Origin: Rhizophagus irregularis
Lineage: Eukaryota > Glomeromycota > Glomeromycetes > Glomerales > Glomeraceae
DNA: 64,000 nt
Reading direction: 5' to 3'
NCBI RefSeq assembly: GCF_026210795.1
Contig: NC_089434.1
Coordinates: 4,278,001 to 4,342,000 of the forward strand
The translations under genes and the position numbers were made by a program. Shown piece by piece: positions 1 through 64,000 of the stretch; position 1 is the first letter of the stretch; each line of letters opens with the position of its first letter. The notes below the pieces were generated by a model. The model did not search any database. It saw only the letters and a program-made list of their open reading frames with translations, and was not told the DNA's origin.

Positions 1-830
1 ATTCATAATTATTTTAAAATATTTCTATTAATCAAATATACAAGTATTAGAAGTTAACAAATTATGTTAGATAATAACAATAATAACATTATTATTTATG
101 TGGTTCCATTTTTTATATAATTATTTTTGAATATTTTTTCTACTTCTATTAACCATTAATACAAGTGATAGAAGTCAAAAAATATTATGTTAGATAATAA
201 TAGCATTAATATTTATGTGGTTCCTGCATTTTATATAGGCAGGGAACAATAATATTTTTTTTTATAATTATTATAAATGACATAATTTAAATTCTCTCAT
301 AATTTTAAAATGAAAATTGAACCTACATTTTTTTGATAATATTAATATTAATATTTATGTGGTTCCATTTCTTTTATAATTATTTTAAAATACTTTTTCA
401 ACTTCTATTAATCAAATATACAAGTAATAGAAGTTAACAAATTATTAGATAATAACATTAATAATTATGTGGTTCCTGCATTTTATATAGGCGGGTAACA
501 ATAATATTTTTTATATAATTATTTTATTAAATGACATAATTTAACTTCTCCCTTTTTGTCACTCCTGACTCCTGTAATTTTAAAAAATTGAAAATTTATC
601 CCACATTTATTTGATAATATTTAATATTAATACACATTTTTTTTATAATTATTTTGTCAACTTCTATTAATCATTAATACAAATAATAGAAGTTACTAAA
701 CTATTATTTAGATAATAATATTAATAATTATGTGGTTCCTGCATTTTATATAGGCAGGTAACAACAATATTTTTTTATAATTATTTTCAACTTCCATTAA
801 TCATTAATACAAGTAATAGAAGTTATTTAG
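1..830. repeat. Repeat cluster carrying two conserved hairpins
   Basis: The stretch is built from diverged copies of a unit of about 250-265 bp. Hairpin A pairs AACTTCTATTA with TAATAGAAGTT around a loop of about 14 nt and occurs near 22-55, 142-175, 400-435, 659-694 and 789-824. Hairpin B pairs GGTTCCTGC with GCAGGGAAC (or GCGGGTAAC, GCAGGTAAC) across an ATTTTATATAG loop near 217-247, 469-498 and 732-761. Between them lie AT-rich spacers ending in TTATGTGGTTCC. No protein is encoded; small reading frames here are not credible. The array runs off the left edge, so its full size is unknown. Confidence 0.8.
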
Positions 831-1700
831 CCTTACCCATAGTGTATTTGGTGTGCAGATTAAAGCTGAAATTAATAGCAAAAAAGGGATTCATGATCAT
901 GTTAAATAAATTTCCTTTATTTATAATTTCCAAATGGAAGAAATATACAACTTCTATTTCAATAATTAGATTCAGTATAGGACAACTAATAACCAAAAAA
1001 TGAATAGACCAAGAAATGATCAAACCTTATTCACTTAGTTTTAACTTACTTAGAGTGACCATAAATCTCCATTTTTATTTTTCAATAGAGGATCTTACAA
1101 AGGTTAAAAGGAGAATAAAGATCTTCAAGAAATTGTGAACTTAAACAAATTTAGGATCTTTAAAGAAGCTTAAGTACAAGCACATTATCAACTTTAGGCT
1201 GTGGGACAAGAAAAATTATGGAATGCCCAAGCATTGATTATTAGACAAAACGGAAAGATCTTAATTAAAACGCCAATTGATGAATGTGAGACTACTGAAT
1301 AAATATACTGTACTTTATTTAAAAGTTTATTCTAAGCCTAAACAAGATGACAATGATTGTGTATTTAGAATTAATGTATCAGAATATAATAATAATTTCA
1401 ACTTTTCTAACAAAGGAAAAGTAAATTTTAAAATACAAAGTTGTATATGATGTTAATAGTAAATTCCTCGCAATGGTCTATATTCAATATTAAGTGAATT
1501 TATTACTTGTTCAGGGTAAATCTACTCTTAAAAAAATTTGTTAGTTGTTATTTTATGAAATGGGCAACAACAACATTAATAATTAGAAAAATGATGGGAG
1601 AAAGCATCCAGTAGTTCACAGAAGTTGGCCAAACAACGTCGCTTGTTCAAATTCTGTTTATTTTTTGCATTTTTTCATTTCAGAAAATTTTACAAATCGC
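831..1700. other. Gene-free AT-rich stretch with a faint coding-like relic
   Basis: No intact gene is seen. Around 1130-1300 (+) the base use is less extreme and reads as short broken peptide stretches with several in-frame stops, so it may be a decayed exon, but I recognise no family. Confidence 0.4.
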
Positions 1701-1711
1701 CTAAGATAACA

Positions 1712-1739
1712 TTAACCCTAACCCTAACCCTAACCCTAA
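1712..1739. repeat. Interstitial telomere-type repeat (CCCTAA)4
   Basis: Four consecutive TAACCC units are followed by degenerate units (TAATAC, TAACTC). TTAGGG is the telomere repeat of many fungi. Unique AT-rich sequence lies on both sides, so this is an internal telomere-like tract and not a chromosome end. Confidence 0.85.
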
Positions 1740-3600
1740 TACTAACTCTAATACTTCGAACTTCTTCTGTAAATAAACTAGCACTCTACTTAAAATTTCA
1801 ATCACTACAAATTAATATTATTATTAGTTTTTTAAAAAAAACTCTCACAAAAATAATATTATTATACCATAAATATAGTAGTAGCAATATGGGATTGTGA
1901 AGTAGATATCCCAGGATTAACTAAATTTAAGGAAAGCTGATGCATTAAAAGAACTTACTATACAGAATGTTTTTTCATGCCAGAATCCTTTCATTATTAA
2001 CTGCTGACATATGATCAATTTCAAAAGAATTTTTTATTAATTGTTTTTGTGAAAATCAGATGTTTGAAGTATTCGTGAAACAATTTTATAAAATAAAGGG
2101 GGATAATTGTTTTTTACGGCAATTTATATTTTAATATCTTAAGAGTAAAACTAGAGGTATTGACACGTCTGTTATCTATTGTCATGATGCCTAGATACCC
2201 AGAGCACACATCTGTTATCTCTTGTCATGATACCTAGACACATTAAAGTTGATGTAGAGCTATCAACTTACAAGAAAATCTAGGAAAACGATTGTTTTAT
2301 GGAGTAATTTAGTACCAGCTATAAGGGATAGAACTAGGCGTACAACAGCAACTGTTTGAGAGCTATATCATGGTAACTCATTAGTTGAAGTTTTTTCCAG
2401 AAACTTTTTTGTAAAGTATCATATCCGAGCAACTCTTTAGTCAACAAGAATTAAGAAATAACTAATAAAAGAATAAATTAGTCTTCAAACTACTCATAAA
2501 TCAATTATTATTTACAAATATAAAAGTATACTCCTGTGCTAGTTTTTTAAAAAGGGGTTACAACTTATTTATTTAATATATATAAAATATAAAAAATAAT
2601 ATTATAGAATAAATGCTAACTACTAGTACTAGAGAAATAGTAGAACAATATAAAATATCAGAAATTTTAAATTATTATATAACTAATATTATATAGTAAA
2701 AATTATAGAAAAATATTTATAATTCATTACATTAATAGTTGAATAAATTCTAATAACTTTAATACAATTTATAATGTTATACATTGATGTCATTTTGTAA
2801 TAAAAATTGACAAACAGTGTATAAAGAATTTTTACTGCTAGCATGATATTATAAGTACTATATACTAATAATACATATTGATAATTGAACAAATTCTAAC
2901 ATCCCATGATATTATCTAATACAAAATAAATTATTGTATATATAGAGCTACATATATAGTAAGAATTATTGATTATTTATTAATTGATTGTAAATGAATT
3001 ATCTATTTTCAACAAATATTAAGAAGGAAAGATAGTAATTAGTAACCAAAAAGAAGATTCAATAAATTTTATCATATGTCATAAAAGCAATCAAGAGTAA
3101 AATATAAATTTATAGCTTGTTTACAGTATAATAATAATAATTGTTATAATATGATTAATATTCTTTAATAATTAAACCAATATTAATATAAATAAGAATA
3201 GGATTTTACTTTGCATTATTTTCATTTTTAATTACACAGTTTCTCTATAACCCAGTAACTTTTTACAAATAAGTCATCTTATGCCTATAATGTAAGAAAG
3301 TTGATAAATAATCATCTAACTATCAGTATTAATATCAATTACTAACGTATAACTAAATTTAAAATTAGGAGTGAAAAAAATAATTCTTTTAACTGCACAA
3401 TCATATAATTTTAACTTTTATTTTTATACTTTTTGTGCACAAAAGTATATGAAATTCGAATAGATTATTCTCATTATTCCCATTATATTCAATGGCAGTT
3501 TACAGAATGCTTTTTGGCATTCTTAATCTTTTTAGTCTTACTGATCTTTCTATTTTTTTCAGTCTTTTCGGTCATGATTATTTTTTCAGCAGTATAAACA
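1740..3600. other. Gene-free AT-rich stretch
   Basis: I see no gene. The only structure noted is an imperfect direct repeat with 43-bp spacing at 2168-2198 and 2211-2241 (core TCTGTTATCTMTTGTCATGA). The rest is A/T-rich sequence with stops in all frames. Confidence 0.5.
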
Positions 3601-4263
3601 GAATTTTTTCTTTTTATATTCTTACAAATCTTAAGTATGATTCCCAAAATAGACGTTTACGGACATACATTAGTCCGCCGATAGGTAGAGTGAGTAACGT
3701 TACGAAGATTACGTGAAGACCCTGAAGGCCTATTTTTCCGATATAATTTGAAACTCTTTTTCGTGATGCCATGTTGATTTTCGATTGCTTCCATGCCAAC
3801 GAACGAAACTTCCAAACATTCGTTTTGATAGCGGGCAGAGAAATTTCCATAAATTTAAAATCGCTTTAGACGTAGCCTTATGCGTGTTAAAATGAATCCT
3901 GAAACATCGATAAAGGTTAATTGTCGTCTCTGGCCCAATTGAAGGTATCGGAATATTTGATCGAGTCCACGATGCACAAGTTCAATTTGTCCGCATATTT
4001 TTAAGAATATCTTCTGCATATTTCGCTAATATTCTGAGAGTGTTTCTAATATAAGGAAGGAGGGATGGACATCTCCAAATATGTTCATTCGTTTCGGTAG
4101 CACTATGACATAGAAGACAAGTAACATCATTATTAATGAGATCCGGAAAATTTCTATTCAAAATATCTAATGTTGGTAAGGAATTGGTCGAAGTTTTAAT
4201 CTTCAAACTTGTGTCCTTTGAATGGTCGGAACTCGTAACACTGTCGTGTGCGAGGAACAACAA
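3600..4263 (-). pseudogene. LINE retrotransposon C-terminal remnant
   Basis: A minus-strand frame at 4263-3982 ends a non-LTR retrotransposon protein. It carries the cysteine/histidine pattern C-x2-C, then ETNEHIWRCP, which is shared in this window with the LINE copy at 30555-31471 (motif there: C-x2-C, then ESNLHLWQCP). Such a zinc-binding tail follows the RNase H domain in many fungal LINEs. A second fragment at 3850-3614 (with VWKFRSLAW) probably corresponds to the helical tail seen in the other copies as NTIWKTRNSKFKEW. Frames are broken, so the copy is dead. Reverse transcriptase and endonuclease domains are absent. Confidence 0.65.
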
Positions 4264-4319
4264 TGAATAGCTCGCTACTTGTAATCGAAGTCACGTGATT
4301 TCACGTATAAAATATTTCG

Positions 4320-4711
4320 ATACAAAAAAATAAAATTTAAAGTAGTGAGGAGAACGAGAGATGTATTTGGTTAGGAGGAAAAATAAAATATAATAAATAG
4401 GAACTAAATGTGGGGAAGAGGTCGACCTATACACTATATATAATTTTAGTTTCTTAGTATAGTTTTATTTTATTTTTTCTTTTTCTTTTTCTAGGTTTTA
4501 GTAGATAGTAGCTTAGTTAGGTCCAATTTAGATTAGGTTATATGGGTTTGTTTTTTTTATTTTTATTATTTCTTTGTTTTTTATATTGTATTAGGATAGA
4601 TCACTCTGTTATAGATTCGTTTCGTGTTGCACGAACGGGCTAGGTATTTACTCGAATTGGATTCTATCCTTAATAAAGAGAAATGCGTTACAGTTTAAAA
4701 AAAAAAAAAAT
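4320..4711 (+). mobile_element. Retroposon 3' end with poly(A) tail
   Basis: T-rich 3'-UTR-like sequence leads to AATAAAGAGAAATGCGTTAC and then a pure A tract at about 4698-4711. This is the hallmark of an RNA-mediated insertion on the plus strand. The tail resembles that of the element ending at 50512, where AATAAACGCGTTAC precedes the A tract. The left boundary and target duplication could not be found. Confidence 0.55.
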
Positions 4712-6163
4712 TCTTAAAATTAGTGGTATGTAGGATAATACGTAATTCTGGCCGCCGGAATTATGTGATCGGCGTATAAATTTCCTTGAAACCAAATCTC
4801 CCATTATTTATTTTTTTGGAATGTTATGCAACATCACGTGATTTACGTGATAATTATGGGATATGGGATTGGATAAATGGGATGTGGGATGTGGGAACTG
4901 ATGTGGGATGGGATATGGGATTCTCCCAATCCCATTTATATGGGCGGCAAGTATAACCATGATATCTCATTGTCTTATTGTGATATATAATTGAATTTTC
5001 TTTAATTCCGTGAAATAACTATTACTTATTTTTCATTAATAAATGCATGATCATAAATTATATAAATTATAAGAAAAAAAATAAAACTTTGAATATTCAC
5101 GCATTTCATTAAAATTATAATTGGTAAAATATTTTTTAACGAGGGACAACAATATTTTATCACAACTACGTACAAATATGCCACATTAAGGGTTAAGAGT
5201 ATCTTAAATAGAATGTCTCCTCATGATTCTTTGATTTTAGTTATTGTCCGTTTTACAATATAAATATAGTATATTTTTTTATTATACGGTATATGTGATG
5301 ATATCGTAATAAAATATGTTTAAAGTAAAGTAAAATATTTTCAATATTTCATGTATACTTACAGTATTTGTGTATATATTTTTTTATAAAAGTAACATGT
5401 GGTGAATACAGTGTGCATTTCCTAACTGCATAATTTTTTTTTACGCCAAATAACTAATTTATACTATACTCTGTCACTCCGTTGGCGTCTTTCATTTAAC
5501 CAGTTTAAACAACTTCTTTGTCTGTAATGCACGCTTAAGACCGATATGTAATATAAATTCCTCAACTCATATGGCTAAATCATTTAAAATCAAAATTATA
5601 AATACGGAAATTTCTTTTATGTAGATCATTCATCATATAGCAAAAAAAAGAAACGATCATAGGGTAGTAAGGAGTCATGGAGAAGTGAAATTACTCAAAG
5701 TAATAACATTTATTATGTAACATCAGAGGTTTTTACCTGTGTAACAAATTAAATTACAATATTAGATCACATGATTTTATTAAGTGTAACATAAGATTTT
5801 TCGCTAATCCCGCACACTTTGTCTTTACCAAATAAGAAACAATAACAATGTTTCTTATAATCTAAGCTATATATGATTTAGTCCCATTTCATACGCAAAC
5901 CAAATTTACATAATATAAATTTTCAAGTAACAATACTTTAAAAACTGATAATATTATAACAACTAATAATATTGTTACTACTTTTTATCAACAAAGAACG
6001 CAAAATTATTATAAATATCCTTTTTTTTTTTGCTCAAGTCTACCAACAAAAAAAAAAAAAAAAGACAAAATAAAATTTCTTTTTTTAACATACCACCTAA
6101 AATTATCTCTTATCTTTTTTTCAAATAAACTTTTATTTATTAATTCTTCTCCTATTATCAATC
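4712..6163. other. Intergenic stretch upstream of the Argonaute gene
   Basis: AT-rich, without a gene. At 4740-4780 lies a small inverted motif (GGCCGCCGG...GATCGGCG). At 4855-4930 there is a run of TGGGAT/TGTGGGA repeats followed by their complement CCCAATCCCAT, which could fold into a hairpin. Long A and T tracts at 6020-6070 lie just before the Argonaute start. No core promoter element could be called with confidence. Confidence 0.5.
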
Positions 6164-9100
6164 ATGGAATTTACACCAGTTGTGAAAAGACCAAGTGTTG
6201 ACCGATCGATTAAAGTTCGAACAAACTTTTTTGAATTACTTTCAATGCCGACAAATAATATTATACATTATGATGTATCTATTACACCTGAGGTCCCTCC
6301 ACGATTTAATATGAAAATATTTGAAAGTTTCGTGGAAAAATACCGGGAAAGCCTTGGAAACGCAAAGCCAGTATTCGACGGTACGTATTCAATAATATAT
6401 ATATATATTGATACAAATATACCAATACTGAATAAAATGAAGCGAAATATCACTTCAACAAGTTATCAAAACTGTATTTCATAATTTCTTTTTATTTATA
6501 AATTAATAATGCTATATAATAACTAAATATATGCTTGTATTTAAAAGATGGAGATGGATACTAACCAATAGCAAATTGTTTGTAGGAAGGAAAAATATGT
6601 TCGCCCACAAAGTATTGTCTTTTGGGAACGCCGCCACCTTCCACGTAGACGTAAATATCTATTTTTTTTTTACTTTTTTTTTGGTTTTTGAAATTTAAAA
6701 AAAAGGGCATAATAAATTATATTTAACAAATTAGGTGATGTCGAATAAAAAGATAGTACAAACCTTTCAGATAATTATAAGAAAGGTTGGAAAAGATATT
6801 GTTATGGAGGAACTGGTACGATTTTTAAATGAAAAAAGTAGCATGACCAACAATTGCAAAACGGGTAAGTTTTTGTTATTTCTTAGTTTCTTTCTTTTTA
6901 ATAAAAATGAATCTCATAATGGATTATAATCATTTATGTAATAAGCAATAATGGCGCTGGACGTAATAATCGGTTACCAGGTTTCTACCGCAAATGTTAC
7001 TGTAGGTAGATCATTCTTTACCCAGAAGGAATCAAGTCCTATTGCTGGAGGAGTTGAAGTGTGGCGAGGATACTATCAATCCGCCCGTCCCACCAGAGGC
7101 AAAATGATGATAAACATTGACTTAAGTGCAACTGTTTTTTATCAAGATGGTCCACTTATACAATTAATAACCAAAATATTAAAACTTGGATCTCTTGACA
7201 AACTACGTAGTGGCCTTTCTGAAAGGGACCATCAAATGGTTGAGAGAACAATCAAAAACCTCAAAATAAGAGTTAACCATAGAGCCGAAACCCGAACTAG
7301 TAGTTTCAAGATTGAAAAATTAACACAAACACCCGCATCAAGTACTATGTTTGAAAAAGATGGTAATACCATCAACGTAGGAACCTATTTCCAAAACACT
7401 TACAATAAGCGTTTAATTTATCCCTTCCTTCCTTGTGTTGTTGTAAGAAGACACATTTTACTTCCTCTTGAAGTCTGCGACGTAATTCCGGTAAATTATG
7501 TGATTTATCTAGCAATATCACATAATTATAAGAATTTATTTTCTAAACAAAAAAAAAACATTTTGTATATAACAGGGTCAACGATATATGAGGAAACTGA
7601 ATGGAGGACAGATGGACGAGATGATGGCGTTAACTCGCCAGAATCCGTCCATTCGTACCAACATGATCAGAAAAGGGGTAAAAATACTAAATGACCAAAC
7701 CGAATTTATGCAACAATTCGGAGTGAAAGTATCTGATAAAATGGCCGTGGTAGGATTAAAATATGTATTATTGCGATATAGGAATAAATTATATTTTGAT
7801 TATAATTTTATTTTCAATAACACGAACAGGTGGATGCTAGAGTTCTTCCTGCCCCAACGATTATTTATCACCCGTCATCAAGAGAGAAACATATCACACC
7901 TATAAATGGAAACTGGAACTTACGTAATAAGAAACTTGCAATTGGAGCCACCCTCGGCTCTTGGTGTGTTTTGGCTTTTTTAAGCTCTGACGTTTTTCCC
8001 GATAATGTTATCTCGACATTTGTCCGAGAACTAGCGACCGTGTGTCAAGACACAGGGATGGTAAGTTAATCCATTTTTTAATGAATTTTATGAATCATTC
8101 AAGTTTCTAATTAATATTATTATAATCATAGAATGTACCAAATAAAAATCCTCCAATTTTACATGCAAATCCTCAAGGAAATATTGAGGAATCATTAAAA
8201 CAAGCATGGTTGAAGGCTGGTAATAGTGCCAAGGCCCAACCACAATTAATTTTATGTATTCTTCCAAACACGGGACAACCATTATACGCCGAAATAAAAC
8301 GTGTGAGCGACACTGTCATCGGTGTTGCGACTCAGTGTGTCCAGATTAAACATACCAGGAAGACAAAAAAACAGTATTGTGCGAACGTTTGTCTAAAAAT
8401 TAACGTGAAACTCGGTGGAATGAATTCATCCCTTAGTCCTGAACAGATTAGTTTCATATCTGACAGGCCCACTATTTTGATGGGCGCAGACGTTACCCAC
8501 CCTGCACCTGGATCTGGTAAATTTATTTTTTTTTGTTTTTTTTCCTCAAAATTATTTTTAATATATTTTTGTTTCTCTCAACTCTTTCTAGGCAACGAAC
8601 GACCATCTATCGCCGCAGTTACTGCCTCTGTGGACTCTAAAGCATCCCGTTATGCTGCATCGATCAGAATCCAAAGAGGACGCACGGAAATCATCGCCGA
8701 TTTGGGAAACATGGTTAAGGAATTGCTAAAAGCGTTTTACCAAACTTGTGGGCGAAAGCCTGAAAGAATATTATTTTATCGAGACGGCGTTTCAGAAAGC
8801 CAGTTCGAAAACGTAAAAGCTATTGAAGTAGAAGCGATTAAAAGTATTTATTACATATTCATGCTTTCGTTAATTTGATTGATTTATTTTGCTAACTTTT
8901 AATTATAACAGCCGCTTGCCATGCTCTTGACAATAAATATAATCCTACGATCACGTTTATTGTGGTGCAGAAGAGACACCACACACGTATTTTCCCAATA
9001 GATGGTGGTGATACAGATGCATCGGGCAATTGTCTTCCTGGTACAGTAATCAATACTGTTATAACCCATCCGAATGAATTCGACTTTTGTAAGTAATTTT

Positions 9101-9704
9101 AATTTACATTAACATATACAATTTATAACAAACATTAATAAATGATTTTAAAATCCTTAATAGATTTACAAAGTCACGCTGGGCTATTAGGGACGTCTCG
9201 GCCAGCTCACTATCGTGTTCTATATGATGAAAACGGCTTTAATCAAGACGCGTAAGTTAATTTTAATTTAATTTAATAAATCTAATATAGTAACTAATTT
9301 ATGTATTTAATAATTTAGGTTACAAACATTGTCGTATAACCTATGTTATTTATACGCGCGATGTACGCGTTCGATATCTTTGGTAAGATTGTAAATTGCA
9401 TTTGTTATTATTGTATGCAGTAATAGTAATAATTGTCTTATATTTAAATAGGTACCACCGGTGTATTATGCACATTTAGTTACCAAGCGAGCAAAACTCC
9501 ACGCGCGCGGCGGATCATTTAGTGATACGGAGTCCGAGGAAAGCGCAGGTGGTGCTGCGGTCGCATTTGGAGAAGTAAAGCCGGTTCTACAACGGGTAAA
9601 TATTACAAATAAATAAGCATATCAGATATCTCAAATTTATATCGTTCTTAAATATTTCATATTCTAAAATAAACTCTCCTCTTTAGGTTATGTATTTTAT
9701 GTAA
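6164..9704 (+). CDS. AGO: Argonaute protein, slicer-type, 13 exons
   Basis: Exons inferred from splice sites and frame: 6164-6380, 6586-6650, 6735-6864, 6946-7490, 7576-7749, 7830-8060, 8132-8516, 8592-8843, 8912-9088, 9164-9251, 9319-9382, 9452-9595, 9687-9704. Together they give 2490 nt, an unbroken 829-residue protein, close to the usual eukaryotic Ago length. All introns are GT-AG; the first has a TACTAAC branch-like site at 6559-6565. The N-terminal and L1 regions include ALDVII and VGRSFF; PAZ follows around residues 195-325 ([16 protein letters not shown]); MID begins near 378 ([11 protein letters not shown]); PIWI runs to the end ([38 protein letters not shown]). The DEDH slicer tetrad is complete by my count: D574, E615, D647, H784, with the same spacing as animal Ago proteins within one residue. 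The C-terminus VMYFM matches the buried YF-x end of Ago. It should bind small RNAs and cleave paired targets. Splice sites were assigned by eye. Confidence 0.93.
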
Positions 9705-9766
9705 CTATTTTCGCACGAGTCATTGTAAAATTATTTTTCTTTTATTTTTATTTAAATGCATATAAT

Positions 9767-9772
9767 AATAAA
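9767..9772 (+). terminator. Poly(A) signal AATAAA of the Argonaute gene
   Basis: A canonical AATAAA followed by a T-rich stretch lies 63 nt after the Argonaute stop codon. No other gene in this orientation is near. Confidence 0.55.
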
Positions 9773-9829
9773 GTGTTTTTTATTTAATCTACTTTAAGAT
9801 TAAATAGGCCACTTTTTTTTTAATTTTAA

Positions 9830-10310
9830 TATTAAAGAAATTGAAATCACAGAAAATTTTTTATACCAATCTAAAAAAAAAAATCTTAGAAAACGCTTTT
9901 ACAAATATAATTAAACGTAATCTATTGTTATAAAAAAACTTTTATTAACTTAACTATTTATTACTTATTAGTAGTTTAAACTAAAAAAAAATCTTAATAA
10001 AAAACAATTATTAATTTAATAAGTTAATTGTCTATTATTACCGATTTATTGTAAAAATTATAATTATATATACTATCTATTGTATTATACCAATTTATTG
10101 TTATTACAGTAAAAAAAAATCCTGGAAAATTTTTTCATGTTTATCTATCGCATTATACCAATTTATTGAAAAAACATCTATTATACTATACGTTATAAAA
10201 AAATTCTCAGAAAATTTTTATATCTTTCTATTGCACCATATCATTCTATTGTTGTAAAAAAAAAATCCAGAAAATTTTTTATACCAATCCAATCATCATG
10301 AAATTTTTAG
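9830..10310. repeat. Degenerate tandem repeat, CCAGAAAATTTTTTATACC family
   Basis: A loosely repeated unit combines an A tract, (T/C)C(C/A)(A/G)GAAAATTTTTTAT, and a TATCTATTGYATTATACC-AATTTATTG segment. Copies lie near 9845, 10115, 10200 and 10262. The same family occurs at 38460-38700. There is no coding potential. Confidence 0.65.
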
Positions 10311-10734
10311 GCAGATCAGTTCACGTAATTCCATAATTCCATATAAATTTGTTCAGAAACATATGTAACTCCATACATTCCCACCGAAAATAATATCATG
10401 TGTTTTGTCACAGGTTATTTGGAAAATATTGATTTCCACATATTTCCACAATATTTAGATGTGGATTACCATGTGGATTTTAAGTGGAAAAAATTTCCTG
10501 ATGATATTTATTAAATAACAAATAAAAATAAAAATTAATAAAATCGAGTCGTAAATTCATATTTAAATATAATCTATTTATAAAATTGTGAAAATATTAA
10601 AATAAAATATGAATCAGGTAAGACAAGTGATGTGCGTCACATAAATCATTTTGACAAAAAATTTCGGCAGGTGACCCATACTTTAATGTTGATTTTATAA
10701 ATACAATAGTAAAGTAATATTTTTTTTTAAAAAA

Positions 10735-11420
10735 AAATATATATATAAATATATATGCATAAACCCTTTATTGATAAAAAAAAAGAAAGAAAGAAAAATA
10801 GAAATAATTAACTAAATTTGTTCGCATTGCCCATTTCTCTTTAATGCTTCATTTAGATTAAGCTTTCAAAAAAAAAAAATCATATCTAAAAAAAGATAAT
10901 AAGTGGTTAATTCTGAAACGTCAACATTCATTAAAATTCCTAAAAATGCAACATATTCTTTCAAAAATTATTAATACAATCAAATAAATTATAAAATAAA
11001 GTTCTCATGATGTCTTTTGTGAGGTCTTTTGTTTGTAGTAGTTCATTGTAAAAAATGGAAATTTATGCAACAAAATTGTTTGCATGTATTACATATATTT
11101 ACGCCATTAAAATTAAATATTTCATCATTTGATCAAAAAAAAAATATAAAATATAAAATAAATATCATATTTTTTTATAATAACGAAGCAAAAATAGTAA
11201 CTATTTTGTTATCCTTTTACAGAAATTTATTGCCTATATAAGTTACATGCAATATGCATTCGAATTCTTTTTAGAAGTTTGGACAAACAAATAGAACCTC
11301 TTTACCATTCTTCGTTCAAAAACCAAAAAGGAAATATAAATATAATGCCGGCCAGAGCTCGTGACTTAATTTCATAATCCATAATTTCGCAGATCCTTTG
11401 GCCGGTTATAAATAATTCAT
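10735..11420. repeat. Dispersed repeat family A, copy 1
   Basis: About 0.65 kb is collinear with 24930-25560. Shared landmarks in order are TTCATTTAGATT, AAACGTCAACAT, TGAYGTCTTTTGTG, ACGCCATT(A/T)RAAATTAA, CCTTTTACAGAA, and AAAAAGGAAAT. The two copies are diverged with many indels. At the right end (11344-11410) there is an ATGCCGGCCAG...TTTGGCCGG inverted motif. The small frame at 11029-11241 lies inside the repeat and is not believed to be a gene. Confidence 0.7.
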
Positions 11421-12510
11421 GTGATTCGTGATGATTGGCTATGTATTCAAATTATTAATCGAGTCAACTGCGGAAAGTGGGAAACTGTCAAATAAAAATA
11501 AAAAATTTTGTGAGAAATTTATTATAAAAAAACAGATTATTTGAAACTTTGGGATAAATATTATGTATTAAAAATATGTCAGAATTGAATGGGTTTATAT
11601 AAAGAGCATACTTAAGGAATGAAAACCGACATAAATTTGCACCGAAATCATATCTGAATCTAGAAGTTACTTGTTGTACATCGTCACGTGCAGGACGTGA
11701 CCTTTGCGTAGAAGTATTCAGTTTAGTCCCTTCGGATTAATTATAAATATTTTTTGGGCTTTAACAAATGTACAAAAATGTTTAATTTATGCAGCAAACA
11801 ATACAGGAACTTATAGGTGTTAAATAGAAATTAATATATGTTATCCACTTGAATCTATGAAAGCACAAACAAGGAAGCAAACTATAGACATTGATCCTAG
11901 AAATTTGAGGGACTGCAGTTAGTTTCTTTATAACGAGATTCAAAGGCGATGACATATATAATCTTAATTATCCACCTACATGTATCTATCGTTTACACTA
12001 TAAATATTGTATGTTGTTTTATTTATTGAATAAAAAAATATAAATAAATAAATAATACACCACCACCACCACCGACACCTTATTTCATCACCAATTACAT
12101 TACACCGCCTACTTCACCTCCACCTATACCGCCTACTTCACTACGTTTCTGTTTTATAAAAATTTTAAGAGGTATTTCTTTCGATTATTCTTGGTACTTT
12201 ATAACGAAAAAAAATAATAAATCTACTATTGGATAATATTTATATAATTATGTGAAACCATGTGATTTGATAAATGCTGGTCTTTTCTCCTATTTAATGA
12301 TTGAAAATTTAATTTAACAATTTTGAAAAGTTTTTTGGAGGTAATTTTATAAAATTTTATTTATTTATTTATTTTTTTTTTTGAAAAAAAAATGAAATAA
12401 ATTTAGGCGCTTGTATATCTATTTTTACGATAAAACGGTCAATGAGATTTATCATAACATCAGAGGAATTTACAATAAATGACCTCGTCTACAGTGTTCT
12501 GAGATTTACG
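11421..12510. other. Gene-free stretch with (CAC)n microsatellite
   Basis: No gene is seen. A (CAC)5-type microsatellite lies at 12058-12073, followed by C-rich sequence (CCGCCTACTTCA repeated near 12105 and 12130). Elsewhere only A/T tracts are visible. Confidence 0.5.
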
Positions 12511-12749
12511 CCCTATAAAAAATGTTTGTCCGATAAATATTCGGAATGGGGTCAATTTTCCGGACACTCGCACGCTATTATACAATATTTGTTACAATTT
12601 AATACAAAATGCGGAAATTGAGAATTTTTAACCACATAAAAAATGTACAATATCATAATGAATGTCCAATAAATGTCAAGTAAATGTTCGGAACGGGTCG
12701 ATTTCTGAACAAAAAACCGAACAGTGTTTGGACAATATTTTTTATAGGG
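12511..12749. mobile_element. Miniature inverted-repeat element, CCCTATAAAAAAT termini
   Basis: The left end CCCTATAAAAAATGTTTGTCC is mirrored by the right end, whose complement reads CCCTATAAAAAATATTGTCC. Internally AATATTCGGAATGGGGTC and ATGTTCGGAACGGGTC resemble each other. The element is 239 bp; a 3-bp ACG flanks it on each side (12508-12510 and 12750-12752), a possible target duplication. It has no coding capacity, so it would be a non-autonomous DNA element. Confidence 0.65.
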
Positions 12750-13017
12750 ACGACAAACTACAAATAATACAAATACTTTTGCTTTCAACGTACAAACTAT
12801 GAACAATAACCAAAAATGGTTATACGTAAATTAATTAAATTACTTTGTTCGATTGTTCATTAATAATATAATTCATTTAATTAAGTATTAATCCATAGTA
12901 TATACAGTATAAAGTATATTCGGAATCATTTTTATTCTCTGTATGATTGGTTCAAACTTCAAACCTATTGTTATTAAATTGTACTACAGTTTTACGCAGA
13001 AAAGTACATAACAAATA

Positions 13018-13545
13018 TGATCATCAAAGGGCGTATTTTCGGAAAATTTTTTTTAATTATGAAATTCTAAAAAAGGAATAACCAACAATGATTTAAAAAA
13101 TTTTTCATTATGCGCTTATTAAACACAGTTGGTACAAAAATATATGAAACATATTGTCAAATAAACGAATAAACGTCAATTTTTGTATGACTTAGTATAA
13201 AATATTTACAATGGATTTTTATACACAAAAAAAAACTTCATTCAAAATCCTAATAGGTTGATCAATTTTACTTGATCATGTTTTAATTAATAACTACCAT
13301 AAAAGAATGTTATATTTTTAAGAAATCCGATGCGTGCTTGGCGTTTTAGAATTTGTCATCTGGACATGTCATTTTTTGTTTACATTTTTTTTTAAACAAA
13401 TATTCTTCTCAAATCATTTTTTTAAAAAAAAGAATTTGAAATTGTATTACGCAATTTTATCTTTATCATATATAATAAAGCTTTTAGTAGATATGATCAT
13501 GAAATCGGTCAGGGTTAAGGCATTATAAGATTTATAAGATCAATT
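13018..13545. repeat. Dispersed repeat family B, copy 1
   Basis: Collinear with 15455-16150. Shared landmarks in order are ATGATCATC, GCGTATTT, GGTATAAAAATATRTGAAAC, AATAGGTTGATCAATTTT, AAATCCGATG, TGGCGTTTTA, GTCATCTG, ATTGTATYACGCAATT, and GGTCAGGGTTAAGGCATTA. The small frame at 13334-13528 lies inside this repeat and is not credible as a gene. Confidence 0.7.
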
Positions 13546-14066
13546 GGTTGTAGTGAAATTGTACTATTTATATTATATTTTATAATCTGTCAATAATTAT
13601 AATATTTTTTTTGAATATTTTAATAATATTATAATACATAAAATTCGTGATATCATTATCATATTATAAAAATTGTCAAAGTTGAACCAAATTGATATAT
13701 TTATCATCATATAATGTTTTATATTTTTTATAATCTAGTATTAAGAAATGTATTAAGAAACCCATTTTGAAAACAACGTTGACACTGCGCCAAAATCGCG
13801 TGATTAATCCGTTGTTTTTCAATGTATCGCCACTACGCTTTTTTAATTTACAGTGAAACGATTTCACTATACCTATTTAACTATTGTAAATATACAGTCA
13901 ATGCACAATAATTTATTATATATAACGTTGTAAACACACATTAATTGCATATATTAACAATGCTAGTACTATATTACATTTATCTACTTTGGATAGTAAT
14001 CATGATAACTATTTATTTTATCACATACTCACATGGTTATTTTATAGATTATTGACCGCTGGAACC

Positions 14067-14320
14067 GGTATTCGACCTTCAGATTTAAATCTGGTCTCCC
14101 CGATTTGAATTGAAATTCGAATAAAATCATGAAGAAACAAATCTGGATACAACGAAGGAACTGGACATATAAATAAATCTGAAAATCTGAAAACTGAAGG
14201 TTCAGTTCCTTCGTTTCATGAATAATTCGAGGAAAACGGATATATTACAGGTTAAAATACCTCTTGCTTGAAACTCTAATTCGGAAATCTTAAGCAGCAG
14301 TAGAAGAAAGTCGAATATCA
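14067..14320. repeat. Foldback element
   Basis: Outer arms GGTATTCGACCTTC and GAAAGTCGAATATC pair. Inside, AACGAAGGAACTG near 14152 pairs with CAGTTCCTTCGTT near 14203. The overall shape is a 250-bp imperfect palindrome without coding capacity, consistent with a miniature foldback transposon. No target duplication was found. Confidence 0.5.
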
Positions 14321-15454
14321 ACACTTTGCTGCCAATGTTTAAAATCGCGTTCATTTTTTCATTGGAACGCCGAACGCAAATTCTGAAGATCGAATAATGA
14401 ATAGTAAATAAAATAAAAATTTTTAATGAAATTAATGGACATATTTATAATATATAAAAATTAACAAATTGAAAAAACGTTTAAAATTCTTTAACTAGAT
14501 GAATTTTTTTATAGAGTAAATTTCATAAACGCGATTAGATAATATTTTATAAATGCCATTTTCCTCGCGGGATGCGTGACCATTCCATAAATGCTAGTGG
14601 CTTATTACTAATTAATACGCATATTATATATTTCCTTTCGGTTTGCTTCTTTATAAACGTCTTGTCAAATAACAAAAATGAATTGGGAAGCTTTTTTGAT
14701 TGAGAACCAATAAGAGCAACGCTATAATTCCGGATTATTACTATATAATGGTGGAATATACGTTCATGATATACTTTTAAAATTTATTGAATTTTCAACC
14801 AAGTATCCAATTGAATTTTCATTTCCTGACATTTTAACAAGTTTGAAAGGCTTATTCTATTAGAAGAAAAGGGAAATATGTGAAAAAGAAAATTTTTCTT
14901 TTTTCTTGAATAACATGAAATAAATGCTGAATATACGTTTTTCTCTCCGTATGCTGTTAAAATTCATTTAATTAAGTGACCTTGTGGTAATTTTAAAAAG
15001 AAAATATATTGTTCTAGGATTTAATTAAGATTTATGAACATGAACACTGAGAACACTGAGACAATCTCAAAAAGATGACCTCAGATAAAATCTTTTTAAA
15101 TGTAATTTTAGTTCATTCAATGAATGGATCTATTGATAATAAACTATATCATATCAATGCTAGATCAGTTATTACTATTGTATGATGCATTTGAAAACAT
15201 CCTAAACAAAATTTTATAAATCAAATTTGTGTACGCGTAAATTGGCTTGGAATATTAAATAATCATTTTATTCACTGCATGGATAGTACTATAATGCCTT
15301 AAAAAATTTACAGACTCTTGGCCGAACACATTACATAATTTTGGCCAGATGTCACGTGACATTTCCTTTTTCGCGTTTTAACGACCGATGGAAAGAGTTT
15401 CCATATGTTTATTTTAGGCGTCCAAATGAATTACACAAAAAATGCTGTATAACA

Positions 15455-16150
15455 ATATGATCATCGGCGGCGTATTTACATGAAACTTTTTAAGACATGA
15501 ATTTCTGTAAAAGGAACGATTAAAAGTGATTTAAAAAAAAAATTATTCATTATAAAAATATGTTGTTTATTTTAATCTAATTATAGAATAATTTGGTATA
15601 AAAATATGTGAAACATAAAAATAAACGAGTAAAATTGTTGCATGAATTTAAAAAATTTTTTACAATGAATTTATTATGTACAACAAAAAAAAAATACTTT
15701 TTGAAATTTTTAATAGGTTAGTCAATTTTTACTTGATTCTAACAGGTTCAAATGATATTTTATTAATAATAATAAAAGTAATTATTTCATTTTTAAGAAC
15801 TCCGATGTATGTTGGCGTTTTAAAATTGGTCATCTGTTATCTTTTGTTTGATAAATCTTTTTTTTTTAAAAAAAAAAAAAAGAAAAAAAAGTAAAATAAA
15901 TAAAGAACCTAAAAAAGGCATCTTATCAAAGAAAAGAGTCAATGTGAACGAATTAGGCAAATTATTTCTTATTTTTCCTTAAAAAAAAAAGTCCATTTTT
16001 TTTTGAAAAAAATAAAAATTGTATCACGCAATCACACAACTTTGAACTTTTCTTCTAATTTTATCACTATATAAATTTTTTGTAGATCGGTGTGATCATT
16101 TAAAAATCAGCCGGAGTTATGACATTATGGCATTAAAGATTTATGACGCA
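15455..16150. repeat. Dispersed repeat family B, copy 2
   Basis: See the landmarks listed for copy 1. This copy is longer because of A-tract expansions (15860-15895 and 15980-16015). It starts just after a short motif CACGTGACATTTCC at 15353. The small frame at 15676-15894 ends in a lysine run made by the A tract and is an artefact of the repeat. Confidence 0.7.
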
Positions 16151-18776
16151 GTAATCAACAGCGCCACGCAGATCATATCAAAATGTAATCAAAAATTAAT
16201 TTTTTTTTAGAATAAAACTTCAAATTAATTGATTGTTTTATTTCTTATTATGTCAAAATCTATTTGGTTATTTTACAATTATTGCAGTTGGACTGTTGGA
16301 GTAAAATCATGTATATCTCGGATATGTACGGTACCTCTAAATAAATTTTTGTGTAAATATAACGTGCTTACATAACTTTGCCCATTAAAGTTGTAATATC
16401 AAAAGTTCCAACGAACCAAATTATTTAGATTTTTTTTTTTAAAAAAAAAAAGGAGAGAAAATGAGTCGTACTTTATCGCGCATCCTTTTGCATAAAGACA
16501 TTTTTTCTATTTACATTTTTGGAATATTAATTAGCTAATGTGACCCTTCCGTGACCCGCATTCGGAATTTTAATCCGAAATTCTTCGTTAACAACTGAAA
16601 CATATTGAAAATAAATTTTATTGTTATGTTTCTAATTTAAATAAAAATTAATTATAAAGCAATGACGTATTTATTTAATAATATATTTAAAAGGAAAACA
16701 TCATGATATAATCTTCTTTCTTTCAAATGCATTTTGATATAATAATATGTAATATACATTTTTTCAAGACTATTACGCGTATGTTGTATTTGAAATCCCG
16801 ACTTCCGATAAATAATAATGTCATTCAATCTATTAATAAAAATTCTAAATCATTTTATTTCTTATAAAAAGAGTCAGAAATTACTGGAGAAATGGCAAAA
16901 AAATTCACTTTTTTTTTACAAAAAGAAATTCAAAAAATTAAATATGCGTATTCATACAAAAATTACTTCTTATAATTCTTCCTTGATTCATTCTTTAATG
17001 CCTATTAGCATTCCTCACTTAAATTCTCTCGACATCATAATATTGCCACAATTTATTTCATCTCTTACAAAACAAACAAAAATTCAATTGATCAATTCCC
17101 ATTTCTTTTCACTATAATCTTAATAATGTCTCTAGCATAGGCATTCTTAAACGATGGATCGTATAACATTAAATGAAAAACAAAAAATGGAGATTATAGT
17201 TAAAATAAGTCAAAATAGTGAGCTCTTAATATAATTATATAATTGAAGTATATTACCACTATTTTCAAATTCTTATTGTAATTATCCCAACTTTACAAAA
17301 TGAGAATCAAAAATACATTCATTCCTTAAAATTATCTGATTAATAGTTATCTCATCACATCCGTCACAGTACCCGCCGTCCACGTCCAATAATACTTCAC
17401 ATTTGCCTCGATCCAATAATGTTTTTCCTTGCCTTAATTATGCCATTAATAATTGTCAGGAGACAAAATATAATATTAGCATAGAACAATATTTAGAATT
17501 TGATCCCTACACTTTCTAAGAAATCAAGTTATCGACAATAAATTATAAAAATTAATTTTTATGTATTCATTCATGACTTAAAATTAATAAAATTTACCAA
17601 TTTTTAAATTTGTTGCAAGTTAATAAATATTTTTTTATTCATTCAATGAAAATAATAAATTTGGCCTGTAATAATTATCGCCAGTGATATAATTTCACAT
17701 CTATTGTATATTAATTAAGTAAATGAAATTTAAAATAAATTTCTAATAATAAATAAAATATAATTTCAATTCTTTTTTTTAATTCTGGCCAAGATCATTA
17801 ATGATGCAGGTCATTCCAAATGATAATTTCTTAATAATTTAAAAAAGAATAAATTAGTTAAACGAGATTTCTATTAATAAAAATATTACAGCGAAATGGC
17901 TTTCCTTTTTTGATTTATCTTTTTTTCTCTTTTGTAAAAAAGCACTTTTTTCGCTAAAAAAAACAAAATCAAGGAAATAGCTTTCCATTTAATCGCAGAA
18001 GAAGAGGAAGCAAGACGTTTAGAGGAGGAAGATATTATTTTGATCTACCTTTTCTCTTTTCGTAAAAAAAATTTAATATAGGAAATACTGAAATAGCCAA
18101 TGCGGAACAAATTGTCTTTTATAATTTAGAAGTTTTATTGATTTTTTAGAAGTAATTCTACTGCCACACAGATTGGTTACGTCACATAGATCAAGGACAT
18201 CCTCTATTATTATGATAAATTGAAAGAACATTTTTTTCCTTCAAATTAAAATAATGTAGTAAAAATTATGTTAACGTGACCATTTGAAAAATGATGTTCC
18301 AAAAGTTTTAGTTATGAAATTTGTGTTCAAAAGTCAAATTAAAGAAGAAAAAGACACCAAATAATATAAAGCAATACAACATAATTCGGTATTAGGTTCT
18401 TGCTTGAAAACATCGTTATTAAAAATACAAAATTACTTTAAATAATAAACTAAGGTTTGTTCAAACAAGTACTACATACTGTATTTACATACATTTCAAC
18501 TAAATAAAAATTAAATAACCTAGAGCATGAAAATTTTACTCAATCTAACTAAGAATGAACGAAAACTAAGAAATCAAAATACATAATCCCAATGAAGATA
18601 AAAGAAATGAAACATGATACATAAATAACAAAAAATTGAAGTAATGATAAACCATACAGTTATGACATACTAGATAAAAAATAATTAACAAAATTACAAG
18701 TAAAGATTGTAACGTTAATATCGATTAATTTTCCATATATTTATTGCTTGATATGACTGGAGGAGTGGAGGATGTA
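16151..18776. other. Gene-free AT-rich stretch
   Basis: No gene family is recognised. Short frames exist (for example 16818-17117) but show no motifs and consist of low-complexity Lys/Ile/Asn/Ser. Around 17985-18040 a purine-rich segment reads EEEEARRLEEED and could be the stub of a charged protein, without flanking support. Confidence 0.45.
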
Positions 18777-19841
18777 TTAATCAAAATCATTAAAATATAG
18801 CTCATATGGTGGTGATTGTGGCTGATCGTATTGTTCATCATCTGGCAGTGGCTCTGGTTGCTGTAGCGGTAGAGGTTGTGGGTAGTAAAATTCATCTGGG
18901 GATTGGTACATTTGCCAGCAGCAGGAATCATCTGTTTGCAATTGTGATGGCAATAGTAATGGTTGTGGTTGATTACCTTCATATGATATGGGCTGGTAAT
19001 TTGCATATGGTTGAGGTAATGATAGTTCTGGTGGCGATGATGTTGATGATTGCAGTTGCGGCTGTGGTTGCAATTGTGGTTGATATAGAGGTAGTGTTAC
19101 TGCTGGTATGCTTTGTTCATAGTAGTGTAGTGGTAGTTGCTGTGATCGGTATGAATAAAACTCATCTGATAGTTGATGCATTTTCCAATATTCATCTGAG
19201 TGATCTGACTGCAATTGTGGTGGCGATAGTGATTGTTGTGGTTGGTAATTCTCATATGGTTGAGGTGATGATGGTTGTAGTTGCAGTGATGGTGATGATT
19301 GCGGTTGCTGCTGCGGTTGCAATTGTGGTTGATATAGAGGTAGTGTTGGTATGCATTGTTCATAGTGTCCGCGTAGTGGTAGTTGCTGTGATCGGTATGA
19401 ATAATATTCATACGATCGTGGTTGGTAATAAACACGTGGTTGAGGAAATGGTGGTCGTGGTAATAGTAAAGGTAATTTCTTTTTTGGTGAATGTGGTTGG
19501 GATTGCGGTTGCGGTAGTGATTGTGGTTGTGGTGACGGTTGTGGTGATGGTAGCAATCGTGATCGTTTGAATCTGCGGTTTCCCTCAACCGCTAAAATTT
19601 TAAAAAACTCTTTTATTTTTTCGGGTTCTTCTTTCCACTTTTTATCTAATATATTTTTAATTTTCCCATTGCAGTCCTTACTTTTATGCAACACCAATTC
19701 ATTTCGTCGATATAAGGTATATGAATTATTGTTGTATCTATCTTGTAATAATTTATCAAGCTCCATGTTTAATTTACGTGGTGGATTTTTCGTAACTTTT
19801 AAAAATTCTTGATAATTTATGGCTTCTTTAATCTCTTTCAT
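18777..19841 (-). CDS. HMG-box protein with duplicated Pro/Gln-rich tail
   Basis: A single uninterrupted frame of 354 residues. Residues about 38-91 fit an HMG box of the MATA_HMG type: NSYTLYRRNE, then an ILDKKWKEEP segment, then IKEFFKILAVEGNRRF, matching the N-x-(F/Y)-x-LYRR start and the W-x-x-EP core. HMG boxes bind and bend DNA, and Glomeromycotina carry many such genes. From residue about 95 the protein is Pro/Gln/Leu/Tyr-rich. An 84-residue module beginning YSYRSQQLPL occurs twice in tandem, visible in DNA as a 252-bp repeat (19088 and 19340). The tail ends acidic/aromatic (PPYELYFNDFD), which could act in activation. Antisense frames over this region are shadows of the repeat. The ATG at 19839-19841 gives a box near the N-terminus. 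A short frame upstream (20114-19857, -) could not be spliced in frame. Confidence 0.75.
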   Translation of the reverse strand: MKEIKEAINYQEFLKVTKNPPRKLNMELDKLLQDRYNNNSYTLYRRNELVLHKSKDCNGKIKNILDKKWKEEPEKIKEFFKILAVEGNRRFKRSRLLPSPQPSPQPQSLPQPQSQPHSPKKKLPLLLPRPPFPQPRVYYQPRSYEYYSYRSQQLPLRGHYEQCIPTLPLYQPQLQPQQQPQSSPSLQLQPSSPQPYENYQPQQSLSPPQLQSDHSDEYWKMHQLSDEFYSYRSQQLPLHYYEQSIPAVTLPLYQPQLQPQPQLQSSTSSPPELSLPQPYANYQPISYEGNQPQPLLLPSQLQTDDSCCWQMYQSPDEFYYPQPLPLQQPEPLPDDEQYDQPQSPPYELYFNDFD

Positions 19842-19856
19842 TATTTTCTTTTGTAA

Positions 19857-22084
19857 TTAATAAAATGAAAATAATAAAGAATTTATAATTATTAAAATAA
19901 AAAATTTTATAAAATGGTTTTTCAATAATTGGTTGATACCGTATTTATATGTAATTTTTTTTTGATTTTGTACGTACTCCGAATAAATTAAATGCAGACG
20001 TAACATGACTGATTTATTTGATAAGCATATACTGTATATGGCTTGATCAAAATACTTTTTTGGATTAAATTTTAATAGGTTGAAATCCAACTGCGGTAAA
20101 TTAATTTTAAACAATGGACACTTTTATCGATAATATAAATTATCAAATTAAATATGACTTTATGCATATAGTCAATTTAATTCTTTTTTAAAGAATTTAT
20201 TAATAAAGAATAGAATAACTTCAATTGAATAAAAAGTCATCTTGAAATCCTGAAATCTGCAAAATAATCTATGTTGAAAAACTTCTGATCGATAAAAATA
20301 ACGTTTCTTTATTTAAAGAACCAATCATTTTTCTTAAAATTTTAGAAGATTCTAAAAGAAATTTTTTCTAACATCAAATGATGCATTTGTTGATTCGAGG
20401 CATGATAAATAATAATGCGCTTAACCTATATTGATATATATTTAATGAGAAATATGAACTTACATTTTCGGAGTTCTGGAGGAAAAAAAAAATTTAACAA
20501 AGAATGGATCACAAAGTTTGGTGTTTCAAAAGGTTTTACAAATTATTAATTTAACTCTTTTATATTTTTTGAAATCCTGTATTTTCAAACAAATTAAACA
20601 AATTGGGATATATTTGATGTAACTGCATTTTTCTGAGAAAAAAATTAAAAATCATCTTACAAATTTATTTAATTTATTACGTTATAACGTGCATAATCAA
20701 AAAATCTTATTTAAAATGACCTGTATAAATTCCCTGATTTGATTATAATAAAAATTTCACTTAAAACAAATTAAGTAGTTCCTGATCTAAAATAATAATC
20801 TCCTTTATTCTGATATAAAATACATATGATTGGAAGATTGTATATATAATGTAAAATTTTTACCAAAAATATAATCATGTTGAGTCCAAATTTGTATTCT
20901 ATCAGTACGCGTATTACAAATTATGCATTGTATGATTGATTGCGTATCGTTGTGTCCCAATTTATATAAACCATTTCAATCATTTCGATTATCATAAAGT
21001 ATTTTGTTATTATAGTCGTTATTCATCAATTTAAATAGCCGCAACGTTAATATAAAATAAATTCTATGATTTTATTTTTTTATTTTATGTTTATTCAGAG
21101 TAAATGAAGTTTCAGTAGTGATTATTACAAAGATACTACATAATTTTCTCTGTTAATCTTTACATCACGTGTTTTACGTTGAATCCAACATTAGGAACAA
21201 TGGACACAGCAGATCACATAAAAAAAAATTCTTACTCATTTATTTGTAACTGCAAACACCCCAAAAATTTTTTGTTAAATATAGAGATACATTATAATCC
21301 GTAGGATTTTCATGATTTTTTTCAAGAAACGGAAAGGACAACCACCATATTAAAAAGTAATTATAAAAATAAATTTTGATCTTTTTTCTTGTAAGATTGA
21401 TGTAACTGATTTAATAATGAAAAAGTTATAGCGTCGGTTAAGAAGATTTCAGAATACAGCAAAAAAGCAGATAATTTTTAGGTATGTTTAATTTATTGAT
21501 AAATACTCATTTTTAATTTTATTGGATAAAATGTTCTTGATTCATGTCGTAATAAGTTCATCTTTTAGTATCTACTTAGTAAATCGAGAAAGGAATAAAT
21601 AATAATGTGTGTCATGAACCGTTAACGAGTTTATAAGAAAATTTTGTCGAGCGATAATGAAATATTTAAGAATCTTATTAATAACTGAATTTAAAAATGA
21701 ATATTTCGGGTCAAACTGGAGATGAACGAAATATGTCAGCAGCACTACAACAAGAACGATCGGATGACATCGTTGGTTCCTGTTCGTTGGTATCCTGTGT
21801 CGTGGAGTTGAAAGATAGAAAAGAGGGAGGACGATATCAAGCGGTTGTTCATTATATTCCTGAGTAGCCATATTCTAGACAGCAATTATTTGTTTATCAT
21901 TTAATTTTTCCAACTCATTAATTTGCATCCTTTGTTAACTATAGTATTATTAACATATACCTTTCTTTTATTATCATGACGTAAATAAAAACCTAAGTAA
22001 ATAATGATTACCTAATGTATTATCAATATTGCTAATTTCTATTTCATTAATTAACGAGGTTTTCTTCTTTACTATTAATTTTGA
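19857..22084. other. Gene-free stretch upstream of the HMG-box gene
   Basis: A minus-strand frame at 20114-19857 (85 residues, starting MFKINLPQLD) sits just upstream of the HMG-box gene. It has no recognised motif, and a GTACGT donor in it does not join the HMG exon in frame. Another minus frame at 21871-21572 (99 residues) is likewise unrecognised and probably chance. The rest is A/T-rich. Confidence 0.4.
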
Positions 22085-22270
22085 TTAACTCATTTTTTTT
22101 TTGATATTAGCTTGAATATCATTGATGGTGAAAAATTCACTAAACTTATTTTATCTCTAGCTATTAACGTGGTGTCATCCATGAAAGCAGTCGTGTTGAA
22201 TGTTAAATATTCATCTATTTCTTTATCACTTGATTGTACATCGTCTTTATAATATATTATTTCAATTCAA
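22085..22270 (-). pseudogene. LINE reverse-transcriptase relic with FMDD motif
   Basis: Reading the minus strand from about 22270 down gives an open stretch with TTAFMDDTTLIA, the reverse-transcriptase catalytic box (F/Y-x-DD), encoded at about 22174-22185 for FMDD. The following residues (RDKISLVNF) and, after a frame slip, NIKKNELIKINSKEEN suit the palm-to-thumb transition of fungal LINEs. Upstream and downstream are riddled with stops. It is a short fossil and not an active gene. Confidence 0.6.
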
Positions 22271-23389
22271 TAACAAACTTCATCAGATGTTATGTTACTG
22301 CTGTTGTGTAATTTATTATTTTACTATCAGCTATTGATATTATTCCGATATCAATATCGCATAATTGAAATATACCAAGTACTATCAATAAAGTTATAAA
22401 ACTACACACATGTAAATATTTCTGTCTCTAATCTACTTCATTCAATAAATTTTAAAAAGAAACCTTCCTCCTCCGTCTCTAATCTTTAGAGTATCATAAG
22501 GAAAAACATTCGACTTCATTTAATAAATGAAAACCTCTTTATTTCCTCTCGTAAAAATTATAAGTAAAATTTAATCAAAAGAAAACTTTCATATTATCTA
22601 AAGAAATTTTAATGCTTTTAATGTCCTAAAAAATAAAATCTTTTAAAATATGAAAGATAATTTTCATTCGCATCACCAGCTTCCTTGATTATTACCATCT
22701 CATAAATCCAAAGATTTGTTTAATTCTACTTCGCTTCTCTAGTAGAGTTGCTAACTTTTTGACTATTACGTAAAATGTATCGAATTAAGAATCGTCATTT
22801 GCTTGTTATTTTATTTCTATCGTCATCGATATTCATCACACCAACATTCTTATCGTTGGAAAAAAAAATAATCCAGGCATTTTGGCGACGTGGTCCGTTA
22901 AGAATAGCGAACTGGGAGGTTTCAGAAGCATTTATAAGAGTTCTTTGCTGAAATGCATACTTTAGTAACAAAATAGTAACACAATAGTAACCAGATAGTA
23001 TAACTTTTAACTAAAATTTTGATACGATCTGGTAAAGCATTAGTCTACACGCGGTTACAGCGCATTAAAACGACCGCAGATTAATATCACCACGCATCTG
23101 TTCAAAAAATCGTTACTATACATAAAACATATTTACCAAGTTTAAAGAACATATTTACTAAATATTTACATTTTTTTAAGATTTATTAAATACGTTGTTA
23201 AAATTTATTAAATGGTTTAAATTATCATAAATATTTGATAAATATGTTTTAACTAAGCTTCGTAATAATACATGTGAAACTTAGTTTATTCTTACATTTT
23301 CCGGAAGTCCTATTCTTTTGCATAACGTGAACGGTCTTAGTTTACCTGTTGTGAGAAAGATGATTATTAGCAGTGCGCAACAACTTGGT
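22271..23389. other. Gene-free AT-rich stretch
   Basis: No gene seen. A GC-richer island near 23030-23090 carries no recognisable product. Confidence 0.4.
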
Positions 23390-23519
23390 ATTGCTAAACA
23401 TCACCGGTGGTGAAATTATGATGTAATGCCGGCCAGTATTTTATTAGATTTTTAATTCTGGTCGAACATACATCATAATGCTGGTACGGTGACCATCACC
23501 GCCGGTGAGCTTTAGCAAT
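23390..23519. mobile_element. Palindromic foldback element, ATTGCTAAA termini
   Basis: The 130-bp element is an almost complete palindrome. ATTGCTAAACATCACCGG at the left mirrors CCGGTGAGCTTTAGCAAT at the right; inside, ATTATGATGTAATGCCGGCC mirrors CTGGTCGAACATACATCATAAT with a short centre. It shares its terminal ATTGCTAAA with elements at 30226-30285 and 36884-37880. No coding capacity. Confidence 0.75.
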
Positions 23520-24929
23520 TTTCTTTTTTATTTAGTAGTAAAGGAAGGCGCATAGCCAGGTCCCACCTCCGGAACCCAGCAGACCTTTACCAAACAAAGT
23601 TCAGGTGCCCGAATTGAGAGTTTGTTTGGAGTGGATACCAAGTTTGTCAATCCGGCAATTCTCCTGATTAACGATAACCAGGAGTTGCCATCCCTTTGCA
23701 AAATAAAAAATACGCACCCTTTTTTCTATTGCTGTAAATTCGCTTCTCTTAAAAATCGTTTAGCCCAAACATTATCATTACGATTCAAACCATTCAAAAA
23801 TGATGATACGCACCTGAGAGTCTGATAGTAATAGATAGTAGTAAAATTAAGCTACGCGCCCTAAAATTCCGATTACGCAAAAAATCTGAATAGGAAAATT
23901 AAGCTCTGAAAATAGCCTAATTTAGCGGTTAGCCCAATCTGGTAATTCCTTTCACAATTGATTAGTCTATTTGCCTAGCTGAGTTCAAATTTTCGGATAC
24001 TCAGATCAATGACAAATCCTGAAAGTTACTATAAATTATAGATCGTCGTAAATTATCTTTTAATACAGTAGTAAAGAAGGTACGACGACTACGACGTACA
24101 AATAAAAAATAATTCAAGAAGATAATAAATATTTCCCACAAACTACTTAGACCAAATGATGGCAAGATTATTGATTTAATATTCAAATGAAATTAATTAT
24201 AAATTTCGTTATTATACTTTAAATTTGTATATAATTATTCCATTAAGAATAAAATAATGAAGATAATATAACAGCATAAAATGAACAATTATGGATATAT
24301 AGAACATATAACATATTTATGCATAAAAATTATAAAACCTAGAGAGCTTCTTGTTGAATACGTTCAGTTTCATAAATTTATTGTAAGGCATAATTTCGTT
24401 TATTTGAAAACAAAAGAAAAACTTGTATAATAAATAATTCTGATAATTTAACTTAATACGTAGATGATACATACTCCAGGATTTCTGTGCCTTAACCATG
24501 TTATTATATAGGGTTTAAGTGATGGATAAGCTTAAGTGGCGGACGAATTTAAATAACGGATGAGTTTGCAGTAATGAATAATGAGTTCAGATATTGCAAT
24601 AAATGAATGAATAGTTTAAATGGCGGAATGGCGGATAAGCTTAATGGAGCTTTTCCAACTATTGCGTCCTCTTTCTTTACGGAATAATCATAATTAATTG
24701 ATAAGTTAACTTTTCAAAAATTCACTAGATCAATATAACCGATTTTCGTGTCTATCAAAATTGCGTAGTATATCGATGATCAAATGATGTGAATATTAAT
24801 TTTGGCTGCGGAAGAAAATCAATGTCACGGGTAATGCAGATATCACACCTAGCCACACTTAATTCTTTACGATCGATTGCAATAATAAAAACGTAGAATT
24901 CCAAAATTTTATGATATATCCCTTTTTTT
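23520..24929. other. Gene-free stretch
   Basis: From 23535 to 23960 the sequence is less AT-rich and has one short frame (23622-23825, 67 residues) with no known motif; it may be an old repeat. At 24530-24650 GGATAAGCTTAA and TAAATGGCGG recur, an imperfect local duplication. Nothing else stands out. Confidence 0.4.
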
Positions 24930-25560
24930 GAAAAAAAAAATATTAACCCCTTTTTTTTTGAAAAATAAATAAATAAATAATTCATCTAAATTTATTCTCA
25001 TTGACCATTTTTCTTTGATAAGTTACTTCGTTTAGATTGGTTTAAAAAAAAAAAAATTTCTAAACAAATGAAACGTCAACATGCATCAGAGTTTCTGGAA
25101 ATGCAGCTTATTTTAAAAACATTAAATTAATGTCATTTGTAATCAAGTAAAATAAATTATTAATAAAAATTATGAAAGCTTCTATGACGTCTTTTGTGTT
25201 GAGTAAAATTTATTGTAAAACTTTATAATAAATCATGCGATACATTTATTTACTTGTTTTATGGTTACGCCATTTGAAATTAATTACTATTTAAAGATTT
25301 GATTTAAAAAATTTAAAGTAAACAATATATTTTTATAATAAAAAAAACAAAAATACTTATTTTTAATCCCTATTTATTATTCCTTTTACAGAATTTCATT
25401 GATAATCCTATTGTTCTTTGCATTCTTTGTGTAATTCCCTTTAAAGGTCTGTAACAATCTATAGAACGTCTTCACCATCTTCGTTTTGAAACGAAAAAGG
25501 AAATCTAACGTTATCTGACTTTGGCCAAAATTATGAAAATTATCACGGGTTTTAGCCCGG
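24930..25560. repeat. Dispersed repeat family A, copy 2
   Basis: Collinear with 10735-11420 (landmarks given there), in the same orientation and diverged by indels. The frame at 25595-25386 (-) falls inside it and is not believed to be a gene. Confidence 0.7.
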
Positions 25561-25919
25561 GATCTGCAAATTACTCCATCTGGGTAATTGATCATCTATT
25601 AATTCCTTATCTTTAAAAGTATGATGTTGCGTAACGCATCCTACCATTATGTATTTATAACCTTTTTTTTATATGTTTTACATTAAATATAATTTATATT
25701 ATTTATAATATCAGTCAATAGTATATCTTATTTTTTTTTATATATTTTACATTAAATATAATATTATATTATTTATTTATAATATCAGTCAATAGTATAT
25801 AACGGAAAATATATAATATTATAAATTTTCGTATAAAAATAATATGTAGGTTAAGGTGCTTATAAGGAGGTGTTCTTATATAGAGGGTGATTATATGGGG
25901 GTCTGAAGAGATTGGACCC

Positions 25920-27562
25920 TATGAAAAATTTTTTAGAAAATTGATCATATGTCGGAGTTTTTTTGGAATAAAAACTAGAAAAATGAACATTTATAAGTTT
26001 TTTCCGGAAAATTTTTCGTGAGGTGATATAAAAAGTTGATATGTATATATGATTTAATGAATTTCAAGAAAAAATAAATATTTGCGTTAATTTACTTTTA
26101 AATGATTTTTATCCAATCAATGGATGTTTAAAATAAATAACTTTAATTATAAAATTTTCTTTCCATATTTAAATTTTATACATTGTAATCGATTTATTAT
26201 TAATAATTATTTAAGATAAAAATTGTAACAATGATAAATATTATTTGCTGTTAATGAATTTTCTTTCCTCTTCTTCTAAAAGGTTTTACTTTTAATTCTA
26301 ATTCTTTTTTCACGTATTTTCTAATCTTTTTTTTTTCATGTTGTCGGTATATCATAACAATAAATATAGTCGTTTATCAAATTTAATTACAAGATGCATA
26401 CTGAAAAAGTTGCGCAAAACAATCAGAGAATTTTTTTAATTATCCAAATTTTTCATTTATACATATCAAAGAATAAAAGAAATTTATTTACATCAAACAA
26501 TCGCCAATTCGCCATACATCATATCAACTGATGAAAGCCTTTTAAAATCCTTTTCATATCAAATACATGAATTGTATAGAAATGCAAATGATTTTGTAAT
26601 AGCAATATGATCCAACATTTCAATAACGACATATACGCGACGTAGGAAATTTTGAAATCATAAACTTATTATAAACGCCAAATATACAATTTCTTAACCA
26701 GGCGTACTTTAATATAGATTACACCGCATAACGTGCAGTTTCTTTTTAAGATCACCTTTTTCTTTTCTAAGTCAATTATTAAACAGTTGTTTATAACAAA
26801 ATTTTAAACTTTCACTATTTCTTGTCGGTTACGACGGATACGGTTTGATATTTGTATACTGTATGTTTTTTTTAAGTTCAGTATCATTGAATTACTGACG
26901 TCGTCAGAGTCATAAATATTAGGGATAATATTATTAATTTTTTTCATTTTAATGTAATTTTGATTAAATTTATTCGCTAGTGTAAATCAATACAATCAGA
27001 TCAATAATAATTATGAAAGTACGTTTGATATCTGATATTGATCTCCATATAAAATTTATAAGTAGGACAGTATTATTGACAAAATTTGCTCTAACTTTCG
27101 TCTTATTCGTTATTCTCTTCTCTATTAGACTATATAAAAAAATATACACGCAAAATAATAAAAAATAAAAAAAAAGAACGTTAATAATAATAACAATAAT
27201 TGTTATAGAGCCAGCATGGTACGGTACGCTATTATATTTTGGAAATTTTATTAGCTGTATATAAGTTACGATATGGAATTTTTTTTGAATTATGTGAAAA
27301 TATTTGAATTTTTTTTATGCGGAATTTCAATTAATTTACAAATCTCATTATCAATAACGAGCACGTCTGAAATATGTGCCATTTTTAGATGGACATCAGC
27401 ATCAATGCACCAAATGCACCATAATCACCCAGCGATAAATAACTTTGCGACAATTAGGTACACGTTATGTAATGTTAAAGGACATCCCTAAAAATAAATT
27501 TTTCTAGTTTTTATTCCGAAGAAACTCAGGCACGTGATCATTTTTCTGAAAAATTTTTTATA
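25920..27562. repeat. Pair of long inverted repeats about 1.6 kb apart
   Basis: The sequence at 25920-25990 is matched in reverse complement by 27493-27562. Shared cores include GGAATAAAAACTAGAAAAAT and AAATTTTTYAGAAAA-TGATCA. The arms are about 70 bp with roughly ten differences. The interior has no transposase. It could be a non-autonomous DNA transposon or simply two opposite copies of a short dispersed repeat; the second is plausible because family C covers the right part. Confidence 0.5.
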
Positions 27563-27900
27563 CCGCCTGGATGTGAAAGTGTGTAAAATACTTGTATCGT
27601 AGACCTAGTTCACATGGAATCTAAAAATAAAAAATAAAAATAGAAAGTGTGAAAAATAGTCCAGATTTTACCCTATAAGTTAACTCGATACACATTTTTC
27701 GAACGGCCAATAAAAAATGACAAAAAATAAAAAAAAGAAAAAAGTTTTATGATTTTGTCACCTAAATCAAATACTATCACAAATATTTCGGAAACATAAT
27801 TTTAAAGAATTTTTATTAAAAATATTGAAAAAAATTATGATTATTAAATATAATAGCTCGCGAGTGTAACATTTTTAAAATAACTGTTCATAGTAAATTT
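27120..27900. repeat. Dispersed repeat family C, copy 1
   Basis: Collinear in two blocks with 38700-39000. Shared landmarks are CTATTAGACTAT, GAAATTTTATYAGCTGT, ATGGTACGGTA, TTTTGAATTATRTGAA, TTCAATTAATTTACAA, TTATCAATAACRA, CAGATTTTACCC, TATAAGTTAAC, and GTAACATTTTTAAAATAACT. Relative to the other copy this one holds an extra 290 bp (27366-27655), which includes the right arm of the inverted repeat pair. Confidence 0.7.
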
Positions 27901-28069
27901 TTCGATGAGATCATCCGCCCTTAAGAACAAATTTTAAATTAAATATATATGTTATATTATTAGCTATTAAGTTAATAGAAAATTTTAGCACTTACTTTAT
28001 CAATAATTTGATCATCATCTTTTGTTTCTTATTGGCTCCGGTAATTTCTGGTTGAGCTTCGCTAACAGT

Positions 28070-28077
28070 ATTATACT
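28070..28077. repeat. Target-site duplication, left copy (ATTATACT)
   Basis: Perfect 8-bp direct repeat of 28312-28319, immediately flanking the inverted-repeat element. Confidence 0.85.
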
Positions 28078-28311
28078 AGGACCCAGAAATATATATAAAA
28101 GGGTCAGGTTTGAGTTTGCGTATTTTGAACTAAAAAAATCATGAAAATCTTTCCTTTTTTAGATAATTTTTGATAATGCCAGTCAGAATTTTATTTCCTA
28201 TTATAGTAACCGACTGGCATTATCATAATTCCGGCCCTGAAAAAATGCGTACAGCTCATAGTAAAAAAATTTTTTCATCACCTGACCCCTATATATATAT
28301 TTCTGGGTCCT
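28078..28311. mobile_element. hAT-like miniature inverted-repeat element
   Basis: The 234-bp element begins AGGACCCAGAAATATATATA and ends in its complement (ATATATATTTCTGGGTCCT), with arms extending through AAGGGTCAGGT. Inside is a second palindrome, GATAATGCCAGTC against GACTGGCATTATC. It is flanked by a perfect 8-bp duplication ATTATACT, the size typical of the hAT superfamily. It encodes nothing and would need a transposase in trans. Sharp ends and an unmutated duplication suggest a fairly recent insertion. Confidence 0.85.
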
Positions 28312-29202
28312 ATTATACTTCTGGATTTCAGAGGCAAACTTGAAAAAATTCTCTACAATGATTTCTTATGAAGTCTCCCATATAAGGATGACTGACTTAT
28401 CTAAAGTGTAATATGAATATATAATAGCTATTTTTTTTAATGATAATAATAAAATAATTGGTTTTTTTTTATTTTAACACCGAATAGTCTATAAAAAAGA
28501 TGTGTTACTAACATGACATCCAATAAATATATCAAAATTAGGAATCCATATTTATGTAACACGGAGAACAATCAATATTTTATTTATGATGATCCTTTTC
28601 TAAAAATTGTAAACTTTAAGAGCGAAAAAGTAATTCTTTTTAAAATAAATTCGTCCTAGTTTGTTAGATTAATATTTCTAGAAAAAGAGGCGGGTTGCTA
28701 ATTCTAGAATGGAATTTCCAACCATACACTTTTAATAAAAAATTTTTAATCGGCTTCATCCGTAAGAGATACATAAATGTATCACACAAAACAATATCTA
28801 TTAGACGCAGTAGGTGAAATTTATTGTTGATTTAATGCTTATCAATAATGGTATAACAGATAATATCAATTATTATTATTATTTTTTTTTGTTTGGGTAA
28901 TAATTGATTTTTTGTTAATCCCATTATAATTTAAATAGTGTATAAATTATTGTACCCTATTTTTTAAAACAAATGATTACTATAAATTAGTAAAATGAAC
29001 AATACTTGCTAATAATTTTAGAAATGTGTTACAAATACATATTAGCGTTTCATAATCAAACCAAATAAAGTAAAAAAAAGGAGGGTTGAAAAATTTTATA
29101 AAGGAGACGAAATTTTTTTAAAAAATTTTTTTTTTCTTTACACATATATTTGCTTAATTTTTTAAAATTTTTCACAAAAAATTTATATTTCTTTACTCTC
29201 AT
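28312..29202. other. Gene-free AT-rich stretch
   Basis: It starts with the right copy of the ATTATACT duplication (28312-28319). No gene or further element is seen. Confidence 0.5.
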
Positions 29203-30170
29203 ATGATCATCTATCAAAATTTTACCCAGAAAATTTTTTATAAAAAATTTCTTCAAACAAATCAGTCGGAATTATTCAAGAATATGATTCAAGAATTTTC
29301 CAAAATAATTCCAGTAGATGAACAGAGGTTATCAACAAGTGGTATATGGAAAAATGAAGCTAAAGGTGCAATTGAACTGAGCTCACGAACAATATTTGAT
29401 GATCTAAGCACCTTGATCAAAAAAAAAGGCTTTAGAGCACTTTCAAATAATGAATATACTTCATTAATTGAAAGTGCATCTTTTATAATGACCCGTAAGT
29501 GTTGTTCATTAAATATTTTTGATATTTGTAAATAATTAATATTTATTAAATTTTAATTCTATTACTTTACAGGAGATCATATTAAAGAATTTTATCCATT
29601 GATCATAATATTTATTATATTTATTGTAAATCTAATAATATTATATTTTTTGGCACGTTGGAAAAACCCTGAAGGAAGAAACATTGCCATATTTGAGACT
29701 GCATTAATAATGCAAAGATTTTGGTGTGGAGTAGTTAAAAATACTCCACACTTAATAGGTGTGGAGTTAAAAATACTCCACATTTAATAATTCCAACGTA
29801 AGAAATTTTGTTTAATATTATGTTATTTTTATTATTTTAAAAGTTAATTTAATTAATTTATTTATTATTATTTAGTATGGTATTTCTTATTGTACCACAT
29901 TACCGCAATTTCTTATTGGCTATAAATATTCTTTTGTCTGAAGTAGCTACGAATCCAACGTTCTTTACTTGGATTCGGAGCTTCCAACACTATTGTCAAT
30001 TTGTACATATTCAATAGTGTTGTGACGTACGATCTTGTACTTGGATTAGTTATAGGAAATAAACTAATTTTAAGATCGTATCACGCGTTAGTGAGATGGT
30101 ATCATCGACGTGATAAAATTATAGACTTTAATAGAAATAGACATTTATCAGCCAGTAATCTTAGAAAGTA
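29203..30170 (+). pseudogene. Broken multi-pass membrane-protein gene
   Basis: Coding blocks: 29203-29494 (with RLSTSGIWKNEAKGAIELSS and LSNNEYTSLIESASFIMT), a GTAAGT...AG intron, then 29573-29715 (RDHIKEFYPLI, a strongly hydrophobic membrane segment, LARWKNPEGRNIAIFETAL), where a hairpin element interrupts it. After an intron ending near 29876 comes MVFLIVPHYRNFLLAINILL, and after a break YDLVLGLVIGNKLILRSYHA ending at a stop near 30168. The last block is homologous to 51370-51560 (LVSGNKLILKSYH). The layout (extracellular/lumenal start, membrane helices, charged loop) resembles a membrane family repeated in Glomeromycotina genomes; its function is unknown. Frame breaks and the inserted hairpin make it a pseudogene unless the insert is spliced out. 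Confidence 0.6.
29713..29785. mobile_element. Double-hairpin insert in the membrane-protein relic
   Basis: TGTGGAGT...ACTCCACA occurs twice in a row (about 29715-29743 and 29758-29783), each a hairpin with an AT loop, separated by CTTAATAG. It lies in the middle of the second coding block and brings a stop codon. Confidence 0.55.
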
Positions 30171-30225
30171 AATTTAATAGAAAAAATATATAGTAAATAG
30201 ATTGTAAATTATTTTATTATTTATT

Positions 30226-30285
30226 ATTGCTAAAGCTCACCGACGGTGATGGTCGTGACCATCACTGCCGGTGAGCTTTAGCAAT
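30226..30285. mobile_element. 60-bp palindrome of the ATTGCTAAA foldback family
   Basis: The whole 60 bp is one near-perfect palindrome: ATTGCTAAAGCTCACCG at the left and CGGTGAGCTTTAGCAAT at the right, with GGTGATGGTCGTGACCATCA at the centre. It is the shortest member of the family at 23390-23519. Confidence 0.8.
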
Positions 30286-30346
30286 ACCCTTTAATTTTAC
30301 CATTAATTTAATAAAAATATAAATACTTTTAGACTGCACCATAAAA

Positions 30347-30554
30347 ATGTATTCATTTTTTTTTTTGGAACATCGTTTATTGGATGAATATGAAAAGATG
30401 ATTGTCTCTGACCCAACAATAAATATTTTCTATTTGATCAATAAAAACCCTAATTCATTAAAACTTCAAACTGGCTCCCACATCCTATTAATTGCTTCTA
30501 TGCCAAAAATAACAAATTTTACACATCTTGTCATAATCAACTCAACAATTAAGT
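30347..30554 (+). pseudogene. Unknown small gene split by a LINE insertion
   Basis: An open frame of about 69 codons (starting MYSFFFLEHRLLDEYEKM, including ASMPKITNFTHLVIINSTIK) runs into the poly(T) end of the LINE. After the LINE the frame resumes at 31488 with YREIFLGDMY and stops. Before the insertion the product would have been a short 80-residue peptide or a last exon. I recognise no family. Confidence 0.4.
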
Positions 30555-31471
30555 TTTTTATTTTTATTTTTATTTTATTTTACTTAGAAGGCGTGAATAC
30601 ATCGTTTAGTTACAGACTTGTTATGACTACAAGGCACAATATAAGTACACAGCTAAACTAGACATACAAATCCAACGGGCGGACCCACCCTTCGTTAGAA
30701 CGAACTGGGAAACATAGTCGCCATAGCAGTGAACGAACAAAGAAATTAGAAACTAAAGTAAAAATAGGGGACGCGTACCGAGAAGAATTAATTAAAGAAG
30801 AACTATCTATGAAAACAGAAAGTCTAGCGAATGATACCACGGTAAGTTATGAAGGAAATTTGAAGAGGTAAAATAAATCCACATGACGGTAATGTCAAGG
30901 ATGCGTCTATCATCGCCATACGGACATCGATACTGCCAAGGCGATTGTGTAGGTTGTCGTTGTGAGTGATCCCTCGAGGGTGACGAATATGTGTTTGTCT
31001 ACGTCGGTAGTTTTGGAAGGTCTTTTTAGATATGATTTCCATTCTTTGAATTTTGAGTTACGTGTTTTCCAAATAGTGTTGTAGATTTCAACGTGTAGAT
31101 CATGAACGAATGATAATAATAAACGTTTGATACGCTTCTTTGATTTAATAGCCGCTTGAAAAGGTGCTAAAAGTTCGTTTGGAATATAATTAAGTAAAAA
31201 AATCAAATAAATGTTTGTTTAATAAAATTTCTGACATCGGTTTTCGAGTCCAAGAAAATATGGCACAAAATCCGATAGCAACTTGCCAAGTACAAGCTGG
31301 CGAATCGGCATTCGCTTGTAATTTGATAGCAAAGTTGTTGAATATAGTAGGTATTAATAAAGTGATTGCTTCCGGGCATTGCCATAGATGAAGATTAGAC
31401 TCGTCTTCCATATTACATAAGAAACACGTTTTTACGCCTTGCGTGATATCAGGGTAATTTTTATTCATGGT
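30555..31471 (-). mobile_element. 5'-truncated LINE with 16-bp target duplication
   Basis: On the minus strand the element starts inside the C-terminal coding part (31468-31190: C-x2-C, ESNLHLWQCP zinc-binding tail), continues with a helical block (31206-30910: NTIWKTRNSKFKEWKSYL), then a 3' region, and ends in an (AAAAATAAA)n tail (about 30583-30555 on the plus strand as T-rich sequence). AACTCAACAATTAAGT is present on both sides (30539-30554 and 31472-31487). This is the classic target-primed reverse transcription signature. Only the last ~0.9 kb of the LINE was copied, so it is inactive. Confidence 0.85.
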
Positions 31472-31487
31472 AACTCAACAATTAAGT

Positions 31488-34466
31488 ACCGGGAAATTTT
31501 TCTAGGGGATATGTATTAATGAAAAGGTCGCATAACATACATCGATATTAATCGGACTCATCGAGTAATATCAATATGGATAAGTAGTGATAAATTATCT
31601 GAATTTAACCTAAATGGATATATCGATAAAAATCACGTCGAGTAATATCAATATGGTTAAATAGACAATAATCATCAGTAGCGTTAAATAACATTAGTTT
31701 ATTAAATAATATTAAATTATTTTAGCATAATTTTTATTACATTAATAAATTAATAAAATAAATTAATCAATCTATACTAAATCTATATACTAATCCCAAA
31801 AGTAAACGGTTAAAGTTAAGTTTTGCAAGGAAACTTTCTAATTGGATCCTTCAAAACCTAAAGAAAAACAAAAAAATGTTAAATGATTGTTTTGTTGAAA
31901 ATATATATATATATGTTTTTTAAAAAACAAGCCCGATATCTACCTTGAAAGAAATACCGATATCCACCTTCCCTGTAAAAAATCTGATCTGTGTTTTATC
32001 TTACCATTTTCACGGAATTTTTACGGAAGACACGGAGAAATAATGGAAATATTCGGATAAAAATTTTTTATAGGGCTTGAGAAATGAAGAATCGACCATT
32101 TAAAAAAAAGAAAAATAATGAAATGTTAGTAAATGCTTTGTTAAATAAATTTTTTAAAAAAAAATTTACCAATGTGAACTTCCCATGCGTTATTGTCAAG
32201 AGATACGGCCGTCTAAAAAAAAAAGAAAGATAACGAAATGTTAATAAACGTTTCGTTAAAATAAGTAAATTACAACTTCTGAAATCTACAAATAAATTAA
32301 TTATAGATTAAATAAGTGCTAGGCCACAAAAAGATTAATGAATTGGTTACCCTTTTGACATATTCAATTATGCATAATTTTAAATTTTTGTATGTTTTGT
32401 CTAAAAAAAAAAAGATTAATAAAAATATTTGTACAAGCAGTAGATTATCTAAACTATATCAATTTGATAATTTACCTGAACATATTTGATATTTTAATCA
32501 AATTCTCTTTTCTAGTTGATGATTTCAATAAATCAAATCTAGAATAATGTGCATCAAAAATAAACAGTATTGTTAGTATTAAAATATTTCAAAAATTGCA
32601 TTTAGGATTAAGAGATAGTAAGTAATTAATATACATAAATATAAGTATATTTTTTTTAACTATGACTAATTTAATTATATGTAAATTTTTCGGATAATCG
32701 AGTTAATTATGAAAAAGATTTTGTAAAACAGAAAGTAAAGAAATAAAATGTTGATAGTATGCTTCTTTATTAAAAAAGATAAATATATTACTTCATTATG
32801 GAACTTATGAAATTTGATCCTTTTCAAAAGATTCTTTTATCTCCAGATTTTTTATTTTATTTTATTAAATGAAGAGGGTCGCAAGAGTGAGTGATACATG
32901 AGTAAATTACAAAAATACTACGCTTTTGTCTTCAGATGTATAATTGATTACACGTGATCAGGATACGATGTGATTGCTTGGAAAGATTCCTCGTGACTAA
33001 ATTTTTTATAAACTTTGGATAATTTGAATATTATCGTTATTATTGGATCAGAATCATCATAATCCACATGATATGTCAAAAAAAAAGATATTTCTATTGA
33101 GGATCAGTTAGATCAGATAATAAAAAAATTTTCAATTAACAAAATCAAAAGTTATATCTGGAGGTGATGAAAGTTTACGTCTGCAGGGATGAGTAAAATA
33201 TAACTAAAATAAAAATATTCGACAAGTCACGCATGAAATATTAAGACATCCGTTTCATAGTCTACATCGAGTGTTTTCTCCTAATATACGTTTGTGTAGT
33301 ATTAAGGAAAGAAAATTATGTTATCGTTACTATCGAATGATATTTAAGATCACGACGATGTAAATATCAATTAAATTTTGAAATTTTCGTCTTCATCGTG
33401 AAAATTTGTTATTATATATAGTTTTTAGATAAAATACTTGGCAAGTTCTAAAACAGGAATGATGAGAATGGGGCGAGTATGTATTATGATCGGAAAAGAT
33501 GATATTTTCTTAAAAAGATTATTACATACATAAATGATATATCCGTCCCATCTGTTCTACTTCGAGTTATCATGAATAAAAAGAAAAGAAATAATAATTT
33601 TGCGTCAGCGGCGGACACAATTGTAAAGCAGTTTTGCGTGATGCAGGTTATGAGAATTTAAATTTTTTCATCCTAGCATAAAAAAGTCGCATGTCAATCA
33701 CTCGAATTAAAACTCTAATTATGTCATTACTTCAATTCATTATGTAAAAAATTAAAATGTCCTCTTTCTCAAATAAACGATCGGGAACTGCCGATGATCA
33801 TTATTTTCACACAACCGAGTAATTGACCCAAATGAATTCCAATCATTCCAATCAGTTAACGTAAATATTCTATTGATTGTTCCACGAATTAACTTATTAG
33901 ATATGTATAATAACTTTTTAAAACAGCCTTTATTTTACGTTAAGGTGATGTAAATATAATTGTTTTTTTTTTCTCATCCCGGAAGGACGGAAAATATCTA
34001 CAATAAAAAATTTAAATTACAAAGGATGATGATTATTGGAATTTATATATAATGACAATCGTAAGAATTTTTACCGGCCCGTATTTCTACTCACCCAATT
34101 TCTAAATAAAAAAAAAATTTAAACCATATGTCTCAGTTGTCTCACGTTATTTATAAATAATCGTGTTACGATCACGTCTTCAAAAGTTTTATGAATTGCT
34201 AATTAATTCACGCCGAACTTATGATGATATTCTGTTTCCTAATCGGTTTTTATTTTGTTAAATTTAAAATCAATTATAAACAAAATTTGTAAATAGGTAT
34301 AAAGAACAATTTAAGGGGAGATCACCAAAGATATCTAAATATGAACGATCCTAATTTGAATTTGAACATGATATAAAATCAAACCGATTGAAAATAATAT
34401 TTTCCCATTTAAGATCTATATTCATCATCCAGAACAAACATCGTCCTGAACAACCGCCATCAATTA
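31488..34466. other. Gene-free stretch with 115-bp units and a small inverted-repeat element
   Basis: 31850-32290 contains units of the same kind as 56350-57900: hairpin (A/C)GAAATGTTARTAAAYGYTTYGTTAA near 32121 and 32236, and a minus-strand exon-like module at 32212-32170 between CTTTTTTTTTTAG and GTAAAT. At 31971-32076 a 106-bp element starts CCCTGTAAAAAATC and ends AAATTTTTTATAGGG, related to the CCCTATAAAAAAT element at 12511. 32300-34460 has no recognisable gene; two segments (33180-33310 and 33470-33600) look loosely alike. Confidence 0.5.
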
Positions 34467-35565
34467 TTATTCGTATTCATCATAATCCTCAGATTCGGTA
34501 TCCACTTGGTTATTTTCTTTTGCATATTTCCATAGATCTGTATAGATAACTTTCCTAAATTTAATACTAGCTTCTCGGCATTTTGCGATCTTCATGATTA
34601 TTTCTCTCTCGATATTCTCTGCCATTAGTCTCGCAAACATACAAACAAATACTCCACAAGAACTTCCATCTACTTGCGGAGGGTCTCTATTTCGAAACAT
34701 TATATCCAACGAAAAATCAACTTGACGGTTCAAATTTATCTCTTCAATTACGTTCGAGTCATATTCACACGCAATTCCCTTACCCAACTTAACTTTATGA
34801 TTATATTCGTCATTCAACCAATTGATGAGATTCCCCCCAATAATGACGGCATCTTCTGTTGTTACCATCCCTAGTGAATCAAAGATAGCAATTCTAAACT
34901 GTTCCTTCATAAATATTGCGGCTAAGATCCAATGTGCCTCATTTAAATTAATTGGAATAAAGATAATATCTTTTTGAAAAATTTTAATTCTTTTTGTCCA
35001 ATGCTCGACAGAAGAATATTTGTATCCGTCATTTTTTGTTAACTTTGTATAAAAAAATGATGTAAGAGAAAATACACGATGAAATTTCGTATTCAAATAA
35101 GAGAGGTAGGCATTTATATGATCAGAAGAAAACCAAATATGTTTGTCACATAATTCATATAATTTTTCTGCCGTTATAGATTCGGAATTAATATATATAA
35201 CATCGTGATTGTTGTCTTCATTTCTTCTCAACCATTTCAACACTTCTAATCGGGTACTTTTTTCATAATTAAAAATTTCAGAAACTTCAGGAATTCTTTC
35301 TACTCTGTAGTAATGGTTGCTTCGTTGTCTTGTCGATCTTCTGAAGTTATAAACGGGTGGCGTACTCGTACTACTTGTACTAATTTTAAAATAAAAATTA
35401 TTTGTAAATAAAGTTAAAATACATTTTTTTTTTAAGAAACAAACAATAAGTTTTGGATATAATTAATTACCTTTCATAATAATCATTACTTGGCGTCGTA
35501 TCTTCGACAGTCAGTTCATCACTAGCCATTATAGCGTTATCCGTAATATCATAAAGGTCTGACAT
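34467..35565 (-). CDS. Ulp1-like (C48) cysteine protease
   Basis: Two exons on the minus strand, 35565-35471 and 35379-34467, joined across a GTAATT...TTAG intron, give a 335-residue open protein starting MSDLYDITDN. The C-terminal two thirds is a Ulp1/SENP-type domain. Catalytic residues by my count: His181 (NEAHWILAA), Asp199 (AIFDSLG), Gln267 (PPQVDGSSC) and Cys273 (GSSCGVFVC). The N-terminal 75 residues are acidic then Ser/Thr/Arg-rich and probably disordered; the C-terminus is acidic (DTESEDYDEYE). Such enzymes process or remove SUMO or a related modifier. The same fold is also carried by some transposons (Ulp1 domains in MULE/KDZ-type elements), but no transposase lies nearby and the gene has a normal intron and intact catalytic set. 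Which modifier it cuts cannot be read from sequence. Confidence 0.85.
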
Positions 35566-36883
35566 CTTTTTTTTTGATATTTTTATTTGAATATAGAAAT
35601 TGTAGTCAAAACTTTCGAGAAACTGACGAAAAATGTAAGAAAGAGTAAAAGTATTTTTTTTTGTTTTTTTTTTTGTTTTTTGATCTTTTTATAACGAAAT
35701 TACGCGTAAAAAAAGTTGTTATCAAATACAAATTCTAAATCTGAAATAGTCATCAATATATGTTACTATAAGTAGTAAGCTAACGCAACATTATTTGATT
35801 AATTTAAAAAATCCGTACAACAATAAAAAAAATCACCCCTTTTCCGGCGTAAACCTGAAAAAAAATGTCACGAAAAATCACGTGGCATTTTTTCACCAGC
35901 GGTGCATTGTTTCCATTTTTTATAGGGACTTAGAAATTTATTTAGTAACAAAATCCTACTCGTCACGCACTATCCGTCACATGTGCGGCCATTTCGTCAT
36001 TTTACGCGCTGAATTTGTTACTGCGGTATTCACTGTACTACTATTACACGCTTCTCACGGCTTAAAATAATTTTTTTTTTTGATGCGTTTCTTTTACCGG
36101 TAATCCACCTTTGCGTTTACCATCCTTGTCACAGACTATATATATTTTTTGTGAGTATGATATATACCTCCGATGTTGTATAGTATAATTGACGAAAATA
36201 AAATAATTTATTTACTACACGTTTAGGTAATTAAAAAAACTATCGAAAATGCAATAAATGACGATAAACCAAAAAATTAGGTGAGACGTTAATTTTCCCT
36301 GCTTACACGAGATTTTGAAAAATCATTAAGGTAAGATTTAAGATTTAATACCAAAAAATTTTTCGTTTTAAAAGAAAATCTAGGGGATCAGTTTTTATTA
36401 ATACTTCAAATATTCTAACTTCAGTTGAATGATCTCAATCTTCATCTGATAAAGAGGCCGTAATAATTTATGTAAGTTCATGCGAGCTAATTTTCAGAAT
36501 AGTAGCAATTTCATTATTGATGGTGATATTACTATAACCGATCAGAACATGAATATGGCGATATGGTTGTCAGTACGTTTATAATGATCTTTGTTATAAT
36601 CATAGAATTTTACGAGAAAGGACGCGCAAAAATTAGCTATATGGATGTATAAAAAGAACATAGATCAAATTACTCAAGATTAATGATGTTATTTTTTTTT
36701 TAAAAAGTCAAAGTACGTATTTTGCTGAAACACATGATTTTAGAAATATCAGAGTTTTCTTATAGTATTTGAGTACTTTCCCAATCATCATGAGATTAAT
36801 ATTAAGGGATTTTTAATCTACACTTGAACGATATACACAAAGCGAGGAAATTTTGAAATTATTCTTAAAAAAGATAATTGGGG
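35566..36883. other. Stretch upstream of the protease gene, with an inverted-repeat element relic
   Basis: 35855-36012 resembles the element at 55705-55916: AAAATGTCACGAAAAATCACGTG, GCATTGTTTCCATTTTT, ACTCGTCACGC..TCCGTCACA, GCGGCCATTTCGTCATTTTA, with its right end decayed. The rest is AT-rich without a gene. Confidence 0.5.
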
Positions 36884-37880
36884 ATTACTAAACGTTGCCT
36901 GGGTGATTGTCGCCTGGGTTTTTTTTTTCAAATATGTTACATGATGTACAATATATAGAGTAAATTTATTAATCGGGTGATGGCTGATTTTTTCTAATTT
37001 TTGATCGGTTAAACTTAAAATTTTATTGCAAAAGATATTTTTAAAAAAAAATTTTTTTGCAAACATATTTATTCAATAATCTTATTTAATGAAATTTTAA
37101 AGAAAAAAATCACCATTACATCATATTTATTTTTATTGAAGTGATACAAATAAAAGAAACAATAACAATAAATAAAAAGGATAAGTAAATTACAAAGATG
37201 CTAATGATGAAAGGGAGTAAAAAAGAGTAATGAGAAGTGATAGGAAACAAAAAGGAAAAATAGGACATGATGAGAGATGAAAAAGAGTGATGGGAAACGA
37301 AAAGAAGTGATGGGAAGATGAAGAATGATGGAAGATGAAGAATGATGGAAGATGAAGAATGATGGAAGATGAAGAATGATGGAAGATGAAAAGGAGTGAT
37401 GAGAGACAAAAAGAAATGATGGGAAGTAAACAGGAGAAAAAGAGATAATGGAAAATGAAAAGATGTAATAGAAAATAATGGGAGACAAAAAGATGGAATA
37501 ATGAGAAGTAATGAGGTGAAAAATGATGAGAGACAATAAATAAAAAAACACCCTTATTAATTGTAGAACCGAAAGAACTAAAAAAAAATGGAATAAATTA
37601 GTGAAAAACGAAATATGAAACAGAAACAAAATAAAAAAAAAAGAGTAAGAAACGAAACGTAGTGAAAAACAACTGAACCTTAATTGCAGAACCGGAAGGA
37701 CTAAAGGACCTAAAAATAATGAAATAGAGTTAGTAAGAAACAAAGTGTAAGAATGTAAGTTAGAAATAAAAATAAAAGAAAAAAGAAAAATACCTTGAGA
37801 TCGAAAGAACCGAGGAAACTGAAAACGAGATTCACGTGATCGAAGACCAGGCGATGATCGCCCAGGCGATGTTTAGCAAT
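36884..37880. mobile_element. 1-kb terminal-inverted-repeat element with polypurine core
   Basis: The left end 36884-36918 (ATTACTAAACGTTGCCTGGG...) matches the reverse complement of 37847-37880 (ATTGCTAAACATCGCCTGGG...) over about 34 bp; all differences are transitions. Termini share ATTGCTAAA with the foldbacks at 23390 and 30226. The core (about 37190-37840) is almost pure purine on the plus strand, including a 17-bp tandem repeat AATGATGGAAGATGAAG at 37314-37395. Minus-strand frames over the core (Phe/Ser/Leu-only) are composition artefacts. The right end abuts a kinase remnant, so the element probably inserted into or beside that gene. Confidence 0.7.
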
Positions 37881-37884
37881 TTGT

Positions 37885-38340
37885 AATTATTTTCTTTTAT
37901 CCGGATCAGAATTCCAGCATTCTTTCATTAATTCAATAAGTGATCGTAACATTGAACGATATTCATCCATTTGTTGCATATAGAAAAGTGATTCAGCCTA
38001 TTAGAGAAAAAAAAAAATATTTTTAAATTTAAAGAAATTACTATATTATCTCTTTTAATTCCCTTTTTAATTTTGATTACAAACCTCTTCAAACCAACTT
38101 CGGTCCGCACTTTTAACATTCTCTAATTTTTTAACTATTACTTTTTGTTTTCCAAATTCCAAATCTTTTTAATAGCTGTTCATTCTCTGTGTTGTCCATC
38201 AATCCAATCTACTGAATAAATTTCAGAGCAACTTTTGTTAAATAATCTAACCTATCATATGAGATCCATTCAGCTACCGATTGGCATTTACGTATTAAAT
38301 TATCAATATCGTCATTTCTATTTTCTAGATGTCAAGTATA
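37885..38340 (-). pseudogene. Protein kinase remnant (TKL-like, core deleted)
   Basis: On the minus strand, 38335-38230 reads IRKCQSVAEWISYDRLDYLTKVA, the start of a kinase domain as found in the many TKL-like kinases of these fungi. After a frame slip DWIDGQ and AIKKIWNLEKQKVIVKKLEN follow, the AIK being the usual Val-Ala-x-Lys strand. An intron (donor GTTTGT, acceptor CTCTAATAG at about 37999) leads to a block with LIELMKECWNSDPDKR, the conserved C-lobe end. The catalytic and activation loops are missing between them, so this is an internally deleted, frame-shifted copy truncated at the inverted-repeat element. Confidence 0.65.
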
Positions 38341-38459
38341 ATAATTTGACTTTAAATAATTTGAACACAATATTCACAATATATGGAGGCCAAAACAACT
38401 TTTTTTACAATTTCCACAAGGTCTTGTTTGTAATTGTACTAGAAACGTTTTTTAACGTT

Positions 38460-38700
38460 TCGAATTTTTTTTTTAAAAAAAAAATTTATCGGAACGTTAA
38501 CTATACCGTTCTATTGTTAAAAAAAATCCCAGAAAATTTTTTTATACATACCGATCTATTTATTAAAAAAAAAATCCAGAAAATTTTTTTATATTTATCT
38601 ATTGTACCATACCGACCTATTATTATTAAAAAAAAAATTCTGGAATTTTTTTATACCGATTTATTATTAATGTTACTGGGAACAAAAAAAAATTTTGCTT
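38460..38700. repeat. Degenerate tandem repeat, CCAGAAAATTTTTTATACC family, second locus
   Basis: Three or four copies of A-tract plus (C/T)CCAGAAAATTTTTTTAT plus ACCGATCTATT lie near 38520, 38573 and 38630. Same family as 9830-10310. The frame 38235-38708 (+) spans it and is not a gene. Confidence 0.65.
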
Positions 38701-39000
38701 TTTTTTAGATCGGATACACCGCTATTAGACTATTTAAAAAATACATTTTTGAAATTTTATCAGCTGTGTCTATAATAATACAAGTTATATGTATAACAAG
38801 TATGGTACGGTATGGAATTTGTTTTGAATTATATGAATTCAATTAATTTACAACTTTTATTATCAATAACAAATAGCACAGATTTTACCCGTATAAGTTA
38901 ACCTGGTACACATTCTTGACCGTCCAATAAAAATGAATGAAAATAATAATTTTACGCATCTTGTTCGCTAGCGTAACATTTTTAAAATAACTCTTTATTC
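38700..39000. repeat. Dispersed repeat family C, copy 2
   Basis: Collinear with 27120-27900; landmarks listed there. This copy lacks the 290-bp internal segment. Confidence 0.7.
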
Positions 39001-39549
39001 ATTTATAAAATACAAGGATTCCTACAATTTTATTACAAATAAAACGAAATTAGAATTGACCGCGTACCGAACCTAAATTCAATATTATTCTTAATTGGTT
39101 TGAATTTTTAATCCTCTCAGTTCATTATCAAAGCCTAAAATTTCCAAACTATTAATCTCTTTTCCCTTATCTAATCTAATTAATAATTAACAAATAGATT
39201 AGTATTTATTTAGTAACTAGTCTATTTTAATGATCATATTCTTTAAATTGTACGAAAACTTTTTATTTTTCTTTCATTCTGTACAAATTTAATATTACGT
39301 TACTATTTTTTTTTCGCAATGGAACTTAGTGATGTTACGTAAATGATTTAAATAGGAGGAAAATATAAATAATCACTTTAATATATACAATACAGTATAT
39401 ACACTTCATTTTTTTACTTGTGTAAAAAAACGCATTTTTAGACAATACGTGCATATACTTTTTTTTTGTTACACAGCAAACATACTTCCCGCAGTCGAAA
39501 CAACAGATACGTAACCGTCACATGACAATTTACAACCAATATTATTTAT
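39001..39549. other. Gene-free AT-rich stretch before the histidine kinase relic
   Basis: No gene or element recognised. Confidence 0.5.
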
Positions 39550-40128
39550 TCACATGCCATCATCTTCATCCTACATCAATCTTTTGTACGAAAAAAATTC
39601 TTGGATACTTCTATATTTAAATCTTACAAATTTGATAAAGAACTTTCAAATTCTATACAAGGAATTAATAATAATAATGATATTAATAACAATAACAATA
39701 TTATTCATAGAAAATCTATAGCGATACCGATTTAATATCGAATCCAAGTAAATATTATAAAGATGTGGAATGGAAAACTTTAATAAAAGAAAAATTTACT
39801 ATCACGATAACAATAATATTATCTCCAAAACAAATTTCTTCTATTGATAATGTATTGTCATCTCCTAATGGTGAAGTTGATATTTCATTATTAGTACCTC
39901 CCCTGATTCCGATATACAATTTGATCAAATAATACTGATGAATGGAAAGAATTCCTTTATAATTATGCTCAAGGAAAATTTAAGAAAATAGTTAAAATAA
40001 TCGCAAGAGTTGAGGATAATAATAATGATAATAATAACGAAATATCTGTATGATTTTATTATAGTATGATTTTATTTCATTTGATATAATCCAAAAAAAC
40101 CAAATTCTCTAAACTATTGATTGTCGTA

Positions 40129-40159
<31 letters not shown>

Positions 40160-40160
40160 C
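40129..40160 (+). repeat. (GAT)n microsatellite
   Basis: About ten GAT/ATG units inside the histidine kinase relic, coding for an Asp run in the proper frame. Confidence 0.8.
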
Positions 40161-43100
40161 CTTCCTTCTCCCATGCCTCCTAATGAAGTTGAACGTAGAA
40201 GAGCGTTATGGAGATTTCATACATCAAATGATAATTTACTCGTATAGTAGCATTAGTATCAAAAAAACATTTTAAGACATCAATATCAATGATATCACTT
40301 CTCAATACGACTCATCAATGGTTTAAAGCTGAAGATAGTATGGGATGTAGTGAAACTACTAGGGAAATAAGTTTTTGTCATGCTATATTACAAGAAAACG
40401 GCGAACCATTTGTGATACCACTAAAGATTGGAGATTTTGTAATAATCCTTTAACTACTGATTCTCCTCTTATAAGATTTTATGCTGGCGCTCTTTACGAA
40501 CCGATGATGGTGGTACGATATGTGTGATCGATCGTGAACCTAGGGATAATTTTTCAAAAAAGGATCGTGGAAGTTTAAAAGAATTTGCTAAAGTTGTCAT
40601 GAGAGAATTGGAACTATGATCTAATACTTTACGTTTACGTGTAAGAACGAGACTGAGGAGAGTATAGCTGAATTTAGCAAATTCTGTTTGGAAATTCAAT
40701 TAGCTAATAATTCTAATAACAAAGAAAATAAGGTAAACCTACTTTGGTGATCCTATGCTTTAACATGGCAGTTACATTATTGAGGGACATTTTAGATGTA
40801 GATTCGGTTTATTTATTAGATGCCTTGCCTTTAGTTTCGTTCATGATCTATAACTTCTCGTACTTCAAGTAGATACTCCGCTTCCTGATGTATCATCAAA
40901 TAATTTAAGATCTCTCGCTTCTGCTGGTGAAATTTAATTATACTCTGAAGCTGTAAAAGCTTCTTTGATCATTTTTTATTTCGTTTATTTAGTGCAAGCT
41001 CGTTCACAAGGTTGTATTTATCAAAATTCTTTACCTCCATTACCAACCCTCTTTCTTGATTATGTACATTCCGATATTGTTGTATCGATTTATAATGATA
41101 CATAAAATGCTTTGGTTTCTTAATCGCTATGACAAAAGATTCACAAAGACAATTGGAAGATGAAGAACGTGTTTATTTGAGCAATTTTGGTGTAAATGTT
41201 GTTAGTAAAGTATTAAAAAGTAGGGTTATCGTTGCTGATAGGGCAAAAGGTGCATTCATTTCTTCTATATTTCAGAATTAAGAACTTCTCTTCATGGTAT
41301 TTTAGAAAGTTGTGAATTAATGGAAGAAAGCAAGTTAAATGAAGTTCAAGCTGAATTTGTTAAAAGGTTGTGGAACTTCTTTAATAAGTGTATTAGATTT
41401 TGCGAAATTAGAAGTGAAAACAAGATTACGTTGAAGATCCAATTAACCAAAAGAAATTAAGCGAAAAAGATAATGATATTAAAATAGTGAATAGGAATAA
41501 TAAAAAGAAAAAAGAACAGAAGGAACGAATTGATTTAGTCAAATTATTAGAAGTATCTGAAGCTTGTTTCATAGGTCAACAGATGTTTACTGATATATAT
41601 AATAATAAGATAGCGATTCTATGAATAAAAACATACAATGATGAAGAAAATTTATTAATAGAGAATGCGCATATGATTTATTAATCTCCACATCAACAAG
41701 CTGATGATGTTTTACTTATGATTGACGTTTGAACCAAGAGATGCTCGTCGGTGGGTTATGAGCTGAAGATGGTGCATTAAAACAATTATTATTAATGAAT
41801 GTAAGTTATGAAAATAAAACACTACTTTCCAAAAGAAAAAAAAATCCGTTTAAACTAATTATGATTTGATTATTTAGATTATCTGTTATCGGGTAAATTT
41901 ATGACCTATATGAGGATAAGCTTGTGAAGTATAATTCTGGATTTTACCCAAATTACACGAAAATTAGAGCGTAAGTGTAACAATAACAGATATAACGGAT
42001 TGACTCAACCCCTTTCAAACTTGGTTGATTGTTTAATGTCTATCCCACTTCACTTGTTTGTGTGATCGTAACTTCTCTTTCTCTTCAAATTTTTTTTTTT
42101 TAAAAAAATGTGAGTACTAGTTAAATTGGAACGGTAATTAAATGTTATTCGAGTTATTAATATATTTGTCTTTTTTTTTTAAATAGAAATTCCATAAATT
42201 TACGAAAAAAGGATATCTGATATGTCTTAATTTCAATAGCATCATTATCGTATTCATCATTAAGTTATCAATATAAGAAACATGCAAGAGTACAAGATAT
42301 CAACAACAACGGATACATCGTCATCATCAAATAAAATTCACGCGTTAATAACAATAACTTGATACAGGATGTGGTATATCACCATCATTTTATCAACAAA
42401 TATGTTTCTACCATTTTCTCGGGAAAATTCTTTACAAGTTGGTACAGGATTAGGACTATCTATCGTAAAATTATTAGTAGAAAAAATGGGAGGTAAATTA
42501 GATGTTGAAAGTGAAGTTGGAGTTGGTACAAGATTTAGAATTTGGTTAGATTTGATGATTAGGAGATTTTAACCCTTTAGATTCTTTTAATGAAAATGAT
42601 AATTTAATTAAAGATTTTGAAGAAAAACAACGAAAAATTATTCTTGAAGAAGTGAAACAAAAAGAGTTGTAGTTAAATGTGTCGATGGGTAATTAAAAGA
42701 AGTTGTTGAAAAATATTTTAAAGGATGGCTTAAAGTTAAAGAACTTATTTGTGAAGATAAAGAAAATGTTACTGATAGTAATTTAGATGGTGATATTATA
42801 TTTATTATTGATGATATTGATCGACTTAAAAAAATTATTTCTAAAAGTTGATTCTAAACAAGCTCCTATAGTATTTACGACTATTTTAGCAAAACATGGA
42901 AAAATAGCAGATTTTGTAAAAAAAATTACAGAAAGAAATTGAAGAAATTCAACTTAGAAAAAGAAAAAGAAGAAAAGTTGTTATTCTTACACGTCCATGT
43001 GGAACTCGTAAATTAGAGAAAGCTATTGTTTCTGTACTTTCAAGTCCAAAAGATGATGAAAAATTATTGGAAGAGGAGAATTCATATTTTCCAAAATTGA

Positions 43101-44049
43101 TTATGACATCACCAATTTCATTCATTAATTATAATTCTTCAAAAAAAACATCTCCAACTATTAACGATCCTTCAAATAAATCAGATTCTGATTCACATTA
43201 CTTTCCGGTGCACCACCCTTACGACCTCGTTTTAACCGTTCCACCACACTTCCAAATCTTCATTTATCATCTGAAAATAAAGAACCAAAAATTTTTACCT
43301 ATTCCGAAATCAACTTTTTTTTACTTACCCCTTCCACTTCACCTTGCGCAACGCCTACTACAATGTCAACTTCGTTACCAAATATGTCAGAATCACTGAA
43401 TCACTAAATATTAACCCTCCACCTTTAAATGAATTGAAAAAATCCAAATCAGCAAATTCATTGAGTTGTAATTTAGGACCTAATGTTTTAGTGGTTGAAG
43501 ATAATGCAGTTAATAGAACGATTTTAACTACATTTTTGAAAAAACGTGGGATTAGGTTTGATGAAGCTGAAAATGGAGCTATTGGAGTTGAAAAATTTAA
43601 AAAAGCATTAGAAGATGATGATGGAGAAAATCCTAATCGAAAAGGATTTGATATCGTATTAATGGGTAAATCCTTATTCTTTTTTTTTTTAGTAAACCTA
43701 CGTACATGTGTATTTAATTAAAAGGAAATATATTTTAATATATATATGGTTTTTTTTTATTTGTAGACATACAAATGCCTGTAATGAACGTGTAGCAACA
43801 GCAGAAATACGTAAAATTGAAGATGAACAACAATCCGAAATTTTCATTATTATCGACAGCAATAACAACAAATTCAACACTCGCTAAATCTCCAGCTGCA
43901 TCATCTACAATTACAAATTTTAAATTTCCCCCATCATCATTATTTAACAAAACTATTCCATCATCTCCAGTTTCAGAATCAAATAATCATTTAACCCATT
44001 TACTCAAAAGAATAGATTTTTACAAAGAAGAGTATCAAATCATGATCCA

Positions 44050-44400
44050 TAGCAAACGATCAACAGCAGATAAATTTGAGATTGAACCAAACAACTTCGT
44101 AACTGGTTGAAAAATAAGGATCAGCTTATGATAGTAGCTCCTATGTTCGAAAACTTATTCAAGGTGCACGTCCAAAATACCAACAGCTTGAAACTGAATT
44201 AATAGAATAGTTTAGAGATTCATGAAGGCAATTGAAAACAATTTCGCGTTATATGATTCAGACAAAGCACGCTCTTTAGCCAAAAAAACCAGTATATCAA
44301 AAGTTTTCACGGAAATGGGTTGATAGTTTTATGTCCCGTCGTAATTTAGTCAATGACAAATTTAGTTTTAGAAAAGAAAATTTTATTAATCGATTGAAAA
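44050..44400 (+). mobile_element. Pogo-type transposase fragment inside duplicated kinase tail
   Basis: The frame reads SKRSTADKFEIEP, then after slips RNWLKNKDQLMI, ARPKYQQLETELIEWF-type sequence and KARSLAKKTSISKVFTEMGWVDSF. It matches the transposase at 59694-61132 (minus strand), where the same segments occur. It starts abruptly within the kinase word GRVSNHDP-like sequence at 44049 and ends just before the second kinase-tail copy. Only about 350 bp of the DNA-binding/spacer part is present. Confidence 0.75.
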
Positions 44401-44419
44401 AGTCATCTTAATAGTTCGA

Positions 44420-44930
44420 CCTAAAGTTTTAGTGGTTGAAGATAATGCAGTTAATAGAACGATTTTAACTACATTTTTGAAATAATGTGGGAGTTGAAAA
44501 ATTTAAAAAAGCATTAGATGATGATGGAGAATATCGAAAAGGATTTGATATCGTATTAATGGGTAAATCTTTATTCTTTTTTTTTAGTAAACCTACGTAT
44601 GTGTATTTAATTAAAAAGAAATATATTTTAATATATAAATTTTTTTATTTGTAGACGTGTAGCAAAAGCAGAAATACGTAAAATTGAAGATTAACAAAAT
44701 CTGAAATTTTCATTATTATCGACAGCAATAACAACAAATACAACACTTGCTAAATCTCCAGCTGCATCACATACAATTACAAATTTTGAATTTCCTTCAT
44801 CATCATTATTTAACAAAACTATTCCATCATCACCAGTTTCAGAATCAAACAATCATTTAAAACCATTTACTCAAAAGAATAGATTTTTACATAGAAGAGT
44901 ATCAAATCCTGATCAATTCTCTTTTCAAAA
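44420..44930 (+). repeat. Second copy of the kinase receiver tail
   Basis: This repeats 43484-44045: GTTTTAGTGGTTGAAGATAA, the intron, the Ser/Thr-rich segment and AATAGATTTTTACAWAGAAG. The copy has internal deletions (for example the CGTGGGATTAGG part) and its own stop codons. The downstream receiver end is attached to this second copy. Confidence 0.8.
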
Positions 44931-45574
44931 CAATTCATTTTCAATCACAAGTTTATTAAAACCTAAAATATCGATAAAAATACCTAAATCAAAATAAAAT
45001 CCAAAACATCACCTTTACATCCCCATCACCAATACCTTCATCACCAATTTTTCCTATTATTGAAAATAATACTATTAATACTATTACTAAACATTCTCGT
45101 TCTTTAATATTTGCTTTAACTGGATTAGTTAGTGAAGAAGATAAAGATCTAAATTTTGAAAGTGGAGTTGATGGATTTTTAATAAACCTATTAGTTAAAA
45201 AATGTTGGAAAAAGTATTAAAAAAATGAACAATCTAGTGAAAATAGTAGTGTTTGAAGTAGTAATAGTAGTAATAGTAGTAGTGGAGGAAGTACATGATA
45301 ATAACCAAACTAATTTATTATTTTTCATTCGTTTTTATTACATTTTATTTTTTAAAAAAAAAATTATTGAATTTTTTTTTATTTATTTAGTTGTAGATAT
45401 TTATAATTTTACAAGGAGTGGCGGATATTTTATTAAAGTAATTATTTAAAAAAATTATTACATAATTTAATTTTAAACCCCTTTTTCCTTTTAAATGTAA
45501 AATAAAATGTGTTGGGTTTATAGTGAGAGCGCTATATTATTACCGAAGATGCGATCGTGAAAGATATATAGTAT

Positions 45575-45590
45575 ATCATGTGGTTTGGAT
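45575..45590. repeat. Target-site duplication, left copy
   Basis: ATCATGTGGTTTGGAT here is repeated exactly at 46722-46737, immediately after a poly(A) tract. Without the insert the LINE frame reads through across this site. Confidence 0.85.
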
Positions 45591-46721
45591 AGTGCTAATT
45601 ATGACTCACCAATTCTAAAGGATTGTAAAGGTTGTAAATATAACATTAGTAGAAAGCTTAATGCAGGGAAATGCTTAGTGTATATAGAAAAAAATATAGC
45701 AACAATGATAAAAGGACGGAAAGTAGCACATGATGGAACGGAAGCTATGTTAAAACCATATATGACGTTAGAAAATATTGAAATACAAAATGAATTGTCG
45801 TTGGAAGAGAACATGAAAGAGATAAGAGAAATGGAAGCCGTGAATATGAAAATAGATAATAGTATAGAAGAAAATAGTTTGATGTGGTTGAATTATGTTA
45901 TAAAAGATGGAGAGTTAAAGACGATCAAATGGGAGCGCAAAGGTCAGACCAAGAAGTCAAAATTCCAGCGATTAAAAAAAGAATTAATAAGTTGTAAATT
46001 AACAATAAAAGAAATCGGAATTAACATTAATAATTTGTTAGTGGATGAACATAGTCTAAAGTGGAATTATATTCATATAGAGGGAGCATTCAGGAGGTGC
46101 TTCAAAGAATTGAGTTATAATAGTGTAAAGATTGATTTAATGTTGGATTATGTCAAAGACTATTTTATAGAGTCTAACGGACTAACGGATGCAATATTAC
46201 AATAGATTGGGACGCATTATTTAAATTGATCAACAATGAGGAGACGACGTCTAGAAATGTAACAAAGAAGATGTTACGAAAATTTTTTTGCGGATTTTGC
46301 CTACATATGAAGAAGCTACAACGAATATGGAATATAATAAAAAAAATAGATGATGATTAAAAATATTATTAGAAAATAGTAAAGATGACGTATTTAGATT
46401 AGATAAAAGTGATAAAAGGTTAGTAATTTTAGTACATAGTTTTAGTTAATACACATTATTTAGTTTAATAGTTGCTACTTCGTTCTATTATACGAAGATT
46501 TTGGTATGAAGAGATAGTGAGTGAGTTTATTTTTAAAAGTAGGGTCAAATTAACAATCATGTTGGTAGTAAGCCAAAATGGTCAGTCAGTCAAAGGCCTT
46601 TGATTTAGCGGAACTTTGTTTCCATTAAATTTCAATGTATTTTTCTGTATTCAATATGTAATATGTTTTCCTACAATTACTAATAATAAATTAAAATACG
46701 TTTATCAATTTAAAAAAAAAA
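45591..46721 (+). mobile_element. Retroposon nested in a LINE, 16-bp target duplication
   Basis: The 1.13-kb insert begins inside a long open frame (to stop at 46203-46205; about 205 codons) with DCKGCKYNISRKLNAGKCL, a Cys-rich start, and ends in a coiled Lys/Glu-rich part including KWNYIHIEGAFRRCFKELS. A 3'-UTR with AATAAATTAAAA precedes an A11 tail at 46712-46722. The exact 16-bp direct repeats on both sides show insertion by target-primed reverse transcription. The frame starts without its own ATG, so the copy is 5'-truncated; the full element is probably a LINE of a different family from its host. The protein family was not identified beyond this. Confidence 0.8.
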
Positions 46722-46737
46722 ATCATGTGGTTTGGAT

Positions 46738-48015
46738 TCAGAATTATGATAATTCTGCAACAACAATTCATTCATATTAACGATCAGCTTTCGCTCCTTA
46801 TCAACAATTTCATTTTTACACGGATGGTTCCGTCAAGCAACTAGGTACTGAATTTTGCAGAAGTGGTTACGGTTGGATACAAATAGCAAACTCCGCTCCC
46901 CAAGTCACGTTCTCGGGGTCAACTTTGTTCTTCCCTTCATGCACTCATTACCCTTCCTTACAAGAGAAGAGCACTTGCATCATCTCAACAGATTCGGCAA
47001 ATTGCATAGATACTTTTCAACAACGAATGAATTCTCCTACCATAAGTCCAAGGCGTAAATTGAAACAAAATAATTTTCTGATTTGGAACCTAATTTTTTA
47101 GTTAATTCACCATCGAGAACTCAACGACAAATTTAACGATCGCGCCGATCAACGTCACAAATATAGATGACCCTTTTATAGTCAATCATAAGTTCTTTGC
47201 CAACACTTCACTTGGATTTATAAGTTGGAACAATTTGTATATAGTGGACAGAAATATAAGAAAATGTAATGATAACCCTATTCAAACATTCAAACACGAA
47301 TTTTTAACACTTGTCAATAACTCATCGCTAACACCGACATCACGCATGGTACCATCGACTGGCGTTACACTTGTTTATGGATTTTAAATAACCCAACTGA
47401 CTTGCCCACCAGTTCCAAATTGTCACGCACGCAAGGCTCCAAAATTAAAAAATCAAACTTTATTTATCCTACATACCAACACTCATATAGGCCTCTGCGA
47501 CAAACACTTTGACGACATCAACAAAATCCTTAAAAAAACACAAGATCGCTTTAGCTGTGCTACTGACGACTTGCATGGACTCAGCTACCTTCGATATCTA
47601 TGAACGAGTCAATAAGTCCCCAGTCTTCCGCCTGCTATTTAACCTCGGCGAAGGATACACTACCTCTATCCCGTTATCACATCCGGGTCTTTTACTGTTG
47701 TATCACCTAATTCCTGCGGACTTCATTCAGGAACTTGGCAATCTCATAGAGATACTCTTCTCTTTAATTGTATAGATGATCTGTCTACTTTCGTGACATA
47801 CCTTATATTAATAGATTAATTCGCCCTATTTAGTTTCCTTTTTTTTTATTTTTTCCCCTTAGCCTTTTATACTCTCGTGTTTTATTTTCCGACACCAGGG
47901 TGGCGCTGTCGTTTTGGCGGGTTTGTTTACGGTTTGATTTGAATTACTTTTGACTTACGTATAGTTTGTTCTTGTAATTTGTAGCGTGAACGCGTTAAAA
48001 ATAAATTCATATTAA
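46738..48015 (+). pseudogene. LINE RNase H domain and 3' region (host of the nested retroposon)
   Basis: The frame YQQFHFYTDGSVK at 46798-46840 opens an RNase H domain (first catalytic Asp at 46823-46825), followed by GYGWIQIANSAPQ, then SCTHYPSLQEKSTCIISTDS with a further catalytic-type Asp. Frame shifts follow. NPTDLPTSSKLSRTQGSKIK near 47390-47450 is the counterpart of NPYDVPTNEKLSRAQGTRIK in the LINE at 58042-59275, and IPLSHPGLLLLYHLIPADF near 47660-47730 is the counterpart of SIGHPCYLLIHQLMPADL there. The 3' region ends near 48015. The upstream coding part continues at 45490-45575 before the nested insert. Confidence 0.75.
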
Positions 48016-48291
48016 TGATCACCATATATTTCCACGCATAAAATTTAAGATAAAATATACTTTAAAATTTATTTAATAAAAACGTGTTCAGTTTACGCTA
48101 CTAATAATAATAATATAAAGAGAAAAACAGATAAAAATAAAAAAACAAATTATTCAAATTACAAACTAAGAATCTTGAAGAAAATCTCATCAGGTCATAG
48201 TTAAATAATTTATATTAAGAAAAAAAAATCAAGTATAGTAAACAATCTAATTTATATAATTCATCCGCATAAAATAAAAAAAAAATATTAC
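48016..48291. other. Short gene-free stretch
   Basis: A/T-rich, nothing recognised. Confidence 0.4.
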
Positions 48292-48509
48292 CCGTATAGC
48301 ACTGCCTAAGAGACCCCCCTATCCGCGTACCCCCACTATAATATACCCGCCGGGTATGATATGTAGTTAAAAAATCTTAATTCTGGTAAGAATTCGGCTA
48401 ATTCTGGCCAATTTTTCCATATTCCATACAAGATACCCCCGGGTATAATTCAATTTTTAAGTTGGTGAAATTGATATATACCCGGGGTATTTTAGGCAGT
48501 GCTATACGG
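48292..48509. mobile_element. Miniature inverted-repeat element, CCGTATAGCACTGCC termini
   Basis: The left end CCGTATAGCACTGCCTAA is the exact complement of the right end TTAGGCAGTGCTATACGG. Further in, ACCCCCTATCC and CCCCCGGGTATA/ATACCCGGGGTAT form GC-rich sub-palindromes unusual for this sequence. The element is 218 bp and flanked by TAC (48289-48291 and 48510-48512), which may be a 3-bp or a 2-bp TA target duplication. No coding capacity. Confidence 0.8.
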
Positions 48510-48512
48510 TAC

Positions 48513-49307
48513 GTTAAATTTAGGGTAAATTTTAAATATTTTAAAAATAATCCTTACTGTCAGAAGGTTAGGATTGTTATGAACTTCATCTTTTTCTATC
48601 AAATATAAAATTAAAAATCATAAAATAATTATTTTAAGAATTTAAATAATTGTTTTATCATTATACCATTATCAACAATATGAAGTTTCTTTATTTGCTG
48701 TTGCATTGTTTTAATCTTATAATCATTTTGAATTATTGGCGGGTACAACCCTATATTCTGATAATAAGGGTAAAACTAAAGATAGTTTTATTTTTTCTTT
48801 TAAAATAAAAATACTATACAATTTTTAGTAACATACGAGATACAGCCATGTTCTGGCAGAGATCTAATCATGTATTTTTCTAATGAATCTACAACTGAAA
48901 CTATAATACGGTTTACTATAGAAAGAATTATTATTAAAAAGGATAATATAGAAGATTATGAAGTATTTCAGATTATAAAAAGATGAGTACGGTATTTTAT
49001 GTTAGATAATAAGATGAATGAGCAAATTATTGAATTGTTTTTAATTTGGCGCATCACCTTTTCATGAATAAATTTTACTATAATAATGTTATAAAATTGC
49101 GAAAAATAATTTCTTTAATTTCGTAAGTTTATTTTATTTAAAAAAAATTAAAGTATACTGAGACTTCTGTAGGTTATATAACCGTTACATTTCTCCAAAC
49201 TTGCTCAACTATGAAAAAATTCTTATCATTAAGCCGATGTTTCACAAATTTCGTACAATTATTATCAATTCTTGTAGATATTAATTGCTAAAAAACTAAC
49301 AAAAGAA
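48513..49307. other. Gene-free AT-rich stretch
   Basis: Broken short frames only; no element recognised. Confidence 0.45.
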
Positions 49308-49977
49308 ATGGAAGAGATTTTTCTAAAAGGTGGATCTAATATAGCTTTATCAAAAAATGAACGAAAGTATTTTTTTAGGATGTTTGACGCGAAATTAGAT
49401 GCAACAAAGATAAAAAGAAGATATGAGTGGCAAGCATATAAAAAAATAGACGGATCAAGAAAAATGATTCAGAGAGATCTACGGTGGACATTTTGCCAAA
49501 ATTATCAAAATTATCAAAATTAAATTTATTTTGATGTATTTCAACAATGAAAAAGATTTACTACAGGCAATCTATAGGTCCACTATGAACGAAGATATGG
49601 GAAAAAGCTTGCAAATGAAAGGTCAAGACGAATTGATTGGAAAAGATGGAGTATATAAAAAGAGAACAGGAATCAATAAATTTAAGGTACCTGCACAAAC
49701 AACATCTAAGGGTGAAAAGTTTGTAAATGCCCAAACTTGTCCTCTTTCGACGATACCCAGAAGTAAAGAAGAACATGAAGAGCTCGATGATTTAAACAAC
49801 AAGTTTAGTGAACGATTAGATAAAATGGAGAAAGTCGATTTACAAGAAGAAAGGAAGAATAAGGAAAAGGAAGATGGAGACAATGAAAACAAAAAACGCA
49901 TAGTGACAACGCAAGACGAAGAGAAGATTCCGATAGCGAATAAACAAATTTGTCACTTTTTAATTAAACAAATTTAG
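49308..49977 (+). pseudogene. Lys/Glu-rich frames of a probable retroposon
   Basis: Two consecutive frames, 49308-49523 (starting MEEIFLKGGSNIALSKNERK) and 49531-49977 (starting MMYFNNEKDLLQ), lie in order with a stop between them. The second has a coiled-coil-like stretch EELDDLNNKFSERLDKMEKV and a charged tail. A third short frame (DLRLDLDEKDTWTKNDFARF, near 50000-50070) continues the coding character. A T-rich 3' region and A tract follow (to 50512), so I infer a retroposon coding remnant, perhaps an ORF1-like nucleic-acid-binding protein. No domain family is recognised. Confidence 0.5.
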
Positions 49978-50512
49978 GATTGCTTTCTTGGGATTTGCGC
50001 TTGGATTTGGATGAAAAAGACACGTGGACAAAAAACGATTTTGCCCGATTTTTGGATACAATTCCGTCAAGAGTGTAGATTCTAGGATTTCTTTCTTAAT
50101 GTTTTTAATTTAATTTAATTTTATTTTTTTTTTATTATTTTGTTTTCTTTTCTTTTATGTTTTTTGTTGAGATATTAGGATTTTTAGTGCCAATATAGAT
50201 TTATTTGTTTTAGCGTTTAGAAAAATTTAGGAAATCTAGTAAACATAAGAAAATATCAAAAAAAAATCAAAAAAATATATAAAATATCTTAGATTAGTAG
50301 CGTCTTTACACAATAGATAGATTTTTAAAACCAACAATTTTTGGTTTTTTTTTAAATTTATCGTAGTAATTTTTTTTAGAATAATTAGGTTAGTTATAGA
50401 GGGCATTATAATTTATTTATATCGCTTTCTAGGTGCTTGTATAATTATGTATTCATTTATGAGCTAGACATAATTAATAAACGCGTTACTAATTTTTTTT
50501 TTAAAAAAAAAA
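49978..50512 (+). mobile_element. Retroposon 3' region and poly(A) tail
   Basis: T-rich 3'-UTR-like sequence, then AATTAATAAACGCGTTACTA, a T tract and an A10 tract at about 50503-50512. It resembles the tail at 4320-4711. The next base starts LINE-derived sequence, which may be the insertion target. No certain target duplication was found. Confidence 0.55.
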
Positions 50513-50519
50513 ACTACAA

Positions 50520-50660
50520 CTAGAATCAAACAAGGTCCCGACCAAAAACAAAAACAATGCAAAGTATCTAGGTCTTCTTTTTGATGATCGATTCAATGTG
50601 AAACTTGAATATGCTATACTGTATCTCTTGACAGAATTACGACCACTGTTAGAAGATTAG
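50520..50660 (+). pseudogene. LINE reverse-transcriptase thumb relic
   Basis: The frame KNNAKYLGLLFDDRFNVKLE, then ILYLLTELRPLLED, fits the K-x-KYLG-x-x-FD step that follows the reverse-transcriptase palm in LINEs. Both sides are non-coding. It is directly downstream of a poly(A) tail. Confidence 0.5.
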
Positions 50661-51369
50661 TTTACTCTTAATTTTCGAAAAATTCGCGCACCGATTTTCA
50701 ATATTTAATAGTAATAAAATTTTGTAAAAAAGTAATATACATTATTTAATACTATGTTTTAATATTATTAAATAAATTTTGTTAATATCCTTTTCTAGTT
50801 TCTAGCATACTTATCTTAAGTATAAATAATATCTTATACAAAGGAATAAAACGGAATAAATCGCGTACAGTAAATGATTAATGAATAGAAATATACCAAA
50901 AATTATGTAAATATAAGTTCTTTTTTTTTTTTAATCAGAAATCAAGGCAACTTATTTTTAAATTAATTCAATTTTGTAAATTAATTCAATATTTTTTTAA
51001 AATTTAAAATTTAATCATTTATTTATATTCAAATTCTGTTAATTTATGTCCTAAAAGAATAAATTATATTAGGATACTAATTTGGAAGTTAATATTATGA
51101 CCTGATTTTCTAAAAATAAAAATTAATAAAAATAAACAAATAAAATTGCTGAAGAAAGCTTAATAATTTAGTATTCAGTATTTAGTATTTATTAGAGTTT
51201 ATGCTCTAAATATAGATAAATAAAATCTTATATATTGCATGAAATCAGTTAAACTTATCCAAAAACATGTTTAGGAAGCAAGCCCACTAGTGAATCCAGA
51301 AAGAGAAAATTAATATTGAGGCAAAAAAAATCTTCTTTAGAAACTTATTATATAATATATCCTTCATTT

Positions 51370-51560
51370 AAAAAATGACTTCTAATAATTAATGAAAACA
51401 TAAATATCTTTATTGAAGATGTACCCAATTCATTATTAAGGAACTATTATAATATATGATCTTATTCCATCTCTTGTACTTACATCTGGTGGATTAGTTT
51501 CAGGAAATAAGTTAATTTTAAAATCATATCATTTATGCGTTAGTAAGATGGAATCATTAA
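51370..51560 (+). pseudogene. Relic of the multi-pass membrane family
   Basis: ENINIFIEDVPNSLL, a frame slip, then YDLIPSLVLTSGGLVSGNKL and ILKSYH match the last exon of the broken gene at 29203-30170 (LVIGNKLILRSYHALVRW), and DNA similarity extends to GCGTTAGTRAGATGG. The following frame 51548-51823 (91 residues, hydrophobic) may be chance. Other exons were not found nearby. Confidence 0.55.
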
Positions 51561-52172
51561 CGATGTTTTTTATTTTATTAACGTTGAAAAGAATAATGAA
51601 TAGTATATACCTTATATACCTTACATTAACAAAAGATTATAAAAAGTTGTTATATAATGAGAACAGTAAACCACTTTTAAAGATTTATTACTCTTCTCTA
51701 TTAATTATAGCCATTATGATATTTCAAAAAGTATACAAAGAATCCAATACACCACTCATATATATATTTTCATATTATATTTTATTAGTAAAAAAGGAGT
51801 TTATAGTAATCTTTATAAAATAATTATATTTATCCTTATTTGGTTTGGGCATCTTTTTTTCTTGTAAAAGTGAGGGAGATTTCAATGCTAATTACCAAAT
51901 TTTATTTTAAAATATCACACCCTTATAAAATCTCATTCATAAATACCATTTAGTTAGTAAATTTTACTTCAAATTTTTTTACAACTTAAATAAATATGTT
52001 CGCAAATTAATATAAAATCTAATGACGAATAAGACATTGTACTGTATATAAAGAATGGATGTACGATCTGATAGTGGCAGATAAAATTATATAGAATCAC
52101 ACTTCTGAAAAAAGAAGTCAAACGTCCTTCATTAATTCCATCCATGATAAAAATCTGAAATTTGAGCTAGGT

Positions 52173-52361
52173 AATGCGAAACCAGACCCATCTTGCCATA
52201 CCTGTTTTTATTATGGGCATGGGTTCAGGATTTGCCCAAATATACCACCTGAATATAGAGTCACTGGCCTTTTTATCAAAAATCTGGGCAATCTTTTGCT
52301 TTGGGACCAAGATGAACTCCTCCTAATGGGCAAACTAAGAAACATATCCACATTATTGTGA
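52173..52361 (+). pseudogene. CCHC zinc-knuckle fragment
   Basis: A 62-codon frame, ending at a TGA, begins after a stop and contains CHTCFYYGHGFRIC, an exact C-x2-C-x4-H-x4-C knuckle. It ends with LLWDQDELLLMGKLRNIST. Knuckles of this spacing are usual in gag-like or LINE ORF1 nucleic-acid-binding proteins. The piece is alone and has no start, so it is probably a retroelement fragment; a cellular CCHC protein exon is the alternative. Confidence 0.5.
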
Positions 52362-52394
52362 AGTTGATTTATAAAAGAATGAGAATTTTATTTT

Positions 52395-52930
52395 TTTAGA
52401 AATCTGTATAAATAGAAATATATCAAAAAGTTTATATGGAAATCTTCCTTATATAGCACCAGAAGTTATTAATGGAAGAGAATATAATTTTAAATCTGAT
52501 ATTTATAGTATTGCAATGCTAATGTGGGAAATTACCATTTATTAATCATGGACATGATTATAATCTTGCAATAAATATTATTAATGGTATTAGACCAAAA
52601 ATTGTGTTAGGAATAAAGTTGCTTGTCGAAATTAATGAATTTCGTCATGTCGAAATTGTCGAAATTATTTTTACTATTCGACAATGGCCTATTTATTTTC
52701 GGCAAGCAACTTCAGTTGGGAACTCCTGCTGTAGAATATAAAAATTTAATGAAAGAATGTTGAGATGCTGATCCATCAAAAAGACCAGATACTTATACAC
52801 TTTGGAAAAAGATACAAGAAATGAATTTATATTATCAAAGTATGACGGATGAATCATTTCAATCAGAAATATATAGTAATTCAGCAAGAATTTTTTATTT
52901 GAAATTATCAAAATTATTTTAAATGGTTGT
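52395..52930 (+). pseudogene. Protein kinase C-lobe remnant (TKL-like)
   Basis: LYGNLPYIAPEVINGREYNF and KSDIYSIAMLMWEIT carry the APE motif and the subdomain IX Asp. After a frame slip come NIINGIRPKI and LMKEC-stop-DADPSKRPDTYTLW; the conserved Trp codon of ECW is a TGA stop. The tail ends near 52920. A 101-bp inverted-repeat element sits between IRPKIV and GTPAVEYKNL. N-lobe and catalytic loop are absent. Confidence 0.75.
52614..52714. mobile_element. 101-bp hAT-like element inside the kinase remnant
   Basis: Ends are TAAAGTTGCTTGTCGAAA and the complement of TGAAGTTGCTTGCCGAAA. It is flanked by GTTAGGAA (52606-52613) and GTTGGGAA (52715-52722), an 8-bp duplication with one mismatch. Removing the element plus one duplication restores the kinase reading KIVLGTPAVEYKNLMK, which independently fixes the boundaries. 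Confidence 0.8.
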
Positions 52931-54031
52931 AATAATGATAAAACGCATACAATATATATATATAATATATTATTCATTTGAGGGGGTTGGTGTGCGGTAA
53001 TATAGTAATATTTCATTTCCAAATTAAAAAAAATTGGTTCGTTACAGTAAATCACACGACTTGCTGATAAAATTATATCGTGTATTTACTAAAATAAAAT
53101 TATAATAAACAAATAATAAAAAGAATTATTTTTTATTTAAATAAAAAAAAAAATTTATTTCGATTACATTGCAGCACTTGCCCGATCCAAACCTAAAAGG
53201 CAAAAGTACAAAAAAAAAAAAATAGGAAAAAAGAAAGTATTAGTGAAATTATTAAAAAAAAAAATCAGAAAAACAAGGTCCTTACGTAACACCGCAGTGT
53301 CGATAATCGAAGGTGAAAGAACGATCGAAAAAAACCAATTAGAAAAAAAATATTACTATAAGGAAAGAAAATTAAAAGCAAAAAAAAAATATTAAAAAAA
53401 AATTGGTTTAAAAAAACTGAAAAAAAACGAAAAAAAAATTTCAGTTTTAAAAAAAACCAAAATAAAAAAAAAGATTTATAAAAAAATCCGCAGACATATC
53501 ACACGTTTTCATGTTACATTTTAAGAAAATAAATTTTAATTTAAAAACAATAAAAAAAAAAAAAGTTTTCAATAGCTGATAGGTCAAATTACAAAAAATT
53601 CTCCGACTTGCGGAAAATTTTCTCTCATTTCTGCCATTCTGCGCATGAAATGCACAGAAAAACAGGTCCATTAATATTTTGACGTAATTTAAAACTAACA
53701 CATTTTTGACATCAAATGATATACATCATATGCATGCATATATTAACATATGAAAAAATGTTATCAACCAATAATCAAATTATTGAAATTATTGTCATTT
53801 TTTTCGGAGTACTATACATACAGATTATTATTGGTTAAGCATTCTATTTGCTATTTGTGATGAACGGAATTTCCTTGTTTATGAATCATTATTAAAAATT
53901 TCCGCTTATAGGAATAGTTAATACTATTTGTAATCCGCCGCAGTTTCGGATAAATAGCGCGGAGATATGATTAACTTTATTTATCTGTCTAATTTACTAA
54001 TCTATTACTTAATAGTAAAATTATATTATTT
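52931..54031. other. Gene-free, A-tract-rich stretch
   Basis: Between 53100 and 53580 the plus strand has dozens of A tracts separated by short words. Minus-strand frames here (53055-52693, 53701-53447) are Phe/Lys-rich artefacts, the first overlapping the kinase remnant on the opposite strand. No element ends were recognised. Confidence 0.5.
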
Positions 54032-55093
54032 CTATACTACAGTAAATTCTTCATTATCTATACTAAGACTAACCATATTTCTTTTATTTGAATTATTATC
54101 AAAATCTTCCAACTTTATATTTTCGATTGTGACAGAATTTTTATGTAAATTTTTTACCAGGGAATTAAAATACTTGGCCCTTGCAGCTTTTCCGGCAATC
54201 GTCTTAACAATTTCCTTATCGTAAGTTATCATATAAGAGAAAATAATATTATTAAGAGTTTGGAAAATTCTGATTGTTAGAACACTACCATATTTTAACC
54301 AAGTAATTATTTCTACTACCGCTAAAATATTAAATGTTAAGGTTGATCCTAATTGTAAATAACTCCAGTAATTTACAGCATTAAACATATTATTCTTTGG
54401 TGATCTTTCGGTCATTTGATTTGATTCCGCTGCATTTTGAATTCTTTTTTTTAAAACTTGGATCAATCTAATCGTTACGAAAATATCAATAATTAAATCA
54501 ATACCGATGTACCCCCATCTTACGATTTTTGCTCTATCTTCGAATTTGCATATATTCCCAACATGGAGACGGAATAATGCAATATGTACAATCTATTTGA
54601 AAAATATGAACGAATCAATTAATTAAAATTTTAACATTAATATCATAATATATAATAAAAATAATTACTTGGAGTAAAGTCCTAATCGTAAGAAATGAAA
54701 TACAAAGGATTTTATCAAAATTTGATTTTGAGACGCCAATTAACCTCCTTAATAAAAAGAAAATAATTGATTGTCTATATAAAAAATCCACAGTTTCGTT
54801 GACGTAACTTACTCTTTCACAAGATAACTCGTATGCCAAAAAGACAGAGAGGATCGACCCGGCCGCTCCACTTAAATTTATTGTTATTTTAAATAATGAA
54901 AAGTTGGATATACCATGTTGGCAATTAAATATAGAAATAAAGAAGTTATGCAAGTAAACCTAATGTTTAAAGACAAAATTATATTAATTTTTAATAAGAA
55001 ATTATTGAATTAAGATAAATAAGTAGTAATACTAACGATGAAAGAGCAACCAAATAAAAATGAAAAAATGAGAGAATCCATTTCTTTTAACAT
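54032..55093 (-). CDS. Multi-pass membrane protein, three exons
   Basis: Exons on the minus strand are 55093-55037 (19 codons, from MLKEMDSL), 54959-54669 (97 codons) and 54592-54032 (186 codons plus stop), joined in phase across GTTAGT...TTAG and GTAATT...ATAG introns. The product is 302 residues with about seven hydrophobic segments, including SGAAGSILSVFLAYEL, SIIFFLLRRLIG, GYIGIDLIIDIFVTIRLI, GSTLTFNILAVVEIITWL and RIFQTLNNIIFSY. The C-terminal about 65 residues are polar. The compact seven-segment plan resembles fungal heptahelical proteins, but no diagnostic motif is seen, so receptor function is only a guess. It may be distantly related to the broken membrane gene at 29203, though I see no direct sequence match. 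No poly(A) signal was assigned. Confidence 0.7.
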
Positions 55094-55704
55094 CGAATGA
55101 GAAAGTTAGAGTTTAAGTTTAAAATATTTTTCTTGAAATCATTCACTATATATATATAATTTTATGATATTAAAACTTTTGAATAGGTTGATTTCGATTT
55201 AATTTAGAAATTTGTTATAAAATTTGTAAATTTCCGCTTAACAGTTAACCAATAACAAATGTTTTAGGTTGTTACTAAAAAATTGGTTATATGTAACACA
55301 ATTTTTTTAGTATATATACTGTATATAAATAAACAGGTTTGATTCGAGAACTGAGCGCGTGATCCAAAAAAATTTTTTCGGAATCAACTCCATGAAGAAT
55401 CAATATATGATAATATATAAAAACAGTTTTATTTATTTATTTATTTAAAAAAAATAAAATTATAAATTTGGTTATTAGTTATTAATTTAATTTTTGTCTT
55501 TATGGAATACTGCCGCTCAAATTATAAAATCGGATTTAAGGTTTCACGGGTATTATGGTTTTTATTCTTTTAAATGCCCCTTAAAAATGCAGGGCTTTCT
55601 TCTTATAGATGTGATAAACCTTAACTGTTAAATAAATTATAAATAATTGGTTTAGTTGATAATCGATCAACAGAATTGCGGCGCAGCAACTTTCTTTGCG
55701 ATTA
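55094..55704. other. Upstream region of the membrane-protein gene
   Basis: AT-rich, with a small inverted motif around 55250-55295 (TTAACCAATAAC...GTTACTAAAAAATTGGTTA). No gene. Confidence 0.4.
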
Positions 55705-55916
55705 CCCTTCAAAAATGTCACGAAAATTCACGTGACTGTTTTTTTGTCACATCCGTCACACCCTTCCTTGTTTCCATTTTTCATAAGTATCTGAGGGACT
55801 TTGTTTTTTTCGAGTAAGTAAAAACGTATTCGTCACACCCTTATTCGTCACTGTTTATTTTCACGTGTTAGTGCATAACGCCGTAATGCCGGCCGTTTCG
55901 TGACATTTTTGAAGGG
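55705..55916. mobile_element. Miniature inverted-repeat element, TA target site
   Basis: The 212-bp element has perfect 21-bp inverted termini beginning CCCTTCAAAAATGTCACGAA and is flanked by TA on both sides (55703-55704 and 55917-55918), as expected for Tc1/mariner-like insertion. The interior contains TCACACCCTT and CGTCAC words repeated. A decayed relative lies at 35855-36012. No coding capacity. Confidence 0.8.
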
Positions 55917-56349
55917 TACGCAGGGGTAGTCCTTTCTTTGCTTACAACTTAATAAATTAATATTACAATAACTATTGTACGATGTCCCTACAAGACCAAT
56001 AACGAGCATCTCATTGATTTGGTTTGTATATAATGTACTGTAATATCAATTTTAAAATACATTTAAAAAATTTTAACATGTATATTTAATATAAATTGTA
56101 GCAAATTATTGTATAATTTAATTATAAAATAAATTGTATAAAATTACATTTGTAACTTTAATTATAAAATACATTTCCTCTATCCTCATTTAAATACTCC
56201 TCTCTTTCCTTTCAACCAAGTTTCTTCTCTCTTTTTTTTTCTTCGTGCAGTCACTTTGCATCCCATAAGCGTTCATTTCTCCACCATTCTCCGTCTTTTT
56301 TTGATATAGTCGCCAATACTATTAAAGAAAAACTTTAACTAGAAAAAAG
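55917..56349. other. Gene-free AT-rich stretch
   Basis: No gene; a pyrimidine-rich segment at 56170-56300 borders the tandem array. Confidence 0.4.
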
Positions 56350-57900
56350 AATGAAGCATTAGTAACTATTCGTTAATATAAACTAAAGATAAATCTGAAA
56401 ACCAACACGTTCAAAGAGATCCAGAGAAACCTGAAGAGCTGGCTACCTAAAAAAAGAAATAATCCAATGAAAGTCTTCCTCAAGGATCGAAACTAAATTC
56501 TACGCGTCTATACACGGCTAGAAAAGCAAAACGAAATGTTAGTAAGAATTTCGCTAGAAAAGTAATTCAAAGAAAAGAAAATCTATCGAATTCCCATGCA
56601 ACAAATACCTGAAGAACAATCCGTCTAAAAAAGAGAGAAACAATCAAGGAAAAATTTAAAATGCGAGTAGTAATCCCACTAAATTAATGCGAATTTACGC
56701 GTCAAAAAAAAAAAAGAAAATTTTCCGAATTTCCACATCTAAGATCCGACTAAAAATGAAAAAGACGAAATGTTAGATTAGTTAAAATTAATAAAATTAA
56801 AAATAAACATGAACATCTTCCGATTTCTTACCAAGAAAAATCTCCAAATTCACTCGTCCATACTCGCCTAAAAAAAGGAAAAGAACGAAATGTTAGAAAT
56901 ATTTCGTTAACGTTAAATAAAAAGATTAAAAAACATTCATTTTCCCACCGTCTAAAAAAAGAAATTTTCTGAATTTTACCAAAATCCATACATCCAAGCC
57001 TATAAAAAAAAGAATAAAATTTGGAATGTCAAAATACGTTTCGTTAGAATAAATAAACTAAAACAGAGAAAAAACTTACCAAAAATGAAATTCTGCGTTT
57101 CGTTAAAGAAAGAATCCCCTACCGAAATTCTGCGCGTCCAAGGACTTGAGTGCTTATAAAAAAAGAGAGAAAATCGAAACTTTAGCAAGACGTTTCGCTA
57201 AAAGAATAAATTAATAAAAATATATATTTCGGAATCCCTTACCGACTGGAAAATCGAAACGTTAGTAAAACGTTTCATTCATTAAAAATATAAATTAAAA
57301 AAAAAAATTCAGTTAAATCAAATAAATAATAGTTCTTTTCTTATTCATATATATTAAATATATTTGGGCTAACCAGACCAGTTGTTTTCAAAGATTCAGG
57401 CAATTTGCTGTATTTCGTTTACCTAGTATAAAGAACTCAACGTGTCCAAAGACCCAGTCGCCCTAAAAAAAAGAGAATATTGAAAGGTTAATAAAATGTT
57501 TCATAAATTCAAAGAAAAGTTCCGATAAAGAGACGGACACACTTCCATTTCCAAAGAGAATTGGCAAACCCTAAAAGAAGAAAAAACGAACTACTAATAA
57601 AGTTCGTTAAATAATAAAATAAAAGAAAAAACAAAAAACTATCATACCAGAATCCCATATCCAAAGAGATAAAAGAAAGTAAACGAACTGTTAGAAACTG
57701 TTCGTTAAAACAGAATTAAAAAAAAAAATTGAATAACAAAATTCCTACCTTATTTCCACGCGTCAAAATAGCCGAAGAATCAAGTCGTCTAAAAAAAGAA
57801 GAGAAACAACTATTAGAAATCGTTCGTTAAAATAAAACAATTAAAGAAAAAAGACAAACTTACCGAGAGATAACTAAGATTTTTTTCAACAAAAAGTGCG
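56350..57900 (-). repeat. Tandem array of ~115-bp units resembling micro-exons
   Basis: Stem-loops of the type ACGAAATGTTAG-n-CGTTTCGTTA recur near 56350, 56530, 56764, 56884, 57029, 57174, 57254, 57477, 57586, 57682 and 57803, spaced about 115 bp or a multiple. Between them, read on the minus strand, lie short GC-richer modules preceded by C(T)nAG and followed by GTAAGT-like donors. The clearest are 57788-57749 (40 nt), 57462-57423 (40 nt), 57152-57123 (30 nt), 56999-56980 (20 nt) and 56867-56832 (36 nt), with a donor also after 57864. Modules share a core like TTGGACGCGTGGAATTCG. Some units have lost a splice-like end. The same units occur at 31850-32290. Either this is a minisatellite with splice-like words or a transcribed gene with many tiny exons; I could not follow a continuous reading frame. 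Confidence 0.6.
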
Positions 57901-58041
57901 AGAGAAGCGGGAAAAGAGAAAGAAAAGAAAAGGGAAATGTAAAAGTAAAGGGAAAGGGGAAGGAAAGGAAGAGGAAAGAACGAGGGAGAGACGAAGGTAC
58001 GAAGGGGAGGGCGGAAGAATGAAAAAAAAAGTTTAAAATAG
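57901..58041. repeat. Purine-only tract
   Basis: 57900-58035 is almost entirely A and G on the plus strand (GGGAAAGGGGAAGGAAAGGA and similar). It separates the tandem array from the LINE. Confidence 0.7.
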
Positions 58042-59275
58042 TTGATCGAACATTCGGGCTGCGGATTATATCACGTGATACACGTGATACATAATATAAA
58101 TAGGGGCTTTCCCCGAAATTTTTTCATTTATGTTATTGATCAAAATATACGAAAATGGAGTAACATTCCTATCCAAGCACACGTATTCAATTCTTTGGTC
58201 AACAATTCGGCCTCAAACGGTAGAACGAAATATACTAGAGGGAGACAGACTGGAATTACATCAAATTATGGTTCAACCATAATCCTTATGACGTACCCAC
58301 AAACGAAAAATTATCTCGCGCTCAAGGTACTCGCATTAAGAAATTGAGTTTCATTTACCCACAGTTCAATAAGCCAAGATTTTTTTTTAAAGATCGTTTC
58401 ATACTCTACGGCGGATGTTTTCCAACGCACGCAATTGTCCTACGCAATTATCCTAAACTTTATCCCAGCGGTCCTATTATGTGTGACTGTAGCACCACTC
58501 ACTTTAATAAATCAATTCCACTTTACAGAAATTCAAACCCATCCTACTTAACATTATCAACAAACACGCTACCGGTTTAATCTTTGACTTACAACATAAG
58601 ATCGAAACTTCAAGAACATTCAACCTTGCAAATACTAATGCTCTATCTATTGGTCACCCATGCTACTTACTCATACACCAATTATGCCTGCCGATCTTAC
58701 GACCTTATTTTACAACTACACCGGCAAACAAAAAGCCCGTGACACGGCCTTCAAAGAATTTATTATCCCGTTCATGCAAGAACTAAACTCCGTTATTTGG
58801 ACGGAACGTGCTAGCAACTTTAAACAATGGGAAACAACACAAGGAATCACAAAGAAAAAAAAGAAGCGCTACCACCAATTTTTTAAACATGATCGTAAAG
58901 AAACCTCCAGAATCAACATCGCGAACCAAACCAATCTCCAATCTCGTCGTAACCATCCTCTTTCTATCCCGTACGATAGATCAGATGGACGCTTGGCTTA
59001 AATGCCCACATCGATGGACGTCTAGTAATTTTTTACAGAGTTTAATAGTTTTTTTTATGATTTGTTTTTATTTACTTATAATCCTACCAATATAGCTAAA
59101 GATTGTTCAATTTCTCAGTTCCTTTTTCTTTTACCTCGGCTGTGTTTTTATAGCATCCCTGCGGCTTGGTTATCAGTTTTTTTTGGTTACTCTCGATTCT
59201 AGTATTTAGTTTCTTTGTAACTTTTGGTGTAACTTCGTTCAATTTGAGAAATGAAAATAAAAAATAAAAAATAAA
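58042..59275 (+). pseudogene. LINE retrotransposon 3' half
   Basis: After a TCACGTGATACACGTGATAC palindrome, frames read GRTKYTRGRQTGI, then NPYDVPTNEKLSRAQGTRIK, FIYPQFNKPRFFFKDRF, and after slips SIGHPCYLLIHQLMPADL and FMQELNSVIWTERASNFKQW. These correspond in order to the LINE at 46738-48015 and to the tail at 30555-31471. The 3' end is an (AAAAATAAA)n tail near 59248-59275, as in 30555-31471. Reverse transcriptase is missing and several frame breaks occur, so it is a dead 5'-truncated copy. No target duplication was found. Confidence 0.7.
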
Positions 59276-59693
59276 ATATTTTTTTTTATATTTTAATGAT
59301 ATGTATATATGTGCTCATAAAGTCTTGATATATCGGAATTGGAGTCTGGAACGGGATTATCATAATTTATAATTAATTTGCCCGGATATCTCGATATAAC
59401 GGATTTTTGACAAATTTTACTAATGGAACGGATGATTCCACTATATCGAATTTCTTAAGACCCAAGTATAATTCAATTTTTTTCATGGGTATTTTGTATA
59501 AAACCCGACATTTTATTTTGTGTCACAAATTTCATATGATCCACAATAAACAAACGATCAATCGATATAATAGTATAATCTAATATTTAGCATTTATTAT
59601 TATTAGTCTTGTAACATATTTACTATAACAAAATTATGAATACAAAATACAAATAAAATTTGCCATAAATGTGATTTTGATATACTGGAATTA
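59276..59693. other. Short stretch with pogo-like terminal words
   Basis: 59318-59460 carries GATATATCGGAATT, GATATCTCGATATAACGGA and ACTATATCGAATTTC, words common in the ends of pogo/Tigger elements. They may be one end of the transposon whose transposase follows; the matching end beyond 61132 was not seen. Confidence 0.4.
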
Positions 59694-61132
59694 CTAATTC
59701 CAATTTTGAAACACATTACGTTCTTCATTTTTTGTTATAATAGTCATCATCTGATTCACATCACTATCATCTGATCTATTATCACCTGGTTCATAATCAT
59801 TATCGCTACTTTCTTCATGACTTTCATCATCTGCTTCAATTCCTCTCTCTTTATTATTTATTTTTTGTACTCTATTAAAATTAAATCATATTCCGTCCAT
59901 TCATCGCATTTGAAACACCACAATATTTAAATGAACGCATAATCAATTGCATCTCAACTTTCTTTTACCCAATTTGCTACAAGTGAGTATGATGGTCTTT
60001 TAATTTTTCCAGATGGGGTATATTCTTTAATAGCTTCATTATTCATCCAGTAATCATAAAGATGTCGCATCTAATTTTATTAAAATAATATTAATTTTAT
60101 ATTATATAGCAGAAAAAATTTGATGAATGAAATTTACCTTAGCTTTAAAAGGTTATTTAATGATACATCAAGTAACGAGAAGTTAATCCACCTGGAATAA
60201 CAGCCAAATCAGTATTTTTTCTATGAAATCGACGTTTTATAGCATCAGTTTTGTGAAGAATTTAACACTAAAAGAGATCTTGAGTTGCTTCCTTGTTTTG
60301 CACGTTGTGTCTAAGTATTTTCTATCCACCAAGTCATCTCGTCTTCATTCATTCAACCATTGGGATTAGCACGAACAATTACTCCATCAGGAAAATCCTC
60401 TCGCGGAACATTTACAAAGTTTGAAGTTTGAAAATAATTACTTGCGGCAATTTTTCACCATTAGCCATACAAGCTAAACAACAGTAAAATTTGCGTTCAT
60501 GCCAGTAGATAAAATAGCAACAGATTTTGTACCACGATGTTCAACTGTTGTGTTGCTTGGTAAATTAAATGCTATAGGTGTTTAATCCATATTTGCAATT
60601 AAAGATAATGGATATTGATGCTCTCTTCTACGAAAAAAAGGACGTAAGATAAAAATTGATTTGTTGCCCAATATAATCATCTGGAAGTCGCTGAGCAATT
60701 GTTATTTTTCTTCTACTGACTAAATTATGACGGGGCATAAAACCATTAACCCATTTCTGTGAAAACTTTTGATATACCGGTTTTTTTTGCTAAAGAGCGT
60801 GCTTTTGCCTGAATCATATAACGCGAAATTGTTTTCAATTGCCTTCATGAATCTCTAAACCATTCTATTAATTCAGTTTCGAGCTGTTGGTATTTTGGAC
60901 GTGCACCTTGAACAAGTTTTCGAACATAGGGAGCTACTATCATAAGTTGATCCTTATTTTTCAACCAGTTACGAAGTTGTTTTGGTTCAATCTCAAATTT
61001 ATCTGCTGTTGATCGTTTGCTATGACCTTGCTCATAATATGCGATTACTATCAACTTCTCTCTTGCTGACCATTGACGTCTCTTTTTCTGTGAAATTTTG
61101 GCACGGCGAGCTCTAAAATTTCCACGAACCAT
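59694..61132 (-). pseudogene. Pogo/Tigger-type DDE transposase
   Basis: On the minus strand from 61132 a 95-codon frame starts MVRGNFRARRAKISQKKR and holds a Psq/CENP-B-like helix-turn-helix: WSAREKLIVIAYYEQG, STADKFEIEPKQLRNWLKN. After stops and slips, recognisable blocks continue: KARSLAKKTGISKVFTEMG, SLIANMD-stop-TPIAFNLPSN with the conserved NMD-x-TP box (first catalytic Asp), GTKSVAILSTGMNANFTVV, VIPGGLTS-like sequence, NNEAIKEYTPSGKIKRPSYS, and an acidic tail (ADDESHEESSDNDYEPGDNR). The order fits a DDE_1 (pogo) transposase of usual size. At least four in-frame stops make it inactive. A piece of the same family lies at 44050-44400. Confidence 0.85.
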
Positions 61133-62959
61133 AGTGTTTAATAAATTTTTAATTAATAAAGTCTTTAAATATATATAGACTTTAAAAAATATTTATCAAT
61201 TAATATCTTGAAAGTTTATTTGAAACAAATTATCTGTAAAAATTTATTAGAAAAAAGATACGATAAAGAAATAATTGCAAGACGCGAAAAATAAGTTGCT
61301 ATAAATTCTAATATTCCATTTTCCCATGATTGGTAAAATAATCTTCATTCTTCAAGTGAATAAAATCCTCTAAAAGCATTTTCTAATTTTATTAGTTGTA
61401 ATTGATGAATGTGTTGTTTGGTAATAAAAGATAATTTCCAGAGACCCACTTATCAAATATACTGTTTAAAATATGATGTATTATTACAATTTTCCCAGAC
61501 ATATAAAATTGCAACCTCTAGGTATAATATCCAGGGGAAAATTGCCTAGCTTAGACGATACAATCATCCCGGGAAATTTTTCTTAATAAAATAAAAGTCG
61601 TAGAATGTGATCATTTTCATAAAAAATAAACGTGCAGGTATACAAGAGTTGTAGAAAGTTTCGTTCCAATATAAGATATATAATAAAATTGTGTCGTACG
61701 AATAAAGTGTAATTTGTAAATACTACTGACGCAGAGGAATCTTGTACAATAATCCATTAAATATCAATTAAAATTTAACTTACTTGTAAATACTCAACGA
61801 AGCCTCAAATTATAAATATTCATCATTTGTCTACTTTATTATTTGTTTCATCATACTTTCGTCCAATTTAATAATAAATCTTAATAATGGGATTAATAAT
61901 GGGATTTGTGATAACATATATAAAAGCTCTATATTTTACAACTAGTAATAATAATGAAACATATTCTAGCAAGGAGGCTGGCTGACTTAAAGATTATTCA
62001 GTCAATGTAACTTCACGTCATTATCTTTCGTGACAGCTAAAAAAGTGATTTCTTCCGCGGATATACTCTTTATTCTCTCTGGTCTAAAGATGGATAAAAC
62101 ATAATTCTACAGTACATAGCCTTTGCGAATGCTCCATCAGATTTTTGCCCACTGTCTTGTAGCTCATTATCAAATAGAAACACTTTTTCTTTAAAATTAT
62201 TTCATTGCATTGGGTTGAAACCACACTATCGGTAAGTTGACTATTTCATTCTCTTGTCATGTTGATAATTGATACGAACGGGTTGGAAAAAAAAGTTTAA
62301 AATGAATTTTCTTTCCATTTTGATCAATAAAAAATATGTGATATAAATAGAGATAACGTCAAATAGTTAAAAGATATATATTACTGGAACTTGTGAATGT
62401 AGAAGTTGTCGGTACATTATAGCAAAAAGAAATCAGAGAACTATTTTGCGTAAAAGAAATTCATTAAAGGTTAGAAAAATGCTACATATAAAAAATTTCT
62501 TTAAAAAAACCTATTCCATGTTGTGAAAGCATAATCATGTGGTTATGGTCATGATAATCGGCAAATCTCATTACCCAATATGATAGATAGCGTAGCCATG
62601 TACTTTCGTTCTTCACGTTGTTTTGAAATTTCCATAATGGACATACCTTTCACCTTTAAAATAACTACAAAGCCTAGTAAATAAAAGAAATTTTATGTTA
62701 ATTTTTTTAAATACTATAATTTCGTAGTTAGCGCTTTTGTTCAAATCAAAATCAGCAGGTGCGAAAAACTTTGGATTAACTCCAGAATCAAAAGAAATAC
62801 CTCAAAAGTAAATAAAGAATTTTACTTGGTAAAGCCTTTATGATTTCGTCACGAGGATCATGTTGCATTATAGCCTTCGTATGTTAAGGTCAGAAAGATG
62901 TAACTTATTCTAATGAGGATCAGCTGTTAAAAGTTCGTTAGAACTAGATAGAACTGGTT
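61133..62959. other. Gene-free AT-rich stretch
   Basis: No gene or element boundaries recognised. Short hairpins such as TAAAGTCTTTAAATATATATAGACTTTA near 61158-61187 are visible. Confidence 0.45.
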
Positions 62960-63780
62960 AGAACTGATTAAATTTCTCCCAAGACTCAAAAATCAAAAGC
63001 CTCTAAATCTAAAGCTTAAGAAACTTTCCGATACAATTACTTCAGTCGTTTCACCTGCCTCATCTAAACCGCGCAATTATTGGCAGAACATATCGCAAAG
63101 ATCTCGGAGATTAAGTGGCAATCAAAATCTCTTGAAAGATTTAGATAGTAGTTCAAATTTAATGGCTTCATTGTTAACTACCGGAATTAGTAAAACATCA
63201 TTATACAAATACAAGGGTACAACTGAAGGTGATTGAGTTTAATGCTAGTTGGTACTCAGAACGAAAAATTTTGTCCTTTAACAAAATATCACTACCTACA
63301 AAGCTTCGAGTACAAATGAGACTACAAAAAAAACACATCTTAAGGGATTAAATCGATGATATACTTGCTGGTGATCATGGTATCGCTAAACTAATTCAAT
63401 TGACCAAGAAAATAAGTAACCGTCGTTTGCATCTGTAATGACATCAACGTTCAAAAACTCAAACGTTGGGCTCTATTGCCGTAAGGTGAAGTTCAGGATA
63501 CCTCAAATGAACAAGTCAGATCAAGAATTATAAGAAAGAATTTACAAATTCAATTTAACAAATATGAAACGATCTCATAGGGAAGCTAATTGTGAATTAA
63601 TCGTCTTAAATTTGTTGCCAAAGTTATTTTTGAAAAATTTGCAACTATAGGATCTTTTGTAAAGCTGCTGATGCAATATCTTACTGAAATATAGTTGACA
63701 AGAATTTCTTTCTATTGTGCCTGCATGGTTATAGTAAAGGAGGTGTAATATCTTAATGAAGATCAAGAGTGTTTTGCGTG
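62960..63780 (+). pseudogene. Faint coding relic, family unknown
   Basis: Between 63050 and 63235 the sequence is less AT-rich and reads RNYWQNISQRSRRLSGNQNL and LKDLDSSSNLMASLLTTGIS before a stop. Near 63550-63650 another broken frame includes VVNLLPKLFLKNLQL-type sequence. These could be parts of one decayed retroelement or gene; I recognise no domain. Confidence 0.35.
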
Positions 63781-63851
63781 TAACGAGGAAAATAATTTGA
63801 TGTATTTTTTTCTTTCTTATCTTGTGTAGTTAGGGAATATGTGAAAATATG

Positions 63852-63999
63852 TGTTGATAGGTAGCGTATAATAGAGTGTGTGAAGGAATGTCAAATTTTC
63901 TATGAAGTGTTTAGTGTAGGACGAGTATTATTATTTGATGTGTTTGTAGTTAAAAGAGATTGGAGGGTTTACGAGTTGATGGGTAGCATATAATAGAGT
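63852..63999. repeat. Direct repeat with 122-bp spacing at the window edge
   Basis: GTTGATAGGTAGCGTATAAT and GTTGATGGGTAGCATATAAT (each followed by AGAGT) start at 63853 and 63975. It looks like the start of a tandem array that continues past the window end. Confidence 0.55.
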
Positions 64000-64000
64000 A

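What the first reader, a model, noticed from the sequence alone, without database searches (positions are those of the whole stretch)
56350..57900. Tandem ~115-bp units that look like an array of micro-exons with stem-loop introns
At least ten units share a perfect or near-perfect stem-loop (CGAAAYGTTAG paired with CGTTTCGTTA) and, on the minus strand, a 20-44-nt module bounded by C(T)nAG and a GTAAGT/GTAAGA/GTAGGA-type donor. The splice-like ends are conserved along with the module core, which is more than a plain satellite needs. It may be a gene built by tandem exon-intron duplication, a multi-exon noncoding RNA, or a small-RNA source from the hairpins. This is the least explained structure in the window.
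Basis: partly seen in the sequence, partly recalled or inferred. Interest (0 to 1): 0.72.

Follow-up and report, generated by a model that had tools for sequence, protein, structure and literature searches.

The report
Tandem array of hairpin-bearing intron-like units
A stretch of AT-rich eukaryotic DNA carries about eleven old tandem copies of an intron-like unit in which a small RNA hairpin surrounds the likely splicing branch point; it shows no sign of coding for protein, looks partly decayed, and three more copies lie 25 kb away.

Summary
The array is real, minus strand, about 11 units (56334-57835). A typical unit reads: donor G|GTA, small hairpin enclosing a branch-point-like word (YTRAY in 12 of 14), T-tract, AG, short exon-like stretch. 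Three more copies lie at 31858-32264. The best conserved part is the intron's 3' end, not the "module core": mean pairwise z 3.73 hairpin, 1.36 T/AG, 0.77 upstream, 0.60-0.97 exon (units were found by the hairpin, which favours it). AG directly ends the pyrimidine tract in 9 of 14 against 7.4% of background tracts. Arms covary modestly (2 of 500 shuffles; 48-298 of 20000 permutations). No coding signal: 121 codons against 109 in shuffles (18 of 60 as long); Argonaute control passes. Several units lack acceptor, exon or donor. Best reading: an old tandem duplication of an intron with a micro-exon, now non-coding and partly decayed. Whether the hairpin shows or hides the branch point is open: of 8 stable hairpins the branch A is unpaired in 3, paired in 4, and one has no such word. 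Transcription and splicing are untested; no relatives were found in the collections I could search.

The parts
57788..57835 (-). unit u1: hairpin (5 of 8 consensus pairs), T-tract; AG at 57790-57789
   Evidence: (47.8 bits)
57664..57713 (-). unit u2: 7 of 8 pairs, loop columns GTTTCTAAC; no acceptor AG found
57571..57615 (-). unit u3: 8 of 8 pairs, no YTRAY word in the loop, T-tract, AG
   Evidence: (z -3.72)
57463..57512 (-). unit u4: weak hairpin (5 of 8 pairs), T-tract, AG
57246..57287 (-). unit u5: hairpin (7 of 8), CAG; only 3 nt before GTAAGG
57153..57206 (-). unit u6: 7 of 8 consensus pairs but folds in another register, word CTAAA, T-tract, ATAAG
57000..57052 (-). unit u7: decayed hairpin (3 of 8 pairs), T-tract, ATAG
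56868..56915 (-). unit u8: 8 of 8 pairs, loop ATTTCTAAC, T-tract, AG
56750..56801 (-). unit u9: 5' arm largely lost, CTAAC, T-tract, AG; fails leave-one-out
56518..56562 (-). unit u10: 8 of 8 pairs, loop with TTACTAAC, AG
56334..56382 (-). unit u11: weak hairpin (5 of 8 pairs), AG at 56340-56339
57749..57788 (-). exon-like stretch, 40 nt, followed by GTAGGA
57423..57462 (-). exon-like stretch, 40 nt, followed by GTAAAC
57123..57152 (-). exon-like stretch, 30 nt, followed by GTAGGG
56980..56999 (-). exon-like stretch, 20 nt, followed by GTAAAA
56832..56867 (-). exon-like stretch, 36 nt, followed by GTAAGA
57864..57911 (-). possible first, non-coding exon ending at G|GTAAGT behind a CT-rich tract; its start is a guess
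   Evidence: sequence read by eye; donor; inference
31858..32264 (-). second cluster: v1 (32264-32216), v2 (32149-32101, no AG), v3 (31903-31858, fails leave-one-out)

Best explanation
An ancient tandem duplication of one spliceosomal intron plus a short flanking exon, read on the minus strand, now in a non-coding or pseudogene transcript that has partly decayed. Proposed mechanism: in each pre-mRNA unit a short hairpin forms around the branch-point word, 15-28 nt before the AG, and sets how readily U2 reaches it, so that each short exon is joined or skipped. Whether the stem presents or gates the branch point is open and may differ between units. Shown here: order, strand and spacing of the signals, stronger conservation of the intron 3' end than of the exon, modest covariation of the arms, no coding signal. 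Inferred: transcription, splicing, any role of the hairpin, the ancestral gene.
For: Acceptor-like and donor-like words enriched on the minus strand only. 12 of 14 units have an AG behind a pyrimidine tract; where a branch-point word was scored (11 of these 12) its A lies 15-28 nt before the AG. AG directly ends the tract in 9 of 14 against 7.4% of 2356 background tracts (units are related, so the printed 1e-7 is too strong). 11 of 14 have both that AG and a G|GTA donor 75-177 nt upstream of it (counted). G precedes GTA in 11 of 19 array cases against 17% in the window. Hairpin z 3.73, exon 0.60-0.97 over 91 pairs. Covariation score 0.172 against 0.096, 2 of 500 shuffles; own arms pair better than swapped arms, 48, 128, 294 and 298 of 20000 in four variants. 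Fold z of the last 60 nt: mean -1.07 for 12 units, u3 and v1 below -4; ten Argonaute introns (borders by eye) -1.44 to 1.50.
Against: No RNA data. u2 and v2 lack AG, u5 has almost no exon. Five of 11 array stems keep only 3-5 of 8 pairs. RNAalifold predicted no pairs on the same alignment, and I chose the counted structure by eye on it. Pairs with double changes (51/500) and pair types (273/500) do not clearly beat shuffles. In the 8 units that fold at -4 kcal/mol or better, the branch A is unpaired in u1, u8, u10, paired in u2, u5, u6, v1, and u3 has no word, so a loop that always shows the branch point is not supported. One Argonaute intron has the most stable hairpin of all, -9.3 kcal/mol. 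The units were found by their hairpins and zones differ in length, which favours the hairpin z. Donor-like words stand 10-100 nt upstream of 11 of 14 hairpins but also of 46% of random places; GGTA is as frequent or more so in some other stretches.
Confidence: 0.5

Rival explanations
1. Divergent satellite: a non-genic tandem repeat whose 25-nt palindromic box is kept for a DNA-level reason (protein binding, recombination); splice-like words are relics or by-products.
For: Head-to-tail order, spacing mostly 81-153 nt or about twice that; lost splice parts; no coding signal; a lone hairpin very like u5 but without AG at 38434-38475 on the plus strand (32 bits; sequences side by side).
Against: The recurring features are directional and splice-like: T-tract plus AG, G|GTA and the branch-point word on one strand. 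AG is kept where the bases behind it are near random (12 units chosen for having AG).
Confidence: 0.25
2. Introner-like element: the intron itself multiplies and has seeded tandem and dispersed copies.
For: Second cluster 25 kb away and the lone hairpin at 38434; fungal introner-like elements are described with stable secondary structure or inverted repeats (PMC8469720, passages).
Against: Similarity does not cover the whole intron (upstream z 0.77); some exon pairs are related too (u7/u9 6.4, u5/u6 5.5, u8/u10 5.0), which suggests exon and intron were duplicated together.
Confidence: 0.13
3. Living protein-coding micro-exon gene.
For: Short exon-like stretches, some open in one frame (read by eye).
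Against: Longest splice-aware ORF not longer than in shuffles (18 of 60 as long; 49 of 100 in the first version); lengths 40, 40, 30, 20, 36 nt differ in phase; no Pfam family at E 0.1 for the two open frames scanned there.
Confidence: 0.05
4. Source of hairpin small RNAs.
For: Repeated hairpins; an Argonaute gene lies in the same window.
Against: Stems of about 8-9 bp, -0.8 to -8.6 kcal/mol in the ten units folded, short for Dicer substrates (recalled).
Confidence: 0.03

Closest known systems
Tandem exon (exon-intron) duplication (recalled)
   Same: Head-to-tail copies of a unit with an exon and an intron
   Different: Here the exon is the least conserved part and shows no coding signal; the intron 3' end is best conserved
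Fungal introner-like elements and sister stwintrons (PMC8469720, PMC12403724; passages)
   Same: Families of related introns with inverted repeats that can pair in the RNA
   Different: Those are similar across the whole intron and sit in different genes; in the stwintrons the paired 10-nt elements lie near the two ends, with the branch point far inside. Here the arms stand directly on either side of the branch-point word, and copies are clustered
Micro-exon genes of schistosomes (recalled; PMC5825161 seen only in the listing)
   Same: Runs of very short exons
   Different: Those code for proteins; here phases differ and no ORF stands out
SP7-like effectors of arbuscular mycorrhizal fungi (PMC11333574; section 6 and passages)
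   Same: Considered because the window resembles such a genome to me; SP7 proteins have imperfect repeats
   Different: The Y[KR]Rx[AP]x[AP] motif is absent in six unspliced frames; the paper stresses a conserved intron before the first repeat, and I saw no mention of one intron per repeat

Membership tests
Tandem exon-intron duplication | Several homologous head-to-tail units | tested here: met
   (12 of 14 supported)
Tandem exon-intron duplication | Each unit has donor, branch point and acceptor | tested here: inconclusive
   12 of 14 have AG; 11 of 14 also have G|GTA 75-177 nt upstream of it; 12 of 14 have YTRAY
Tandem exon-intron duplication | Exons homologous among units | tested here: inconclusive
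   mean z 0.72 global, 0.97 local, controls -0.16 to 0.22; 16% and 22% of 91 pairs above 2
Tandem exon-intron duplication | Units are transcribed and spliced | not testable with these tools
   no RNA data held
Introner-like elements | Similarity across the whole intron | tested here: not met
   upstream 40 nt z 0.77 against hairpin 3.73
Introner-like elements | Copies at independent sites in unrelated genes | not testable with these tools
   no genome held; one second cluster and one lone hairpin in the window
SP7-like effectors | Y[KR]Rx[AP]x[AP] repeat motif | tested here: not met
   0 matches in six unspliced frames of both loci; spliced products not scanned
Protein-coding micro-exon gene | Long spliced open frame | tested here: not met
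   121 codons against 109 +/- 40, 18 of 60 as long; Argonaute 469 against 176 with any AG, 247 against 53 with the array's acceptor rule, 0 of 60 each
Known structured RNA (Rfam) | Match above gathering score | tested here: not met
   0 matches in the window

The most novel reading that the evidence does not exclude
A family of introns that multiplied in tandem and by dispersal with a self-contained, structured acceptor module: a covarying hairpin wrapped directly around the branch point, then T-tract and AG. In some copies the branch A is free in the loop, in others locked in the stem, so that an array of micro-exons would be a graded series of open and gated splice acceptors on one non-coding transcript.
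Probability: 0.15. Interest if true: 0.72.

Novelty: new variant of a known kind. Interest (0 to 1): 0.42.

Why it matters
If spliced, it would be a natural series of related introns with the branch point enclosed by intact, weakened and broken stems side by side. That would let one ask directly how structure at the branch point affects splicing, and how tandem intron arrays arise and decay. If not spliced, it is a diverged repeat with misleading splice-like words, a warning for gene prediction in AT-rich genomes.

Tried and rejected
Relatives: blastn of 56300-57950 against plasmids and phages gave no match at E 1e-5. Hairpin patterns gave 6 viral and 8 bacterial or archaeal contig stretches with one match each; five of the six viral ones share one sequence. 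With the unit model the best of them scored 29.1 bits (E 0.0037, L013, with a second hit of 19 bits); ten hits up to E 1 in all. I take them as chance from their short contexts. No eukaryotic collection was available.

Other copies in the window: the model matches its own 14 rows by construction. It gave one further hit above 30 bits, 38434-38475 plus, as high as u9. The next hit has 22.7 bits.

Coding: splice-aware ORFs with shuffled controls. The first version missed the ATAAG and ATAG acceptors. The array uses pyrimidine-tract acceptors; Argonaute was run with any AG and with the array's rule. Plus strand of the array: 29 against 48 codons, 57 of 60 as long.

Exon comparison: the first donor rule was too loose and gave mean z -0.02 over 66 pairs; replaced by 45 nt from AG. 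For u2 and v2, without AG, the start was set by eye.

Literature: 10 searches, passages of six papers, plus section 6 of PMC11333574. In what I saw, nothing describes such an array; this is no proof of absence. PMC10234402 passages were not used.

Organism: an arbuscular mycorrhizal fungus is my guess from recall, not a test.

Full report
The window is AT-rich (GC 22-34% in 2-kb steps) eukaryotic DNA with an intron-bearing Argonaute gene, a Ulp1-type peptidase, a CENP-B-like domain and a response-regulator match below Pfam's cut-off. No genome is held for it. An arbuscular mycorrhizal fungus as source is my guess from recall.

Observation. On the minus strand, 57835 to 56334, eleven related units follow one another. 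A model of these and three more scores them at 32-57 bits by construction. Leave-one-out scoring against 60 shuffles of the array supports 12 of 14 (at most 3 of 60 as high) and fails for u9 and v3. The other three lie in a second cluster, 32264-31858, same strand, which aligns to the array over 197 columns at 66%. Spacings are 81-153 nt, or 181-246 nt where a unit may have been lost. A further hit on the plus strand, 38434-38475, closely resembles u5 but has no AG.

Anatomy. In transcript sense: G|GTA donor, T-rich stretch, TAACGAA-like arm, loop with branch-point-like word, TTCGTT-like arm, pyrimidine tract, AG, short exon-like stretch. YTRAY stands in the loop columns of 12 of 14; u6 has CTAAA, u3 none. 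Of 8 pairs, 3 of 11 array units form 8, 3 form 7 and 5 form 3-5; v1 7, v2 5, v3 6. Ten units folded range from -0.8 to -8.6 kcal/mol. AG behind a tract is present in 12 of 14; the branch A lies 15-28 nt before it in the 11 where the word was scored. 11 of 14 have AG and a G|GTA donor, giving candidate introns of 75-177 nt. Argonaute introns, borders by eye, are mostly 65-90 nt.

More than chance, and one-sided. Donor-like words 11 against about 3.8, acceptor-like 14 against 2.45; plus strand 1 and 1. Four of the 11 donor-like words are not at places that I use. G stands before GTA in 11 of 19 against 17%, but other stretches of the window reach 12 and 21 GGTA, and donor-like words upstream of hairpins (11 of 14) compare with 46% at random places.

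What is conserved. Over 91 pairs the mean alignment z is 3.73 for the hairpin, 1.36 for T-tract/AG, 0.77 upstream, 0.60 for the exon zone; 0.72 global or 0.97 local for 45 nt from AG, random sets -0.16 to 0.22. Units were found by their hairpins and zones differ in length, so the contrast is somewhat inflated. Aligned at AG in the 12 units that have it, the bases before it are mostly T or C and those behind it soon become near random. AG directly ends the tract in 9 of 14, AT in 4 (u6, u7 and u9 with AG a few bases on), AA in 1; background AG is 7.4% of 2356 tracts. The printed 1e-7 treats related units as independent.

Structure. Covariation score 0.172 against 0.096 (2 of 500), cells paired 77.3% against 71.8% (1 of 500), cells with double changes 7 against 3.4 (13 of 500), pairs with double changes 4 against 2.4 (51 of 500), further pair types 7 against 6.6 (273 of 500). 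Swapping whole arms: 48, 128, 294, 298 of 20000 in four variants. RNAalifold predicted no pairs. This is modest support for a selected stem. The branch point is not simply shown in the loop: of the 8 units folding at -4 kcal/mol or better the branch A is unpaired in u1, u8, u10, paired in u2, u5, u6, v1, and u3 has no word. Of ten Argonaute introns nine give fold z of -0.83 to 1.50; one has a different, strong hairpin (-9.3 kcal/mol, z -1.44); the 12 array and cluster introns average -1.07.

Coding. Longest splice-aware ORF in the array 121 codons against 109 +/- 40 in 60 shuffles (18 as long); second cluster 53 against 54 (25 as long); Argonaute 469 against 176 with any AG and 247 against 53 with the array's acceptor rule (0 of 60 each). 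By this test the array is not protein-coding.

Mechanism. I propose tandem duplication of an intron with a short exon in a minus-strand transcript, the hairpin setting access to the branch point. Single-stranded branch sites go with splicing in Arabidopsis (PMC7784297, passages), while locking a branch point in a ligand-bound aptamer inhibits splicing (PMC2275289, passages); both are possible here, and differ by unit in the predicted folds. Lost acceptors, donors and exons say that the array is at least partly decayed.

Comparison. It works like a run of introns. Membership in introner-like elements fails on whole-intron similarity and is untested on insertion sites. The SP7 motif is absent in unspliced frames. 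Rfam gave no match.

Noticed in passing
6101-9690 +: Argonaute gene with ArgoN, ArgoL1, PAZ and partial Piwi matches; the end is my reading. Used as control.
   Followed up: partly
38434-38475 +: Lone hairpin very like unit u5, followed by a T-tract but no AG (32 bits).
   Followed up: partly
55703-55918: Perfect 23-nt inverted repeat with 170 nt between the arms, near the array; MITE-like.
   Followed up: no
58639-58998 + and 30913-31218 -: Two open frames near the two clusters are similar (25% identity, E 2e-4 in a one-to-one blastp); by eye they resemble LINE remnants; no Pfam match.
   Followed up: partly
34467-35462 -: Ulp1-type peptidase C48 open frame (E 1.1e-22).
   Followed up: no
60845-61192 -: CENP-B-like DNA-binding domain (E 1e-10), perhaps from a transposon.
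   Followed up: no
43281-43718 +: Response regulator receiver match, E 1.2e-4, 22.6 bits, below Pfam's cut-off of 30.2.
   Followed up: no
1713-1755: Short interstitial run of TAACCC, telomere-like.
   Followed up: no
37302-37390: Tandem repeat of a 17-nt unit, 5.1 copies, 97% matches.
   Followed up: no
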